In this document: piece by piece, positions 1-64,000 of the stretch
How positions within the stretch are numbered: the first letter of the stretch is position 1
Layout: each line of letters starts with the position of its first letter
Origin: Blastomonas sp. AAP53
GTDB taxonomy: Bacteria > Pseudomonadota > Alphaproteobacteria > Sphingomonadales > Sphingomonadaceae
Direction: 5' to 3'
Assembly (NCBI RefSeq): GCF_000331245.1
Contig: NZ_ANFZ01000009.1
Coordinates: 310,001 to 374,000, forward strand
Length of the DNA: 64,000 nt
Made by a program: the position numbers and the translations under genes
Notes under the pieces: generated by a model
The model's database searches: none
Told to the model about the DNA's origin: nothing
The model's input: only the letters and a program-made list of their open reading frames with translations

Positions 1-902
1 TGCTGCGCGACTTTGCGGTCGAAGACAGCAAGGGCGACGCGATCAAGTCCAAGGGCGCGGACAACATCGTCTATCACAACATCCGCGTCGAATGGACCGG
101 CGGGCCCAAGGAAACCAACGGTGCCTATGGCATTTATCCGGTGGAATCGCAAAATGTGCTGATCGATTCGGTGCTGGTGATCGGGGCGTCGGATGCCGGG
201 ATCTATGTCGGCCAGTCACGCAACATCATCGTGCGGGATTCGATCGCGCGCTTCAATGTCGCCGGGATCGAGATCGAGAACTGCTTCAACGCCGATGTGC
301 ACGACAATGTCGCGACCAGGAACACAGGTGGCATCCTGGTGTTCGATCTGCCGAACTTGCCGCAGCAGGGCGGCCACAATGTCCGGGTGTTCGACAATCT
401 GGTGGTCGTGAACGACACCCCCAATTTCGCACCCAAGGGCAATATCGTCGCCAGCGTTCCGACGGGTACTGGCGTGATGGTGATGGCCAACCGGGACATA
501 GAGATTTTCGATAACGTCTTTGAGGGCAACGGTTCGTCGAACATCATGGTGATCGGCTATCGCCAGACATTCGATGACCCTCAGTACCAGCCGATGGTTC
601 GCAACGTTCGCATCAGCGACAACGCGCATGGCAAGACCGGCTTTGCTCCGCAATTTGCAGGCGGCGAAATGCTGGCGGCCGCGTTTGGCGGCAGCGTTCC
701 CCCGATCATCTGGGATGGCGTTGGCGGAGCGGGGGCGAGCATTGTGTCCAGCGACGATGTGCCGGTACTGAACCTGGGCATGACCCGTGCCGACCAGCCG
801 ATCGAAACGGCGCAGCCTTCGCTTGCCCAGTTGACCGGCGATGCGGCGCCCAGGCTTCCCAAAATCGTGATGCCGGCGGCGATGGAGGCTGCAATCCGGT
901 GA
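1..902 (+). CDS. Parallel beta-helix repeat protein, 5' end cut off by the window
   Basis: The reading frame is open from base 3 to the TGA at 900-902, so the N-terminus lies outside the window. The visible 299 residues are full of short beta-strand turns with Asn, Ile, Val and Gly (for example NIVYHNIRV, NIIVRDSIARF, NADVHDNVATRN), the pattern of right-handed parallel beta-helix proteins of the NosD/pectate-lyase-like type. Proteins of this kind occur next to SO2930-type diheme cytochromes, and here the stop overlaps the cytochrome start by 4 bp (GTGA), implying translational coupling. The fold is probably exported, but the signal region is missing. Substrate and activity are unknown. No catalytic motif of a specific polysaccharide lyase was recognised. 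Confidence 0.8.
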   Translation, partial: LRDFAVEDSKGDAIKSKGADNIVYHNIRVEWTGGPKETNGAYGIYPVESQNVLIDSVLVIGASDAGIYVGQSRNIIVRDSIARFNVAGIEIENCFNADVHDNVATRNTGGILVFDLPNLPQQGGHNVRVFDNLVVVNDTPNFAPKGNIVASVPTGTGVMVMANRDIEIFDNVFEGNGSSNIMVIGYRQTFDDPQYQPMVRNVRISDNAHGKTGFAPQFAGGEMLAAAFGGSVPPIIWDGVGGAGASIVSSDDVPVLNLGMTRADQPIETAQPSLAQLTGDAAPRLPKIVMPAAMEAAIR

Positions 903-1924
903 TTGCATTGAGGGCCATCGGTGCCGTCGCGGCTGCTGCGGCGCTGCTGGGCGCGCAACCTTTGCCGGACCCAGTAAACGACAGTGTGATCGTGGACCCG
1001 GGACTTCCGCGCCAGCTTTCTCAATTCGGCTTTTTTGCAGGCAAGGGCGTGTCTACCCCTAACCGCGCGCTCATCCGTTACGCCCTGCGCACACCTTTGT
1101 TCTCCGATTACGCGGACAAGCAGCGCTTCATGTATATCCCTGCAGGATCGCGCGCGCAGGTAAAGGAAAATGCAGATGTCGAGTTTCCAGTCGGCAGCGC
1201 GCTGATCAAGACATTCGGTTATGGCAGCGGCGCAGACTTCAGGCCGATCGAAACTCGTGTCCTTCTGCGTCGGGCGAGCGGCTGGGAGGCGCTGCCCTAT
1301 GTCTGGAACGCGGATCTGACCGATGCCGACCTGAAAGTCGCCGGCACCCGCCTGCCGATAGCAGTGACCAAGCCATCGGGCGATAAGGTCCAGATCAGCT
1401 ATGCCGTGCCCAACAAGAACCAGTGCAAGGAATGCCACGCGAACAACGGCCGTGTCACCCCTATCGGGCCGTATTTTCCCAATATGGATTTGACCTTCGG
1501 CGAGTTGAGGCGCTTTCGCAGTCAGGCGAACTTCCCGAAGGTTCCGGTCGTGAATAATGGCCCGGTGTGGAACGACCCCGCCACCGGATCGCTCGACGCC
1601 CGCGCCCGCGCCTATCTCATGACCAATTGCGCGCACTGCCACAACCCCGCCGGATCGGCGAGCAATTCGGGGCTGTTCCTGAATGCGGATGCAGCGTCCG
1701 ACCGCGTCGCAACCGGCATCTACAAGCGCCCGGTCGCTGCCGGCAGGGGGAGCGGCGGGCATGATTTCGCCATCGCGCCGGGTGATCCGGATCGCTCGAT
1801 CATGGTCCACCGCATGTCCTCGACAGAGCCAGGCGTCGCGATGCCCGAGGTCGGGCGCTCGATGGTGCATGATGAGGGGGTCGCTTTGATCCGCGAATGG
1901 ATTTCCTCGCTCTCCCAGGATTAG
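899..1924 (+). CDS. SO2930-family diheme c-type cytochrome
   Basis: This 341-residue protein starts at GTG 899, inside the upstream stop. Residues 1-20 form a short hydrophobic Ala-rich export signal. Two CxxCH haem-c sites are visible, CKECH (Cys176, Cys179, His180) and CAHCH (Cys244, Cys247, His248), so it should carry two covalent haems in the periplasm. Length and haem spacing fit the uncharacterised family named after Shewanella SO_2930, which is usually paired with a beta-helix protein as here. It probably moves electrons to or from the beta-helix partner or its substrate; that is inference. The stop is TAG at 1922-1924. Confidence 0.85.
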   Translation: MIALRAIGAVAAAAALLGAQPLPDPVNDSVIVDPGLPRQLSQFGFFAGKGVSTPNRALIRYALRTPLFSDYADKQRFMYIPAGSRAQVKENADVEFPVGSALIKTFGYGSGADFRPIETRVLLRRASGWEALPYVWNADLTDADLKVAGTRLPIAVTKPSGDKVQISYAVPNKNQCKECHANNGRVTPIGPYFPNMDLTFGELRRFRSQANFPKVPVVNNGPVWNDPATGSLDARARAYLMTNCAHCHNPAGSASNSGLFLNADAASDRVATGIYKRPVAAGRGSGGHDFAIAPGDPDRSIMVHRMSSTEPGVAMPEVGRSMVHDEGVALIREWISSLSQD

Positions 1925-1999
1925 GGCCAAAGATTAGGTATTGCACCTGCTGTCGCCTGCTTTAGTTCCGGGTAGAACCGGTTTTGAGGGGCTTGGACG

Positions 2000-2872
2000 A
2001 TGAGTGAATGGACCATTGGCGTGATCGGAGGATCGGGCCTGTATGCGATCGACGGTCTTGAAAACGCCCAATCGATCCGTGTCGACAGCCCGTTTGGCGA
2101 GGCCTCGGACAATCTTGTGATCGGCGCGCTGCATGGCCATCGCTTCGTGTTTCTGCCGCGCCACGGCAAGGGGCACCGGCTGAGCCCGACCGATGTGAAT
2201 GCCCGGGCGAACATCGATGTCCTCAAGCGCGCGGGATGCACCGACATCCTGGCCATTTCCGCCATCGGGTCGCTGCGCGAGGAGCTGCCGCCGGGGTGCT
2301 TCGTAATGGTGGACCAGTTCATCGATCGCACTGTCGGCCGCACCAGCAGTTTTTTCGGCACCGGCATGGTGGCGCATGTCTCGATGGCCGAACCTGTGTG
2401 CCCGAGGCTGGCCGGTCATGCGGCAGCCGCAGCCCGCGCAGCAGGCGCGCCGGTGCATGAAGGGGGTACCTATCTGGCAATGGAAGGCCCGCAGTTTTCC
2501 AGCCGGGCAGAAAGCCATATGTACCGTGCCTGGGGATGCGACGTGATCGGCATGACGGCGATGCCGGAGGCCAAGCTCGCGCGCGAGGCCGAGCTTCCGT
2601 ACGCGCTTGTCGGCATGGTGACCGATTATGACTGCTGGCGCGAGGGCGAAGCGCATGTCGAGGTCGGCGCGATCATCGCACAGATGAACAGCAATTCGGC
2701 CAAGGCCCGGCAGATGGTGATGGAACTGGCCAAGGCGCTGCCGGAACGGCGCGAGGCCAGCCCGATCGACACCTGCCTCGATTTTGCGCTCATCACCGCG
2801 CCGGAGGTCCGTGATCCCGAACTGCTGGCACGGCTCGATGCGGTCGCAGGCCGAGCTCTTCGACCCCGCTAG
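2000..2872 (+). CDS. mtnP: S-methyl-5'-thioadenosine phosphorylase
   Basis: The 290-residue cytosolic enzyme phosphorolyses methylthioadenosine, a by-product of polyamine and quorum-signal synthesis, to adenine and methylthioribose 1-phosphate, starting methionine salvage. The N-terminal phosphate-binding GGSGLY, the FLPRHG segment, the AISAIGSL segment and the EGPQFSSRAE and GMTAMPEAKLARE blocks are all typical of the PNP/MTAP family 2 phosphorylases. Length matches the family (about 280-295). The gene stands alone: it is 75 bp after the cytochrome gene, and its 3' end converges on the DUF2236 gene with an 8-bp gap. No other mtn genes are present here. Confidence 0.93.
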   Translation: MSEWTIGVIGGSGLYAIDGLENAQSIRVDSPFGEASDNLVIGALHGHRFVFLPRHGKGHRLSPTDVNARANIDVLKRAGCTDILAISAIGSLREELPPGCFVMVDQFIDRTVGRTSSFFGTGMVAHVSMAEPVCPRLAGHAAAAARAAGAPVHEGGTYLAMEGPQFSSRAESHMYRAWGCDVIGMTAMPEAKLAREAELPYALVGMVTDYDCWREGEAHVEVGAIIAQMNSNSAKARQMVMELAKALPERREASPIDTCLDFALITAPEVRDPELLARLDAVAGRALRPR

Positions 2873-2880
2873 CCGGTCAC

Positions 2881-3735
2881 TCAGGCCCCGCCACTGCGCA
2901 CTGTGCTGCCTGATGAGAGCGCCCACCGGGTAATCGCGGCCATTCCAGTGGTGCCTCCTCGCACCGCCAGACGGGCGGGCAGCGAGATCGAAAGACCGTG
3001 CATCGATCGGGCCCAACGCGGCAGCAGGTCGACACCCGCCTGCATGGTCATGTGGTGAAACGGAGCGAGGCCGGGCGACGATGGTGGCTGGCGCATCAGC
3101 AGATCTGCTATCTCGCGGGTGCGGGCATCAAAACGCAGACGCGGGCGTGCCTGCAGAACGATCTTCTGCGCCTCGCGGTAGGTCAGCGGCACCGGATCAG
3201 CCCCCAGCAGCTGGCCGATCTGCGCCATTTCGACGAAATAGCGGTCCCGCTCCGCCAAGCTCATGTGCGGTTTGCGGTAGCGGATATAACTATCGAGAAA
3301 ACAGAGGCTTTCGGTCACATGAACCCAGGCCAGCGACTCCGGGTCATTGGCGTGATAGGGCGTGCCATCCGGCAGGGTTCCGCGGACGTGATCATGCACG
3401 CGGCGGATGCGCGCGATCTCGCCCAAGGCCTGCGCACGGTCGCCGTAGGTCGTGCGCGCCAGGAAGGCTGCCGTTCGGCGCAGACGCCCGCGCATGTCCT
3501 TGCGGAACACCGAATGATCCCAGACACCGGCCAGAACCTTGGGCTCCAGCATCTGGAGCAGTAACGATGCTATTCCGCCGATCATCATCGATGTGACGTC
3601 GCCGTGCACCTGCCAGCAGACCGAACCTTGGCCGAACAGCCCAGGGTCTTCACGCGAGATTTCGATGGGTTGGCCACCCGGTTCCGTAAAGATGCGGCGG
3701 ATTTCGGTTCCGATGGAATCACGCAGTGTAGCCAT
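2881..3735 (-). CDS. DUF2236 / MpaB-family oxygenase-like protein
   Basis: I place the start at ATG 3733-3735 (MATLRDSIG), giving 284 residues; an upstream in-frame Met adds only a low-complexity tail. The sequence shows the features of the MpaB/latex-clearing-protein fold (DUF2236): an early GSVCWQVHGD block, a conserved RRTAAFLARTTYGD helix, RVHDHVRG and a YHANDPESLAWVHVT segment with the histidines expected to take part in haem or metal binding. Family members are oxygenase-like haem proteins, mostly uncharacterised. No signal peptide is visible. The gene is divergent from the GGDEF-EAL gene and convergent with mtnP, so it is probably transcribed alone. Confidence 0.82.
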   Translation of the reverse strand: MATLRDSIGTEIRRIFTEPGGQPIEISREDPGLFGQGSVCWQVHGDVTSMMIGGIASLLLQMLEPKVLAGVWDHSVFRKDMRGRLRRTAAFLARTTYGDRAQALGEIARIRRVHDHVRGTLPDGTPYHANDPESLAWVHVTESLCFLDSYIRYRKPHMSLAERDRYFVEMAQIGQLLGADPVPLTYREAQKIVLQARPRLRFDARTREIADLLMRQPPSSPGLAPFHHMTMQAGVDLLPRWARSMHGLSISLPARLAVRGGTTGMAAITRWALSSGSTVRSGGA

Positions 3736-3870
3736 AGGCGGAATATGGGGTGTGCACCGTGCTGTGCAATGGCCAGCCAGGGGACGACGCATCGTCCAGA
3801 ATGCCCGATTTTACAAGGTTTCGCGCTGTCTTGCCGGGCGTTGGTAACGCTTTGCTAATCGCGCAGCGCT

Positions 3871-6495
3871 ATGGCATCCTCGATGTTCGGACAGAAGCAA
3901 TCAGACTTGGTATCGGGCGAGGCGCCAGCCGCTGGCCTGCTGTCTGCGCGATCGCTGCTGGCAATCTGCGCGCTGTGGCCGATTGTGATGGGCGTCCGAT
4001 CGGTCGCCATGTTGTTGGCGTTTGCGGCCACCGGTTTTTCGCTCGAAGTGATGACGGTGCCGTTCATGGTCACGGCAACGCTTTCGATGCTGATCGACCT
4101 GTGGATTTACCTGCCGTCACGCAGTGACAGGGCACGCCATACGGTCGGCAACAGATTTCCAAACCTGCTGTCAGGCGTCGTGTGCGCGTCCTCTACCAGC
4201 TTTGCCTTCGCTCTGGTCAGCCTGGTAGCTGATGCGTCCGAAGCCAGCATTCTGGTGGGCATGATGGCGCTGCTGGGCGCGATGCTGCCCACGCTGGCCG
4301 TCATTGTGCCGCACCGCACGATGATGTTTGTGGTCAGCATGGCCACAAGCCTGGGCGTGCTGCTGGCTAGCGGGGATCTGCGCTTTGCCGTGGGCACGCT
4401 GGTCTTTCTGCCTGCAATGCTGCTGGTGGCGATGATCCGCAGCAAGGATGATCGCGAGGAGGAGGCGGCGCTCGATCAGCAGAAGCTGAACAACGAGCGC
4501 GCCCGCTATCTGCTCTCCGATTATGAAAAGTCCGGACGCGGCTGGTTCTGGGAAACCGATCGCCATGGCCGCATCGTCTATATCAGCGCTGAGGCGGTAA
4601 CCGCGATCGAGGCCGACCCTGGCACGATCATCGGCCAGCCGCTCAGCTCGGTGATCTGTTCGCCGGGGGCCGAAGGCGGTGGCAGCGAACGGACGTTCAA
4701 CTTTCATTTCTCCGCGCGCACGGCGTTCAGCGACCTGGCGGTCCGTGTGGCCCAGTCGGAAGAAGAGCGCGCCTGGTCGCTGTCGGGTGCGCCGTTCTAT
4801 AACGAGCTTGGCCAGTTTGTCGGCTTCCGCGGCCATGGAACCGATCTCACCGAGGTCCGGCGGTCGCACGAGGCGGTCACCCAGCTTGCACGTTATGACA
4901 ACCTCACGGGGTTGGCCAACCGCCTGTATATCAAGGAACTGTTCGAGAAGGCCCTGATTGGTCATCGCGGCGAACCGAGCCCGTGTTCGCTGTTCCTGCT
5001 TGATCTCGACCGTTTCAAGCAGGTCAACGATACGCTGGGCCACCCGATTGGCGATGCGCTGCTGAAGCAGGTGTCCGAGCGCTTGAAGCGCACCATTGGT
5101 GAAAGTGGCGAGGTCGGCCGGCTGGGCGGTGACGAATTCCAGGTCGTGCTGCCGGGGATCATCAGCGAGGATCGGCTGGCGGATATCGCCCGGTCGGTCA
5201 TCGTCAACCTGAGCCACCCCTATATGGTGGAGGGCAACCAGATCGTCATCGGTGCATCGGTCGGCATTGCCATCGCCGATGGGCTGCAGCATCCGGGCGC
5301 CGAAACGCTGATCCGCAATGCCGATCTTGCGCTGTATTCCGCCAAGGAAAACGGACGCGGCATCTGGCGCTTCTACAGCGAAGACATGCACAAGGTCGCG
5401 CATGAACGGCGGGCCTTGGAGGGCGAACTGCGTGCTGCCCTGCAGGCAGGCGGGATGAGCGTCGCCTATCAGCCGGTGATCAACGTGGCGAGCGAGACGA
5501 TCAGCGGTTTCGAGGCTCTGGCGCGCTGGAACCACCCGGTGCGCGGCCCGATCAGCCCCGGCGTCTTCGTGCCGATCGCCGAAGAATCGGGCCTGATCAT
5601 GCAACTGGGCGAATGGGTGCTGCGCACGGCCTGCGCCGATGCTGCCGCATGGCCGCGTCAGGTGCGTATTGCCGTCAATGTGTCCCCGATCCAGTTCGCT
5701 GACCCCGCCTTTCCGTCGATTGTGCTCAATGCCCTGGCGCAGAGCGGGCTGGAGCCCGAGCGGCTCGAGCTGGAAATCACCGAGAGCGTGTTCCTGGATG
5801 ACAAGCTGGATGCAACGCGCATCTTCGAGCGTCTGAAGGGCATCGGCGTCCGACTGGCGCTCGACGATTTCGGCACCGGCTATTCGGCATTGGGCTATCT
5901 GCGCACCGCGCCGTTCGACAAGATCAAGATCGATCAGAGCTTCGTGCGCGGTGCCGCGCAGGCCGGCAGCACCAACAGCGCCATCATTCGCTCCATCGTC
6001 TCGCTGGCCGAGGCGCTCAACATGGAGACCACGGCCGAGGGCGCTGAAACCGTTGACGAGCTTGAACTCATTCGCTCGCTTGGATGCAGCCACGTTCAGG
6101 GCTATATCTATGGCAAGCCTGTGGGTCTGGCCGAGGCGAACGAGCGGCTGGCGGGTCTCGACAGCCATGTCGAGCCGATCGGACACAAGCACAGCCGTGA
6201 GTCCCGCTACAAGGTGTTGCGCACGATCGGGATCTACCACGATGGATATTGCTACCCCGCCAAGATCAAGAACATCTCTCCGGGGGGTGCGCTGATCGAG
6301 GGATTGTGGGATGTGCCGCCGGGTACGCAGTTTGAGGTCGCACTCGGTGCGAACATCAAGGTGCGCGCCGAGGTGCGCTGGTCGATCGATGACCGCACCG
6401 GACTGCAGTTTGAAATGCCGATCAGCCTCGAACGGTTCCGTCAGTCGAGCCCGCCGCAGATCAGCACTGGCAGCATCGAGAAACTGCGCGCTTGA
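3871..6495 (+). CDS. Membrane GGDEF-EAL protein with PAS and C-terminal PilZ domain
   Basis: The 874-residue c-di-GMP enzyme has about six membrane helices (residues 28-190), a PAS segment (about 220-330), a GGDEF domain with the intact motif at 419-423, an EAL domain with EAL at 548-550, and a PilZ-like C-terminus (about 770-860) with an NISPGG turn. The EAL domain keeps ITES, DDFGTG, KIKID, AEG and the QGYIYGKP glutamine, so phosphodiesterase activity looks possible. The residues before GGDEF read ESGE where an RxxD inhibitory site would sit, so product inhibition at the I-site is unlikely. PilZ may bind c-di-GMP as a sensor. ATG 3871 has no clear ribosome site; Met5 is an alternative start. 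Which activity dominates cannot be decided from sequence. Confidence 0.92.
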   Translation: MASSMFGQKQSDLVSGEAPAAGLLSARSLLAICALWPIVMGVRSVAMLLAFAATGFSLEVMTVPFMVTATLSMLIDLWIYLPSRSDRARHTVGNRFPNLLSGVVCASSTSFAFALVSLVADASEASILVGMMALLGAMLPTLAVIVPHRTMMFVVSMATSLGVLLASGDLRFAVGTLVFLPAMLLVAMIRSKDDREEEAALDQQKLNNERARYLLSDYEKSGRGWFWETDRHGRIVYISAEAVTAIEADPGTIIGQPLSSVICSPGAEGGGSERTFNFHFSARTAFSDLAVRVAQSEEERAWSLSGAPFYNELGQFVGFRGHGTDLTEVRRSHEAVTQLARYDNLTGLANRLYIKELFEKALIGHRGEPSPCSLFLLDLDRFKQVNDTLGHPIGDALLKQVSERLKRTIGESGEVGRLGGDEFQVVLPGIISEDRLADIARSVIVNLSHPYMVEGNQIVIGASVGIAIADGLQHPGAETLIRNADLALYSAKENGRGIWRFYSEDMHKVAHERRALEGELRAALQAGGMSVAYQPVINVASETISGFEALARWNHPVRGPISPGVFVPIAEESGLIMQLGEWVLRTACADAAAWPRQVRIAVNVSPIQFADPAFPSIVLNALAQSGLEPERLELEITESVFLDDKLDATRIFERLKGIGVRLALDDFGTGYSALGYLRTAPFDKIKIDQSFVRGAAQAGSTNSAIIRSIVSLAEALNMETTAEGAETVDELELIRSLGCSHVQGYIYGKPVGLAEANERLAGLDSHVEPIGHKHSRESRYKVLRTIGIYHDGYCYPAKIKNISPGGALIEGLWDVPPGTQFEVALGANIKVRAEVRWSIDDRTGLQFEMPISLERFRQSSPPQISTGSIEKLRA

Positions 6496-6561
6496 CCGCG
6501 TGACAGCGCCGCCAAGGGCGGATAAATAACAGGAACTTTCCGTCGTTTGGAGGTTCCCCTA

Positions 6562-7185
6562 ATGATCCGCACGCTTGCTCCTGCCTTGCTCTTGTTGCCC
6601 GCTCTTGCCCTGAACGCTTGCACACCGTCCGAAGACAAGGCCGAAGCGCCTCTGCCTGCTGGCGCGTGGCAACTCGCAGCCGACCAATCGAATGTCGCGT
6701 TCGTCTCGGTCAAGGGGGGCAATGTCGGCGAAGCCCACAGTTTCAAGAGCCTTGAAGGGTCGGTGCAACCCGATGGGACGGTGGGCGTGGACATCGATCT
6801 GGTCAGCGTCGACACAGGCGTCGATGTGCGCAACGAACGGATGCGCGAGATGCTGTTCGAAGTGGCCAGCTTTCCTCAGGCCAAGCTGACCGCCAAGATT
6901 GATCCGGCGACGATCAGCGGGCTCAAACCCGGCGAGCGCAAGGCGATGACGGTGCCCGTGACGCTGGACCTGCATGGAACGACCAATAGCATTGACGCGC
7001 GGCTGATGGTCACGCGGCTCGCGGGCGATACCGTTCTTGTAGAGACTGCCGCGCCGCTGATCCTTGATGCTGCAGCGGTAGGCCTGGGCGAGGGTGTGGA
7101 AAAGCTTCGGGCGATCGCCAACCTGCCGGCAATCAGCAGCGCTGTCCCCGTCACTGCCTCGCTGGTGTTCAAACCCAAAGTCTGA
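6562..7185 (+). CDS. YceI-family periplasmic lipoprotein
   Basis: Starting at ATG 6562 the protein has 207 residues. A strong GGAGG ribosome site at 6549-6553 decides this start over the in-frame TTG at 6547, which overlaps it. A signal peptide ends in a lipobox (LNAC), so the mature protein should be lipidated. The body is a YceI lipocalin-like domain: an AWQL..D.SNVAFVSVKGG beginning, SVDTGVDVRNERMREMLFEV, FPQAKLTAKI and a terminal VTASLVF strand. YceI proteins bind isoprenoids or other amphiphiles, but the ligand here is unknown. The gene follows the GGDEF-EAL gene by 66 bp and lies just upstream of the sulfatase module. Confidence 0.88.
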   Translation: MIRTLAPALLLLPALALNACTPSEDKAEAPLPAGAWQLAADQSNVAFVSVKGGNVGEAHSFKSLEGSVQPDGTVGVDIDLVSVDTGVDVRNERMREMLFEVASFPQAKLTAKIDPATISGLKPGERKAMTVPVTLDLHGTTNSIDARLMVTRLAGDTVLVETAAPLILDAAAVGLGEGVEKLRAIANLPAISSAVPVTASLVFKPKV

Positions 7186-7201
7186 CGCTTCAACCCGGCC
7201 C

Positions 7202-7237
7202 TTGCGCTGGACAATAAACCGTCATAGCCTGTGTCAA
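7202..7237 (+). promoter_or_regulatory. Candidate promoter with overlapping inverted repeat, first sulfatase
   Basis: A TTGCGC hexamer at 7202-7207 lies exactly 17 bp before TAGCCT at 7225-7230. The same -10 hexamer at the same spacing occurs in front of the GST gene and the DUF1330 gene. Overlapping it is a 19-bp imperfect dyad at 7219-7237 (CCGTCAT, 5 bp, GTGTCAA), related to TTGACAT-N5-ATGTCAA at 14300-14318. The ribosome site follows at 7265. Function is inferred from the similarity of the three sites. Confidence 0.45.
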
Positions 7238-7276
7238 AATGTGGCCTTGTGCTGCTGGCACATTGGGAGAGGTGCG

Positions 7277-9109
7277 TTGTCCGGTTTGAAGCCAATTGCG
7301 ATGATGGCGACGGCAGTGGCGATGGCGGTAGCGGTAGCGGTGGCGGCGGCGGGGCCTCCGGCGGCAGGGCCACCACGTCCAGATTTAGCTAACGCGTCAC
7401 TGCCAACTGCAGCGAGGCCGGGAAAACCACCCAATTTCGTCGTCCTGCTCGCCGACGATCTCGCCCTGATGGACCTGGGGACTTACGGGGGCGAGGCTCA
7501 TACGCCCAATATTGAGGCGCTTGCCATCCGCGGGCGCATATTCAAGCGCCACTATACCTCGCCGCTGTGTTCGCCTTCGCGAGCCATGTTGCTCACCGGG
7601 CTGGACAACCATCGTACCGGCGTCTCGACCATTCCCGAGGTGATCCCCAAGGAACATGTCGGCAAGAAGGGCTATTCGCTCAGCTTCGAGCCTGGTGTGA
7701 CGACCATTTCCACGCGGCTCCGCCAGCGCGGCTATCGGACCTACATGACCGGCAAATGGCATCTGGGCAGCGGCAAGGGCGACCTGCCCAACGCACACGG
7801 CTTCGACCGGTCGTTCGTGCTCGATGCCTCGGGCGCGGACAACTGGGAACAGAAATCCTATATCCCCTATTACGCCACCGCGCCGTGGTTCGAGGATGGC
7901 AAACCTGCCACCTTGCCCAAGGACTTCTATTCCTCGCGCTTTCTGGTTGATCGGATGATCGACTATATCGATGCCGGTGATGCGCAGCAGCCGTTCTTCG
8001 CATACATCGGCTTCCAGGCCATCCACATCCCGGTGCAGGCGCCCGAAGAGTTCACGCGCAAATACGCCGATACCTATCGCGAAGGCTGGGCGGCGATGCG
8101 CAAGGCCCGGTGGCAGCGTGCGCAGGCCATTGGCCTGATCCCGCAAGGGGCTCCGCTGGCCGAACTGCTGCAGAGCTTGCGCCGCTGGGAGAGTCTGTCA
8201 AAAGGCGAGCAGGCGCTGTTCGCCCGCCATATGGCGATCAACGCCGGCATGATCGAGGCCATGGATCATCACATCGGCCGGCTGGTCGCGTATCTCAAGC
8301 GCACTGGCCAATATGACAACACCGTGTTCGTGTTCACCTCCGACAACGGTCCCGAGCCCAGCGATCCGATGGCGACATCTGCGACCATGGAGCTGTGGAC
8401 CCGCGCAAATGGCTACAGCGTTTCTGCCGACAATTGGGGCGAGAAGGGGACTTACGCCTTCATCGGGCCAGAGTTTGCCAATGCTGCCGCATCCCCCGGC
8501 GCGATGTTCAAATTCTATACCAGTGAAGGGGGCCTGCATGTTCCGATGGTTATTGCCGGGCCGGGGGTTGCGCCTGCAGAGCCGAGCGCGGCGATGACCA
8601 CGGTCAGCGATATCGCGCCGACCCTGCTCGCGTTGGCCGGGGGAACCGCGCAGGACCAGGCGTTCGATGGATCGTCGCTGGTGCCTTTGCTGAGCGGAGC
8701 CAGTGAAACGGTGCGTTCTGCTGACACCGCGGTCGGGTTCGAAGTGTCGGGCAACGCAGCGCTCTTCAAGGGCAGCTACAAGCTGGTGCGCAACCTTGCG
8801 CCTTATGGCGATGGTGTCTGGCGGCTGTTCGATATCGCGAGCGACCCGGGTGAGACGCGGGATCTTCGCAAGGCCGAGCCTGCCAGGTTCGACGAGCTGA
8901 TGCAGGATTATCGCGCCTATGCCCGGCGCAATGGTGTGCTGGAAATGCCGGCTGGCTATGATTCGACACAGCAGATCGCCAAGAACACCGTGCGGAAAAT
9001 GGCTGCCCGCTATGCTTGGTACCTGCTGGCAGGGGGCATTGCCATCGTGCTGCTGGTGTACGGGGCGGTGCGCTGGATCCGGCGTCGCCGCAAGGCCTGG
9101 CCTGCTTGA
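7277..9109 (+). CDS. Exported arylsulfatase-type sulfatase with C-terminal membrane anchor
   Basis: I chose the TTG at 7277 because GGGAGAGG lies at 7265-7272; ATG 7301 or 7304 are alternatives. The 610-residue protein begins with an Ala/Val-rich signal (about residues 8-30) and continues with NFVVLLADDLALMDLG, the metal-binding start of the sulfatase (alkaline phosphatase superfamily) fold. The signature CSPSR places the formylglycine precursor at Cys98, so it needs the FGE encoded at 12230-13162. KWHLGS, the VFTSDNG metal site and a late IASDPGETRDL segment complete the domain. A hydrophobic stretch and basic tail near the C-terminus (WYLLAGGIAIVLLVYG, then RRRRK) suggest an inner-membrane anchor facing the periplasm. 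The sulfate ester substrate is unknown. Confidence 0.9.
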   Translation: MSGLKPIAMMATAVAMAVAVAVAAAGPPAAGPPRPDLANASLPTAARPGKPPNFVVLLADDLALMDLGTYGGEAHTPNIEALAIRGRIFKRHYTSPLCSPSRAMLLTGLDNHRTGVSTIPEVIPKEHVGKKGYSLSFEPGVTTISTRLRQRGYRTYMTGKWHLGSGKGDLPNAHGFDRSFVLDASGADNWEQKSYIPYYATAPWFEDGKPATLPKDFYSSRFLVDRMIDYIDAGDAQQPFFAYIGFQAIHIPVQAPEEFTRKYADTYREGWAAMRKARWQRAQAIGLIPQGAPLAELLQSLRRWESLSKGEQALFARHMAINAGMIEAMDHHIGRLVAYLKRTGQYDNTVFVFTSDNGPEPSDPMATSATMELWTRANGYSVSADNWGEKGTYAFIGPEFANAAASPGAMFKFYTSEGGLHVPMVIAGPGVAPAEPSAAMTTVSDIAPTLLALAGGTAQDQAFDGSSLVPLLSGASETVRSADTAVGFEVSGNAALFKGSYKLVRNLAPYGDGVWRLFDIASDPGETRDLRKAEPARFDELMQDYRAYARRNGVLEMPAGYDSTQQIAKNTVRKMAARYAWYLLAGGIAIVLLVYGAVRWIRRRRKAWPA

Positions 9110-9141
9110 CCTCCTCCGCATATTGACATAGCCTCTGCCAA
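9106..9141 (+). promoter_or_regulatory. Candidate promoter with overlapping inverted repeat, GST-sulfatase operon
   Basis: TTGACC at 9106-9111, which overlaps the TGA stop of the first sulfatase, is 17 bp before TAGCCT at 9129-9134. A 19-bp dyad at 9123-9141 (TTGACAT, 5 bp, CTGCCAA) covers the -10 region, as in the promoter at 7202. The two sites share CATAGCCT followed by TG and CAA at the same spacing. The ribosome site at 9152-9158 is correctly placed downstream. Confidence 0.45.
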
Positions 9142-9164
9142 TAAAAATAACGGTGGAGATCAGG

Positions 9165-10193
9165 ATGCATGCTGTCGAACTGCTGGGGGCTCCAGGCTCT
9201 CCGTATACGCGCAAGATGCTGGCGCTGCTGCGCTATCGCGCCATTCCGTACCGGATGATCTGGGGCAGCCATATGCAGCCCCCGCCGGGCTATCCGGTGC
9301 CCAAGGTCAAATTGCTCCCCACCTTCTATTTCGGCGCAGGCGATGCGCGCGAGGCGATGGTCGATTCCACGCCGATCATCCGCCGACTCGAGGCGGAATA
9401 TCAGGGCCGTTCGGTGCTGCCCGATCACGAGCTGCTCGCCTTTCTCGACCTGCTGATCGAGGATTTTGCCGATGAGTGGATGACCAAGGCGATGTTCCAC
9501 TATCGCTGGCATTACGCCGAGGACGCTGCGAACGCCGGGCCGCTGCTGATCTTCTGGCAGAACCCAACCTATCCCGATGACACCGCACGGCAGATGGCGG
9601 ATGGATTTGCCAAGCGACAGATCGACCGGCTGTATGTCGTCGGATCGAACGATGTCACCGCGCCGATCATCGAGGCAAGTTACCTCCGGCTGATCGGTAT
9701 TCTGGACCGCATGGTATCGCGCACCGGCTTTGCGCTCGGCACCCGGCCTTCGGCGGCGGATTTTGCCATTTATGCGCAGCTCACCCAACTGGGGATTGTC
9801 GACCCCACGCCTGCGCAGCTCATGGCAAGCAGCGCACCGCGCCTGCGCGCCTGGCTTGACCGGGTAGAGGATCTGTCCGGCCTGCCCGACGGCGCCTGGC
9901 TGGCCGAAGATGCGCTGGCCGAGCATCTTGGCGAGCTGCTGGGCGAGATCGGACGCGTCTATGTGCCGTTCCTGATCGCCAATGCTCACGCCGCCGCTTC
10001 CGGACAGAGCGATTTCGAGACCGAGATCGATGGCGCACGGTGGACCCAACCGGTGTTTCCCTATCAGGCCAAGTGCCTGATGACGCTGCGCGCGGCGCGT
10101 GACGCGCTTTCGGCAGAGGCGCGCGATGCGCTTGACGGTCTGCTTGCAGGCAGCGGATGCGAGGTCCTGTTCGCTGACGAGGTGGCGGCATGA
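9165..10193 (+). CDS. Glutathione S-transferase-like protein with C-terminal extension
   Basis: The 342-residue protein starts at ATG 9165, six bases after GGTGGAG; an in-frame GTG at 9153 would destroy that site. Residues 1-80 look like a thioredoxin-fold GST N-domain (VELLGAPGSPYTRKMLALLRY, then VKLLPTF and a DSTPIIRRLE block where the cis-Pro and Ser of GSTs sit). A helical GST C-domain follows (GTRPSAADFAIYAQLTQLG). About 120 extra residues extend past the usual GST length of roughly 210. It is co-transcribed with the second sulfatase (ATGA overlap). Its role beside sulfatases is unknown; conjugation or isomerisation of the desulfated product is one guess. Confidence 0.8.
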   Translation: MHAVELLGAPGSPYTRKMLALLRYRAIPYRMIWGSHMQPPPGYPVPKVKLLPTFYFGAGDAREAMVDSTPIIRRLEAEYQGRSVLPDHELLAFLDLLIEDFADEWMTKAMFHYRWHYAEDAANAGPLLIFWQNPTYPDDTARQMADGFAKRQIDRLYVVGSNDVTAPIIEASYLRLIGILDRMVSRTGFALGTRPSAADFAIYAQLTQLGIVDPTPAQLMASSAPRLRAWLDRVEDLSGLPDGAWLAEDALAEHLGELLGEIGRVYVPFLIANAHAAASGQSDFETEIDGARWTQPVFPYQAKCLMTLRAARDALSAEARDALDGLLAGSGCEVLFADEVAA

Positions 10194-11851
10194 TCCGCAA
10201 GGCGTTCCTGGCACTTCTGGTGCTGCTGATCGCCGGCGGGACCTGGGCGTGGTTCAACAAGAGCACCGTGCTGCTGTTTGCCGCATCGCATTTCGGCAAG
10301 CACGACGTCGCCCCCAACCGTGCGGTTGCATGGCAGAAAGGGCCTGACGTACCGGCTTTGCCGGCAGACAAGCGGCCACCCAATATCGTGTTCATTCTGG
10401 CCGATGATCTGGGGATCAACGACATTTCGACCTTTGGTGGCGGTGTCGCGGGCGGGCGCGTGCCCACGCCGAATATCGATCGCCTGGCAGCGGAAGGCGC
10501 GCTCTACTCCAATGCCTATGCCGGAACCGCGAGTTGCGCGCCATCGCGCGCGATGATTCTGACAGGGCGTTATCCGACCCGTACCGGTTTCGAGTTTACG
10601 CCGACCCCCGATGGCATGGGTCGGATTGTGTCGGCGCTGTCTGCGGAAATGGATTCAGGCCTGCCGCCGTTGACCTACAAGGAAGCCGTCGTCGAAGGTG
10701 CGCCCAGTTTTGACGGGCAGGGCCTGCCCGGCAGCGAGCGGACGATTGCCGAAATCCTCAAGCCGGCGGGCTATCACAGTGTGCATATCGGCAAATGGCA
10801 TCTGGGCGACGGGCCAGAGTTCAGCGCCAATGCTCAAGGGTTCGATGAAAGCCTTCTGATGGCGAGCGCCCTGCACCTTCCCGAAGACGATCCGTACACG
10901 GTCAACGCCAAGCTGGATTTCGACCCGATCGACAAGTTCCTCTGGGCGCGGATGCAATATGCCACCAGCTACAATGGCTCAGACTGGTTCAAGCCCAAGG
11001 GTTATCTGGCGGATTACTGGACCGACGAGGCGATCAAGGTGATCGAGGCAAACCGCAACCGCCCGTTCTTCCTCTATCTGGCACATTGGAATGTCCATAC
11101 GCCACTGCAGGCGACCAAGGCCGATTATGAGGCGGTCGGTGACATCAAGCCGCACCGTCTGCGCGTTTACGCCGCTATGGTGCGCGCGCTCGACCGCAGC
11201 GTCGGGCGGATCATGGCGTCGCTCAAGGAGCAGGGGCTCGACGACAACACCATCATCGTGTTTTCCAGCGATAATGGCGGTGCCGGCTATATCGGACTGC
11301 CACAGGTCAACGCCCCCTATCGCGGATGGAAGCTGACGCTGTTCGAAGGCGGCATTCGCGTACCAATGTTCGTGCGCTGGCCAAGCCGGATCAAGCCGGG
11401 CACCCGGATCGACACGCCGGTGGCGCATATCGACCTCATGCCCACCTTCGCCAAGGCAGGCGGTGCCGCGATGCCGGCAGACCTTCAGATCGATGGTGTC
11501 GATCTTCTGGGCGATGATCCGGCCAACCCCGTCGGCAAGCGACCCGATGATGCGATCTTCTGGCAGAGCGCCTATTACCGGGTTGTCCGCCAGGGCGATT
11601 GGAAGCTGCAGGTAACCGAGCGACCGCGCAAGACCTGGCTGTTCAACCTGAGGCAGGACCCCACCGAGAAACGCGACCTGGCCGCCAGCAATCCGGCCAT
11701 GGTCGCGCAGTTGAAAGCCCTGCTCGACAAGCACCAGAAGGGCGCACGCAGGCCGCTGTATCCGCACACGATCGAAGCACCGGTGGCGATCGACAAGCCG
11801 CTGGGAGTCAAGTTCAACAAGGGCGACCCCTATATCTACTGGCCCAATTGA
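10190..11851 (+). CDS. Second exported sulfatase
   Basis: The 553-residue protein overlaps the GST stop by 4 bp (ATGA). Residues 1-22 form a hydrophobic signal or signal anchor (MIRKAFLALLVLLIAGGTWAW), so the enzyme acts in the periplasm. Metal-binding NIVFILADDLGIND, the CAPSR signature with formylglycine precursor Cys116, GKWHLGDGPEF, the VFSSDNGG metal site and YRGWKLTLFEGGIRVPMFVRWP are classical arylsulfatase A-type features. Length is usual for the family. It differs enough from the sulfatase at 7277 that a recent tandem duplication is unlikely. Substrate unknown; maturation should depend on the FGE of the same module. Confidence 0.93.
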   Translation: MIRKAFLALLVLLIAGGTWAWFNKSTVLLFAASHFGKHDVAPNRAVAWQKGPDVPALPADKRPPNIVFILADDLGINDISTFGGGVAGGRVPTPNIDRLAAEGALYSNAYAGTASCAPSRAMILTGRYPTRTGFEFTPTPDGMGRIVSALSAEMDSGLPPLTYKEAVVEGAPSFDGQGLPGSERTIAEILKPAGYHSVHIGKWHLGDGPEFSANAQGFDESLLMASALHLPEDDPYTVNAKLDFDPIDKFLWARMQYATSYNGSDWFKPKGYLADYWTDEAIKVIEANRNRPFFLYLAHWNVHTPLQATKADYEAVGDIKPHRLRVYAAMVRALDRSVGRIMASLKEQGLDDNTIIVFSSDNGGAGYIGLPQVNAPYRGWKLTLFEGGIRVPMFVRWPSRIKPGTRIDTPVAHIDLMPTFAKAGGAAMPADLQIDGVDLLGDDPANPVGKRPDDAIFWQSAYYRVVRQGDWKLQVTERPRKTWLFNLRQDPTEKRDLAASNPAMVAQLKALLDKHQKGARRPLYPHTIEAPVAIDKPLGVKFNKGDPYIYWPN

Positions 11852-12273
11852 TGGCCGATTTGCTGCCCGCGCCCGACAGTTCTGTCGCACCGACCGCACC
11901 GTCCCGGTTTCTGGCGCTGTGTGGGGTGCTGGCGGTCATCCCGGGCAGCATTCACGTGTTCCTGCCCGATGGCGGCGCGGGCATTATTGCCGGAATCGAT
12001 CTGACCCATGGCGGTGAACGGATTGTCGGCGTCTTCGCATGGGCAGGCGCCACGCAGATCGCATGGGGTCTGATGATGCTGGCGGTGGCACTGCGATATC
12101 GTGCGCTGGTGCCACTGGCGCTGGCGTTGCTGCTGCTCGAGCGGGGTCTGCATGCGCTTAACTTCTGGGCGCTCAAATCCGGAGGCCATCACCCGCCGGA
12201 AAGCTATGCCGTACTGGTCGCACTGCCGATCATTGCGCTGTTCCTGCTGCTGGCGCTGCGGCGTCGCGGATGA
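11851..12273 (+). CDS. Small integral membrane protein of the sulfatase module
   Basis: The ATG at 11851 overlaps the sulfatase TGA (11849-11851) by one base, giving 140 residues. Four hydrophobic segments are visible: FLALCGVLAVIPGSIHVFL, IVGVFAWAGATQIAWGLMMLAVAL, LVPLALALLLLERGLHAL and VLVALPIIALFLLLAL. No family is recognised and no catalytic motif is seen. Tight coupling to the sulfatase suggests a shared function, for example holding the enzyme at the membrane or handling a lipophilic product, but nothing in the sequence proves this. The 3' 44 bp overlap the end of the FGE gene on the other strand. Confidence 0.75.
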   Translation: MADLLPAPDSSVAPTAPSRFLALCGVLAVIPGSIHVFLPDGGAGIIAGIDLTHGGERIVGVFAWAGATQIAWGLMMLAVALRYRALVPLALALLLLERGLHALNFWALKSGGHHPPESYAVLVALPIIALFLLLALRRRG

Positions 12274-13162
12274 TGCGGAAGCCGATATGGTTCGATGAAA
12301 AGTCGTTTTCCTGCGGTTGGCGGGCCGCCGGGCGATAACGGGCGCAGAAATTGGCGGCACACAGCCAGCTTCCGCCCTTGATGATCATGTGCGCATCGTC
12401 CGCCGGACTGTCGGTCCATTCCCAGACATTGCCGATCAGGTCATGCAGGCCGTTGCGATCTGCCGGGAAGCAGCCTGTGGGTGCCGTTCCCGAAAAGCCG
12501 TCCACGCCCAGGTCCTTGACCGGAAAGACACCCTGCCAGTGATTGGCGCGGGGTTTGCCGCTGTCTTCGACAGCGCCTGAAAAGCGATTGCCAGGGTCGG
12601 GAAGGCCGAGGCTCGCGGCATATTCCCACTCTTCTTCGGTTGGCAGACGGCCGCCTGCCCAGTCCGCATACGCGCGGGCATCGGCCAGCGTCACGTGCAC
12701 CACCGGATGGCGTCCCTTGCCCTGGATTGTTGTTTCCGGCCCTTCGGGCGTGCGCCAGGTTGCGCCCTTGCGCAGCACCCAGCGCCCGTTGAGCCCGGCC
12801 TTGTCCCGCACGAAAAGTGCAGAGCCTGCTGCAGGATCATCGCTGGCCAGCGCTTTTTCCGCTTCGGTGACATAGCCGGTGGCTTTGACGAACGCAGCGA
12901 ACTGGTCGTTGGTGACCTCATGGGCCTGTATCGCAAAGCCATCGACCCGCAGCCGCATCGAAGGGCTTTCTTCGGGGTATAGCGGATCGGCACCCTTGAG
13001 ATACGAACCGCCAGGCAGGGTCACAAACTTCCCCTGCTCGAATTCGGCCGTTGGGCACTTGCGCATGATGGCTGGTGGTGCGTCGGGCGGCTGTGAACCT
13101 GCTGAACAGGCCGCCAGTGCCAGCGCGCAGACCAGAGCCGGTAGCGCGCGTGGCAAGATCAA
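12230..13162 (-). CDS. Exported formylglycine-generating enzyme (sulfatase maturation)
   Basis: The 310-residue protein starts at TTG 13162, overlapping the TetR stop (TTGA), so it is translationally coupled. The N-terminus is a lipoprotein-type signal ending LALAAC. The FGE-sulfatase domain follows: FVTLPGGSYLKG, EVTNDQFAAFVKATGYVTEAE, HPVVHVTLADARAYADWAGGRLPTEEEWEYAA, GNVWEW and a C-terminal GGSWLC. The two catalytic cysteines of true FGEs are both present, Cys268 and Cys273 with four residues between (CAANFC), unlike EgtB/PvdO-type relatives that lack the pair. It should oxidise the sulfatase cysteine in CxPSR to formylglycine. The signal implies this happens outside the cytoplasm, presumably in the periplasm. 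This is the only maturase seen in the window. Confidence 0.9.
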   Translation of the reverse strand: MILPRALPALVCALALAACSAGSQPPDAPPAIMRKCPTAEFEQGKFVTLPGGSYLKGADPLYPEESPSMRLRVDGFAIQAHEVTNDQFAAFVKATGYVTEAEKALASDDPAAGSALFVRDKAGLNGRWVLRKGATWRTPEGPETTIQGKGRHPVVHVTLADARAYADWAGGRLPTEEEWEYAASLGLPDPGNRFSGAVEDSGKPRANHWQGVFPVKDLGVDGFSGTAPTGCFPADRNGLHDLIGNVWEWTDSPADDAHMIIKGGSWLCAANFCARYRPAARQPQENDFSSNHIGFRIIRDAAAPAAGTAQ

Positions 13163-13743
13163 TCCACCAGCCGGGCGATCGTCAGCTTCACGACCTTGCC
13201 GGCCTCATCGATGCTGAGATTCTGGTCCTGCCGCAAGCGACGCCATGTCTGGAAGCCAGCGCACATTTCGACCGCGGAAAACAGCGTCGCATCCCTGCGG
13301 ATATTTTCCGGCAGCACGCCTTCCAGCCCGGTACGCTCCAGATGCAGGAAGCGCTGGTAGTTCAGCATCAGATATTCGGAGCTGAACCGGCGGATGCTCG
13401 CGGCAATCTTCAGCGGCATGATCCGGTCATAGATGATGGCGCGGCGATCGAGCAGTTGTTCGAGCTGCGAGCGCCACCCGTCGCCGGTGAACGGCTGCTG
13501 GATGATTGGCATGATCTCTGCCTCCATCCGCTCGGTCATTTCGCTGTAGAGGCTGTCCATTTCCTCGAAATGGCGGAACACCGTGCGCGCGCTGACGCCC
13601 GCGCGTTCGGCAATTTCAGCCGCGCTGGGCTCCATCTTGCCACCCATGATGAGTTCGAGCATGGCATCGACAATGGCTTTGCGACTGCGTTGACTACGTT
13701 GCTTGCGCCCATCGGGATGGCGGGCTGGAGATGAATCGTTCAT
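13159..13743 (-). CDS. TetR/AcrR-family transcriptional regulator
   Basis: Start is ATG 13743 (MNDSSPARHP), 194 residues. The N-terminal helix-turn-helix is clear: IVDAMLELIMGG, then AAEIAERAGVSARTVFRHFEEMDSLY, the TetR recognition-helix block. The C-terminal ligand domain (EAEIMPIIQQPF onward) matches no characterised sensor that I recognise. The gene lies between DUF1330 (32 bp upstream) and the FGE gene (4-bp overlap), so regulator and maturase are made from one transcript. It probably controls the module, including its own promoter, through one of the palindromes at 14275-14318. Ligand unknown. Confidence 0.88.
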   Translation of the reverse strand: MNDSSPARHPDGRKQRSQRSRKAIVDAMLELIMGGKMEPSAAEIAERAGVSARTVFRHFEEMDSLYSEMTERMEAEIMPIIQQPFTGDGWRSQLEQLLDRRAIIYDRIMPLKIAASIRRFSSEYLMLNYQRFLHLERTGLEGVLPENIRRDATLFSAVEMCAGFQTWRRLRQDQNLSIDEAGKVVKLTIARLVD

Positions 13744-13775
13744 GTAAAATCGCTTACCGCCATGCTCCGCATCTG

Positions 13776-14258
13776 TCACCCCTTGCTGCCAATCTGTTCG
13801 AGGAGCGGTTGAAGCCAGGGCATGTTGATCGCTTCTGCCGACAGCACGGTTTCGATGTTCAATTGCCCGTCGAGCCCGGCACTGCGGTGCACCGCGATCT
13901 CGCGCCATTCATCCGACATCGACATGCGCACCATGTCACCCCGCTTGGGATAGACGCCGATCGCGACCTCGTCCCACAGTTCACCGACCTGGCCGAGCGA
14001 AAGAAACGTGACGTCGGCGGCAAACATCGCGACGCCGCCGAATTTGGGCAGGAGCTGCGACACTGCCCGGCCGTAGATCATATAGGCCTCACGCCCGGTC
14101 AGATCGGTCTCGCGGCCATCTTCATACTCCGCCTTGTCCTTGAACTTGAGCAGGTTGATCATGAAGATCGGACCATCGGGGCCAGGCTGCATCAGCCCTG
14201 CCATGGTTTCGGGCTTGCCCGGGAACACCTCGTTGAGAACGGTAAACGGCTGCGGCAT
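13776..14258 (-). CDS. DUF1330-domain protein
   Basis: I place the start at ATG 14258 (MPQPFTVLNE), 160 residues, because AGGAGAGGA precedes it. An upstream Met would extend the protein through the operator region. The core has PIFMINLLKFKDKAEYEDGRETDLTGREAYMIYGR, the ferredoxin-like alpha/beta half typical of DUF1330, followed by a metal-free-looking VTFLSLGQVGELWDEVAIGVYPKRGDMVRM segment. Proteins of this family are small dimeric barrel-like folds of unknown function, often found with catabolic genes. It is the first gene of the DUF1330-tetR-FGE operon. Confidence 0.78.
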   Translation of the reverse strand: MPQPFTVLNEVFPGKPETMAGLMQPGPDGPIFMINLLKFKDKAEYEDGRETDLTGREAYMIYGRAVSQLLPKFGGVAMFAADVTFLSLGQVGELWDEVAIGVYPKRGDMVRMSMSDEWREIAVHRSAGLDGQLNIETVLSAEAINMPWLQPLLEQIGSKG

Positions 14259-14274
14259 CGCGATGTCCTCTCCT

Positions 14275-14318
14275 GACCAATTGGTCGGAAGGCTATATTT
14301 TGACATACATCATGTCAA
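14275..14318 (-). promoter_or_regulatory. Promoter and two palindromic operators of the DUF1330-tetR-FGE operon
   Basis: On the minus strand TTGACA (14318-14313) and TAGCCT (14295-14290) are 17 bp apart, the same arrangement as at 7202 and 9106. A 19-bp dyad, TTGACAT-N5-ATGTCAA with perfect 7-bp arms, fills 14300-14318 and covers the -35 region. A second, perfect 12-bp palindrome GACCAATTGGTC lies at 14275-14286, where transcription would start, just before the ribosome site. TetR proteins usually bind such dyads. Which palindrome is used is not known. Confidence 0.5.
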
Positions 14319-14344
14319 TAAATTCGCGCAGGCGCGAGGCCCGG

Positions 14345-16117
14345 TCAGCCGATATGGTCGCGGATCACCTGCAGGAAGGCTTCGCCATAGGCTTCCAGCT
14401 TGCGCGTGCCGATCCCGGATATGCGCGAAAGCGCGTCCAGCGTTTCCGGGCTGCGTTCGGTCATCTCGCGCAAGGTGCTGTCGTGGAAGATGACATAGGG
14501 CGGAACGCCAGCCTGCTGCGCCAGATCGCGGCGGCAGGCCCGCAGGGCCTCGAACAGCGGATTGCTGACGGGATTGGACGTATCGCCGCCGCGCTTGCCC
14601 TTGCGCGTCCGCTTGGGCGGCAGCACCAGCGGCAGCTGCACCTCGTCGCGCAAAATCGCACGCGCCTGCGGCCCGAGCATCAGCCCGCCATGTTCGTTCG
14701 TGCCCAGCGCATCGCGAATCAGCAGCGCACGGGCAACGGGCTTGATCAGCGCCGCCTCGTCATCATTGACGATGCCGAACACCGAAAGCCGGTCATGCCC
14801 GCGCTGCTGCACCTTGTCGTTCGACTGGCCACGCAGCACGGATTCCAGATGGCCGATGCCAAAGCTCTGTCCGGTCCGGTACACGGCAGACAGCAGCTTG
14901 CGCGCGGTCTGAGTTGCGTCGATGCTGGCAGGGGGGGTGAGACAATTGTCGCAGTTGCCGCATTGTTCGGGTGGATCCTCGCCAAAGTGGCGCAGCAATA
15001 CCGCGCGGCGGCATCCGCCGGTTTCGACCAGCGCTCCCAAGGCGGAAATGCGCGTGCGTTCGCCTTGCTGCCGTTCCGGCTCGATTTCGGCAATGCGCAT
15101 CCGGGCACGAGCGAAATCGTCCGCTGCCCAGAACAGGTGCGCTTCGGCAGGTTCGCCATCACGTCCCGCACGGCCCGATTCCTGGTAATAGCCCTCGATC
15201 GACTTGGGCAGTCCGGCATGGACGACAAAACGCACGTCGGGCTTGTCGATCCCCATGCCGAAGGCGACGGTGGCGCACATCACCATGTCCTCGCTGGCGA
15301 TGAAGGCATCCTGATTGGCGCGGCGTTCTTCGGGCGGCATGCCGGCGTGATAGGCGCGCACCTGCCGGCGACCATCGCGCCCCAGTTGCTCGGCCAGCTT
15401 TTCCGTCGCCGCGCGGGTTTGCGCGTAGACGATGCCGGGGCCCGGATTGGCCGAGACGAGGTCGCCGATCTGCCGGGTCAATCCATCGCGCGGATGGATG
15501 GCATAGCGGATGTTGGGCCGGTCGAACCCGGCGATGATCATGCCATCGGGCGTGATGCCCAGTTGCTTGAGGATATCCTGGCGGGTGTGCTCATCGGCGG
15601 TGGCGGTCAGCGCGAGCCGCGGGCAATCGGCAAAGCTGTCGAGCAATGGGCGCAACAAGCGATAGTCGGGCCGGAAATCGTGCCCCCATTCGGAGACGCA
15701 GTGCGCCTCGTCGATGGCAAACAGGGCAATCGGAGCGCAGCCCAGCAGGTTGCGGAATCCTTCGGAACTCGCGCGTTCGGGGGCGACATACAGCAGGTCC
15801 AGATCGCCTGCGCGGAACCGGTCCTGCGTCTGCTGCCAGTCGGCATCGACCGAGGTCAGGCTGGCGGCGCGGATGCCCAGCGCCTGGGCTGCGCGCAATT
15901 GGTCGTGCATCAACGCGATGAGCGGGGATATGACGACACAGCAGCCGTCAAGGGCGACGGCGGGCAGCTGATAGCACAGGGATTTGCCGGCCCCGGTGGG
16001 CATGATCGCCAGCGTGTTCTGCCCGTCGAGCACGCGGCTCACCACCTGCTGCTGCACCCCGCGAAAGGCGGAAAAGCCGAAAGTTTCTTGCAGGACATCG
16101 AGCGGATTGCGATTCAT
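14345..16117 (-). CDS. recQ: ATP-dependent DNA helicase RecQ
   Basis: The start at ATG 16117 (MNRNPLDVLQ) gives 590 residues, close to the E. coli length; the longer open frame upstream is out of family. Visible in order: the Q-motif region FGFSAFRGVQQQVV, Walker A (MPTGAGKS, residues 39-46), ISPLIALMHDQ, the DEAH box (DEAHCVSEWGHDFRPDY), ITPDGMIIAGFDRPN, the VAFGMGIDKPDVRFVVH and SGRAGRDG helicase motifs, a zinc site (Cys-Arg-Arg ... CGNCDNC), the winged-helix region and a C-terminal HRDC domain (SRISGIGTRKLEAYG). It unwinds recombination and fork-repair intermediates in the cytosol. It lies 65 bp after the response-regulator gene and on the same strand. Confidence 0.96.
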   Translation of the reverse strand: MNRNPLDVLQETFGFSAFRGVQQQVVSRVLDGQNTLAIMPTGAGKSLCYQLPAVALDGCCVVISPLIALMHDQLRAAQALGIRAASLTSVDADWQQTQDRFRAGDLDLLYVAPERASSEGFRNLLGCAPIALFAIDEAHCVSEWGHDFRPDYRLLRPLLDSFADCPRLALTATADEHTRQDILKQLGITPDGMIIAGFDRPNIRYAIHPRDGLTRQIGDLVSANPGPGIVYAQTRAATEKLAEQLGRDGRRQVRAYHAGMPPEERRANQDAFIASEDMVMCATVAFGMGIDKPDVRFVVHAGLPKSIEGYYQESGRAGRDGEPAEAHLFWAADDFARARMRIAEIEPERQQGERTRISALGALVETGGCRRAVLLRHFGEDPPEQCGNCDNCLTPPASIDATQTARKLLSAVYRTGQSFGIGHLESVLRGQSNDKVQQRGHDRLSVFGIVNDDEAALIKPVARALLIRDALGTNEHGGLMLGPQARAILRDEVQLPLVLPPKRTRKGKRGGDTSNPVSNPLFEALRACRRDLAQQAGVPPYVIFHDSTLREMTERSPETLDALSRISGIGTRKLEAYGEAFLQVIRDHIG

Positions 16118-16182
16118 CCGCCCGCTCTTATGGACGCATTCGGGTGCAGGGAAGGGAAAAAGGCTCTCGGGCCCCGCGCGGC

Positions 16183-17628
16183 TCAGGCGGCGTTGTCGAT
16201 GCCCAGCTCGGTCAGCTTGCGATAGAGGGTGGACCGACCAATGCCCAGCCTGCGGGCGACTTCGGTCATGCGCCCTCGGTAATGGCCGATCGCGAGGCGG
16301 ATGACATCGGCCTCGATTTCCTCGAGCGGACGCAGGTTGCCGTCTTCGGCGTACAGGGTGATGCCGATGCCGTCGTGGCTGGTGGATGCCCGCCGCGGCT
16401 CCTCTTCGCCCAGCATATGGGTGAGCTGCGGAAACTCGGCGGTGGTCAGCGCATCGCCATCGCAGAAGATCGCGGCGCGGAACAGCGCGTTCTGCAGCTG
16501 GCGGACATTGCCCGGCCAATCGAAGCTGGAGAGCAGCTGCAGCGCCTCGTCGGTGATTCCAAGGCCGCGCAGGCCAGGCTGTTCGGCAATGCGCGCGAGG
16601 AAGTGGCGGACGAGGGCAGGGATGTCGCTGGTACGGTCGCGCAGCGCGGGAATCGTGATCTGCACTGGTGCAATGGCGAAATACAGGTCTTCGCGGAAGG
16701 TGCCGGCATCCACCATCGGCTTGAGCGGGGTGTTGCTGGCGCAGATGAAGCGAACGTCGCAGCGGAAACTGTGCCTCGCACCCAAAGGCTGGATTTCGCC
16801 TGCACGGATTGCGTCAGCCAATTTGGCCTGCGATTCCAGTGGAACCTGGTCGATCTCGTCGATGAAGATGGTGCCGCCGTCCACCCGCTGGATGACGCCG
16901 ACATGGCGGTCGAATGCGCCGGGAAAGGCTCCGCGCTCGTGGCCGAAGAGATGCGATTCGATCTGCCCGCTGGACGCATTGGCGCAGGTCACCAGTCTCA
17001 GCGCGAGCTTGGAGCGCGGGCTGGCGGCATGGATGGCGCGTGCGATCATCTCCTTGCCGGTCCCGGTTTCGCCTTCGATCAGCACGGGCGAATGGGTGCG
17101 GGCGGATTTGGCGGCGATGGCCAATGCCGCGCGAAACCGCGGCGACGATCCGATCATCTCGTCGAAATCGAGCGGGGCTGCGATCTTTTCCGTGAGCGGG
17201 CGAAGTTCGGCAGCATCGTCGGTGCGTGCAGCTGCGTTCAATGCGGCGACCAGCCTGTCGGGCGCAATCGGCTTGATCAGGTAATCGGTGGCGCCTGCGC
17301 GCATCGCTTCCACCGCCAGCAACGGCGAGGTGCTTGTGGTGAGCATCAGGATAGGCAGGGCAGGGCGGCGGGCTTTCAGCTCGGCAATCAGTTCAGCGGC
17401 TTCATCGCCCGGGACCCATTGGTCGAGAATGATGGCATCAAGCATCATCCCTTCCTGGGTGCCCAGCATCGCAATGGCAGTTTCCGAATCGTGCGCAAAC
17501 AGCGTCCGCCAGCCGGCCTTGGCAGCCAGCGCCGAGACGAGACGGCATTGCGCCGGTTCGTTGTCGATCAGCATCACCCGTCGGGTCTGCTGGTCTGCGT
17601 CAGTTCGTTCCTTTGCCATCGCCATCAT
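16183..17628 (-). CDS. NtrC-like response regulator with variant GAFPGA loop
   Basis: The 481-residue protein has a receiver domain (phospho-acceptor Asp69 in IILDQW, Lys119 in LIKP), an AAA+ domain (Walker A GETGTGKE at 186-193, Walker B GGTIFIDEID) and a Fis-type C-terminal helix-turn-helix (TEVARRLGIGRSTLYRKL). The loop that contacts sigma-54 reads GAFPGA at 233-238 instead of GAFTGA. The Thr in this loop is needed by known sigma-54 activators, so this protein may act without sigma-54, like some alphaproteobacterial NtrC-type regulators. No kinase gene is adjacent. It is divergent from the aa3 subunit IV-pnt operon across a 150-bp gap. Target genes unknown. Confidence 0.9.
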   Translation of the reverse strand: MMAMAKERTDADQQTRRVMLIDNEPAQCRLVSALAAKAGWRTLFAHDSETAIAMLGTQEGMMLDAIILDQWVPGDEAAELIAELKARRPALPILMLTTSTSPLLAVEAMRAGATDYLIKPIAPDRLVAALNAAARTDDAAELRPLTEKIAAPLDFDEMIGSSPRFRAALAIAAKSARTHSPVLIEGETGTGKEMIARAIHAASPRSKLALRLVTCANASSGQIESHLFGHERGAFPGAFDRHVGVIQRVDGGTIFIDEIDQVPLESQAKLADAIRAGEIQPLGARHSFRCDVRFICASNTPLKPMVDAGTFREDLYFAIAPVQITIPALRDRTSDIPALVRHFLARIAEQPGLRGLGITDEALQLLSSFDWPGNVRQLQNALFRAAIFCDGDALTTAEFPQLTHMLGEEEPRRASTSHDGIGITLYAEDGNLRPLEEIEADVIRLAIGHYRGRMTEVARRLGIGRSTLYRKLTELGIDNAA

Positions 17629-17778
17629 GCTGTAACGACATGTGGTAAAAACCCCATTAAAGTTGCGCTTGTCACCCCCTTAACGATTTGAAGCTTGCGG
17701 GATTGAGCCACACCCGGCATTCGGTTAAGGCGAACCGAGTTAAATTCGGCATCAAATGCAATGGAAAGGGCTCTGACA

Positions 17779-17913
17779 ATGGCCAACGACATGTCCAGCA
17801 ACAACATCGAATCCGCGCGCCAGACCTATGAAGGGTTCATGGGCTGGATGAAGACGGGTTCCATCATCGCGGCGCTGGTGACGGCGTTCGTCGTCGTTCT
17901 CATCGCCAGTTGA
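17779..17913 (+). CDS. aa3-type cytochrome c oxidase subunit IV (44 residues)
   Basis: A short gene of 44 codons, MANDMSSNNIESARQTYEGF at the N-terminus, then a single membrane helix (SIIAALVTAFVVVLIAS) ending in the stop. The TYEGFMGWMKTGSI segment followed by one helix is the pattern of the bacterial aa3-type oxidase subunit IV (Pfam COX4_pro). It would be an accessory inner-membrane subunit of the terminal oxidase. The oxidase core genes are not in the window. Its stop is 11 bp before the pntAA ATG, so it appears to lead the transhydrogenase operon. Confidence 0.82.
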   Translation: MANDMSSNNIESARQTYEGFMGWMKTGSIIAALVTAFVVVLIAS

Positions 17914-17924
17914 ACGGCGGCGGC

Positions 17925-19055
17925 ATGAAGATCGCGGTCCTCAAGGAGCAGGCATCGGGTGAGCGGCGCGTTTCGGCGAGCCCTGAAACGGTCAAGAAGT
18001 TCATCGCTTTGGGCGCGGACGTCGCGGTGGAAACCGGGGCGGGCGAGTTTGCATCGGTATCGGACGCAGATTTCGCAGCCGCAGGGGCCACCGTGGCCGC
18101 ACGCGCTGACGTGGTGGGCGGTGCCGACATCATTTTCGGCGTCCAGGGGCCGGACCCCGCCAGCCTTGCAGGGGCCAAACCAGGCGCCATGATCGCGGCC
18201 TCGCTCAACCCCTTTGGTGAGCGTGCCCGGATTGATGCTTATGCTGCAGCCGGGTTTCAGGCGCTGGCGCTGGAATTCATGCCGCGCATCACGCGTGCCC
18301 AGTCGATGGACATCCTGTCATCGCAGTCGAACCTCGCCGGCTACAAGGCAGTGCTCGACGGCGCTTCGGAATATGGCAAGGCCTTCCCGATGATGATGAC
18401 CGCAGCAGGCACCGTGTCTGCTGCCAAGGTCTTCGTGATGGGGGTTGGCGTGGCAGGGCTTCAGGCGATCGCCACCGCACGCCGTCTGGGTGCGCAGGTG
18501 TCTGCCACCGATGTGCGTTCGGCGACCAAGGAACAGATCCAGTCGCTGGGTGCCAAGGCGATCTTCGTGGAAAACGTTGCGGGTATCGAGGGCGAGGGTG
18601 CGGGCGGCTATGCCACCGAAATGTCCGACGAGTACAAGGCGGCGCAGGCCGAGTTGGTATCGGCTCATATCGCCAAGCAGGACATCGTCATCACCACCGC
18701 ACTGATCCCGGGCCGGGCTGCACCGCGCCTGGTCTCGGACGCGCAGATCGCCAGCATGAAGCCGGGCAGCGTTCTGGTTGACCTGGCGGTCGAGCAGGGC
18801 GGGAATGTCGAAGGCGCAGTCGCTGGTGAGGTCGTGGTGAAACATGGCGTCAAGATCGTCGGCCATCGCAACGTGCCTTCGCGCCTCGCGACGGACGCAT
18901 CGGCGTTGTTTGCCCGCAATCTCTACAACTTCTTCTCCGCTTTCTGGGACAAGGACACCAAGGCTCCCGTGTTCCCCGACGACGATGAAATCGTGCAGGG
19001 CGTGCGTGTGACCATGGGCGGCAAGGTTGTCAGCGAACGGCTGCTCCCCAGCTGA
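17925..19055 (+). CDS. pntAA: NAD(P) transhydrogenase alpha-1 subunit (NAD(H)-binding)
   Basis: With ATG 17925 (MKIAVLKEQASGERRVS, the family's usual beginning) the protein has 376 residues; a TTG at 17910 overlapping the previous stop is possible but less likely. This is domain I of the proton-translocating transhydrogenase: the RVSASPETVKKF segment, the mobile-loop region (MPRITRAQSMDILSSQSNLAGYKAV) and a Rossmann VFVMGVGVAGLQAIATARRLGA. It reduces NADP+ with NADH, driven by the proton gradient. As in other alphaproteobacteria the alpha chain is split and the membrane part is a separate gene. The following gap is 91 bp. Confidence 0.93.
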   Translation: MKIAVLKEQASGERRVSASPETVKKFIALGADVAVETGAGEFASVSDADFAAAGATVAARADVVGGADIIFGVQGPDPASLAGAKPGAMIAASLNPFGERARIDAYAAAGFQALALEFMPRITRAQSMDILSSQSNLAGYKAVLDGASEYGKAFPMMMTAAGTVSAAKVFVMGVGVAGLQAIATARRLGAQVSATDVRSATKEQIQSLGAKAIFVENVAGIEGEGAGGYATEMSDEYKAAQAELVSAHIAKQDIVITTALIPGRAAPRLVSDAQIASMKPGSVLVDLAVEQGGNVEGAVAGEVVVKHGVKIVGHRNVPSRLATDASALFARNLYNFFSAFWDKDTKAPVFPDDDEIVQGVRVTMGGKVVSERLLPS

Positions 19056-19146
19056 GCTTGCGCAATTGAACATTTGACCGGCCTGGCCCGGACCTTTCCC
19101 GCGCGATGGCATGGCCGATGCGCCGGGACGAATGGAGAATATGAAG

Positions 19147-19431
19147 ATGGACTTCATCTCAATCCTCTCGATCTTCGTGATGGCCTGTTTCGTGGGCTAT
19201 TATGTCGTCTGGTCGGTGACGCCGGCGCTGCACACCCCGCTGATGGCGGTGACCAACGCGATTTCATCGGTGATCATAGTCGGTGCGCTGATTGCCAGCG
19301 CCGAGGCGGGCTCTGCAGTGGCCAAATATCTGGGGCTGCTGGCGGTCGTGTTCGCGTCGGTCAACATCTTCGGCGGCTTTGCCGTCACCGAGCGCATGCT
19401 TGCGATGTACAAGAAGAAGGAGCGCAAGTGA
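19147..19431 (+). CDS. pntAB: NAD(P) transhydrogenase alpha-2 membrane subunit
   Basis: I use ATG 19147 because GGAG at 19134-19137 gives it a good spacing. Nearby in-frame ATGs at 19132 and 19141 lie on or next to that site. The 94 residues hold three membrane helices and the conserved VTPALHTPLMAVTNAISSV signature of the PntA membrane domain, then FGGFAVTERMLAMYKKKERK. It forms the proton channel (domain II) with PntB. The stop overlaps the PntB start by one base (TGATG). Confidence 0.9.
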   Translation: MDFISILSIFVMACFVGYYVVWSVTPALHTPLMAVTNAISSVIIVGALIASAEAGSAVAKYLGLLAVVFASVNIFGGFAVTERMLAMYKKKERK

Positions 19432-20978
19432 TGGCTCTGGGGGCAGCAATGAACTTTACCCGCCGTTCTTTCCGTCAAGGTCCCTTGGCCTTCGCCGCCG
19501 CTGCGGCAAGCGCATTGACCTCGGTTCCCGCGTTCGCTGCGGGCGGTGATGCCGCACCGGTGAGCCCTTGGGTATCGCTGGCCTATCTGGTGGCGGGCGT
19601 GTTCTTCATCCTCGCGCTGCGCGGGCTTTCGAGCCCCGAGACCAGCCGCGATGGCAACCGCTTCGGCATGATCGGCATGGGGATCGCAGTCATCACGACG
19701 CTGATCACGCATGATATCGCCAATATCGTCGAAATCATCGCTGCGATTGCAATCGGCGGCGTCGCCGGCTTCGTCATCGCCCGCAAGATCAAGATGACCG
19801 ACATGCCGCAGCTGGTCGCCGCCTTCCACTCGCTGGTCGGTCTTGCCGCCGTGCTGGTGGCGCTGGCAGCCTGGCTCAATCCCGAGGCGTTCGGCATTCT
19901 CGATGCTACCGGCCAGATCCTCGCGGTCAGCCGCGTCGAAATGGGCCTGGGCGTGGCGATCGGTGCGATCACCTTCTCGGGCTCGGTCATCGCGTTCCTG
20001 AAACTGAACGGCAACATGTCGGGCTCGCCGATCATGCTGCCGGGGCGCCATGTCATCAACCTGGGCGTGCTCGCCGCAATCCTCGGCATGATCGCCGTCT
20101 ACACCGTATCGCCCCAAGGCGGCCCCGGCGAAGGCTGGCTGTTCCTGGCGATCACCGTGCTGGCGTTCATCATCGGCTTCCTGCTGATCATTCCCATCGG
20201 CGGCGCGGACATGCCGGTCGTCGTTTCCATGCTGAACAGCTATTCGGGCTGGGCGGCAGCGGCGATGGGCTTCACGCTCTCGAACACCGCGATGATCATT
20301 ACCGGCGCGCTCGTCGGATCGTCGGGTGCGATCCTGTCCTACATCATGTGCAAGGCGATGAACCGCAGCTTCATCTCGGTCATCGCAGGCGGCTTTGGTG
20401 CCGATGCTGGTGGCGGCGGCGGTGCAGGTGCGGCCAAGGTCGACCGTCCGTGGAAGCGCGGCAGCGCCGAAGATGCGGCGTACATGATGAAGCAGGCCGA
20501 AAGCGTGATCATCGTGCCCGGATACGGCATGGCGGTGGCGCAGGCGCAGCACGCGCTGCGTGAAATGGGCGATCTGCTCAAGAAGGAAGGCGTCAGCGTC
20601 AAATACGCGATCCATCCGGTCGCAGGCCGCATGCCGGGGCACATGAATGTGCTGCTCGCCGAGGCCAACGTGCCGTATGATGAGGTGTTCGAACTCGAAG
20701 ACATCAACAGCGAATTCGCGCAGACCGACGTTGCCTTCATCATCGGTGCGAACGACGTGGTCAATCCGGCGGCCAAGACCGACAAGTCCTCGCCGATCTA
20801 CGGCATGCCGGTGTTCGATGTCGACAAGGCAAAGACGGTGTTCTTCATCAAGCGCTCGATGGGCGGCGTGGGCTATGCGGGCGTCGACAACGACGTGTTC
20901 TACATGGACCAGACGATGATGCTGCTGGCCGATGCGAAGAAGATGGTCGAGGATATCTGCAAGAACCTGGGGCACTGA
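19431..20978 (+). CDS. pntB: NAD(P) transhydrogenase beta subunit with N-terminal signal-like extension
   Basis: Starting at ATG 19431, with AGGAG at 19418-19422, the protein has 515 residues. The membrane domain II has the expected helices, including DMPQLVAAFHSLVGLAAVLVA, GSVIAFLKL and ADMPVVVSMLNSYSGWAAAAMGF. The NADP(H)-binding domain III has VIIVPGYGMAVAQAQHALREM, IHPVAGRMPGHMNVLLAEA and GANDVVNPAA. Unusual is a leader before the first helix: TRRSFRQ at residues 10-16, then an Ala-rich stretch ending AFA-A near 36. This looks like a cleavable, Tat-like signal. A periplasmic N-terminus agrees with known PntB topology, so cleavage is plausible but unproven. A start at Met7 would still keep the leader. 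Confidence 0.92.
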   Translation: MALGAAMNFTRRSFRQGPLAFAAAAASALTSVPAFAAGGDAAPVSPWVSLAYLVAGVFFILALRGLSSPETSRDGNRFGMIGMGIAVITTLITHDIANIVEIIAAIAIGGVAGFVIARKIKMTDMPQLVAAFHSLVGLAAVLVALAAWLNPEAFGILDATGQILAVSRVEMGLGVAIGAITFSGSVIAFLKLNGNMSGSPIMLPGRHVINLGVLAAILGMIAVYTVSPQGGPGEGWLFLAITVLAFIIGFLLIIPIGGADMPVVVSMLNSYSGWAAAAMGFTLSNTAMIITGALVGSSGAILSYIMCKAMNRSFISVIAGGFGADAGGGGGAGAAKVDRPWKRGSAEDAAYMMKQAESVIIVPGYGMAVAQAQHALREMGDLLKKEGVSVKYAIHPVAGRMPGHMNVLLAEANVPYDEVFELEDINSEFAQTDVAFIIGANDVVNPAAKTDKSSPIYGMPVFDVDKAKTVFFIKRSMGGVGYAGVDNDVFYMDQTMMLLADAKKMVEDICKNLGH

Positions 20979-20983
20979 GCTTC

Positions 20984-21679
20984 ATGCGGAAAATTGGCCT
21001 GATCGGCGGGATGAGCTGGGTCTCGACCGAAACCTATTACCGCCTGATCAACAAGGAAGTGCAGAAACGCGCCGGGTCGCTGTGCAGCGGCCCGATCGCG
21101 ATCGAAAGCCTCAACTTCTGCGATATTTCGCAGATCACGACGCCCGAAGGTTGGGATCACGCCGCCGAACGCCTGATCGCGGCGGCGCGCTCGCTCGAAC
21201 AATCGGGTGCGACCGCAGTCCTGATCTGCGCCAATTCCATGCACAAGGTCTATGACCGGGTGCAGGCGGCGGTCGCGGTACCTATCATCCATATCGCCGA
21301 TTGCGTCGGCGAGAAGATGCAGGCCGACGGCATCAAGCGTGCTGCGATCATCGGTACGCGCAACGTGATGCTCGAGAGCTTCTACCGGCAGCGGCTGGTC
21401 CGCCATGGGATCGGCCTGCTCGCACCGCAGATGGAGCGCGTCGAGGAGATCGACCGAATCATTTATGACGAGCTGATGGAAGGCCGCGTGGTCCGCGAAT
21501 CGGAACGCACGATGAAGACCTTCCTCACCAACATTGCCAAGGAAGACGTGCAGGCGGTTGTGCTGGGCTGCACCGAGCTGGAAATGATCATCGACACCAA
21601 GGCCAATGTGCTGCCAATCTATGATGGCACAGAGATCCATGCGCATGCCGCAGTCAACTGGATCATGGGCGAGGGTTGA
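20984..21679 (+). CDS. Aspartate/glutamate racemase family protein
   Basis: The 231-residue cytosolic protein starts 5 bp after pntB, so it may be read through from that operon. It begins KIGLIGGMSWVSTETYYRLIN, characteristic of the aspartate racemase/YgeA family. The two catalytic cysteines are in LICANSMH (usually CANTMH) and VLGCTELEMI. Family members racemise Asp, Glu or other amino acids without PLP; the substrate here is not readable. A link to the transhydrogenase is not obvious. Confidence 0.88.
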   Translation: MRKIGLIGGMSWVSTETYYRLINKEVQKRAGSLCSGPIAIESLNFCDISQITTPEGWDHAAERLIAAARSLEQSGATAVLICANSMHKVYDRVQAAVAVPIIHIADCVGEKMQADGIKRAAIIGTRNVMLESFYRQRLVRHGIGLLAPQMERVEEIDRIIYDELMEGRVVRESERTMKTFLTNIAKEDVQAVVLGCTELEMIIDTKANVLPIYDGTEIHAHAAVNWIMGEG

Positions 21680-21755
21680 GTCTCACGGTGGCTTGAGCCT
21701 AAAGCGCATCGACCTTTGCCGGATAGCGGCGAAGCTACCGGAGTCGCCCCAAGCC

Positions 21756-22925
21756 ATGCATCCTCGCGCACCCTTTGCCTGCGATCCAGACGCCACGCGC
21801 GGGCGGCAACATGCCGAAAGCGGCGCGCCCACCCGGGGCCCGCGCGGAGCGTTCCAGCGCGATCGCGATCGCATCATCCACTCGATCAGTTTCCGGCGTC
21901 TGCGGCACAAGACGCAGGTCTTTGTCGCGCCCGATGGCGACCATTACCGCGTGCGGCTGACCCATAGTCTGGAGGTCGCCCAGATCGGGCGCACGATTGC
22001 GCGATCACTAGGTCTGGATGAGGATCTGACCGAGGCTTTGTGTCTGGCGCACGATATCGGTCATCCCCCATTCGGCCATGCGGGCGAAGATGCGTTGCAG
22101 GAAGCGATGGCAGGGCAGGGCGGGTTCGACCATAATGCGCACACACTGCGCGCGCTGCACGTTCTGGAGTCGCCTTACCCGCTCTGGCAGGGGCTGAATC
22201 TCAGCTGGGAAGTCTTGGAGGGGCTGGCCAAGCACAACGGCCCGGTCGCATCCGCGCCCTGGGCGCTGGCGGAAATCGACGCAGCATTCGATCTCGATCT
22301 CAAGCGCTTCTCGTCGCTGGAGGCGCAGGTTGCCGCAGTCGCCGACGACATCGCCTATGACAATCATGACATTGATGACGGCCTGCGCGCCGGGTTCCTG
22401 TCGTTTGACGATCTGCTGTCACTGCCCAGTGCCATTCGGCAGTGGGATGCCATTCGGTCGCGCTTTCCCGGGGTTGCCGAAGACCGGTTGCGGTCCGAAT
22501 TTGTGCGCGACCAGATCGGGCTGATGGTCAATGACGTCATAGCGTCAACCCGGCAGCGAATCGCAGACCTTGGCATCGGCGATATCGAGGATGTCCGCGC
22601 AGCTGGGCAAATGATCGCAGGCTTTTCCGATGCGATGGCGGCACAGGAGCGCGACCTGAAGGCGTTCATGTACGCGCGCGTCTATCATCATCCCCGGCAG
22701 CTCGAGGCTGCCGAGCTGGCGCGGCAAGTGATTGCGGCGCTGTTTGCCGCCTATCATGCCGACCCGGCGCTGCTGCCGGAGGACTGGCGCTCGCGTCTGC
22801 CCCAGAGCGAGCCGTGGAAGAGCCGCCATATCGCCGATTTCCTGGCGGGCATGACCGACCGCTTCGCGCTCACCTGCCACCGGCAGATTTTCGGTCACGC
22901 GCCCGAGGGGCTCAGCCACGTGTGA
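21756..22925 (+). CDS. dGTP triphosphohydrolase-like HD protein
   Basis: From ATG 21756 (MHPRAPFACDP) the protein has 389 residues. FQRDRDRIIHSISFRRLRHKTQVF, VRLTHSLEVAQIGR and LCLAHDIGHPPFGHAGE contain the arginines and the H...HD...D metal ligands of the dNTP triphosphohydrolase (Dgt type 2) family. AVADDIAYDNHDIDDGLRAG gives the last metal Asp. It would cleave dNTPs to the deoxynucleoside and triphosphate in the cytosol, adjusting precursor pools. The frame is open about 50 codons upstream, but no better start was seen. It sits 76 bp after the racemase and ends 352 bp before gcvT. Confidence 0.88.
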   Translation: MHPRAPFACDPDATRGRQHAESGAPTRGPRGAFQRDRDRIIHSISFRRLRHKTQVFVAPDGDHYRVRLTHSLEVAQIGRTIARSLGLDEDLTEALCLAHDIGHPPFGHAGEDALQEAMAGQGGFDHNAHTLRALHVLESPYPLWQGLNLSWEVLEGLAKHNGPVASAPWALAEIDAAFDLDLKRFSSLEAQVAAVADDIAYDNHDIDDGLRAGFLSFDDLLSLPSAIRQWDAIRSRFPGVAEDRLRSEFVRDQIGLMVNDVIASTRQRIADLGIGDIEDVRAAGQMIAGFSDAMAAQERDLKAFMYARVYHHPRQLEAAELARQVIAALFAAYHADPALLPEDWRSRLPQSEPWKSRHIADFLAGMTDRFALTCHRQIFGHAPEGLSHV

Positions 22926-23018
22926 GATGCGTATATTGCATCGCAGCGTAATTTGATTGACAGCCCTCGCACGATTGCCCATTCCCCGTCTCGTCAATGG
23001 GGCGAAAGCTCCATGAGA

Positions 23019-23210
23019 CGACACGGGAGAGCGCGGTGCCCCGGCACCGCCACCGAAGGAGCAACCGCCCCGGAATCTCTCAGGTCATCGGGACCGTGTC
23101 GTTGATCGGCGCTCTGGAAAGCGAGTGGCCCTGCTGGGCTGCTCCACCGAAGGGGTAAATGGACGGGTCTTTCCCGGTCATGAAAGCTCTCAGGTTCAAG
23201 TGACAGAGGG
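23019..23210 (+). ncRNA. Tandem glycine riboswitch controlling the gcv operon
   Basis: The 352-bp gap between the dGTPase gene and gcvT holds two glycine aptamers. The first has a P1 stem CGACACGG (23019-23026) paired with CCGTGTCG (23094-23101) and the conserved ACCGAAGGAGCAA and AATCTCTCAGG segments. The second has CTCTG (23112-23116) paired with CAGAG (23204-23208), CCGAAGGGGTAA and AGCTCTCAGG, then GACAGAGGGG. This is the class placed before glycine-cleavage genes and normally turns them on when glycine is high. No U-tailed terminator follows; about 65 bp separate it from gcvT, so control may be at translation initiation. That is inference. Apart from a possible TTGACA at 22957-22962, I see nothing else in the gap. 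Confidence 0.93.
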
Positions 23211-23277
23211 GGTTGGACGCGGTTCATGGCCTTTGGGTTGTGGGCGTTGTTCAGCCTCATGCCACCGGAGTACCCTG

Positions 23278-24411
23278 ATGACCGACTTTATCGCCGAAAT
23301 GATGGAACGCCTGCCCGATCGGCTGCTGCCGCTCGATGCCTGGCATCGCGAGCGTGGTGGCCGGATGGTGCCGTTCGCCGGCTATCAGATGCCCGTCCAG
23401 TATGAAGGCGTGATGGCCGAGCATCTGTGGACGCGTGAAAACGCCGGTCTGTTCGACGTCAGCCACATGGGCCAGGTGCTGCTGACCGGCGATGCCCCCG
23501 ATGTTGCGCTGGAATCCGTCGTGCCCGGCGAGATCCAGAAGCTGGGCGTCAACCGCATGCGCTATTCGGTGCTGCTGAACGACGAGGGCGGCATTCTGGA
23601 CGACCTGATGGTGACGCGGCGCGAGCGCGACCTGTACCTGGTCGTCAATGGCGCCTGCAAATATGACGATCTGGCGCACATGCGCGAGGTGTTTCCCGAC
23701 GAGGTGGTGATCACGCTGCTCGACGAGCGCGCGCTGTTTGCGCTGCAGGGCCCCAGGGCGGGCGAGGCTTTGGCCAGCCTGATCCCCGATGTGGCGTCGC
23801 TGTACTTCATGCAGGCCGGCGCGTTTACTTTCGATGGCATGTCGCTGTGGATCAGCCGCTCGGGTTATACCGGAGAGGATGGCTTCGAGATCAGCGTCGA
23901 TTGTGATCATGCAGCGCAACTGGCTGACCGGCTGTGCGCGCTCGAAAGCGTCAAGCCGATCGGCCTGGGCGCGCGCGATTCGCTGCGGCTTGAAGCAGGC
24001 CTGCCACTGTATGGCCATGACCTTGATGAAACGGTGAGCCCCACGGAAGGGGATCTGGCATTTTCGATCAGCAAGCGTCGCCGCAGCGAAGGCGGTTTTG
24101 CAGGGGCCGAACGCATTCTCGAAGAGCTGGCCGAAGGCGTTGATCGCAAGCGCGTCGGCCTGATGGTCGAGGGGCGCCAGCCGGTGCGCGAAGGCGCCGA
24201 GCTTTATGTCGGCGATCGCATGGTCGGCAAGGTGACCTCGGGCGGGTTTGCCCCCACGCTGGGTGCGCCGATCGCGATGGGCCTGGTCAAGGCTGCCTTC
24301 ATCGACATGGGGACCGTGCTGGAGGCCGAGGTGCGCGGCAAGCGCATCCCCGTCACGGTCGCGCCGATGCCGTTCGTGCCGCACCGCTATCACCGCGCCA
24401 AAGCTGTCTGA
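23278..24411 (+). CDS. gcvT: Glycine cleavage system T protein (aminomethyltransferase)
   Basis: The start ATG 23278 follows GGAG at 23266-23269 and gives 377 residues. The open frame continues upstream only through the riboswitch. Conserved blocks are PLDAWHRERGGRMVPFAGYQMPVQY, FDVSHMGQV, RMRYSVLLNDEGGILDDLMV, the SRSGYTGEDGFEI folate-binding region, LGARDSLRLEAGLPLYGHDL and a C-terminal GKVTSGGFAPTLG. The T protein transfers the methylene group from the H-protein aminomethyl arm to tetrahydrofolate and releases ammonia. It leads the gcvT-H-PA-PB operon under the glycine riboswitch. Confidence 0.96.
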   Translation: MTDFIAEMMERLPDRLLPLDAWHRERGGRMVPFAGYQMPVQYEGVMAEHLWTRENAGLFDVSHMGQVLLTGDAPDVALESVVPGEIQKLGVNRMRYSVLLNDEGGILDDLMVTRRERDLYLVVNGACKYDDLAHMREVFPDEVVITLLDERALFALQGPRAGEALASLIPDVASLYFMQAGAFTFDGMSLWISRSGYTGEDGFEISVDCDHAAQLADRLCALESVKPIGLGARDSLRLEAGLPLYGHDLDETVSPTEGDLAFSISKRRRSEGGFAGAERILEELAEGVDRKRVGLMVEGRQPVREGAELYVGDRMVGKVTSGGFAPTLGAPIAMGLVKAAFIDMGTVLEAEVRGKRIPVTVAPMPFVPHRYHRAKAV

Positions 24412-24439
24412 TTATCTCACGAGTTGATGGAGCCACAAC

Positions 24440-24811
24440 ATGAGCCGTTATTTTACCGAAGAACATGAATGGGTTGAAGTCGAGGGCAAGGTCGCCACGG
24501 TCGGCATCACCGAATATGCGCAGGAACAGCTGGGCGATGTCGTGTTCGTCGATGTGCCTGCCGAAGGCAAGCAGTTCGACAAGGGCGACGAAGCCGCCGT
24601 CGTTGAATCGGTGAAGGCCGCAAGCGACGTGTACAGCCCGGTTTCGGGAACGATCGTCGAAGGCAATGACGTCCTCGCCGACGAACCCGCGCTGGTCAAC
24701 ACCGACCCCGAAGGCGACGGCTGGTTCTTCAAGCTCGAACTGTCTGATCCGAGCGAACTGGACGGCCTGATGGATGAGGCTGGATACAAAAAGTTCGTTG
24801 CAGGTCTCTGA
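24440..24811 (+). CDS. gcvH: Glycine cleavage system H protein
   Basis: The 123-residue carrier begins [21 protein letters not shown]. The lipoyl-attachment lysine is Lys59 in [10 protein letters not shown], in a hairpin between two beta-strands as in all H proteins. [20 protein letters not shown] and YKKFVAGL at the end are canonical. It shuttles the aminomethyl group from the P protein to the T protein and is reoxidised by the L protein, which is not encoded here. It lies 28 bp after gcvT and 56 bp before gcvPA in the same transcript. Confidence 0.97.
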
Positions 24812-24867
24812 TATAAAACGATTACCGAATCTCATTGGCATTATGCCCAAAAGGATATGAACCGGCG

Positions 24868-26226
24868 ATGCGTTACCTCCCCCTCAATACCCAAGACCGC
24901 GTATCGATGCTCGCCACCATTGGTGCTGGCTCGATCGATGATCTGTTTGTCGACATTCCCGAAGAGGCCCGGCTGACCGGACCGATTCGCGGCCTGCCGA
25001 TGCATGCGCCCGAAATGGCGGTCGAACGTCACATGAAAAAACTCGCCGGCCAGAATCTGGTCGCGGGTGAAGTGCCGTTCTTCATGGGGGCAGGCGCGTA
25101 TCGCCATCATGTGCCGGCTTCGGTCGATCACCTGATCCAGCGCGGCGAGTTTCTCACCGCCTACACGCCCTATCAGCCGGAAATCGCGCAAGGCACGCTG
25201 CAGATGCTGTTCGAATTCCAGACGCAGGTCGCGCGGCTGTTCGGGTGCGATGTTGCCAATGCGTCGATGTACGACGGCTCCACCGCCTGCTGGGAAGCGG
25301 TCACCATGGCGCGCCGGATCACCAAGCGGGGCAAGGCGTTGCTCTCGTCTGGCCTGCATCCGCACTATGTCGGCGTCGCCAAGACGATGGCGCGGTTCAC
25401 CGGCGATGCGCTGGTGCATCAGGCTCCCAGCCTGAATGCCGAGACGGATGTCGATGCGCTGATCGGCCAGATCGACAAGGATACCAGCTGCGTCGTGGTG
25501 CAGTATCCCGATATCCTGGGTCGCGTCAGCGATCTGACCGCGCTGGCCAGCGCGACGCAGGCGGCAGGCGCGCTGCTGATCGCGGTGGTCACCGAGCCGG
25601 TCGCGCTGGGCGCGCTGCGCAGCCCAGGTGAAATGGGCGCGGACATCGTCGTGGGCGAAGGCCAGTCGCTGGGCGTCGGGCTTCAGTTCGGCGGGCCGTA
25701 TGTGGGCCTGTTCGGCTGCAAGCAGAAATATGTTCGGCAGATGCCCGGTCGCCTGTGCGGTGAAACCGTGGATGCCGAGGGCAAACGCGGGTTCGTGCTG
25801 ACGCTGTCGACCCGCGAGCAGCACATTCGCCGCGAAAAGGCGACGAGCAACATCTGCACCAACAGCGGATTGTGCGCGCTGGCATTCAGCATTCACATGA
25901 CATTGCTGGGCGAAAAGGGTCTGCGCGGCCTGGCCGATGTCAACCATGGCATGGCGGTCACGGCTGCCAACCGGCTGGCACAGGTGCCTGGCGTCGCCGT
26001 GTTGAACGACAGCTTTTTCAATGAGTTTACCTTGGTTCTTCCCAAGGATGCACGGACCATCGTGCGCGAACTGGCCGATCGCGAGATCCTGGGCGGCGTA
26101 TCGCTGGGCCGCCTCTATCCCGATGAGCCGGGGCTGGCCAACGGGCTGGTGGTCGCCGTTACCGAAACGACGACGCCGGAAGACATCGAGTCCTTCGCAA
26201 CCGTCTTGCAGGAGTTGCTGGCATGA
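24868..26226 (+). CDS. gcvPA: Glycine dehydrogenase (decarboxylating) subunit 1
   Basis: From ATG 24868 (MRYLPLNTQDR) the protein has 452 residues. It is the N-terminal half of the P protein, split as in many bacteria. Typical blocks are FMGAGAYRHHVPASVDHLI, YTPYQPEIAQGTLQMLFEFQTQV, NASMYDGSTACWEA, GEGQSLGVGLQFGGPYVGLF and RLCGETVDAEGKRGFVLTLSTREQHIRREKATSNICTNS. It has the fold of PLP enzymes but not the PLP lysine, which is in subunit 2, and it forms the active heterotetramer with that subunit. The open frame begins at a TTG 11 codons earlier, which I reject. The last 4 bp overlap gcvPB. Confidence 0.96.
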   Translation: MRYLPLNTQDRVSMLATIGAGSIDDLFVDIPEEARLTGPIRGLPMHAPEMAVERHMKKLAGQNLVAGEVPFFMGAGAYRHHVPASVDHLIQRGEFLTAYTPYQPEIAQGTLQMLFEFQTQVARLFGCDVANASMYDGSTACWEAVTMARRITKRGKALLSSGLHPHYVGVAKTMARFTGDALVHQAPSLNAETDVDALIGQIDKDTSCVVVQYPDILGRVSDLTALASATQAAGALLIAVVTEPVALGALRSPGEMGADIVVGEGQSLGVGLQFGGPYVGLFGCKQKYVRQMPGRLCGETVDAEGKRGFVLTLSTREQHIRREKATSNICTNSGLCALAFSIHMTLLGEKGLRGLADVNHGMAVTAANRLAQVPGVAVLNDSFFNEFTLVLPKDARTIVRELADREILGGVSLGRLYPDEPGLANGLVVAVTETTTPEDIESFATVLQELLA

Positions 26227-27803
26227 GCATGAACAATCAGGGTCGCCCCACGCGGCAGGTCGAAGACGTCGCCGCTGGTTCGGAGCGGACCACTAGCACC
26301 GGCAATCGCGCCTTGATGCTGGAAGAGGCGCTGATTTTCGAGATTGGCGACAGGAACCGCACAGGGGTCGATCTGCCCGAGGCGCCGAAGGTCGCATCGC
26401 GGCTTGGTGGTCTGGAACGCAAAGCGGCGATCAGCTTGCCCGGCCTGTCGGAGCAGGAGACGGTGCGCCATTACACCCGGCTCAGCCGTCAGAACTACGC
26501 GATCGATCTGGGGCTTTTCCCGCTGGGATCGTGCACGATGAAGCACAACCCGCGGCTGAACGAAAAGATGGCGCGTTTGCCCGGTTTTGCCGATATCCAC
26601 CCGCTGCAGCCGATCCAGACCGTGCAGGGCGCGCTGGCCGTCATCGACGAACTCGGCGAGTGGCTGGTGAAGCTCACCGGAATGGCAGGCGTGGCGATGT
26701 CGCCCAAGGCCGGTGCGCATGGCGAATTGTGCGGCATTCTGGCGATCCGGTCTGCGCTCGAAGCGCGCGGTGACAAGCGCTCGGTCATTCTCGTTCCGGA
26801 AAGCGCGCACGGCACCAACCCGGCAACGGCGGCGTTTGCAGGCTATCAGGTTGAGGATATTCCGGCCAAGCCCGACGGCCGTGTCGATGTCGACGCGCTG
26901 ATCGCGCGGCTCGCCCCTGATGTTGCCGGTGTGATGATCACCAACCCCAACACTTGCGGGCTGTTCGAGCGCGATCTGAAGGTCATTTCGGATGCGGTCC
27001 ATGCAGCAGGCGGCTTTGTCTATTGCGATGGCGCGAACTTCAACGCCGTCGTGGGCAAGGTGCGTCCGGGTGATCTCGGCGTCGATGCGATGCATATCAA
27101 CCTGCACAAGACCTTCTCGACCCCGCATGGCGGCGGCGGTCCGGGTTCCGGCCCGGTGGTGTTCTCCGAGGCTCTTGCCCCGTTTGCACCGCTCCCGTTT
27201 GTCGAGCGTCTCGATGACGGCAGGCTCGCGCTGATCGAAGAGGAAAGCGCCCAGGATCATCACGCATCCAGCTTTGGCCGGATGGTTGCGTTCCATGGCC
27301 AGATGGGCATGTTCACCCGCGCGCTGGCCTATATCCTCAGCCACGGCGCAGACGGGCTGAAGCAGGTCGCGGAAGATGCGGTGCTCAACGCCAATTACGT
27401 CCTGCGCTCGCTCGAAGACGTCCTCGATGCGCCATTCGGGGCGGCAGGGCCGTGCATGCACGAGGCCTTGTTCTCTGATGCCGGATTTGCCGAGGGCTTC
27501 TCGACCATCGATCTTGCCAAGGGACTGATCGACGAGGGCTTCCACCCGATGACGGTCTATTTCCCGCTGGTGGTGCACGGTGCCATGCTGGTGGAACCGA
27601 CCGAGACCGAGAGCAAGGCTGCGCTCGACCAGTTCATCGGCGCTTTGCGCTCGGTGGCGTTGCGGGCCAAGCAGGGGGATGCATCGCTGCACAGCGCACC
27701 GCATTTCGCCCCGCGTCGTCGCCTCGATGAAACGCTGGCCGCGCGCAAGCCGGTGCTGGTGTGGACAGAGCCTGCAATCGAACAGGCCGAAGCCGCCGAG
27801 TAA
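26223..27803 (+). CDS. gcvPB: Glycine dehydrogenase (decarboxylating) subunit 2
   Basis: The 526-residue protein starts at ATG 26223 inside the gcvPA stop (ATGA). It carries the PLP-binding lysine, Lys296 in HINLHKTFSTPHGGGGPGSGP. Other landmarks are NYAIDLGLFPLGSCTMKHNP, HPLQPIQTVQGALAV, SAHGTNPATAAFAGYQV and MITNPNTCGLFE. With GcvPA it decarboxylates glycine and hands the aminomethyl group to GcvH. It is the last gene of the operon, and a strong terminator starts 9 bp after its stop. The C-terminus is rich in Glu and Ala, as in related proteins. Confidence 0.96.
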   Translation: MSMNNQGRPTRQVEDVAAGSERTTSTGNRALMLEEALIFEIGDRNRTGVDLPEAPKVASRLGGLERKAAISLPGLSEQETVRHYTRLSRQNYAIDLGLFPLGSCTMKHNPRLNEKMARLPGFADIHPLQPIQTVQGALAVIDELGEWLVKLTGMAGVAMSPKAGAHGELCGILAIRSALEARGDKRSVILVPESAHGTNPATAAFAGYQVEDIPAKPDGRVDVDALIARLAPDVAGVMITNPNTCGLFERDLKVISDAVHAAGGFVYCDGANFNAVVGKVRPGDLGVDAMHINLHKTFSTPHGGGGPGSGPVVFSEALAPFAPLPFVERLDDGRLALIEEESAQDHHASSFGRMVAFHGQMGMFTRALAYILSHGADGLKQVAEDAVLNANYVLRSLEDVLDAPFGAAGPCMHEALFSDAGFAEGFSTIDLAKGLIDEGFHPMTVYFPLVVHGAMLVEPTETESKAALDQFIGALRSVALRAKQGDASLHSAPHFAPRRRLDETLAARKPVLVWTEPAIEQAEAAE

Positions 27804-27811
27804 ACGCTTCA

Positions 27812-27843
27812 AACCCGCCCGGTCGCACACCGGGCGGGTTTTT
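27812..27843 (+). terminator. Rho-independent terminator of the gcv operon
   Basis: A perfect 12-bp stem (AACCCGCCCGGT at 27812-27823 with ACCGGGCGGGTT at 27829-27840) encloses a 5-base loop and is followed by a run of T through 27843. It starts 9 bp after the gcvPB stop. The final T overlaps the stop codon of the convergent ICMT-like gene, so the hairpin may serve both strands. Confidence 0.92.
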
Positions 27844-28343
27844 CATATCCAGCGGCGAACTCGGGCGCAGTAATCTGCAAACGGTTTGCCAAATCTTTCG
27901 GCCAGGTATTTCTCTTCCTTGGCAATAACGGCCCGGTCGATGGCGATAAAGGCAAAGGGCACGAAGGTCAGCACGCCCATGCTGCCGTCCCAGATCGCAT
28001 AGCCCAGCTGGATCGCCAGCATGCCCAGATACATCGGATTGCGACTGTGCCGATAAGGGCCGCGCGCAATGATCGCCTGGCTGGGAGTCCAGGGCTCAGG
28101 GTTCTCGCCATAGGCGCGGAACAGCCCCAGAGACACGATCAGCAGGCCGATACCGCCCGTCATCATGGCAAAGCCCACCCAGCCGATCGACCGGCTCATG
28201 GGGATCGGCGGCAGTCCCAGCAGCCGGTCTGCGAGCAGCCCCAGCAGGATGAAGCCCAGGAACACGAGCGGCGGCGGAAAGCCGACGGCAGGCGCGATGC
28301 TGGCATCCACGCGCGGCAATTGAGGTGGTTCGTCGTTGATCAT
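27843..28343 (-). CDS. Isoprenylcysteine methyltransferase-like membrane protein
   Basis: The start at ATG 28343 (MINDEPPQLPRV) gives 166 residues. Upstream in-frame codons overlap the divergent DUF938 gene and look unnatural. There are about four membrane helices, and a C-terminal half with GPYRHSRNPMYLGMLAIQLGYA and EEKYLAERFGKPFADYCARVRRWI. This is the SAM-binding signature of the ICMT/phospholipid methyltransferase (PEMT) family. Bacterial members methylate unknown isoprenoid, thiol or lipid substrates at the membrane. It converges on gcvPB and is divergent from the DUF938 methyltransferase. Confidence 0.85.
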   Translation of the reverse strand: MINDEPPQLPRVDASIAPAVGFPPPLVFLGFILLGLLADRLLGLPPIPMSRSIGWVGFAMMTGGIGLLIVSLGLFRAYGENPEPWTPSQAIIARGPYRHSRNPMYLGMLAIQLGYAIWDGSMGVLTFVPFAFIAIDRAVIAKEEKYLAERFGKPFADYCARVRRWI

Positions 28344-28422
28344 GACCCAAACTGGCGCTTTGCCGGGCCGCTTGCAAGCGCTGCGATTGCCTGTGCTTGT
28401 CAATGGCGGCATGGTGCGCAGC

Positions 28423-29067
28423 ATGACCGAACCCAAACCCTGGCTGATTGACGAGGCGGGCGCCGAAGCCCGCCGCCATGCCCCCGCCACGCTGCGCAAC
28501 CGTGATGCTATCGCCGAAGTCTTGAAAGACTGGCTCCCGGCGCACGGCGTCGTGCTGGAGATTGCCAGCGGCAGCGGTGAGCATGCGGTGCATTTTGCGG
28601 GCAAATTCCCCGCGCTCGAATGGCAGCCCAGCGATTGCGAACCTGCCGCACTCCAGTCGATCGCCGCATGGACGGCCGAGTCCGGCCTTGCCAACATCCT
28701 TCCGCCCAAGCTGATCGATGTCGAAGCGAAGGCCTGGCCGATCGACCATGCCGATGCCCTGCTGTGCATCAATATGGTCCACATAAGTGCGTGGAATGCG
28801 ACGGTGGGATTGTTCAAGGGTTGCGCTCGGGTGCTCACCGAGCAGGCGCCCCTCCTTCTCTATGGGCCTTATCTTGAGGAGGGCGTGGAGACGGCGGCAT
28901 CCAATCTTGCCTTCGATGAATCGCTCAAGGCGAGAAACCCGGCATGGGGCCTGCGCCACCTCGGTGAAGTGGATCGGGTAGCATCGGACCATGGCTTCGC
29001 GCGCATCAGCCGCCAGGAGATGCCAGCCAATAATCTCATGCTGGTTTATCGGAGGCCTTCGACGTAA
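28423..29067 (+). CDS. DUF938-family SAM-dependent methyltransferase
   Basis: I use ATG 28423 (MTEPKPWLIDEAG), 214 residues; ATG 28411 is nearly as good. The protein has LEIASGSGEHAVHFA, the SAM-binding motif I of class I methyltransferases, LEWQPSDCEP, a NMVHISAW motif and the family-specific end EMPANNLMLVYRR. It is cytosolic and its substrate is unknown. The C-terminal 95 residues have a degraded second copy at 29543-29836. The gene is divergent from the ICMT-like gene across about 80 bp. Confidence 0.88.
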   Translation: MTEPKPWLIDEAGAEARRHAPATLRNRDAIAEVLKDWLPAHGVVLEIASGSGEHAVHFAGKFPALEWQPSDCEPAALQSIAAWTAESGLANILPPKLIDVEAKAWPIDHADALLCINMVHISAWNATVGLFKGCARVLTEQAPLLLYGPYLEEGVETAASNLAFDESLKARNPAWGLRHLGEVDRVASDHGFARISRQEMPANNLMLVYRRPST

Positions 29068-29176
29068 AGTCATGAATCTCTGGGCTGTGTCCGCTTTCTG
29101 TCAGCGTGAGGAAAAAGCTGCTGTTGAGGAAGCGACCCCATTGCGGTCGTCGGCTAAGTCGGTCATCCATATCGTG

Positions 29177-29464
29177 ATGCGTATCTTTTCTGATTTTCGG
29201 ATATTCGAGCGGCCTCCTAAGCCCGGTCTCCGGCTGTTCCGATGGATAGCTTGGCGCTGGCTCGCCCTCGGGGTCCTGTTCACAAGCTTCATCCTTGTAT
29301 TCGCCGTCAGTCATTTCATCGGTGGCGAGCCGATCTACTACACAAACGAGAAGCGTAACCTAACCGACGCCGAAACTTGGGAGATGATCCAAATGTTCCT
29401 GTCGGGCGGCGGGTTCTTCTTTATCGTCGGTCTGATAGGCGTGCTCTCCCTGCCGAAGCGCTGA
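29177..29464 (+). CDS. Small two-helix membrane protein, unrecognised
   Basis: The 95-residue reading frame from ATG 29177 (MRIFSDFRIFERPPKPG) has two hydrophobic helices (LALGVLFTSFILVFAVSHFI and GGGFFFIVGLIGVLSL) joined by a polar loop with YYTNEKRNLTDAETWEM. I recognise no family. ATG 29072 is an in-frame alternative that adds a hydrophilic leader. The surrounding 470 bp are clearly less GC-rich than the neighbours and lie between the intact DUF938 gene and the truncated second copy, which suggests an acquired segment. A real gene is likely but not certain. Confidence 0.55.
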   Translation: MRIFSDFRIFERPPKPGLRLFRWIAWRWLALGVLFTSFILVFAVSHFIGGEPIYYTNEKRNLTDAETWEMIQMFLSGGGFFFIVGLIGVLSLPKR

Positions 29465-29542
29465 GTCCGTTTCCGATCCAGTTTAGTTCATCCAAGCTGC
29501 AGATTCGAGGTCCTGTAAGCGGACCTCCGGACCCTACCGTGA

Positions 29543-29836
29543 ATGAATATGCTCCACATCAGCCCTTCGACCGCCAGCGCCGGTCTGTTCCGGCAGGCTC
29601 CTGACCTGCTTTCGCGTGGCACCATGCTGTATCCCTATGGGCCATTCGCGCGTCATGACGTCATGACGGCACAGAACAATCCGGCATTCGAGGCCTCTCT
29701 GAAGCAGCGCAATTCCTGTTGGGGGCTGCGCAATCTGGCGGATATCGATGCGATAGCCCAGGGCCATGGCTTTGCTCCCGCAGCGTTGATCGCGATGCCC
29801 GCCAACAACCTGTCGCTTCTCTATCGTCGCTGCTGA
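29543..29836 (+). pseudogene. Truncated second copy of a DUF938 methyltransferase
   Basis: The 97-codon frame begins MNMLHISPSTASAGLF and ends AMPANNLSLLYRRC. It aligns with the last half of the intact DUF938 protein just upstream (NMVHISAW ... EMPANNLMLVYRR), with shared WGLR and YGP blocks. The N-terminal SAM-binding motif is missing and nothing in frame before 29543 restores it. The homology starts exactly at the MNMLHIS motif, so a deletion or insertion joined here. The ends of the two copies are related at protein level but clearly diverged, so the event is old. Confidence 0.75.
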
Positions 29837-29931
29837 CGCATATCTATTGTCAAGCGGTCGGCTTTGTGACTAGCTTTCGTCTTGAGGGCAGGATCAAAAG
29901 GTTCGCCCACCGCCACATGTGGGAGAGAGAT

Positions 29932-31515
29932 ATGCTGGCCAGCGTCACCGAAGCGCGTACCGACCTAGGCTCCACCGTGCGATACTGGGCTGAGGAACGT
30001 CCCGATGCCATCGCGCTGGATGATGGCACCACCCGGATCAGCTACCGCGAACTTGATCGGCAGGTCGATCTGTATGCGCGCGCGTTTGTCGCTGCAGGGC
30101 TTGAGCCCGGCACCCGGATCGCATGGCTGGGCAAGAACGCCAGCCTGTATTTCACGCTGCTGGTCGCGGCAAGCCGTGCGGGGCTGGCGATGGTGCCGGT
30201 GGGCTGGCGGCTGGCGGTGCCCGAAGTCCGCTATATTCTCGCGGATACCGGCGCAGCTTTGCTGGTGTGCCAGCCTGGCTTCGCAGCAACCGCCAAGGCG
30301 GCTGCGGATGGGCTAGGTACGCTGCACACCGTGCTGCTCGATACGGCTGATGACGACTCCGGGCTCGAGGTGCTGGATGACTGGGCTGCCTCGCAAGGCT
30401 CTGCCGGACTGCCGGATGTCGACCCGGAACGCGGCGTGCTGCAACTCTATACATCGGGAACCACCGGCAATCCCAAGGGGGCGGTGCTGTGCAACCGCAA
30501 CATGTTCGCGCTGCGCCCGGTGATCGAGGCGTCTGATGTGGATTGGTACAAGATCAGCAGCGACGATTCGATGCTGGTCATCATGCCGGTCGCGCATATC
30601 GCGGGCTCGGGCGTCGGAACAATCGCGTTCTACAACGGCTGCCGCGCGGTGATCCGGGCCGAGTTTTCGCCCGATGCGGTGCTCGATTGCGTGCAGGATG
30701 GCGTCACGCACATGTTCCTGGTGCCCACCGCGCTGCAGATGGTGGTCAATCATCCCCGCGCTGCCGGCACCGACTGGTCGCGGCTCAAGCTGGTGATGTA
30801 CGGCGCAGCGCCGATCCCGCTGGAGCTGCTGCGCCAGTGCATGCACACCATGGGAGCGCAGTTCTGCCAGCAATATGGCATGACCGAAACCACCGGAACA
30901 TTCTGCGCCTTGCCGCCAGAGGACCATGACCCCGCCGGCAATGATCGGATGCGCTCGGCGGGCAAGGCTCTGCCCGGCGTGGAAATCCGCATCGTCGACG
31001 GCATGGGCCAGCCCGTGCCCAATGGTACCATCGGCGAAATCGCGACGCGCTCTGCGCTCAACATGGTCGGCTATTGGCGCAACGACGCCAAGACGCGCGA
31101 GACCGTGGATGGCGATGGCTGGCTGCTCACCGGCGATGCGGCCTATATGGACGATGATGGCTATGTGTTCATCCAGGACCGGGTCAAGGACATGATCATA
31201 TCGGGCGGCGAGAACGTGTATCCGGCGGAAGTCGAGAATGCGATCTTCGGCCATCCCGATGTGCTGGAAGTCGCCGTGATCGGCATTCCGGACGAGAAAT
31301 GGGGCGAGGCGGTCAAGGCCGTGGTCGTGCCCAAGGCCGGGCACGAGGTCGATCCCGCGTCGGTCATCGCCTGGGCGCGCGAGCGGATTGCGCCGTTCAA
31401 GGCACCCAAGACCATCGACATCATTCAGGAGATGCCGCGCAATGCCACTGGCAAGATCTTGCGGCGCGAATTGCGCGCGCCGTATTGGGAGGGGCGCGAA
31501 CGCCAGGTGGGCTAG
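29932..31515 (+). CDS. AMP-binding acyl-CoA synthetase
   Basis: From ATG 29932, preceded by GGGAGAGAGA, the protein has 527 residues. It contains the ATP/AMP signature LQLYTSGTTGNPKGA, the QQYGMTETTG motif, a WLLTGDAAYMDDDGYVFIQDR block, DMIISGGENVYPAEVE and the catalytic C-terminal lysine region PRNATGKILRRELR. It activates a carboxylic acid, probably a fatty or branched acid, to its CoA ester. It stands shortly before the isobutyryl-CoA genes and may feed them, but the chain-length range cannot be read from sequence. No membrane anchor is visible. Confidence 0.92.
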   Translation: MLASVTEARTDLGSTVRYWAEERPDAIALDDGTTRISYRELDRQVDLYARAFVAAGLEPGTRIAWLGKNASLYFTLLVAASRAGLAMVPVGWRLAVPEVRYILADTGAALLVCQPGFAATAKAAADGLGTLHTVLLDTADDDSGLEVLDDWAASQGSAGLPDVDPERGVLQLYTSGTTGNPKGAVLCNRNMFALRPVIEASDVDWYKISSDDSMLVIMPVAHIAGSGVGTIAFYNGCRAVIRAEFSPDAVLDCVQDGVTHMFLVPTALQMVVNHPRAAGTDWSRLKLVMYGAAPIPLELLRQCMHTMGAQFCQQYGMTETTGTFCALPPEDHDPAGNDRMRSAGKALPGVEIRIVDGMGQPVPNGTIGEIATRSALNMVGYWRNDAKTRETVDGDGWLLTGDAAYMDDDGYVFIQDRVKDMIISGGENVYPAEVENAIFGHPDVLEVAVIGIPDEKWGEAVKAVVVPKAGHEVDPASVIAWARERIAPFKAPKTIDIIQEMPRNATGKILRRELRAPYWEGRERQVG

Positions 31516-31531
31516 TCGCCGCGCTGGGCGG

Positions 31532-32464
31532 TCAACCCCTGCGTTGCCGCGCCAATTGGTTTTCGCGCCAGGCGATGTATAGGCCCGATCCGATGATCAA
31601 CGGTGCCCCGATCCAGGTCGCGGGCACCGGCCAGTTTTCCCAGATCAGCCAGCCGGCGAGCGCAGCCCAGATCAGGCTGGAATAGTCCATCGGCAGCACG
31701 ACCGATACCGGGGCCAGCCGCAGCGACCAGGTGATCCCCAGCTGCGCGCCTGCTCCGAACAGCCCCATCAGGCCGATGATGGCCCAGGTCTCGGCATCGT
31801 GCATCTTGCCCACGAACAGCATGGCGATACCCAGCGGGATCATCGAGCTCAAAGAAAACCAGAACATTGTCGTCACCGGGCTTTCGGTCTCGCCCAGCTT
31901 GCGGATGATGATGCTGACCCAGGCGGTAATCGCGACGCCGGCGATGCCGACCAGCGCACCGGCAAGTGGAATGTGTCCGCTGCCCGGCTGCACGACGATC
32001 AACACGCCTGCAAGCCCGGCGGCAATCGCCCCCCAGCGATGCAGGCCCACGGTTTCGTGGAGCAGGAAAATCGACAGTAAAGTCGCGATGATCGGGACCA
32101 TGAAGCCGATCGCGGTCGCCTCTGCGATCGGCAGCAGCGCGAAGGACAGGAAGTTCAGCGACATCGCCACCATGCCGATCACCATCCGTCCGGCGTGGGT
32201 CCATGGTATCGATGTCCTCAGCAAGGCCATGCCGGGGCCGGCCACCGCGACAGGGATCAGCACCAGCACGCCAGTCAACTGACGATAGAACACGCTTTCA
32301 AGCACATGCACCCCATGGTTCGATGCCAGCTTCACGCAGGCGAACATTGCGGTGATCGAGATTGCGGCGAACAGTCGGATGACAATGGCCACCAGCGCCT
32401 GGTTGGCAGGCGGGCTGCTGGCAGGCGTCGCAACGGGGGCAGGCTGGGGTTCGGGCAGGGCCAT
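31532..32464 (-). CDS. EamA/DMT-superfamily transporter
   Basis: The 310-residue protein has ten predicted membrane helices in two EamA repeats: LFAAISITAMFACVKLA ... MVIGMVAMSLNFLSFALLPIAEATAIGFMVPIIATLLSIF and IGLMGLFGAGAQLGITWSLRLAPVSVVLPMDYSSLIWAALAGWLIW. A Pro/Ala-rich leader precedes helix 1. Members export amino acids or other metabolites; the substrate is unknown. It converges on the acyl-CoA synthetase gene (16-bp gap) and is divergent from the isobutyryl-CoA dehydrogenase gene across a 213-bp gap in which I see no other gene. Confidence 0.9.
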   Translation of the reverse strand: MALPEPQPAPVATPASSPPANQALVAIVIRLFAAISITAMFACVKLASNHGVHVLESVFYRQLTGVLVLIPVAVAGPGMALLRTSIPWTHAGRMVIGMVAMSLNFLSFALLPIAEATAIGFMVPIIATLLSIFLLHETVGLHRWGAIAAGLAGVLIVVQPGSGHIPLAGALVGIAGVAITAWVSIIIRKLGETESPVTTMFWFSLSSMIPLGIAMLFVGKMHDAETWAIIGLMGLFGAGAQLGITWSLRLAPVSVVLPMDYSSLIWAALAGWLIWENWPVPATWIGAPLIIGSGLYIAWRENQLARQRRG

Positions 32465-32677
32465 CGGCGCTCTGCTAACAGCAGCGGGCCGCTACGTCAT
32501 CCCGTCGAATGGCATAACTTCTGCAAATCTTCACAGTGCGGGCATTGCACCGGCATTTTCGCATTGGGCCTGACCAAAAGGGCAGGGCGACGCGCTCTGG
32601 CCAAAACGGTGCGATTGCATTATTCGCCAAGGCCATAGCGGGGCGGCACGACCCCCAGCCACAGCGACAGGATAGCC

Positions 32678-33823
32678 ATGACCACCCAGTTCGAGCTTAC
32701 CGAAGACCAGCTTGCCATTCAGGAAGCGGCGCGCAAGTTCACCGCCGACCGGATCACGCCCTTTGCCGCCGAATGGGACGAGAAACACATCTTCCCGCGT
32801 GACACGATCAAGGAGGCGGCGGACCTTGGCTTTGCCGCGATCTATGTCAGCGAGGAGAGCGGCGGTATTGGCCTCGGACGGCTTGAAGCCGCGTTGATCA
32901 TGGAGGCGATGGCCTATGGCTGCCCCTCGACCAGCGCTTTCATCTCGATCCACAACATGGCGGCATGGATGATCGACACCTTCGGATCGGATGATCTGAA
33001 GAGCCGCTATCTTCCTGATCTTGTGACGATGGACAAGATCGCCAGCTATTGCCTGACCGAGCCCGGCTCCGGATCGGACGCGGCTGCGCTCAAGACCAAG
33101 GCGGTGCTCGATGGCGACCATTATGTCGTCAACGGTTCCAAGCAGTTCATCAGCGGCGCCGGCGCGAATGACGTCTATGTCACCATGGTCCGCACTGGCG
33201 AGGATGGCCCCAAGGGGATTTCGTGCCTGGTGATCGACAAGGACACGCCCGGCGTCAGTTTCGGCGCGAACGAGAAGAAGCTGGGATGGCACAGCCAGCC
33301 GACCGCGCAGGTCATCTTCGACAACGCCCGCATCCCCGTCGCCAACCGCGTCGGTGCCGAAGGCGATGGTTTCCGTTTTGCGATGATGGGGCTCGACGGA
33401 GGCCGCCTGAACATTGGCGCCTGTTCGCTGGGCGGGGCGCAGCGCTGCCTGGACGAGGCGGTGGCCTATACCAACGATCGCAAGCAATTCGGCAAGCGGA
33501 TCAACGAATTCCAGAACACCCAGTTCATGCTCGCTGACATGGCGACCGATCTGGAGGCGGCGCGGGCTTTACTCTATCTGGCTGCCGCCAAGGTTTCGGC
33601 CAATGCGCCCGACAAGACCAAGTTTGCTGCGATGGCCAAGCGTTTGAGCACCGACAGCGGTTCGAAGATTGTCAACGATGCGCTGCAACTGTTTGGCGGC
33701 TATGGCTATTTGCAGGATTATCCGATCGAGCGCTTCTGGCGCGACCTGCGGGTGCATTCGATCCTCGAAGGCACCAACCAGGTGATGCGGATGATCGTCG
33801 CGCGCGAAATGCTGCGCCAGTAA
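32678..33823 (+). CDS. Isobutyryl-CoA dehydrogenase (acyl-CoA dehydrogenase family)
   Basis: The 381-residue flavoprotein starts at ATG 32678 after AGGA. It resembles mammalian ACAD8 in segments such as EWDEKHIFPRD, FISIHNMAAWMIDTFG, CLTEPGSGSDAAALKTKA, FISGAGANDVYV and the final ILEGTNQVMRMIVAREML. The catalytic base is Glu364 in ILEGTN. It should oxidise isobutyryl-CoA to methacrylyl-CoA with FAD in valine catabolism. The next two genes fit the following steps. I assign the substrate from these motifs and the context. Confidence 0.9.
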   Translation: MTTQFELTEDQLAIQEAARKFTADRITPFAAEWDEKHIFPRDTIKEAADLGFAAIYVSEESGGIGLGRLEAALIMEAMAYGCPSTSAFISIHNMAAWMIDTFGSDDLKSRYLPDLVTMDKIASYCLTEPGSGSDAAALKTKAVLDGDHYVVNGSKQFISGAGANDVYVTMVRTGEDGPKGISCLVIDKDTPGVSFGANEKKLGWHSQPTAQVIFDNARIPVANRVGAEGDGFRFAMMGLDGGRLNIGACSLGGAQRCLDEAVAYTNDRKQFGKRINEFQNTQFMLADMATDLEAARALLYLAAAKVSANAPDKTKFAAMAKRLSTDSGSKIVNDALQLFGGYGYLQDYPIERFWRDLRVHSILEGTNQVMRMIVAREMLRQ

Positions 33824-33833
33824 GGATGTGACC

Positions 33834-34889
33834 ATGACCACCGATGTTATCACCCGCGTCGAAGGGCGCACCGGCATCATCAGCCTCAACCGCCCCGGCG
33901 CGCTTCATGCGCTGACCACCGCGATGTGCCAGGCGATGACCGACGCGCTGACCGGATGGATCGACGATCCAGCCGTCGATGCCGTGATGATCGACCATGC
34001 GGAAGGGCGCGGTTTCTGCGCGGGCGGCGACATCCGCATGCTGGCCACCAGCGGCGCGAAGGACGGCATCGAGGCGCGCGAATTCTTCTTCGTCGAGTAC
34101 CGGCTCAATCACCTGCTGTTCGTCTATCCCAAGCCGATCGTCGCATTCATGGATGGTATCACCATGGGGGGCGGGGTTGGGCTTTCGCAGCCCGCGCGGT
34201 ACCGGATTGCCACCGAGAACACGCGCTTTGCCATGCCGGAGACCGGTATCGGCCTGTTCCCCGATGTCGGCGGCGGCTGGTTCCTTTCGCGCCTGCCTGG
34301 GCGTACAGGCCAGTTCCTGGCGCTGACCGGCGCGCGGCTGGATGGTGCGGAGTGTCTGGCGCTGGGTCTAGCGACGCATTATCTGCCCTCGGACGTTCTG
34401 GAGAATGCCAAGAGCCAGATAGCCGAGGCTCCCGACCAGATCGACACGATCCTCGCCGGACTAGCCGTCGAGCCTGCGCCCGCCCGCATCCTGAACAACC
34501 GTGAGACCATCGATCGCCTGTTCGCTTCCGATCGCTACGAAGACATTCTGGCGGCGCTGGATGCCGAAGGCTCGGAATGGAGCGCCAAGGAGCTCACGAC
34601 GCTCGCCTCCAAGTCCCCCCAGACCTGCAAGGTTGCGCTGCGCCAATTGAAGGAAGGCGCGCAGATGCCTGATTTCGCTGCGGAAATGGTCCAAGAATAT
34701 GCCATCGGCGCACGCGTCGTGCAGATGCATGATTTCATCGAGGGCGTCCGTGCGTTGATCATCGAAAAGGACCATGCGCCGCGCTGGAACCCGGAAACGC
34801 CCGAGGGTGTGACCGACGACCTGCTCGATACCATTTTTGCGCCGCTTCCCGCCGATCAGGCCTGGACGCCACTGGAGATTGCACGATGA
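33834..34889 (+). CDS. 3-hydroxyisobutyryl-CoA hydrolase
   Basis: ATG 33834 is preferred to the GTG at 33828 because AGGA at 33823-33826 fits its spacing; the protein has 351 residues. It is a crotonase-fold protein with the longer C-terminus of the HIBCH branch. Features are [13 protein letters not shown] (oxyanion hole), [38 protein letters not shown] and the diagnostic [23 protein letters not shown]. It hydrolyses 3-hydroxyisobutyryl-CoA to the free acid, removing a toxic acyl-CoA on the valine route. The 4-bp overlap with the next gene shows one operon. Confidence 0.92.
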
Positions 34890-35659
34890 CCTATGAAACC
34901 CTGCTCGTTGAACAGCGCGGCGCTGTCACGCTGATCACCCTGAACCGCCCGCAGGCGCTCAATGCGCTCAACAGCCAGGTGCTCGCCGATCTGATCGCCG
35001 CCCTGGCGGCGTTCGATGCTGACGCGTCGCAAGGCTGCGCCGTGCTGACAGGCAGCGAAAAGGCGTTCGCCGCCGGCGCGGACATCAAGGAAATGGCGAC
35101 GCAAAGCTTTGCCGACATGTACGGCAGCAACTTCTTTGCCGGCTATGACCGGGTCACTGCCACGCGCAAACCGGTGATCGCGGCAGTGGCTGGATACGCC
35201 CTGGGCGGCGGCTGCGAACTGGCGATGATGTGCGATTTCATCATCGCGGCCGACAATGCCAAGTTCGGCCAGCCCGAGATCAAGCTTGCCGTCACCCCCG
35301 GCATGGGCGGATCGCAGCGCATGGCGCGCGCCATCGGCAAGGCCAAGACGATGGACATGTGCCTGACCGGGCGGATGATGGACGCGACCGAAGCCGAGCA
35401 GTCGGGCCTCGTTGCGCGCGTCGTCCCGGTCGCCGATCTGGTCGAGGAAGCCGTCAAGGCAGCAAGCACGATCGCCGGCATGGCGCCGCTCGCCACTTTG
35501 GCGGTCAAAGAAATGGTCAACGCCGCGTTCGAGACGACATTGCAGCAGGGCGTGGTGTTCGAGCGCCGCCTGTTCCACGGGCTGTTCGGCAGCGAGGACC
35601 AGACCGAAGGCATGGCAGCATTCGTCGAGAAGCGCCCCGGCAACTGGACGGGCCGCTGA
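34886..35659 (+). CDS. Enoyl-CoA hydratase
   Basis: This 257-residue crotonase starts ATGA-overlapped with the HIBCH gene. [12 protein letters not shown] and [44 protein letters not shown] carry the oxyanion-hole residues and the two catalytic glutamates (GCELAM and GQPEI). It should hydrate methacrylyl-CoA between the neighbouring dehydrogenase and hydrolase, although broad short-chain use is likely. No 3-hydroxyisobutyrate dehydrogenase or methylmalonate semialdehyde dehydrogenase follows in the window. Confidence 0.92.
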
Positions 35660-35746
35660 TCGACGCCGGGCTATCGTTGGTGGAGTGAGGCTTAAAACCG
35701 CGCCGGCGCGTTCCTATCTTCCTTTGCAGACAGGAACTGCCACACC

Positions 35747-36529
35747 ATGACCCAGACCGCGAATAGTCCTTCCAAGGCTCGCCCGCCGCATCCCTTGCTC
35801 ACGCTGACCGAGGGACGCGCGGTGTTCGAGCTGGGCACGTTCATTGCGCTTCGCCAGGCGATGAAGCGCCTGCCCAAGGGCGATGGCCATGCGGTGATCG
35901 TTCTGCCCGGGTTTCTGGCGGGCGACACCTCTACGCGTCCCATGCGCGGGTTGCTCAAGGATCTGGGTTACGCGACCCATGGCTGGGATCTGGGGCGCAA
36001 TCTGCGGTTCACCACCGAGCGCGAGCAGGCGCTCTATGCGTTGCTCGACCGGGTCCATGATGAGTCCGGCAGTCCGGTCTCGCTGATCGGGTGGAGCCTG
36101 GGCGGGTTGTTTGCGCGCGAGATGGCCAAGCACAGCCCGGACAAGGTGCGGCAGGTGATCAGCCTGGGCAGTCCCATCTCCAGCGACCGCGGCTATACCA
36201 ACGCCCGCCATCTGTTCGAACGGTTGAACGGCAAGACCCCCGAGCCGCTGCAGCAGGGCCGTTTCCAGTCACTCGAAGAAGCGCCACCAGTTCCGACCAC
36301 CTCGATCCTCAGCCGTAGCGATGGCATCGTCGCGTGGCGCGCATCGGTGCAGAAGGCCGGCCCGCAGGCCGAGACGCTTGAAGTCCTCGCCAGCCATTGC
36401 GGACTGGGGGTCAACCCGATGGTGATGGTCGCGATCGCTGACCGGCTGGCGCAGCCGCTGGATGATTGGAAGCCGTTTGATCGCTCTGGCTGGCGATCGC
36501 TGCTGTACCGGAGCAACGCTCAGACGTGA
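35747..36529 (+). CDS. Alpha/beta hydrolase of unknown substrate
   Basis: The 260-residue protein has an alpha/beta hydrolase core: AVIVLPGFLAGDTSTRPMRGLLKDLGY, then the nucleophile elbow GWSLGGLFAREMA with Ser in GWSLGG. ISLGSPISSDRGYTN and LEVLASHCGLGVNP follow, with His as the probable third member of the triad. No signal peptide is visible. It could be an esterase or lipase-type protein. It follows the enoyl-CoA hydratase gene by 87 bp, so a link with that operon is possible but not shown. Confidence 0.82.
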   Translation: MTQTANSPSKARPPHPLLTLTEGRAVFELGTFIALRQAMKRLPKGDGHAVIVLPGFLAGDTSTRPMRGLLKDLGYATHGWDLGRNLRFTTEREQALYALLDRVHDESGSPVSLIGWSLGGLFAREMAKHSPDKVRQVISLGSPISSDRGYTNARHLFERLNGKTPEPLQQGRFQSLEEAPPVPTTSILSRSDGIVAWRASVQKAGPQAETLEVLASHCGLGVNPMVMVAIADRLAQPLDDWKPFDRSGWRSLLYRSNAQT

Positions 36530-36632
36530 TCAGCGTCCGGACCGGAGCCGCAGCCCGTCACCGGGATATTTCAACCGGGGGATGGACAATCGCGGATGCC
36601 TCCCCACATGCCGCCATCAACGAGGAGCGCGC

Positions 36633-36824
36633 ATGATGCACAGTGTCTGGGCCCAACTGGCCATTGCCATGTCGGCGCTTGCGGGAACGGCGGTGATTGC
36701 GGATGCGCGTCGGATGCGGAGGCGCAATTTCGATCGCGTCGGCTTCATGCCGTGGACGGCGATTTCGGTGCTGTCGCTGACGATCGCGGCCTTCGCCGCC
36801 GCGATCGCGCTCAAGGGCTTCTGA
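36633..36824 (+). CDS. Small membrane protein, unrecognised
   Basis: A 63-residue frame from ATG 36633 (MMHSVWAQLAIAMSALAGTAVIAD) with GAGGAG just upstream. Two hydrophobic segments flank a basic RRMRRRNFDRVG stretch: AQLAIAMSALAGTAVIA and AISVLSLTIAAFAAAIAL. I recognise no family. Its stop directly abuts the stop of the cpaF gene on the other strand. The good ribosome site and clean frame argue for a real gene. Confidence 0.55.
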   Translation: MMHSVWAQLAIAMSALAGTAVIADARRMRRRNFDRVGFMPWTAISVLSLTIAAFAAAIALKGF

Positions 36825-38381
36825 TTACAGGCAGGCTTCCAGATACGCCTGTTCGAACCCGAACTGCCGCGCTTTTTCGAGCGTATAGGGGCGCAGGCCG
36901 GTCGAACGATATTCGCCGATGATCTTGCCGTCGGCGCCTTCATCCATGTATTCGAACTTGAACAGCTCCTGGGTGACGATAACCTCGCCCTCCATGCCGA
37001 TCACCTCGGTGACATTGGTCACGCGGCGCGAACCATCGCGCAGACGCTTGACCTGTACGATGATGTCGACCGACTCGGCGATCTGACGGCTGATCGCTTC
37101 CTTGGGGATCTTGATGTCGCCCATCAGGATCATGTTTTCCATACGACCCAGCGCCTCGCGCGGGCTGTTGGCGTGGAGCGTACACATCGATCCGTCATGA
37201 CCCGTGTTCATCGCGGCGAGCAGATCGAAGCACTCCGCGCCGCGGATTTCGCCCAGGATGATCCGGTCAGGACGCATACGCAGCGCGTTCTTGACGAGAT
37301 CGCCGATGCTGATCGCGCCCTTGCCTTCCAGGTTGGGCGGGCGGGTTTCCAGCGGCAGCCAGTGCGGCTGCTGCAGGCGAAGTTCGGCGGCATCCTCGAT
37401 CGTCAGCACGCGCTCGCCCGGATCGATCATCTTCGACAATGCGTTGAGCATCGTCGTCTTGCCCGAGCCGGTACCGCCCGAGATGACGACGTTGAAGCGG
37501 CAGGCGCCTGCGATCTTGAGCGCGGTCGCCATCTTTTCCGACATCGCGCCCCAATCCTTGAGGTTGTCGAGCGTGATCGGTTTTTCGGAAAACTTACGAA
37601 TCGAGATCGCGGTGCCGCGCAGCGACAGCGGCGGGATGATGACGTTGACGCGGCTGCCGTCCTTGAGGCGGGCGTCGGCCAGCGGCGTGGTCTGGTCGAT
37701 GCGGCGGCCGACCTGGTTGACGATGCGCTGGGCGATCTGCAGCAGATGTTCCTCATCGCGGAACTGGATCGGCGCGATGGTGAGCTTGCCCTTCTTTTCG
37801 ATATAGGTCTGCTCAGGGCCATTGACCATGATATCGGTGATGTCCGGATCGTTGAGCAGCTCCTCGAGCGGACCGAAGCCGAGCAGCTCGTCGATCAGCA
37901 CCTTTTCCAGCGCGAACTGTTCGCGGCGGTTAAGGGTGAGCTTCAGCTCGGCCAGCACTTCGAGAATGATCGGACGAAATTCTTCGGCAAGCTCGTCCTT
38001 GGTCAGCGTGGCGGCGGCTTCGGGGTCGACGCGTTCGAGCAGGCGCGGCAACACCTGCTCCTTGATCTTGTGGACCGACGCTTCGAAACCTTCGACCTTG
38101 GGGCCGGTATCGGCGACCGAATTGGCCCGATCGGAAAGGCGGGTCATGGCATCGGTCAATGCGACGCTTTCGGGCGTCATGTCCATGATGTCGAGACCGA
38201 GAAGGTCGACGGAATCAAGGTCAGGAAACTGATCGCCGCCCATGTCCATCGACAGGCCAAGCCGGGGTTCGGTGGGAGCTGGCGCCGGAGCGCCGCCTTT
38301 CATCGGGCGGGCAACCCCGAAGCTGGGCCGTGTGCCCGAGCCCATATTGCCGATTCCGTTCTTTCTGCCAAACGCGCTCAT
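36825..38381 (-). CDS. cpaF: CpaF/TadA-type pilus-assembly ATPase
   Basis: With ATG 38381 (MSAFGRKNGIGNMG) the protein has 518 residues; the open frame before it is not conserved sequence. It has a Gly/Pro-rich leader, the N-domain (ELLGFGPLEELLNDPDITDIMVNGP), Walker A VVISGGTGSGKTTMLNALS, ILGEIRGAECFDLLAAMNTGHDGSMCTLHANSP (Walker B and His box) and a C-terminal VTQELFKFEY. It is the hexameric ATPase that powers assembly of Flp/Tad pili at the inner membrane. No other cpa/tad genes are in the window, so this copy stands alone. It abuts the 63-residue gene tail to tail. Confidence 0.93.
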   Translation of the reverse strand: MSAFGRKNGIGNMGSGTRPSFGVARPMKGGAPAPAPTEPRLGLSMDMGGDQFPDLDSVDLLGLDIMDMTPESVALTDAMTRLSDRANSVADTGPKVEGFEASVHKIKEQVLPRLLERVDPEAAATLTKDELAEEFRPIILEVLAELKLTLNRREQFALEKVLIDELLGFGPLEELLNDPDITDIMVNGPEQTYIEKKGKLTIAPIQFRDEEHLLQIAQRIVNQVGRRIDQTTPLADARLKDGSRVNVIIPPLSLRGTAISIRKFSEKPITLDNLKDWGAMSEKMATALKIAGACRFNVVISGGTGSGKTTMLNALSKMIDPGERVLTIEDAAELRLQQPHWLPLETRPPNLEGKGAISIGDLVKNALRMRPDRIILGEIRGAECFDLLAAMNTGHDGSMCTLHANSPREALGRMENMILMGDIKIPKEAISRQIAESVDIIVQVKRLRDGSRRVTNVTEVIGMEGEVIVTQELFKFEYMDEGADGKIIGEYRSTGLRPYTLEKARQFGFEQAYLEACL

Positions 38382-38645
38382 GGTGACCGATTTTCCCGGA
38401 TAGATGTCGCGAACAGCCCAGATGAGCTGTTCTGGTTCTACGTGGTGAATAGCCTGGAAACTTTGATAATGTCCTAACAGCCTGTGAATGCAGGCAAACA
38501 GGAGCTGCCTGGCAGTTCCGCATGGCGCTTGCATCGCCACAATATCGGGCATTAAGCCGGGCAAAAGTTAACAACATCCCAGCAGGCGCACCACTTGGTC
38601 AAAAATTCCACAAGCAAGCCTACGTCCAAAGCGTCTGGTAACAAC

Positions 38646-39512
38646 ATGGCAGCCGGAATGCTCTATGCGCTGGCGGGCTTTGCTCTGCTGTCGTGCGGTG
38701 ACGGCCTGATCAAGTCGACAAGCGGCCAGTGGCCAGGCACCGCCGTGGCCGCCTTGCGCTTCACCCTGGGGGCGATGGGTCTGGGGTTGGTGCTGTTAAT
38801 CCGCGAGGGCCCCCAGGGCTTCCGTTTCCCTAGGCCAAAGGTGCAGTTGGCACGCGGCTTTTTCCTCGCGGCTGCCACGGTGACCTTCTTTTCGAGCATC
38901 TTCCTGATGCCACTGGCCACGGCCACGTCGATCCAGTTCATGGCGCCCTTGCTGACTGCGGTGATATCGTCGATCCTCTACAAGGAAACACTCAGCCGTG
39001 GCCGGTGGATCGCCACGGTGGCGGCGTTCATCGGTGTGATGATCGTTCTGCGCCCCAGCTTTGCTGATCTGGGCTGGGCGGCGTTTCTGCCGCTGGCGGC
39101 AGCGTTTGGCATGAGCGGGTTGATGCTGACGAATGCGCGCGCTGCAGGCTCGGGCAGCGTCCTGCTCAACCAGTTTCTGGTGGCCGCACTCGCTGCGCCG
39201 CTGCTGGTGCTTTATGCCGTGATCGGGCATGTGTCCGGCATCGAGCCTCTGCAGGTTGGCTGGCCCAGCACGTATGTGATTGGCGTCTGCGCAACCATCG
39301 CCGTCACGGCAAGCTTCAGCCATATGCTGATCTATCTTGCCACAGCGCGCAGTTCGGCAGCCACCGTGGCACCGATGGTCTATATCCAGATCATCGTCGC
39401 GATTGCGATTGGCGTGGTCTTCTACCGCGACTATCCTGATCTGGTTGCGCTGGCAGGCACTGGCGTGATCATTGGCAGCGGCGTCTATCTGCTTCGCAGT
39501 GGCCGCACATGA
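38646..39512 (+). CDS. Second EamA/DMT-superfamily transporter
   Basis: From ATG 38646 (MAAGMLYALAG) the protein has 288 residues; a TTG at 38595 would add a Lys/Ser/Thr-rich leader of 17 residues. About ten helices in two EamA halves are visible: MLYALAGFALLSCGDGLIK, ATAVTFFSSIFLMPLATATSIQFMAPLLTAVISSILY and ATIAVTASFSHMLIYLATARSSAATVAPMVYIQIIVAIAIG. The substrate is unknown. It is divergent from cpaF across a 264-bp gap in which I see no gene and no clear regulatory motif. Confidence 0.85.
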   Translation: MAAGMLYALAGFALLSCGDGLIKSTSGQWPGTAVAALRFTLGAMGLGLVLLIREGPQGFRFPRPKVQLARGFFLAAATVTFFSSIFLMPLATATSIQFMAPLLTAVISSILYKETLSRGRWIATVAAFIGVMIVLRPSFADLGWAAFLPLAAAFGMSGLMLTNARAAGSGSVLLNQFLVAALAAPLLVLYAVIGHVSGIEPLQVGWPSTYVIGVCATIAVTASFSHMLIYLATARSSAATVAPMVYIQIIVAIAIGVVFYRDYPDLVALAGTGVIIGSGVYLLRSGRT

Positions 39513-39525
39513 GGGCAGGGGTGGC

Positions 39526-39978
39526 ATGGCACTGACGGGCTGGATGATCGCAATGGCGCTGCAGGCGGCAAGCCTGCCCGCCCCACCTGCGTTACCGTGC
39601 TGGATCGAGGGGCGCTGGCTATCCGAGGAAGCCGAGGGGCGCTGGACCGAGGAAAACTGGACCGGCTGTCGTGCCGATACCATGATGGGCACAGGCCGTG
39701 GCGGACGCGGTGAAACGGTGTCGAGCTATGAATTCATGCGCATTGCGCGAAATGAGAATGGCGATCTGATGTTCTACGGATCGCCGTTCGGCAACCCGGC
39801 AGCGGCCTTTCGTGCGGTCAAGGCGGGTCCGAAAGAGATCGTGTTCGTCAACCCGAACCATGACTATCCGCAGCGCATACGCTACTGGATGGAAGGCGAC
39901 TTGCTGCTGGCCGAAGCGAGCATGCGCGACGGCAGCAAGCCGCAAGCCTGGCGCTACAAACGGATCGTTGGGAAATGA
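39526..39978 (+). CDS. DUF6265-type exported protein
   Basis: From ATG 39526 (MALTGWMIAMAL) the protein has 150 residues, with a short signal-like start. It shows a WIEGRWLSEEAEGRWTEENW opening, MMGTGRGGRGETVSSYEFMRI, MFYGSPFGNPAAAF and VFVNPNHDYPQRIRYW. This pattern is typical of the small uncharacterised DUF6265 family, a lipocalin-like fold. No enzyme motif is visible. It lies 13 bp after the DMT transporter gene and may be co-transcribed. Signal cleavage is uncertain. Confidence 0.7.
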   Translation: MALTGWMIAMALQAASLPAPPALPCWIEGRWLSEEAEGRWTEENWTGCRADTMMGTGRGGRGETVSSYEFMRIARNENGDLMFYGSPFGNPAAAFRAVKAGPKEIVFVNPNHDYPQRIRYWMEGDLLLAEASMRDGSKPQAWRYKRIVGK

Positions 39979-40023
39979 ACCAGCTAGCCTGTTACTGGCA
40001 CGGAGAGTATGGAAAGCGTGGGC

Positions 40024-40281
40024 TTAGCCCGAAACGCGCTCTGCCAGGATCGTCAGGCCCTGCTCGTTGACTTCGGCAAAGCCACCTTCGATCGCGATCG
40101 TCTCGGGCTGGCCACCTTCAGTCTTGTAGATCGAGACCAGACCGTCGCGGACGGTCGACATCAGCGGCGCATGGCCCTCGAGCACACCGAACTCACCCTC
40201 TGCGCCGGGCACGACGACCATGTGCACCGCTTCCGAGCGGACCAGCTTTTCAGGGGTTACGAGTTCAAACTGCAGTGCCAT
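40024..40281 (-). CDS. atpC: ATP synthase F1 epsilon subunit
   Basis: The 85-residue chain begins [26 protein letters not shown] and ends with [21 protein letters not shown], the beta-sandwich domain of F1 epsilon. It is short because, as in many alphaproteobacteria, the C-terminal inhibitory helices are missing. It forms the central stalk with gamma. It is the last gene of the atpHAGDC operon and follows atpD by 54 bp that contain a hairpin repeat. Confidence 0.93.
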
Positions 40282-40296
40282 TTACAAATTCCTCAA

Positions 40297-40325
40297 TACC
40301 CTCTCCCCGCAGGGGGGAGAGGGTA
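40297..40325. repeat. Hairpin repeat between atpD and atpC
   Basis: A perfect 12-bp inverted repeat, TACCCTCTCCCC (40297-40308) with GGGGAGAGGGTA (40314-40325), with a 5-base loop. Its CCCTCTCC core also occurs in the hairpin cluster at 60934-61077. It lies in the transcript between atpD and atpC and lacks a U tail, so it is more likely an mRNA stability or repeat element than a terminator. Confidence 0.75.
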
Positions 40326-40335
40326 ACATTTCCAG

Positions 40336-41802
<1,467 letters not shown>

Positions 41803-42678
41803 TTAAAGGGCTTCGGCGCCCGAGATGATTTCAACGAGTTCGGTGGTGATCGCGGCCTGGCGGCTGCGGTTGTATTCGATGGTGAGCCGGTTGATCAGAT
41901 CGCCCGCGTTGCGCGTGGCGTTGTCCATCGCGGTCATCGATGCACCCTGTTCAGACGCAGCGTTCTCAAGAAGTGCGCCGAAAATCTGCGTCGTGACGTT
42001 GCGCGGCAGCAGCTCGGCGAGGATTTCTTCCTCATCGGGCTCATATTCCACCGCAGCGTCGGTTGCGGGGGCAGCGCCAGTCGGGATCGCTACAGGGATG
42101 ATCTGACGACCTACCGGTTCCTGCAGCAGTGCCGAGCGGAACTTGGAATAGAACAGATGGGCGACATCGAACTCGCCCTTTTCGAACATCGCAATCAGTT
42201 CGGCGGAAATCGCCTGTGCTTCGGCAAAGCCCTGATTCTTGAGCGCGGTGGTGTCGAAATAGCGCACGACCTGCTTGGGATATTCGCGGATGATCATCGC
42301 GCGGCCTTTGCGGCCCACGAGATAGAACAGCACCGTCTTGCCGGCGGCTTCCAGTTCGCGCGCCTTCAGCTTCGCAGCCTTGACGATGTTGGCGTTGAAT
42401 GCGCCGCACAGGCCACGGTCGGATGAGGTCACGATGATCAGGTGAACCTGATCACGGCCTGTTCCGGCCAGCAGCTTGGGGCTCGAATCGCTGATCGAGA
42501 TCTTCGATGCCAGCGACGCCATGACCCGCTCCAGGCGACCGGCATAGGGACGCGCAGCTTCCGCTGCCGCCTGCGCCTTGCGCAGCTTGGCGGATGCCAC
42601 CATCTGCTTGGCCTTGGTGATCTTCTGGGTCGACTTGACCGAGGCGATCCGGCCCTTGAGTTCTTTCAGACTGGCCAT
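41803..42678 (-). CDS. atpG: ATP synthase F1 gamma subunit
   Basis: The 291-residue rotor begins [27 protein letters not shown] and has [19 protein letters not shown] and a C-terminal helix with [41 protein letters not shown], both diagnostic of gamma. It turns inside the alpha-beta ring to couple proton flow to ATP synthesis. It follows atpA by 117 bp that hold three hairpins. Confidence 0.97.
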
Positions 42679-42708
42679 GGTGTCCTAACTTCAAACCCTG
42701 TTCGGTCT

Positions 42709-42789
42709 CCCCCGGAACATCGGGGGGCCATCTTCTGCTCTAAACCCTCTGCCTGAGGCGGAAGGCTGCCCCCCGCTTGCGCAGGGGGC
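42709..42789. repeat. Hairpin repeats between atpA and atpG
   Basis: Three inverted repeats are packed in the 117-bp gap: CCCCCG (42709-42714) with CGGGGG (42721-42726), a weaker TCTGCCT/AGGCGGA dyad near 42749-42763, and GCCCCC (42768-42773) with GGGGGC (42784-42789). No gene or U tail is present. They interrupt an otherwise tight operon and may change the relative yield of atpA and atpG. Confidence 0.6.
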
Positions 42790-42795
42790 CAGCAA

Positions 42796-44887
<2,092 letters not shown>

Positions 44888-45112
44888 GCGAATGCTATCC
44901 CTTGCCGTTATGGTATTGCATCAGGCTTCAACGGGAGATGTTGACCTCCCTCACCTGTCGGCGCGGCGGTTAGCACTCATCATGTTGCATTGCAAGACGG
45001 GGGAACAGATCGCCGATGATGGGGATAATCGCAGGGAATTGGCCGCGTTGCGAACCTTTGGTGAAGGATGCCTTTACCATTTGTTTGTATCGGTGAGGAC
45101 ATATCGCCTCGC

Positions 45113-46903
45113 ATGAAGGCTCACGACAGGTCCACCATGGAATCGCCGCCACTGAAATTGAAATTCGCACAATCGCGGTCGGAACTCGTGGCGTGGCTCG
45201 CCGGTCTGAGTGTCCAGGCCAAGATGCGATTGGTGCTGACCGTGATGCTGGGCATGCTGGCCTTGCTTGCCATCGGAGCAATCTCCGTGGTTGGGATCAC
45301 CCAATACACCACCAGCATGCTGCTAAGCGACAGGATCCAGCCGACCATAAGGCTGCAAGCGGTGGTCGATGGCTATCGCGAGTCCCTGGTGGTTTCAACC
45401 AAGGTCAAATCGGGGTTGATGTCGGCCAAGTCCGGGCTTGCGGCGCTCGACACGCTGGACCGGAAAATCGAACAGAACTGGAATTGGCTGGAAAGCAGCA
45501 AGTTCGCTCTGGAATTTCCGCAGATGACCAACGGTCTGGAGCGAAACCGGGCGACCGCGGACGCTGCAAAGCTCAAGCTGCGGACGCTGCTGGAGGCTGG
45601 ATCCAGTGACAAGATCAACGGCTTGATCGAGACCGATCTTCACCGAGGTCTGGATCCGATGCTGGCGACCAGCCAGAACGCGATCGATGTGATGCGTCTG
45701 CGGGGGTCGGCGCAGCTCAAGGCCTTGCGCCGGGTGTATATCGTGGCGCTTGTCTTTTCCACGGTGCTGATGCTGGTTGCCGGGTTCTTCGTGCATTGGT
45801 GCATGCGCTTTGCCAACAGGGACGTGATGCTTCCGCTGATGTCGCTCGCGCAATACGCCATGCCGGAAAATCGTGACAAGGTTGCTGTACGCAATCTGGG
45901 GCTGCGGCGCCGAGACGAGATTGGTGCGATTGCCCGGGCGATCCACCGTTCGCATGCCAAGGCGGATGCGGTGCTGCAGGCTGAAAAGGATCGACAGGCT
46001 GCAAAGCTGCAACTCCAGGCCGAACAGATCGATCGTCAGGAAGAACGCAATCGCCGGTCGATCGTGATCGACAGACTTTTTGCCACCTATGAAGCGAGGC
46101 TCTCGGAACTCTCGGAAAAACTGGCCAGCGCGGCCCTGGGCATGCGCGAAGGCGTTGAGGAGATGAAGCGCAATGCGGCGCAGGCGCAGGACCTGAGCCA
46201 TCAGTTCGCCGACCGTGCGAGTCGCGGGGCGCAGTCCGTGAAAGCTATCGACGGCCATGGTCGCAGGTTGCACGAAACCGGAGACGGCGTGCGGGCTCTG
46301 GTCGCGGACAGCACCCGCAACATCTACGACGCCCATCACGCCAGCCGGTCAAGCCGCGATACTGCAGCGCAGCTTCAGGCGGTGGCTGGCGAGATTTCGG
46401 GAATTCTCGGGCTGATCACGCATATTGCCAAGCAGACCAATCTTCTGGCGCTCAATGCGACGATCGAGGCTGCGCGTGCGGGCGAGGCCGGGCGCGGCTT
46501 TGCGGTTGTCGCCCAAGAGGTGAAGAATCTCGCAAGCCAGACCCAGAATGCGGCAGCATCGGTGGAACAGCGTCTTGGCAGTATCGCATCGATGACCGAG
46601 CAGGTTTCAAGCGCAGTGGTATCGGTCGATCGGCACGTGGATGTGATTCGCCTGAACGCCGACCGAATCGATGCGGCTGTTTCAGAGCAGGATGACGCCA
46701 GCCATGACATCCTGCAGGCACTGGGCGTTCTGCTGGAAGGATCGGGCAAGGTCGTTGCAGAAATCCACGAACTGACCGAAATTTCGAGCATCGCCAATGC
46801 GTCGGCAGAAGCCGTGAGCCAGACGGCCGAAAACGTTGCCCGACAATCGCAGGAATTGCGCGAACAGATGCTGGAACTGGCGCAGGCCGTCCGCGCGGCG
46901 TGA
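45113..46903 (+). CDS. Methyl-accepting chemotaxis protein
   Basis: From ATG 45113 ([10 protein letters not shown]) the protein has 596 residues; ATG 45068 and 45137 are alternatives. Two membrane helices ([18 protein letters not shown] and [17 protein letters not shown]) flank a helical periplasmic domain of about 130 residues without a recognised ligand motif. A HAMP-like region follows, then a coiled-coil signalling domain with the hairpin tip [32 protein letters not shown]. It should signal to CheA. No che or flagellar genes are in the window. The last residues (LRAQMLEL-type repeats) lack an obvious methylation-enzyme tether. Confidence 0.92.
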
Positions 46904-46988
46904 TTTTTTCGCTTTGACCGCATGAAGCAGGACGCAGCGCTTGTCCTGACCGTCTATCTGGGCAACCTCATGCCTTGAGGAGATGGCC

Positions 46989-48044
46989 GTGCCTGCTTTA
47001 GACACCCAATCGCTGCCCGATTGTTCGCTGGATGATGCCGTGGCCTGGGATGCGGTGCTGCGGCGGGACCGGGCGTTTGATGGCCGGTTCGTCACCGGTG
47101 TGCTGAGCACCGGAATCTATTGCCGTCCGTCTTGCGCCGCCCGGCATCCTGCGCGGCAAAACGTCCGGTTTTTCGCGGATGGTGCGGAGGCGCGCGCTGC
47201 AGGGCTGCGCGCCTGCAAACGGTGTCTGCCCGATGATGTCACCCGCGATGAAGCGGCTGTTCTGACTGCGATCCATGCCATTCGGGCCAGCGAGGAGCCT
47301 CTGGCACTGTCCGTGCTGGCGGCGAAGTGCGGCTATTCTCCTGGCCACTTCCAGCGAATTTTCACCCGTCATACCGGTCTTTCCCCCGCTGCCTACGCCC
47401 GCGCCCTGCGCGCAGAACGCGCGCGCGAGGCATTGACGGGCAGCGACCGCGTCACCGATGCAATCTACGCGGCAGGGTTCAGTGCGCCCTCCGGGTTTTA
47501 CGGAACACTTAAGGGGCGGATCGGCATGGAACCTTCGGCATGGAAGAACGGCGGGCAGGGCGTGGTCATCCACTGGACCCAGAGCGACACCAGCCTCGGT
47601 CGCATGCTGGTGGCCTGGACCGGCAAGGGCGTTTGCCGCCTGTCGTTCAACGAGGACGCCCATAGCCTGGCGCAACGATTTCCCGGCGCGCAGTTGATCG
47701 AGGCAGGGGCAGAGGCGAGCCAGTTCGTGTCGGCGGTTGTCGCCGGTATCGAGGCGCCGTCCAGCAACGCCAGCATTCCTGTCGATGTTCGCGGAACGGC
47801 GTTTCAGGAGGCGGTGTGGAAAGCCTTGTCCGACATCCCGACCGGCGAAACGCGCAGCTACGCCCAGCTGGCAGCGAGCATCGGCAAACCTGCGGCTGTC
47901 CGGGCGGTGGGCTCTGCCTGCGGTGCCAACCCGGTCGCGGTGCTCATCCCATGTCACCGTGCCTTGCGCAGCGACGGGACGCTTGGCGGCTATGCCTATG
48001 GATTGCCAATCAAGGTCGAACTGCTCAAGCGCGAGAGCGATTGA
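46989..48044 (+). CDS. ada: Ada: bifunctional AraC-type regulator and O6-methylguanine-DNA methyltransferase
   Basis: I place the start at GTG 46989 because GAGGAG lies at 46977-46982, directly abutting the ATG at 46983 but 6 bases before the GTG; the protein has 351 residues. The N-terminal AdaA domain has the zinc-binding cysteines 45 (methyl acceptor, in GIYCRPSC), 49, 76 and 79. An AraC helix-turn-helix follows (LAAKCGYSPGHFQRIF). The C-terminal methyltransferase domain has FQEAVWKALSDIPTGETRSYAQLA and the active Cys322 in IPCHRAL. It repairs alkylated DNA and activates its own regulon when methylated. Confidence 0.95.
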   Translation: MPALDTQSLPDCSLDDAVAWDAVLRRDRAFDGRFVTGVLSTGIYCRPSCAARHPARQNVRFFADGAEARAAGLRACKRCLPDDVTRDEAAVLTAIHAIRASEEPLALSVLAAKCGYSPGHFQRIFTRHTGLSPAAYARALRAERAREALTGSDRVTDAIYAAGFSAPSGFYGTLKGRIGMEPSAWKNGGQGVVIHWTQSDTSLGRMLVAWTGKGVCRLSFNEDAHSLAQRFPGAQLIEAGAEASQFVSAVVAGIEAPSSNASIPVDVRGTAFQEAVWKALSDIPTGETRSYAQLAASIGKPAAVRAVGSACGANPVAVLIPCHRALRSDGTLGGYAYGLPIKVELLKRESD

Positions 48045-48050
48045 ACCGCG

Positions 48051-49619
48051 CTATTGCCCGGTTCCGGTCCTGGCCTTCGCCTTGGCGGTGCAGCTATAGG
48101 TCAAAACCTCGTTCGGCTGCGCTGGCAGCGCCTGGCGCAGTGCCTTTTGCATATCCTCCAGATCGGCCATCATTGCAGGGTCGGTGGTGCAGCTCTTGTT
48201 CGAATAGCGCGCGCGTATCTTGCGGGCGTTATCCATGGCCGCCAGCCCCAGCTGGAAATTCTCGGTGCGAAATTCGCGCGTTTCGGGGTTGAACTGGTTG
48301 ATCGCCACGAGCTGATCCTCGTTGCGCACGAACACGCGGGTCCAGCCGTCTGCATCTTGCCCGTATTGCGTGCGGTCATTGACACACCCGCTTGGCGTCC
48401 AGTCGATGTCGACAGAGGGCGGCGTGGACGAGATGATCTTGCTGCGTTCGGGCACGATGCGGCACTCGAACATGCCGGCACTCGCCCCGGCAAGCGCGTC
48501 CTTCTGGCCCAGCTCCGCCTTGACGGCTGCGAGCGCGATGTCCTCTGCCTGATCGAAGCCGGGACGCAGCGCGAAGCCCAAGGCAGAGGTCAGCACCAGC
48601 GCCGCCGTGACGCCTCCGGCAATCTTGCGCCGGTCCATATCGCCGCGATCGTGCAGCACCCAGGTCGCTCCTGCACCCAGTCCCGCCAGCACTAGCATGA
48701 CCGCGGCAAAGGCGACATGGTTCTCGCGCGCAGCGATGACAGCGTATTCGGCATCGCGCAGGGCCCGCTCTTCGATGTCGCGCTGGTCTGCCCTGGCGGA
48801 CTGTTGCCGCTCGCGTGCATCGACCGCTGCCTCGGCAGCGCGGGTGCGTTCCTCAGCCGACAGGTCGGCGACAGAGCGGCAGGGCGAATCGGCGAGTTGA
48901 TACTGGACCTTGGCCGATCGCAGGAAGGTGAACAGCTCGCGGTTGGAGACGGCAAAGCCATATTCGGCATCATTGCCATCGGAGAGCGATCCGAAGCTGT
49001 TCACGCCAGCGACGCGGCCGCACAGATCGACCAGCGGGCCGCCGCTGTTGCCCTTGGCCAGCGCAGCGGTGTGCAGGATCGTGTCGAAATCGCGTGTCGT
49101 CCGCCCGCCGGATATGACCCCCGGTGTCTTGACCGGGGCCATCGGAGCCACCGTTTCGCGCGCATCGAGCCCCTGCGCGCGGTCTACCGCAGCCGGATAA
49201 CCGATTGCCATCACCGACGCGCCATCGTCCAGCGGTGTCGCCAGCAGCGCCACGCTGGGCAGGCGGCCCTTTTCCAGCTGGATCAGCGCCAGATCATTGC
49301 GCACTGATATTGCTGTCAGCTTGCCACCATAAGTGGTGGTGCCTTCCGACGGGATGATGCCGATGCGGATGCTGGCATCCTCGCGCATTGGGGCGACCAG
49401 GTGTGCGTTGGTGATGATCTTGTCAGGCGCGACGGCAAAGCCGCTGCCATGGCCGACGTAGAATGTCTCGCCGTCTTCCTCTGCGACCAGCACGACGCGG
49501 ACCACGGAACGGCTGGCCGCTTGAATGTCGTTGGGGTCGGCGGAAAGTGGGGTGGCCACCACTGTGGCGAGCATGGCGAGGGCGAGGGCGATCAGGCGCA
49601 TCGGGTTCATGTCGGCCAT
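48051..49619 (-). CDS. Trypsin-like serine protease with two C-terminal membrane helices
   Basis: From ATG 49619 (MADMNPMRLIALAL) the protein has 522 residues; the ATG at 49610 is about equally good. A signal peptide (RLIALALAMLATVVATPLSA) is followed by a trypsin-like domain with the triad in ITNAHLV (His), RNDLALIQL (Asp) and AKGNSGGPLVD (Ser). A coiled stretch rich in Arg, Ala and Glu leads to two helices (FAAVMLVLAGLGAGATWVLH and GGVTAALVLTSALGFAL) and a C-terminal domain of about 150 residues with four cysteines. No PDZ domain is seen, unlike DegP. Substrate and partner unknown. The gene converges on ada, leaving a 6-bp gap. Confidence 0.85.
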   Translation of the reverse strand: MADMNPMRLIALALAMLATVVATPLSADPNDIQAASRSVVRVVLVAEEDGETFYVGHGSGFAVAPDKIITNAHLVAPMREDASIRIGIIPSEGTTTYGGKLTAISVRNDLALIQLEKGRLPSVALLATPLDDGASVMAIGYPAAVDRAQGLDARETVAPMAPVKTPGVISGGRTTRDFDTILHTAALAKGNSGGPLVDLCGRVAGVNSFGSLSDGNDAEYGFAVSNRELFTFLRSAKVQYQLADSPCRSVADLSAEERTRAAEAAVDARERQQSARADQRDIEERALRDAEYAVIAARENHVAFAAVMLVLAGLGAGATWVLHDRGDMDRRKIAGGVTAALVLTSALGFALRPGFDQAEDIALAAVKAELGQKDALAGASAGMFECRIVPERSKIISSTPPSVDIDWTPSGCVNDRTQYGQDADGWTRVFVRNEDQLVAINQFNPETREFRTENFQLGLAAMDNARKIRARYSNKSCTTDPAMMADLEDMQKALRQALPAQPNEVLTYSCTAKAKARTGTGQ

Positions 49620-49665
49620 CTCATAGTCGCTGGTGACCGAGCGTCCAGCGGGAAACGAACGGCGG

Positions 49666-51831
49666 TCACACAAAGCTGTACGGATCGACATCCACCGCCA
49701 GTCGCACGCCCGGCGGCCAGCGCAGCGGTTGCAGCCATTCGCGGATGATCCGCTGCATTTCCACGTTGCGCCGGGCATGGACGAGCAGGCGGAAGCGGTG
49801 CCGTCCGCGCAGCAGGGAGAGCGGGGCAGGGGCTGGGCCATAGACCGCAAAGCCATCGAGCTCCGGCGCGGTGGCACCGGCCTGGCGCGCTGCATCGCGC
49901 GCCTCGTCATGGTCCTCTGACGAGATGATGATCGCCGCCAGCCGCCCGAATGGGGGGACGTTGGCATCGCGCCGCGCCTGGGTTTCGGCGGTGTAGAACG
50001 CCTCGCGGTCGCCCTGGACCAGAGCATCGATCACTGGTGCGTCGGGGTGACGGGTCTGGATGAACACCTCGCCGGGCTTGGCCGCTCGCCCGGCGCGACC
50101 TGCAACCTGCGCGATCTGCTGGAACGTGCGCTCGCCCGCGCGCAGATCGCCGCCCTCCAGCCCGATATCGGCATCGATGACGCCAACAAGCGTCAGTTCG
50201 GGGAAGTGATAGCCCTTGGTGACCAATTGCGTGCCGATGATGACGTCGATCGCATGCGCTTCCACGGCAGCCACGAACTCCGCCGCCTTTTCCGGCGACC
50301 AGATCGTGTCCGATGTCACGATGGCGCGCCTGGCTTGCGGGAACAGGGCAGCGACCTCATCGGCGATGCGTTCGACGCCGGGGCCGCAAGCGACCAGGCA
50401 ATCGCTTTCACCGCATTCGGGGCAGGCGCTGGGCGAGGGTTCGGCATGGCCGCAATGATGGCAGGCCAGGCGGCCCGTCAGCCGGTGATCGACCATCCAG
50501 GCGCTGCAATTGGGGCATTTGAACCGGTGCCCGCAGTTGCGGCATAAGGTCAGCGGCGCATAGCCGCGCCGATTGAGGAACAGCAGCGATTGCTCGCCCT
50601 TGTCGAGCCGTTCCTGCATCGCAGCCAGCAAAGGCGGCGCGATCCACTGCCCGCGCGGGGGAGGGTTTTCGGTGAGGTCGATCAGCGCAATGCTCGGCAG
50701 CTGCGCACCGCCATAGCGGTGGGTGAGCACCAGCGCTTCGTAGCGACCCGCCTCGGCCATGACGCGGCTTTCCAGCGCGGGCGTGGCGCTCGACAGCACC
50801 ACCGGGCAACTATCGAACCGTCCGCGCATCACCGCGACATCGCGGGCGTTGTAGCGAACGCCATCTTCCTGCTTGAAGCTGGTCTCGTGCGCCTCGTCGA
50901 CGATGATGACGCCCAGGTTGGCATAGGGCAGGAACAGGGCGGAGCGTGCGCCGACGATGATGCGGGCATCGCCGTTGATGATCGCGTTCCACGCCCGCCG
51001 CCGCTCGGTCTGTTTCAGGCCGGAGTGCCAAGGCACCGGCGCTGCACCGAAGCGCGCCTCAATGCGGGTGAGGAACGGCTGGGTCAGCGCAATCTCAGGC
51101 AGCAGCAGCAGCGTCTGCTTGCCTTGCCGCAAGGCCTCTGCGACGGCCTCGAAATACACCTCGGTCTTGCCCGAACCGGTCACGCCGTCGAGCAGGAACG
51201 GCATGGGCTCGCTGCCGCGCACCGCCTGCGCAATGCGATCTGCAGCGGCCTGCTGTTCATCGTTGAGCGCGGGCGTGATGAACGCGGGGTCGGGGCGCGG
51301 ATAGGGGCGATCGACGGGAACCGCGATTGCTTCGAACGCGCCTGCCTGCACCAGCGAGCGGATCACGCCTTCGGACACCCCGGCCAGCGCGGCCAGTTCG
51401 CGCACCGTCGCCTGCGCATCGCCGAGCGTGTCATAGGCGATCTGGCGCTGCGGCGTCATGCGGGGAGGGGGCGTGCCGTTCAGCCGGTATTCGGTGATCG
51501 CCTTGCCCGGTCCCAGCAGCGACCCGCTGGGCAGCGCCATGCGCGCAACGGCTGCGGGGCTGGCGAGGTAATAATCCGCCGTCCATTCGATCAGACGGCG
51601 CAGCGCTGCAGACAATGGCGGGATATCATATCTTGCCGCCACCGGGCGCAACCGGCTGGCCTCGATGTCCTCGGCACCAAAACCGTCGGTTTCCCAAACA
51701 ATCCCATCGATGCGGCGCGGGCCCAGCGGCACCTGAACCACCGACCCTGCAGGCAGGTCCATCCCTGCAGACACGCTGTAGTCCAGCGGGCCGATGGCGG
51801 AATTGAACAGGAGGACGCGCACGCGATTCAT
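49666..51831 (-). CDS. priA: Primosomal protein N' (replication restart helicase)
   Basis: The 721-residue helicase starts MNRVRVLLFNSAIGPLDYSV. It shows the N-terminal DNA-binding domain, Walker A DGVTGSGKTEVYFEA, the DEAH box (IIVDEAHETSFKQEDGVRYNARDVAVMRG), VLSSATPALES, the paired zinc sites (CRNCGHRFKCPNCSAWM and CHHCGHAEPSPSACPECG), and GTQLVTKGYHFPELTLVGVIDAD. It restarts collapsed forks by loading the replicative helicase. It is downstream of era (46-bp gap) on the same strand, and the protease gene follows 46 bp further on, so the minus-strand genes may form a longer transcript. Confidence 0.97.
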   Translation of the reverse strand: MNRVRVLLFNSAIGPLDYSVSAGMDLPAGSVVQVPLGPRRIDGIVWETDGFGAEDIEASRLRPVAARYDIPPLSAALRRLIEWTADYYLASPAAVARMALPSGSLLGPGKAITEYRLNGTPPPRMTPQRQIAYDTLGDAQATVRELAALAGVSEGVIRSLVQAGAFEAIAVPVDRPYPRPDPAFITPALNDEQQAAADRIAQAVRGSEPMPFLLDGVTGSGKTEVYFEAVAEALRQGKQTLLLLPEIALTQPFLTRIEARFGAAPVPWHSGLKQTERRRAWNAIINGDARIIVGARSALFLPYANLGVIIVDEAHETSFKQEDGVRYNARDVAVMRGRFDSCPVVLSSATPALESRVMAEAGRYEALVLTHRYGGAQLPSIALIDLTENPPPRGQWIAPPLLAAMQERLDKGEQSLLFLNRRGYAPLTLCRNCGHRFKCPNCSAWMVDHRLTGRLACHHCGHAEPSPSACPECGESDCLVACGPGVERIADEVAALFPQARRAIVTSDTIWSPEKAAEFVAAVEAHAIDVIIGTQLVTKGYHFPELTLVGVIDADIGLEGGDLRAGERTFQQIAQVAGRAGRAAKPGEVFIQTRHPDAPVIDALVQGDREAFYTAETQARRDANVPPFGRLAAIIISSEDHDEARDAARQAGATAPELDGFAVYGPAPAPLSLLRGRHRFRLLVHARRNVEMQRIIREWLQPLRWPPGVRLAVDVDPYSFV

Positions 51832-51877
51832 CGTGCCTTATCCCATAGGGAGTGCGAGGGCGTGCGTACAGGCGGCG

Positions 51878-52786
51878 TTACTTCACCCAGCCCAGCCCGA
51901 TGGTCTCATAGATTTCGCGGTCCTCGTCCCAGCCTTCCTGCACCTTCACATGCAGGAACAGGTGGACATTGACACCCAGCACCTTGGACAGCTCCGCGCG
52001 GGCCTTTTCGCCGATTTCCTTGATCCGCGCGCCGCCCTTGCCCAGCACGATGGCACGCTGCGTGTCGCGGGCGACCAGGATCTGCTGATGCACCTCGACC
52101 GACCCATCCTTGCGGGTGATATACTGTTCGGGCACCACCGCGCTGGCATAGGGCAGTTCGGCGTGGAGCTGGTTGAACAGCTGTTCGCGGGTGATTTCGG
52201 TGGCCAGAAGCCGTTCGCTGGCATCGGACACCTGATCTTCCGGGAAATGCCATGCGCCTTCGGGCATTGCTGCCGCCAGCCAGGTCTTGAGTTCCGCCAC
52301 GCCATCGCCGGTCAGCGCGCTGACGAAGAACACCTCGTCGAAGCCGCCCGCCGCATGCAGATGCTGCGCCTGTACCAGCAGCTTGTCCTTTGCGGCGATA
52401 TCGACCTTGTTCAGCACCAGGATCTTGCGCTCGGGCCGCATCGCAACCTGCTCGATCAGCCGCTCGAGACGCTCCGACCGCTTCGCCTTGGCATCGACCA
52501 CCAGAGCGATGACATCGGCCCCGTCCGATCCTTCCCAGGCGGCGCTGACCATCGCGCGGTCGAACCGGCGATCGGGATCGAAGATGCCGGGCGTGTCGAC
52601 CAGCATGATCTGCGTCTTGCCCGCCAGCGCGATGCCCAGCAGCTTGGTGCGCGTCGTCTGCGCCTTGGGGCTGGTGATCGCGACCTTCTGCCCCACCAGA
52701 TGGTTGACCAATGTCGATTTGCCGGCATTGGGCGCGCCCAATACGGCCACCAGGCCGCAGCGCGAGGGGGTGTTGTCTTCGCTCAT
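51878..52786 (-). CDS. era: GTPase Era (30S ribosome assembly)
   Basis: Start is ATG 52786 (MSEDNTPSRCG), which overlaps the rnc stop by 4 bp (ATGA); 302 residues. G1 is GAPNAGKS (residues 17-24). TTRTKLLGI (switch I), DTPGIFDPDRRFD (G3), NKVD (G4) and VSAL (G5) follow. The C-terminal KH domain is present (ILVARDTQRAIVLGKGGARIKEIGEKARAELS). Era binds 16S rRNA near its 3' end and couples ribosome maturation to growth. The lepB-rnc-era order with overlapping starts and stops indicates translational coupling. Confidence 0.97.
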   Translation of the reverse strand: MSEDNTPSRCGLVAVLGAPNAGKSTLVNHLVGQKVAITSPKAQTTRTKLLGIALAGKTQIMLVDTPGIFDPDRRFDRAMVSAAWEGSDGADVIALVVDAKAKRSERLERLIEQVAMRPERKILVLNKVDIAAKDKLLVQAQHLHAAGGFDEVFFVSALTGDGVAELKTWLAAAMPEGAWHFPEDQVSDASERLLATEITREQLFNQLHAELPYASAVVPEQYITRKDGSVEVHQQILVARDTQRAIVLGKGGARIKEIGEKARAELSKVLGVNVHLFLHVKVQEGWDEDREIYETIGLGWVK

Positions 52787-53457
52787 CGTCCATGCTCCGC
52801 GAGAAATTGTTTTGCCGCCAGCGTCTCCGCCTCCTGCTTGCTGGTGCCGGTCGCCTCGGCGCTGCCGAGTCCCTTGACCTCTACCCGTACATTGAACCTC
52901 AGATCGTGGTCCGGCCCGGACTTGCCGAGCAGCGTATAGACCGGGGTCTTGCGATTGCGCGCCGCCGCCCATTCCTGCAACTCGGATTTCGGATGACGCG
53001 GCGCTTCGCTGATCGCGCCGATGCGATCGGCCCAATGGCGCTCGATAAACGCCCGTGATGCCTCAATCCCGCCATCGATGTACAGCGCGCCGATCAAAGC
53101 CTCGACGACATCGCCCAGAATGTTGGTGCTGCCCGCGCCGCCATCGTCACGCGCCTGCTTGCCCAGCCGCATCAAGGGACCCAGGTTGCAGGCGCGCGCA
53201 ATCTCGGCACAGCTTTCGCGCGAGACCAGCCGGTTGAGAAACGCCGACATCTGACCTTCTGCTGCCTTGGGGAAGCGGGTGTAGAGCAGATCGGCCACGA
53301 CCATGCCCAGCACCCGGTCGCCCAGAAACTCGAGCCGCTGGTAATCAGGGGTGATGCCGGTGCTGCCGTGGGTCAGTGCCTGCACGAACAGCGCTGCGTC
53401 GCGCGGCTGATGATCGATGATGGGCAGCAGCGCCGACAGATTGATGTCCGGGTTCAA
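52783..53457 (-). CDS. rnc: Ribonuclease III
   Basis: A TTG at 53457, overlapping the lepB stop (TTGA) and preceded by GGGAAGG, gives 224 residues (MNPDINLSALLP). The RNase III domain has the signature DYQRLEFLGDRVLGMVVADLL and the second catalytic region NILGDVVEALIGALYIDGG. The C-terminal double-stranded-RNA-binding domain is PKSELQEWAAARNRKTPVYTLLGKSG ... EAETLAAKQFLAE. It processes rRNA precursors and structured mRNAs. No ATG suits as start. Confidence 0.94.
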   Translation of the reverse strand: MNPDINLSALLPIIDHQPRDAALFVQALTHGSTGITPDYQRLEFLGDRVLGMVVADLLYTRFPKAAEGQMSAFLNRLVSRESCAEIARACNLGPLMRLGKQARDDGGAGSTNILGDVVEALIGALYIDGGIEASRAFIERHWADRIGAISEAPRHPKSELQEWAAARNRKTPVYTLLGKSGPDHDLRFNVRVEVKGLGSAEATGTSKQEAETLAAKQFLAEHGR

Positions 53458-54266
53458 AACCCTTCCCCGATGCGGTCCCACCGCGCGGCGGTGAACCAGG
53501 TCCATGGCAGCAACCAGTTGGCGGACCCGTCGGTGGAGAACACCGATACCAGCGCCCTGCCGACCAGATATTCCTGCGGAACGATGCCGATTCCCTGGCC
53601 TTCGACGGCAGGGAAGCGACTGTCGAGACTGTTGTCGCGGTTGTCGCCCATCAGGAACATATGGCCCTGCGGCACGATGATCGCTTCGGTCGTGTCGCGC
53701 GGCGCATCGATCAGGTCGAGCACGAAATAGCTTTTGCCATTGGGCAAAGTCTCGCGGAAGCGGGGATAGCTGCACACCGCGGTGCCATCCTTGGCGGGGA
53801 TTTCGAAGCTGCGGTCATAGCAGCGCGTGTTGGGGGAAACCGGGATCGTGAAATCGGCAACGCGCTCCTTGCGGATCGGCTCGCCATTGAGCCACACGGT
53901 GCCATCGCGCATCTGGATGGTATCGCCGGGCAGGCCGATCACGCGCTTGATATAGTCTGCGCTGGCACTCGGCGGGGCCTTGAACACCACCACATCGCCG
54001 CGCTCGGGCTGGCTTGCCATGATCCGCCCGGGGATCAGCGGCAGATTGAACGGCAGGCTGTAGCGCGAATAGCCGTACGACCATTTCGACACCAACAGAT
54101 AGTCACCGACCACCAACCGGGGCTGCATCGATTCCGATGGAATGTTGAACGGCGAGATGATGAAGCTGCGCAGGATGAAAAAGAATATCGCAAGCTTGAC
54201 CAGAAATTGCAGAAAATCCGCCGTTTCCGACTTGGGCTTGGGCGTGGTGGCAGCGGTTTCGTTCAT
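53454..54266 (-). CDS. lepB: Signal peptidase I
   Basis: With ATG 54266 (MNETAATTPKPK) the protein has 270 residues. One N-terminal membrane helix (FLVKLAIFFFILRSFII) precedes the catalytic serine, Ser46 in IPSESMQP, and the general base lysine, Lys107 in DYIKRVIGLPGD. The conserved MFLMGDNRDNSLDSR box is present. It cleaves signal peptides on the outer face of the inner membrane. It leads the lepB-rnc-era set and is divergent from pgi (124-bp gap). Confidence 0.96.
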   Translation of the reverse strand: MNETAATTPKPKSETADFLQFLVKLAIFFFILRSFIISPFNIPSESMQPRLVVGDYLLVSKWSYGYSRYSLPFNLPLIPGRIMASQPERGDVVVFKAPPSASADYIKRVIGLPGDTIQMRDGTVWLNGEPIRKERVADFTIPVSPNTRCYDRSFEIPAKDGTAVCSYPRFRETLPNGKSYFVLDLIDAPRDTTEAIIVPQGHMFLMGDNRDNSLDSRFPAVEGQGIGIVPQEYLVGRALVSVFSTDGSANWLLPWTWFTAARWDRIGEGF

Positions 54267-54390
54267 CCTACCCCTTTGCTGACCCGCATTTGCGGCGTCA
54301 AGTCCTGACGCATTTCGGCAAACCCTCTCGCCAAGCCCAGAGCGGGTCGCTAAACCCCCCACCACGCCCGCTGAGCCCGAAAGGTACACC

Positions 54391-55908
54391 ATGTCCGACA
54401 AAGCCGATACCATCTGGCAATCGATTGCAAACGCACCGCGCCACACGCTTTCCAAACTGTTCGCCGAGGATGCGGCGAGGCTTGAACTGCTTTCGACGAG
54501 AGTAGCGCTGGCAGGTACCGATATTCTTTTCGATTTTTCCAAGACACACCTTGATGCAGCGCTGCTGGCGCAGTTCGAGCAGCTCGCCGAGGCGATGCAT
54601 CTCGCGCAGATGCGCGATCAGTTCCTGTCCGGCGCGAAGATCAACTCGAGCGAGGATCGCGCGGCCGAACACACCGCTGAACGCGGCATGGGCGCCGCGG
54701 ATTCGGTCGAGAGTGCAAACACCTTGCACGCCCGCATGGCCGCATTGGTCGATGCGATCGATCAGGGCGTATTCGGCGAAATCAGGCATGTGCTGCATAT
54801 CGGCATCGGCGGATCGGCGCTGGGCCCCAAGCTGGTGATCGACGCTTTGTGCCGCGACAGCGACCGCTATGACATCGCCGTCGTCGCCAATGTCGATGGC
54901 GAAGCGCTGTCCGAGGCGGTGGCGAAATTCGATCCGACCAAGACTTTGGTCGCCATTGCGTCGAAGACCTTCACCACCACCGAAACGCTGATGAATGCCA
55001 CCAGCGCCATCGAATGGATGCGTGAGGGCGGGGTCGAGGACCCTTATGGTCAGCTGGTGGCGCTCACCGCCGCACCCGACAAGGCCGCCGAATGGGGCAT
55101 CGATGAAACCCGCATCCTGCCGTTTTCCGAAACCGTGGGCGGGCGCTATTCGGTCTGGTCGAGCATCGGCTTTCCGGTGGCCATGGCGCTCGGCAACGAA
55201 GGCTTCGCCGCGTTCCGCGCTGGCGCTGCTGCGATGGACGCGCATTTTGCCAGCGCGCCTTTCACGCGCAACATGCCGGTACTCGCCGCCTTTGCCGACC
55301 TGTATTACGCGCAGGTCCGCGGCTGCCAGACCCGCGCCGTGTTTGCCTATGACGAGCGCATCCGCTTGTTGCCCGATTATCTCCAGCAGCTGGAGATGGA
55401 GAGCAACGGCAAGGCGGTGCAGCGCGATGGCACCGCTCTGGGTCGCCCGAGCGCGCCGGTTACCTGGGGCGGGGTGGGCACCGATGCGCAGCATGCGGTG
55501 TTCCAGCTATTGCACCAGGGCACGCACCTGATCCCGGTCGAATTCATCGCGGCGCGGCTGGCAGCGCACGAGTTCGACGAGGCACACCACCGGGCCTTGC
55601 TCACCAACTGCTTTGCGCAAGGGGCGGCGCTGATGCAGGGCAAGGCCAGCGAAGATCCGCAGCGCAGCTACGCCGGCGATCGCCCGTCGGCCACCATCCT
55701 GCTCGACAGCGTCGATCCCGAAAGCCTCGGCGCGCTGATCGCGTTCTACGAACACCGCACGTTCGCCAATGCGATGTTGCTGGGGATCAATCCTTTTGAC
55801 CAGTTCGGAGTTGAACTGGGCAAGGAAATCGCCAAATCCATGGGCAACCGCCAGTCCGGCGATTTCGACCCGTCCACCGCCGCCCTTATCGAGGCGGCAG
55901 GCCTGTAA
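54391..55908 (+). CDS. pgi: Glucose-6-phosphate isomerase
   Basis: The 505-residue enzyme starts MSDKADTIWQSIANAP, after AAAGG. It contains GIGGSALGPKLVIDAL, SKTFTTTETLMN, the PGI signature GGRYSVWSSIGFPVAMALG, the GTDAQHAVFQLLHQGTHLIPVEF segment with the catalytic His, and the final EIAKS lysine region. It interconverts glucose 6-phosphate and fructose 6-phosphate. The shorter length, about 40 residues below the E. coli enzyme, is normal for alphaproteobacteria. gor follows 25 bp later, on the same strand. Confidence 0.96.
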   Translation: MSDKADTIWQSIANAPRHTLSKLFAEDAARLELLSTRVALAGTDILFDFSKTHLDAALLAQFEQLAEAMHLAQMRDQFLSGAKINSSEDRAAEHTAERGMGAADSVESANTLHARMAALVDAIDQGVFGEIRHVLHIGIGGSALGPKLVIDALCRDSDRYDIAVVANVDGEALSEAVAKFDPTKTLVAIASKTFTTTETLMNATSAIEWMREGGVEDPYGQLVALTAAPDKAAEWGIDETRILPFSETVGGRYSVWSSIGFPVAMALGNEGFAAFRAGAAAMDAHFASAPFTRNMPVLAAFADLYYAQVRGCQTRAVFAYDERIRLLPDYLQQLEMESNGKAVQRDGTALGRPSAPVTWGGVGTDAQHAVFQLLHQGTHLIPVEFIAARLAAHEFDEAHHRALLTNCFAQGAALMQGKASEDPQRSYAGDRPSATILLDSVDPESLGALIAFYEHRTFANAMLLGINPFDQFGVELGKEIAKSMGNRQSGDFDPSTAALIEAAGL

Positions 55909-55933
55909 CGGTCGATCCCAGGAGTAAGATTGA

Positions 55934-57280
55934 ATGAGCGAATATGATTATGACCTGTTCGTCATCGGTGCAGGGTCGGGCGGGGTGCGCGCCTCGCGCA
56001 TTGCATCGTCGTACGGCGCCAAGGTTGCTGTAGCAGAGGAATATCGCGTCGGCGGCACCTGTGTCATCCGTGGCTGCGTGCCCAAGAAGCTGCTGGTCTA
56101 TGGATCGCACTTTGCCGAGGATCTGGAAGACGCGCAGAACTATGGCTGGACCATCGAAGGCACCAAGTTCAGCTGGCAGGTGCTGCGCGACCGCGTGCTG
56201 GCAGATGTTGACCGGTTGAACGAGGCATACAAGAACACGCTCAACAACCATAATGTCACCATCATCGAGGAACGCGCGACGATCATCGCGCCGCACCGCG
56301 TCAAGCTTGCCAGCGGGCAGGAGATCAGCGCCAAGTACATCCTGATCGCGGTTGGCGCGCGGCCCTATGTGCCGGAATTCCCTGGCGCCGAACATTGCCT
56401 CACCTCGAACGAGATGTTCCACCTCGACGAACTGCCGCGCCGCGCGGTGATCGCGGGCGGCGGCTATATCGCCAACGAGTTCGCCGGCATCCTCAACGGC
56501 CTTGGAGCCAAGGTCACGATCGTCAATCGCGGCGACACCATCCTGCGCGGCTATGACGAATCGCTGCGCGACCGCTTGCTGCAGATTTCGATGACCAAGG
56601 GCATCGAATTCAAGTTCAAGGCGCCGTTCGAGAAGATCGAGAAGCGCGAGGACGGCACGCTCGATGTGTTCCTGAAGGGGCAGGACCCTATCCATACTGA
56701 TCTGGTGATGGTCGCGACAGGCCGCGTGCCCAATGTCGAGGGTCTGGGGCTCGAACATGCCGGCATCACCACCGACGATCAGGGTGCGATCCCGGTCGAC
56801 GAATACAGCAAGACGACCTGCGACAGCATCTACGCAGTGGGTGATGTCACCAACCGCGTGCAGCTGACCCCGGTCGCCATCCGTGAGGGCCAGGCCTTTG
56901 CCGATACCGTGTTCGGCGGCACGCCCAAGACGGTGGATTACAACTGCATCCCGACGGCCGTGTTCTCGCAGCCGCCGATCGCATCGGTCGGCCTGACCGA
57001 GGGCGAGGCGCGCAACCGCTATGGCAATATCCGCGTGTATTCGTCCGACTTCCGCCCTATGCGCAATGTGTTTGCGCACCGTGCCGAACGTGGGCTGTAC
57101 AAGATGATCACCGAAGAGCCTTCGGGCAAGATCCTGGGCCTGCACATGATTGGTCCGGATTCGCCTGAAATCCTGCAGGCGGCAGCGATTGCGGTCAAGG
57201 CGGGGCTGACCAAGCAGGCGTTCGACGATACCGTCGCGCTCCACCCCAGCATGGCCGAAGAGCTGGTGCTGATGAAGTAA
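55934..57280 (+). CDS. gor: Glutathione-disulfide reductase
   Basis: The 448-residue flavoenzyme has the FAD-binding VIGAGSGGVRAS, the redox disulfide Cys43/Cys48 in GGTCVIRGCVPKK, a second Rossmann AVIAGGGYIANEFAGIL, the FAD site IYAVGDVTNRV and the catalytic His-Glu in ALHPSMAEEL. It reduces oxidised glutathione with NADPH. The spacing after pgi suggests one transcript, joining NADPH use with hexose flux. It converges on the pccR gene with a 21-bp gap. Confidence 0.95.
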   Translation: MSEYDYDLFVIGAGSGGVRASRIASSYGAKVAVAEEYRVGGTCVIRGCVPKKLLVYGSHFAEDLEDAQNYGWTIEGTKFSWQVLRDRVLADVDRLNEAYKNTLNNHNVTIIEERATIIAPHRVKLASGQEISAKYILIAVGARPYVPEFPGAEHCLTSNEMFHLDELPRRAVIAGGGYIANEFAGILNGLGAKVTIVNRGDTILRGYDESLRDRLLQISMTKGIEFKFKAPFEKIEKREDGTLDVFLKGQDPIHTDLVMVATGRVPNVEGLGLEHAGITTDDQGAIPVDEYSKTTCDSIYAVGDVTNRVQLTPVAIREGQAFADTVFGGTPKTVDYNCIPTAVFSQPPIASVGLTEGEARNRYGNIRVYSSDFRPMRNVFAHRAERGLYKMITEEPSGKILGLHMIGPDSPEILQAAAIAVKAGLTKQAFDDTVALHPSMAEELVLMK

Positions 57281-57296
57281 GCGCCGATGCGCGCTT
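57279..57296. terminator. Small hairpin between gor and pccR
   Basis: AAGCGC (57279-57284) and GCGCTT (57291-57296) form a 6-bp stem between the convergent gor and pccR stops. There is no U run on either side, so a role as a weak bidirectional terminator is only a guess. Confidence 0.3.
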
Positions 57297-57301
57297 GATC
57301 G

Positions 57302-58708
57302 TTACCCGATCTGGTACGGCACCATGCCGCGCCGGTCGGGATCGATCAGCAACGGGCGATCAGTGGGCGGAAACGCGCGCTGATCGCAATTGTCGCGCGG
57401 GCAGGTGCGGCAACTTATCCCGATCGGGGTGATGGCTCCGGCAGAGGCGGTGTCCAGCCCGTCAGCGTATATGAAATGCTTGGCGTGCTCGACCTCGCAG
57501 CCCAGGGCTACGGCATAGCGGCGGGGCTTGCGGCCATAGCTTCCCGAGGGCTTGACCAGTCCCTTGGCCATCGAGACATAACGCACGCCGTCGGGTGTTT
57601 CGGCCAGCTGCACCAGGATGCGGTCGGGGATCGCGGCGGCCTCATGCACCACCCACAAGGGACACGCCCCGCCGAAGCGCGCGAACTGCAGCCGCGTCGC
57701 GCTGTGCCTTTTGGTGATATTGCCCGCCATGTCGACCCTGCAGAAGAACACCGGAAGCCCGCGCGCGCCGGGGCGCTGCAGCGTCGATAGCCGGTGGCAG
57801 GCCTGCTCGAAGCTCACCCCGAAGCGGTGGGTGAGCTGGTCGATATCGTGGCGGCATGCCATCGCCGCCTCGCGAAACCGCCTATAGGGCATCATCAGCG
57901 CGCCGGCGGCGTAATTGGCCAGACCCACCGAGACGAGCTGCTGCGCCTGCGTGCTGCGCAGGCTGGCATTGGCCACCAGAATGGCGATCGCAAAGCGCAT
58001 CTCGAGCGCCATCAGCCGGTGCGCGAGCAGGAAGTAGCGCGATTCCGGTGCCAGCCCGTCCGCGAGGGACAGCGTCCGGCTGGCCGCGTCGAACTGGCTC
58101 AGCGGCGAGACCGGATCGGCAGCGCGCAGCGACTTGACGGTGATGCCATGGTCGCGCTGCAGGCGGGCGGTCAGGCCCTCGATGCTGAGGCCATCGCCCA
58201 GCTCCTCGGCGATCGCTTCTGCGGTGCGGTCGAGCTGGTCGATATAATTGCCAGCCTCGTGAAACCAGTCGCGCACCTCTTCCCAGGGCAGGCGCGCGCT
58301 GTGCTGACCTGTCGCCGCGAGGCTGTCATCGAGCATCGCGGCGCGCTCCTGCGCCTGGCGATAGCCCTGGTACAGGTTGGTGACGATATGGCTGAGTTCG
58401 GGGTGGCTGTCGCGCAGCCGGGCAAAGCGCACCGGGTCGACCTCGATCCCTGCCAGCACCGGATCATCGAGCAGCGTCTGCCAGTTGACCGAGGGCGCTT
58501 CGCCGGGGGTCTCTTCCAGCTCGAACGCGAAATGGCGCGAGAGCGCGGTCAGCACCTGCGGCGTGATCGGCCGCTCGTCATTCTCGATCTGGCTGAGATA
58601 GCTGGTCGAGATGCCCAAAGCCTCGGCCATCGCGGCCTGATTGAGCCCCGAGTGGCGGCGGACGGCGCGGACTCTTTGCCCGGCGTAAAGGCGTTTGCGG
58701 CGTGACAT
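57302..58708 (-). CDS. pccR: ScfR-family transcriptional regulator PccR
   Basis: The start at ATG 58708 (MSRRKRLYAGQRVR) gives 468 residues. The N-terminal XRE-type helix-turn-helix is clear (GLNQAAMAEALGISTSYLSQIENDERPITPQVLTALSRHF). A long middle domain of the IrrE/DUF955 type and a C-terminal DUF2083 region with cysteines (ISCRTCPRDNCDQRAFPP) follow. This is the short-chain fatty acyl-CoA regulator family, of which PccR of Rhodobacter controls propionyl-CoA carboxylase. Here too the gene is divergent from pccB. It should sense a propionyl-CoA-type effector and control pccB and itself through the TTTGCAAA repeats at 58726-58748. Confidence 0.9.
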   Translation of the reverse strand: MSRRKRLYAGQRVRAVRRHSGLNQAAMAEALGISTSYLSQIENDERPITPQVLTALSRHFAFELEETPGEAPSVNWQTLLDDPVLAGIEVDPVRFARLRDSHPELSHIVTNLYQGYRQAQERAAMLDDSLAATGQHSARLPWEEVRDWFHEAGNYIDQLDRTAEAIAEELGDGLSIEGLTARLQRDHGITVKSLRAADPVSPLSQFDAASRTLSLADGLAPESRYFLLAHRLMALEMRFAIAILVANASLRSTQAQQLVSVGLANYAAGALMMPYRRFREAAMACRHDIDQLTHRFGVSFEQACHRLSTLQRPGARGLPVFFCRVDMAGNITKRHSATRLQFARFGGACPLWVVHEAAAIPDRILVQLAETPDGVRYVSMAKGLVKPSGSYGRKPRRYAVALGCEVEHAKHFIYADGLDTASAGAITPIGISCRTCPRDNCDQRAFPPTDRPLLIDPDRRGMVPYQIG

Positions 58709-58725
58709 TGCCTGTCCGCGCCTAG

Positions 58726-58748
58726 TTTGCAAAGTCGTGCTTTGCAAG
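58726..58748. promoter_or_regulatory. Candidate PccR operator
   Basis: TTTGCAAA (58726-58733) and TTTGCAAG (58741-58748) are separated by 7 bp in the pccR-pccB intergenic region, 18 bp upstream of the pccR start. I recall that PccR of Rhodobacter sphaeroides binds TTTGCAAA repeats; there the spacer is shorter, as I remember 4 bp. The site would serve pccR autoregulation and pccB control. Confidence 0.6.
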
Positions 58749-58824
58749 TTCGCTATTTAACATTTGCCTGGGGGCGCAAAGGCTGGAAAGGAAGCATCCC
58801 GAGTTTCTGAAACAGGATGATGCG

Positions 58825-60351
58825 ATGCAGGCCATATTGGAAGAACTGGAAGTCCGGCGCGGCAAGGCGCAGCTGGGCGGCGGCATCAAGCGGATTGAAG
58901 CGCAGCACGCCAAGGGCAAGCTGACCGCGCGCGAGCGGCTCGACGTGCTGCTCGATCCCGGCAGCTTCGAGGAACTCGACATGTATGTCGAGCACAACTG
59001 CACCGACTTTGGCATGCAGGACCAGATCATCCCCGGCGATGGCGTGGTCACCGGATCGGGCACGGTCAATGGCCGCCTGGTCTTCGTGTTCAGCCAGGAC
59101 TTCACCGTGTTCGGCGGATCGCTGTCCGAGCGGCACGCGCAGAAGATCTGCAAGATCATGGACATGGCGCTGAAGGTCGGCGCGCCGGTGATTGGCCTCA
59201 ACGATTCCGGCGGCGCGCGCATTCAGGAAGGCGTGGCGTCGTTGGGCGGTTATGCCGAGGTGTTCCAGCGTAACGTGCTGGCCTCCGGCGTGGTACCGCA
59301 GCTCAGCCTGATCATGGGGCCTTGCGCGGGCGGCGCGGTGTACTCGCCTGCGATGACCGACTTCATCTTCATGGTGAAGGATTCAAGCTACATGTTCGTC
59401 ACCGGTCCCGATGTGGTCAAGACCGTGACCAACGAGGTGGTGACGCAGGAAGAGCTGGGCGGTGCGGTGACGCACACCGCCAAGTCGGGCGTCGCTGATG
59501 TGGCGTTCGACAATGACATCGAGGCCTTGCTCGCCGCGCGCGACCTGATCGATTACCTGCCGCTCTCGAACCGCGAAGACCTGCCCGAACGGCCGACCGC
59601 CGACCCGTTCGACCGGATCGAGAACAGCCTCGACACGCTGATTCCGGCCAACCCGAACATGCCGTACGACATGCACGAGCTGATCAAAAAGACGCTCGAC
59701 GAGGGTGAATTCTTCGAGATCCAGCCGACGCACGCGGGCAACATCATCACCGGCTTCGGCCGCATCGAGGGCCGCACCGTGGGCGTCGTCGCCAACCAGC
59801 CGATGGTGCTGGCGGGCTGTCTCGACATCAACTCGTCGAAGAAAGCCGCGCGCTTCGTCCGCTTCTGCGATTGCTTCGACATTCCGATCATCACCTTCGT
59901 CGACGTTCCCGGCTTCCTGCCCGGCGTGGCGCAGGAACACAGCGGCATCATCAAGCACGGTGCGAAGCTGCTGTTCGCTTATGCCGAGGCGACGGTCCCC
60001 AAGATCACCGTCATCACCCGCAAGGCTTATGGCGGCGCATACGACGTGATGGCCTCAAAGCACCTGCGCGGTGACCTCAACTACGCCTGGCCCACCGCCG
60101 AAATCGCGGTGATGGGGGCAAAAGGCGCGGTCGAGATCATCTTCCGCGGCAAGACGCCCGAAGAAATCGCCGAGCGCACCAAGGAATATGAAGCCCGCTT
60201 CGCCAACCCGTTCGTCGCGGCGAGCAAGGGCTTTATCGATGAGGTGATCATGCCGCATTCGACCCGGCGACGGATCGCGTTGGGGCTGCGCAAGCTGCGG
60301 AACAAGCAGCTGGAGAATCCCTGGAAGAAGCATGACAATATTCCGCTGTGA
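58825..60351 (+). CDS. pccB: Propionyl-CoA carboxylase beta subunit (carboxyltransferase)
   Basis: The 508-residue subunit begins at ATG 58825 after AGGATGA. The carboxyltransferase fold is evident: [89 protein letters not shown] and [48 protein letters not shown]. It carboxylates propionyl-CoA to methylmalonyl-CoA with a biotin-carrying alpha chain; pccA is not in the window. It is divergent from pccR. The epimerase and mutase genes downstream complete the route to succinyl-CoA. Confidence 0.95.
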
Positions 60352-60373
60352 TTGCGGATGATCGGATATTTTC

Positions 60374-60466
60374 CCGTCACCCTGAACTTGTTTCAGGGCC
60401 CATTTCGCCGGATTGAGCCAAAGCGCGAGACGCGAAATAGGTGCTGAAACAAGTTCAGCATGACGG
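60374..60466. repeat. Long palindromic intergenic element with nested hairpins
   Basis: Two 34-base arms (60374-60407 and 60433-60466) are inverted copies apart from a few compensated changes. Each contains CTGAACTTGTTTCAG, itself a small hairpin. The element fills the gap between pccB and mce, and the mce ribosome site lies just past its right end. It has the look of a MITE- or REP-like element of sphingomonad genomes; that origin is inferred. Confidence 0.8.
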
Positions 60467-60482
60467 AATTGGAGCAAGCGTG

Positions 60483-60926
60483 ATGAAACTAGGCCGTCTC
60501 AACCATATCGGCGTCGCCACGCCTTCGATCGCGGATGCCATCGTGTTCTACCGCGATGTCATGGGCGCGACCAAGATTCATGATCCTTTCGACCTGCCCG
60601 AGCAGGGGGTGAAGGTGTGCTTTGTCGATACGCCCGGAGCTGATGGCGCGATGAATGGCACGCAGATCGAACTGATCGAGCCGCTGCCGGGCAATGCCTC
60701 GATCGCGGCGTTCCTCGAGAAGAACCCGAACGGCGGGCAGCATCATATGTGCTATGAGGTACCCGATATTCACGCAGCGAAAGCGGAGTTCGAGAGCATC
60801 GGCAAGCGTGTGCTGGGTGAGCCCCGCATTGGTGCGCATGGCACGCTGATCTTCTTCGTGCACCCCAAGGATATGGGCGGGGTGCTGACCGAGATCATGG
60901 AGACGCCAAAGGGCGAGGAGCACTGA
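60483..60926 (+). CDS. mce: Methylmalonyl-CoA epimerase
   Basis: ATG 60483, with GGAG at 60471-60474, gives 147 residues; in-frame codons upstream lie in the repeat. This is a vicinal oxygen chelate fold: LGRLNHIGVATPSIADAIVFYRDVMGA (His metal ligand), QIELIEPLPGNASIAAFLEKNPNGGQHHMCYEV and IFFVHPKDMGGVLTEIME supply the two His and Glu ligands. It converts (2S)- to (2R)-methylmalonyl-CoA, between PCC and the mutase. It follows pccB across the 60374-60466 palindrome. Confidence 0.95.
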   Translation: MKLGRLNHIGVATPSIADAIVFYRDVMGATKIHDPFDLPEQGVKVCFVDTPGADGAMNGTQIELIEPLPGNASIAAFLEKNPNGGQHHMCYEVPDIHAAKAEFESIGKRVLGEPRIGAHGTLIFFVHPKDMGGVLTEIMETPKGEEH

Positions 60927-60933
60927 TACTTGC

Positions 60934-61077
60934 TCCTCCCCCCAACGCGGGGGAGGATAGGGAAGGTTGCCGACGTGTCGGCTACCGAACCTTGGAGAGG
61001 GGGAGCACCCTCTCCCAGCTTCGACTAGGCGCTTGCAGCGCCAAGTCTGCGCAACCCTCTCCCGTCAAGGGAGAGGG
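60934..61077. repeat. Cluster of five short hairpins between mce and the crotonase gene
   Basis: Five inverted repeats follow one another: TCCTCCCCC/GGGGGAGGA (60934-60957), AAGGTTGCCGAC with GTCGGC and AACCTT (60963-60993), GAGAGGG/CCCTCTC (60995-61014), GGCGCT/AGCGCC (61028-61042) and CCCTCTCCC/GGGAGAGGG (61055-61077). The last shares its core with the repeat in the atp operon. No gene fits in this 177-bp gap. Confidence 0.75.
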
Positions 61078-61103
61078 ACGAATAACAGGAGAGAGTTGCG
61101 ACC

Positions 61104-61886
61104 ATGACCTACGAAACCATAAAGCTCGATATCGCCGACCAGATTGCCACCATCACGCTCAACGTGCCCGAGCGGCTCAATGCCTGTTCGCTGCCGATGG
61201 CGGGCGAGATCAACGATGCGCTCGATCACCTCGGCGATGCGCGCGCGCTGGTCATCACCGGCGCGGGCAAGGGTTTCTGTTCGGGCGCGGATCTGACCGG
61301 CGGGCGTGACAGCTCGATCTCGGGCGGGCAGGGCAGCTACAAGGCGCTGACCCAGCATTACAACCCGATGCTGCTCAAGCTGCACCGGCTGCACATCCCG
61401 ACGATCAGCGCGGTCAACGGCCCCGCCGCCGGCGTCGGCTGCTCGATCGGCCTTGCGCCCGATTTCGTCGTCGCGAGCGAGAAGGCCTATTTCCTCCAGG
61501 CATTCGTCAACATTGGCCTGGTGCCCGATGGCGGCGCGAGCTGGATGCTCACCCGGCTCATCGGTAAGGCGCGCGCGACCGAGATGATGATGCTGGGCGA
61601 GAAGATCCCCGCCGCGAAGGCGCACGACTGGGGCATGGTCTACAAGGTCGTCGAGCACGACAGCCTGATGGACGAGGCGATGGCGCTGGCGAAGCGTCTC
61701 GCGTCGATGCCCACCGTGGCACTCGGCATCATGCGCAAGAATCTGGTCGAAGCGCTCGAATGCGATTTCCACACTGCGCTCGCACGCGAGGCCGAGGGCC
61801 AGCGGATCGCAGGCGACACCAACGATGCACGCGAAGGCGCAATCTCCTTCCTGCAGAAGCGCAAGCCCAACTTCACCGGCAGCTGA
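61104..61886 (+). CDS. Enoyl-CoA hydratase/isomerase family protein
   Basis: The 260-residue crotonase has [13 protein letters not shown] for the oxyanion hole and [45 protein letters not shown]. In the first block the glutamate found in hydratases (GCELAM) is replaced by CSIGLA, and the second position reads [11 protein letters not shown]. This resembles PaaG-type isomerases more than classical hydratases. The reaction and substrate are unclear. It sits between mce and the mutase gene, 23 bp before the latter, so it belongs to the same transcript or a related pathway. Confidence 0.85.
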
Positions 61887-61909
61887 TCCAAACACACGGG
61901 ACCGATAGA

Positions 61910-64000
61910 ATGACCGACACACCCAACATCACCGACTGGCAGGCGCTCGCCGAAAAGGAGGTCAAGGGACGCGATCTCACCTGGCAGACGCCAGAGGGGA
62001 TCGCGGTCAAGCCGCTGTACACGGCGGACGATGTGTCGGTCGATCCCGGCCTGCCGGGCTTTGCGCCGTTCACCCGCGGGGTGCGCGCCAGCATGTATGC
62101 GGGCCGCCCCTGGACGATCCGTCAGTACGCCGGCTTCTCCACCGCCGAGGAATCGAACGCCTTCTATCGCCGCAACCTGGCTGCGGGTCAGAAGGGGCTG
62201 TCGGTCGCGTTCGATCTGGCCACGCACCGCGGCTATGACAGCGACCACCCGCGTGTCACCGGCGATGTCGGCAAGGCGGGCGTCGCCATCGACAGCGTCG
62301 AGGACATGAAGATCCTGTTTGACGGCATCCCGCTCGACAAGATGTCGGTCAGCATGACGATGAACGGCGCGGTGATCCCGATCCTCGCGTTCTTCATCGT
62401 TGCGGGCGAGGAGCAGGGCGTTGACCGCAAGCTGCTCGACGGGACCATCCAGAACGACATCCTCAAGGAGTTCATGGTCCGCAACACGTACATCTACCCG
62501 CCCGAACCGTCGATGCGGATCATCTCGGACATATTCGGTTACACGTCGCGCGAAATGCCCAAGTTCAACAGCATCTCGATCTCGGGCTATCACATGCAAG
62601 AAGCCGGCGCGACGCAGGTGCAGGAGCTCGCCTTCACCATCGCCGATGGCATGGAATATGTGAAATACGGCGTTGCCTCGGGGCTGGACATCGACAAGTT
62701 CGCCGGGCGCCTCTCGTTTTTCTTCGCGATCGGCATGAACTTCTTCATGGAAATCGCCAAGCTGCGCGCCGCGCGCGTTCTGTGGCACCGGGTGATGACG
62801 CAATTGGGCGCGCAGGACGATCGCTCGAAGATGCTGCGCACCCACTGCCAGACATCGGGCGTGTCGCTGACCGAGCAGGACCCGTACAACAACGTCATCC
62901 GCACCACGATCGAGGCAATGGCCGCGATGTTGGGCGGTACGCAATCGCTGCACACCAATGCGCTGGACGAAGCCATCGCATTGCCCACCGATTTCTCCGC
63001 ACGCATCGCCCGCAACACGCAGATCGTGCTGCAGGAAGAGACCGGGATGACCAAGGTGGTCGATCCGCTGGGGGGCAGCTATTATATCGAGAGCCTGACG
63101 CAGGAGCTGGTCGACAAGGCGTGGGAGATCATCGAGCGCGTCGAGAGCGAAGGCGGAATGGCCAAGGCCGTGGCGGCTGGTTGGCCCAAGGCGATGATCG
63201 AGGAAGCCGCCGCCGGACGCCAGGCACGCGTCGATCGCGCGGAGGACGTCGTGGTGGGCGTCAACAAGTATCGCCTGCCGAGCGAGGACCAGCTCGAGAC
63301 GCTCGATGTCGACAACGCGAAGGTTCGTGAAGGCCAGGTCGCACGGATCGCGGCGGTCAAGGCCTCGCGTGATGAGGCTGCGTGCCAGGCCGCGCTCAAT
63401 GCTTTGCGCGAAGGTGCAAAGGGCGATGGCAATTTGCTCGCGCTCGCGGTCGATGCCGCGCGTGCCCGCGCGACGCTCGGCGAAATCAGCCAGGCGATGG
63501 AGGACGTATTCGGGCGCTATGCAACCGTCCCGACCCCGGTCAAGGGCGTGTACAGCGCGCCGTATGTCGATGATGGCCGCTGGGCGCAGGTGGTCGAGGG
63601 CGTAAAGGCCGTTGAGCGGCGGTTGGGTCGCAAGCCCAAATTGCTCGTCGCAAAGATGGGGCAGGACGGGCATGATCGCGGAGCGAACGTGATTGCCTCG
63701 GCGTTCGGCGACCTCGGCTTCGAGATCGTCTCGGGGCCATTGTTCCAGACGCCCGAGGAGACCGTCGTGCTTGCGCTCGAGAGCAACGTCGATGTTGTCG
63801 GCGCATCCTCGCTCGCCGCCGGGCACAAGACGTTGATCCCTTCGCTGATCGCAGGTCTCAAGGATGCCGGGCGCAACGACATCAAGGTGATCGTCGGCGG
63901 CGTCATCCCGCCGCAGGATTATGACTTCCTCCGCGATGCCGGGGTGCAAGGCATCTACGGCCCCGGATCGAACGTCGTCGAGTGCGCAGCCGATGTGCTG
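61910..64000 (+). CDS. Methylmalonyl-CoA mutase, 3' end cut off by the window
   Basis: From ATG 61910 the frame stays open for 697 codons to the end of the window; full-length single-chain mutases have about 715 residues, so only the tail is missing. The catalytic TIM-barrel half has [38 protein letters not shown] and [20 protein letters not shown]. The C-terminal B12-binding domain has DGHDRG at 586-591, with the cobalt-ligating His588. It rearranges (2R)-methylmalonyl-CoA to succinyl-CoA using adenosylcobalamin, ending the propionyl-CoA route that starts with pccB. Confidence 0.96.

Follow-up and report, generated by a model that had tools for sequence, protein, structure and literature searches.

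A conserved sulfatase module with a predicted lipoprotein FGE appears to share a candidate operator with distant dehalogenase and glutathione-type enzyme genes

Described sulfatase and FGE systems (S1 family, cysteine-type FGE) combine CxPSR sulfatases with a two-Cys FGE, and both are found in the locus analysed here. One relative, the arylsulfatase of P. aeruginosa (PAS), which we take to be the protein of structure 1hdh, is induced by sulfate starvation. Haloalkane dehalogenases also enter the comparison, and to our knowledge their natural substrates and role are mostly unknown. In the locus of Blastomonas sp. AAP53, a shared candidate operator appears to tie two facing sulfatase operons to distant dehalogenase and glutathione-type enzyme genes. 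This suggests an undescribed, widespread pathway for degrading sulfated natural compounds, maybe also halogenated ones; we found no paper on this gene set in open-licence PMC text.

The window is a stretch of 64,000 nucleotides. Its open reading frames and Pfam matches define seven genes in two convergent operons (7277-14258), confirming the two facing, tightly packed operons of the sequence-only reading. The features are:

7220..7236, candidate TetR operator upstream of S1, CGTCATAGCCTGTGTCA, one mismatch to TGNCA-N7-TGNCA
7277..9109, + strand, S1, FGly-type sulfatase: PF00884, CSPSR, signal peptide, C-terminal TM anchor
9124..9140, candidate operator in the S1-GST interval, TGACATAGCCTCTGCCA, rank 1 in the leave-one-genome-out scan
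9165..10193, + strand, GST-like protein with a C-terminal extension of ~95 residues: GST_N_3, GST_C_2, no export signal seen
10190..11851, + strand, S2, FGly-type sulfatase: PF00884, CAPSR, N-terminal TM anchor
11851..12273, + strand, four-helix membrane protein: HxFLPDGGA and HHPPE motifs, no Pfam match
12230..13162, - strand, FGE: PF03781, lipoprotein signal (LAAC), TTG start
13159..13743, - strand, TetR-family regulator: TetR_N
13776..14258, - strand, DUF1330 protein: ortholog matches to PF07045
14301..14317, candidate operator of the DUF1330-TetR-FGE promoter, TGACATACATCATGTCA, rank 2 in the same scan

The forward operon thus runs S1, GST-like, S2, four-helix, and the facing one holds FGE, TetR and DUF1330. 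The genes overlap by 4 bp (GST/S2), 1 bp (S2/four-helix) and 4 bp (TetR/FGE), TetR and DUF1330 are 32 bp apart, and the operons meet tail to tail in a 44-bp overlap. S1 most likely starts at TTG 7277, and the 55 bp between S1 and GST contain a candidate operator.

S1 and S2 match PF00884 with E 1e-59 and 9e-57, and both show the sulfatase fold, CxPSR and the K/H/DN/K columns, presumably the catalytic residues, so that sulfatase activity is predicted for both. The closest solved structure to S1 is 1hdh (E 1.6e-103), and the two align at the xPxR, GKWHLG, DN and K columns; where S1 has its Cys, the PDB sequence shows A, presumably standing for the modified residue. For S2 it is the exo-4S-kappa-carrageenan sulfatase 6prm. 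The C-terminal TM is present in 25 of the 26 members of the S1 cluster and a hydrophobic N-terminal segment in 31/35 of the S2 cluster; the earlier placement of the sulfatases at the membrane therefore stands as a prediction, S1 being tethered by its C-terminus and S2 by its N-terminus. These are the two PF00884 proteins of the genome, Pfam detecting no other S1-family sulfatase, and no anSME match was found in it. The FGE matches PF03781 (E 1.8e-61), both active-site Cys columns align with those of 1y1e, presumably human FGE, and the EgtB/SenA models score far below cut-off, which predicts a genuine FGE. By regular expression, 18/24 members of its cluster have a lipobox-like Cys. With a lipobox and both catalytic Cys, this predicted lipoprotein bears out the idea that the module has its own exported FGE; the sole other FGE-domain (PF03781) protein of the genome is EgtB.

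The GST-like protein matches GST_N_3 (E 1.8e-9) and GST_C_2 (E 1.7e-7), and its model (pLDDT 90) has a thioredoxin-like N domain and a helical C domain, with 4kf9 as best Foldseek match (low similarity, 19%), then 3ic8 and StyI, at E about 1e-5; it is GST-like in fold. Its neighbourhoods outside the module hold no widely conserved partner (largest other cluster, 5/43 loci) and therefore give no clue to its reaction. For the four-helix protein, Pfam gave nothing at E up to 1; its model consists of four long helices (pLDDT 88), and its fold search gave no confident match (best Foldseek E 0.21). The TetR_N match (28.6 bits against a cut-off of 24, E 1.2e-6) identifies a TetR-type HTH, and an R[TS]VFRHF-type recognition helix was found by regular expression in 19/23 cluster members. 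The DUF1330 model matches the window protein alone weakly, below cut-off (E 0.1), but aligned orthologs all match it (12/12, E no higher than 0.5, best 4.7e-8); the profile finds RPA0582, a protein of solved structure, at 2.5e-28. Some module loci have, in place of DUF1330, a relative with a membrane anchor (profile probability 97.8).

The gene set is found repeatedly in Alpha- and Gammaproteobacteria and is therefore a real module; absence of synteny in relatives would have spoken against it, and instead we found a conserved, apparently co-regulated sulfatase module. When loci were anchored on the GST, 45 of 80 contained S1 or S2, together with FGE (23), TetR (28), MBL (23), DUF1330 or its anchored relative (24), a GST-kappa-like protein (17) or HLD (12). 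Several observations weigh against the regulon proposed below: fewer than half of the module loci have HLD, and 14 of 42 loci outside the five-genome group described below lack the motif upstream of any module gene. The GST also stands without the module in the other 35/80 loci, with the motif upstream in 3/35, and two family genomes have S2 and GST at separate places with no partners beside either. A carbohydrate-sulfatase reading was set aside because the recurrent neighbour clusters, judged by eye, showed no recognisable glycoside hydrolase or polysaccharide gene.

What is the extent of the putative regulon? In five close genomes, the palindrome TGNCA-N7-TGNCA lies 5' of three module promoters, among them the TetR's own, where it is conserved as a candidate operator, and of three distant genes, encoding a haloalkane dehalogenase (HLD), an RNase-Z/arylsulfatase-like metallo-hydrolase (MBL) and a GST-kappa-like protein. 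When each locus was scored with a matrix built from the remaining four genomes, the three module sites took ranks 1-3 in all five held-out loci; the S1 site of Blastomonas sp. AAP53, with its one mismatch, is rank 3 of all positions in the 64-kb window, and its orthologous site is in all 5 loci. The HLD1, MBL and kappa-like sites were already known when the strict motif was defined, so the fresh test is that in the 42 other module loci alone. There, the motif has 73 copies, and 50 of them precede module genes where 6.0 would be expected (binomial p 5e-37, which is too small because the loci are related); other spacings and seven other palindromes give 0-5 copies in that position; spacings other than N7 show little or no enrichment. 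MBL (0/23) and FGE (1/19) rarely have a motif of their own, which fits operon-internal genes and lends no support. By itself the genome-wide pattern is unspecific: it occurs at 20 places, of which three are the GST, DUF1330 and GST-kappa-like sites. Four more were examined: a desaturase gene follows one, another falls within a long ORF, and two have no clear target. In all, 7 of the 20 places were looked at. A strong site, scoring 22.8, lies 76 bp upstream of a fatty-acid desaturase gene.

The HLD, MBL and GST-kappa-like genes sit inside the module in some relatives and elsewhere on the chromosome in Blastomonas sp. AAP53. The claim of a self-contained module therefore does not hold, since the candidate operator also precedes these genes. 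In 5/5 orthologs of HLD1 and 5/5 of MBL it precedes the start of the gene, or the conserved N-terminus, by 36-52 bp; it is at 0/6 HLD paralogs, and abuts or overlaps the GST-kappa-like start codon in 5/5, as read by eye. With a matrix from module sites only, scores in the four other genomes are just 10.7-11.6 for MBL sites, against 17-29 for module sites in the leave-one-genome-out scan. In Blastomonas sp. AAP53 the MBL palindrome lies within a longer inverted repeat and might be something else; we kept it because all five orthologs share the core motif but differ in the repeat around it. The MBL's best solved relative is arylsulfatase 8gyg (E 1.1e-27), with PNGM-1 and RNase Z relatives matching too; the kappa-like protein matches GST kappa and HCCA isomerase.

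From gene content, predicted anchors, catalytic motifs, synteny, and motif enrichment and conservation, all computed, we infer TetR binding, enzyme activities, step order and substrate, and we think it rather probable that the locus belongs to a catabolic regulon, controlled by TetR, whose substrate is an amphiphilic natural compound carrying sulfate. S1 and S2 would be exported, anchored by C-terminus and N-terminus respectively, converted by the lipoprotein FGE to formylglycine enzymes, and would take sulfate off a presumably hydrophobic substrate on the outer side of the inner membrane. Once desulfated, the product may enter the cell, perhaps helped by the four-helix protein, for cytosolic processing by GST-like, GST-kappa-like and haloalkane-dehalogenase-family enzymes, dehalogenation perhaps among the steps; DUF1330 would have an auxiliary role. 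Via TGNCA-N7-TGNCA, TetR would keep the promoters of the module repressed, and with them the distant genes for HLD, MBL and the GST-kappa-like protein, until substrate or product releases it. Passage of the product directly from sulfatase to GST-like protein, as first proposed, was rejected as stated because inspection shows no export signal in the GST while the sulfatases are predicted to be periplasmic, so that the membrane would lie between them and a transport step would be needed.

The most likely alternative, a tentative one, keeps the same regulon with a halogen-free substrate: HLD would be an alpha/beta hydrolase that does not dehalogenate, and the pathway would break down sterol, terpenoid or aromatic sulfates. 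HLD is in only 12/45 module loci, its family occurs in 65/149 family genomes (53 without S2), and MBL is arylsulfatase-like, all of which favour it. Against it, HLD1 scores 430 bits with the NF002043 haloalkane dehalogenase model (cut-off 265), the 13 aligned HLD rows from module loci keep the catalytic Asp and His and the Trp after Asp, and the motif is at HLD1 and absent from its paralogs. In a second and unlikely reading, TetR senses an algal or xenobiotic sulfated toxin that is inactivated, not eaten; TetR, GST and HLD co-occur, the desaturase site would fit membrane stress, and no beta-oxidation set was recognised by eye among recurrent neighbours, but two dedicated exported sulfatases and an FGE seem to us costly for this. 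Sulfur scavenging, in which the regulon frees sulfate when sulfur is limiting, is very improbable: S1 is closest to the starvation-induced P. aeruginosa arylsulfatase, yet the partners are HLD, GST and GST-kappa-like proteins, and the regulator is a TetR, not of sulfur-status type.

Within the catabolic regulon, we doubt but still propose that sulfated organohalogens are the substrate of a dedicated pathway, with membrane desulfation by two or three sulfatases followed by hydrolytic and glutathione-dependent dehalogenation. Biogenic sulfated organohalogens such as chlorosulfolipids are our boldest substrate candidate; the leading class among them is the algal chlorosulfolipids, in which a single lipid chain bears two sulfate esters and several chlorines. 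If so, orphan subfamily-I haloalkane dehalogenases would gain a natural role and sulfated halogenated lipids a candidate degrader. More generally, two 'arylsulfatase' operons become a defined, widely distributed regulon with a testable candidate operator, a direct means of listing the whole pathway in any genome, and haloalkane dehalogenases become linked to sulfate-ester turnover in aquatic bacteria.

How does this compare with known systems? Unlike in other sulfatase and FGE systems, the FGE here is predicted to be a lipoprotein, the two sulfatases next to it are anchored at opposite ends, and the motif links them to GST, HLD and MBL genes. S1 is a full-length relative of PAS that retains the active-site columns and differs in its signal peptide, C-terminal TM anchor and module setting. 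The closest solved relatives of S2 are the carrageenan sulfatases 6prm, 9fo1 (S1_16) and 9hh3 (S1_19), whereas the recurrent neighbours include no polysaccharide-degrading gene recognised by eye. The MBL, whose best solved match is the MBL-fold arylsulfatase 8gyg, alongside RNase Z relatives, falls below every NCBIfam cut-off among matching models. Finally, HLD shares the catalytic motifs of the NF002043 subfamily (5esr, DhlA relatives) and differs from it in being linked by the motif to sulfatases.

The window (G000:C9:310001-374000, in a 3.6-Mb genome) carries seven module genes, arranged in two convergent operons:

7277-9109, + strand, S1 sulfatase
9165-10193, + strand, GST-like protein
10190-11851, + strand, S2 sulfatase
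11851-12273, + strand, four-helix protein
12230-13162, - strand, FGE
13159-13743, - strand, TetR
13776-14258, - strand, DUF1330 protein

A YceI-like gene (window 6547-7185) and a RecQ helicase gene (window 14345-16519) flank the module; among the loci of the best 80 of 566 GST relatives, the YceI gene adjoins the module only in three Blastomonas-group loci.

The sequence-only reading had taken these genes for a self-contained sulfatase module, and all seven recur in two genomes of the same genus (G001 and G095) with 77-89% protein identity; the module is also found in Blastomonas natatoria and in one Blastomonas MAG, and these genomes make up what is termed the Blastomonas group here. In an evenly drawn sample of 149 family genomes, GST matched at E up to 1e-20 in 23 and S2 at E up to 1e-90 in 15, both together in nine (Fisher p 3e-5). 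Nine further S2 regions comprised three with S1, FGE and TetR around S2 without GST (two genera), four with other partial gene sets and two with a solitary S2 (genomes G074 and G142), where GST lies elsewhere, solitary too. A GST-anchored survey, in which contigs were searched with a profile of 16 aligned GSTs and the best 80 of 566 relatives were analysed, yielded 45 loci with S1 or S2 and 24 with both. Partners in these 45 module loci were FGE (23), TetR (28), the metallo-hydrolase MBL (23), DUF1330 (19), an anchored DUF1330-like protein (7; either form, 24), a GST-kappa-like double protein (17), a haloalkane dehalogenase (HLD, 12) and the four-helix protein (9), counts that depend on identity thresholds of our choosing and are depressed by short contigs. 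Among the best 80, S2 lies at most 150 bp downstream of GST in 28 of 42 loci. Record titles assign the module loci to Hyphomonadaceae, Sphingomonadales, Caulobacteraceae, Parvibaculum and gammaproteobacterial MAGs. In the anchored protein (L124:10990-11640 and relatives), a DUF1330-like domain (profile probability 97.8) is flanked by hydrophobic segments at both ends, and five of its seven loci lack soluble DUF1330.

The P. aeruginosa arylsulfatase 1hdh aligns with S1 across most of the S1 length, with the xPxR, GKWHLG, DN and K active-site columns conserved; opposite the S1 Cys, the PDB sequence of 1hdh shows A, which stands for the modified residue. The nearest solved relative of S2 is the exo-4S-kappa-carrageenan sulfatase 6prm, with Cys and other columns conserved. 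Both active-site Cys of FGE align with 1y1e, and FGE scores far under the cut-offs of the EgtB and SenA models; FGEs are termed cuproenzymes in PMC12452194. Since a profile search placed both PF00884 proteins of the genome in the module, identified its second PF03781 protein as EgtB (579 bits, cut-off 360) and gave no anSME model match, S1 and S2 would, as far as profiles can tell, rely on the module FGE.

Across the clusters of recurrent neighbouring ORFs, a hydrophobic segment is C-terminal in 25 of 26 S1 members and N-terminal in 31 of 35 S2 members, and a regular expression, which wrong starts can mislead, picked up a lipobox-like Cys close to the N-terminus of 18 of the 24 FGE members. 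Seventeen of these 24 sequences conform to a strict two-Cys pattern; the remainder include one truncated protein. By inspection, GST has none of these hydrophobic or lipobox signals. This pattern predicts the sulfatases and FGE on the periplasmic side of the inner membrane, with GST in the cell interior.

Three module promoters share a palindrome, perfect at the DUF1330 promoter, with 2 mismatches upstream of GST, and with a third copy before S1 revealed by alignment of the five Blastomonas-group loci. When a matrix from four genomes was applied to the fifth, the same three sites ranked 1-3 in each of the five (19-64 kb scanned); part of this ranking is shared descent, because the genomes are related, but a motif common to three different promoters is not. 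A genome-wide pattern search, preceding any knowledge of the genes concerned, returned 20 places (22 strand hits), one of which, C6:253378, adjoins the GST-kappa-like gene identified afterwards. Sites before the distant genes HLD1 and MBL have matrix scores of 15.7 and 15.0; in a background of 163 upstream regions, 19 score at least 15: those of module genes, of HLD1 and MBL, of a desaturase, of three genes lying divergently next to one of the foregoing, and of a single window gene unrelated to them. In the form TGNCA-N7-TGNCA, a wording post hoc with respect to the HLD1, MBL and GST-kappa-like sites, the motif stands 36-52 bp before the start or conserved N-terminus of HLD1 and of MBL in 5/5 genomes each, and upstream of none of six HLD paralogs (five genomes, one contributing two). 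The GST-kappa-like gene has its site directly at the start codon in 5/5 genomes, as read by eye outside the fixed upstream interval of the scan. Off the window, a strong operator-like site scoring 22.8 (G000:C8:4267, also L150:4267) separates a fatty-acid desaturase gene, which it precedes by 76 bp, from a divergent neighbour; the desaturase is a possible further regulon member.

An independent test used the 769 kb of the 42 module loci that do not belong to the Blastomonas group: 50 of 73 motif copies lie upstream of module genes, against 6.0 expected (p 5e-37, too small because the loci are related). Control spacings of 3-6, 8, 9 and 11 gave 0-2 upstream copies, and spacing 10 gave 5 of 12 (p 0.002); for seven different palindromes the count was 0-1. 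The motif precedes S1 in 11/21, GST in 16/42, GST-kappa-like in 7/17, HLD in 6/12, DUF1330 in 4/16, anchored DUF1330-like in 2/7, four-helix in 3/6 and GST3 in 2/3, and GST2 in 0/2, MBL in 0/23, TetR in 0/25, FGE in 1/19 and S2 in 1/39; MBL, TetR, FGE and S2 would as a rule lie within an operon. Of the 42 loci, 28 have one or more sites of this kind, versus 3 of 35 GST-only loci. The obvious candidate binder is the TetR of the module, whose cluster shows an R[TS]VFRHF-type helix in 19 of its 23 proteins (regular expression). At L072:6010 the motif lies about 25 bp before an ORF that by eye resembles MFS/GPH-type transporters and could serve for uptake. An oxidoreductase-like protein (DUF2855-like by eye) recurs near module or GST loci (L108:8699, L122:4500-5582, L075:11027-12106), in L108 with the motif upstream.

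Among the best 80 of 566, HLD homologs occur in 12 of 45 module loci versus 2 of 35 GST-only loci, and in the family sample in 12 of 15 genomes with S2 versus 53 of 134 without (p 0.003, kinship ignored). Four HLD proteins scanned matched the haloalkane dehalogenase model NF002043 (310-455 bits, cut-off 265); all 13 aligned rows retain the HGxP and DWG motifs as well as the terminal His motif. HLD1 itself lies at C9:411139-412044, 37 kb past the window's right edge. Adjoining it (L149:1835-3483) are a 4-hydroxyphenylpyruvate dioxygenase gene (364 bits, cut-off 277) and a glyoxalase-like gene; within these 9 kb the strict motif occurs once, upstream of HLD1.

MBL has, by eye, a hydrophobic N-terminus, and its closest solved match is 8gyg, 'Arysulfatase' (E 1.1e-27), followed by PNGM-1 and RNase Z, matches that make a third, formylglycine-independent sulfatase possible. 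The GST-kappa-like protein matches 1r4w (6e-6), a mitochondrial GST of the kappa class, and the 2-hydroxychromene-2-carboxylate isomerase 2imd (1.5e-4).

Beyond the observed parts, predicted anchors, motifs, synteny and operator statistics, we propose that TetR would repress the regulon and that a substrate would be desulfated outside the cell membrane and then processed inside, perhaps with glutathione use and dehalogenation. Open-licence PMC text gave nothing joining chlorosulfolipid with sulfatase, and the papers on chlorosulfolipid and degradation were off-topic as listed. Chlorosulfolipids, which carry two sulfates plus halogens, would fit as a candidate substrate class.
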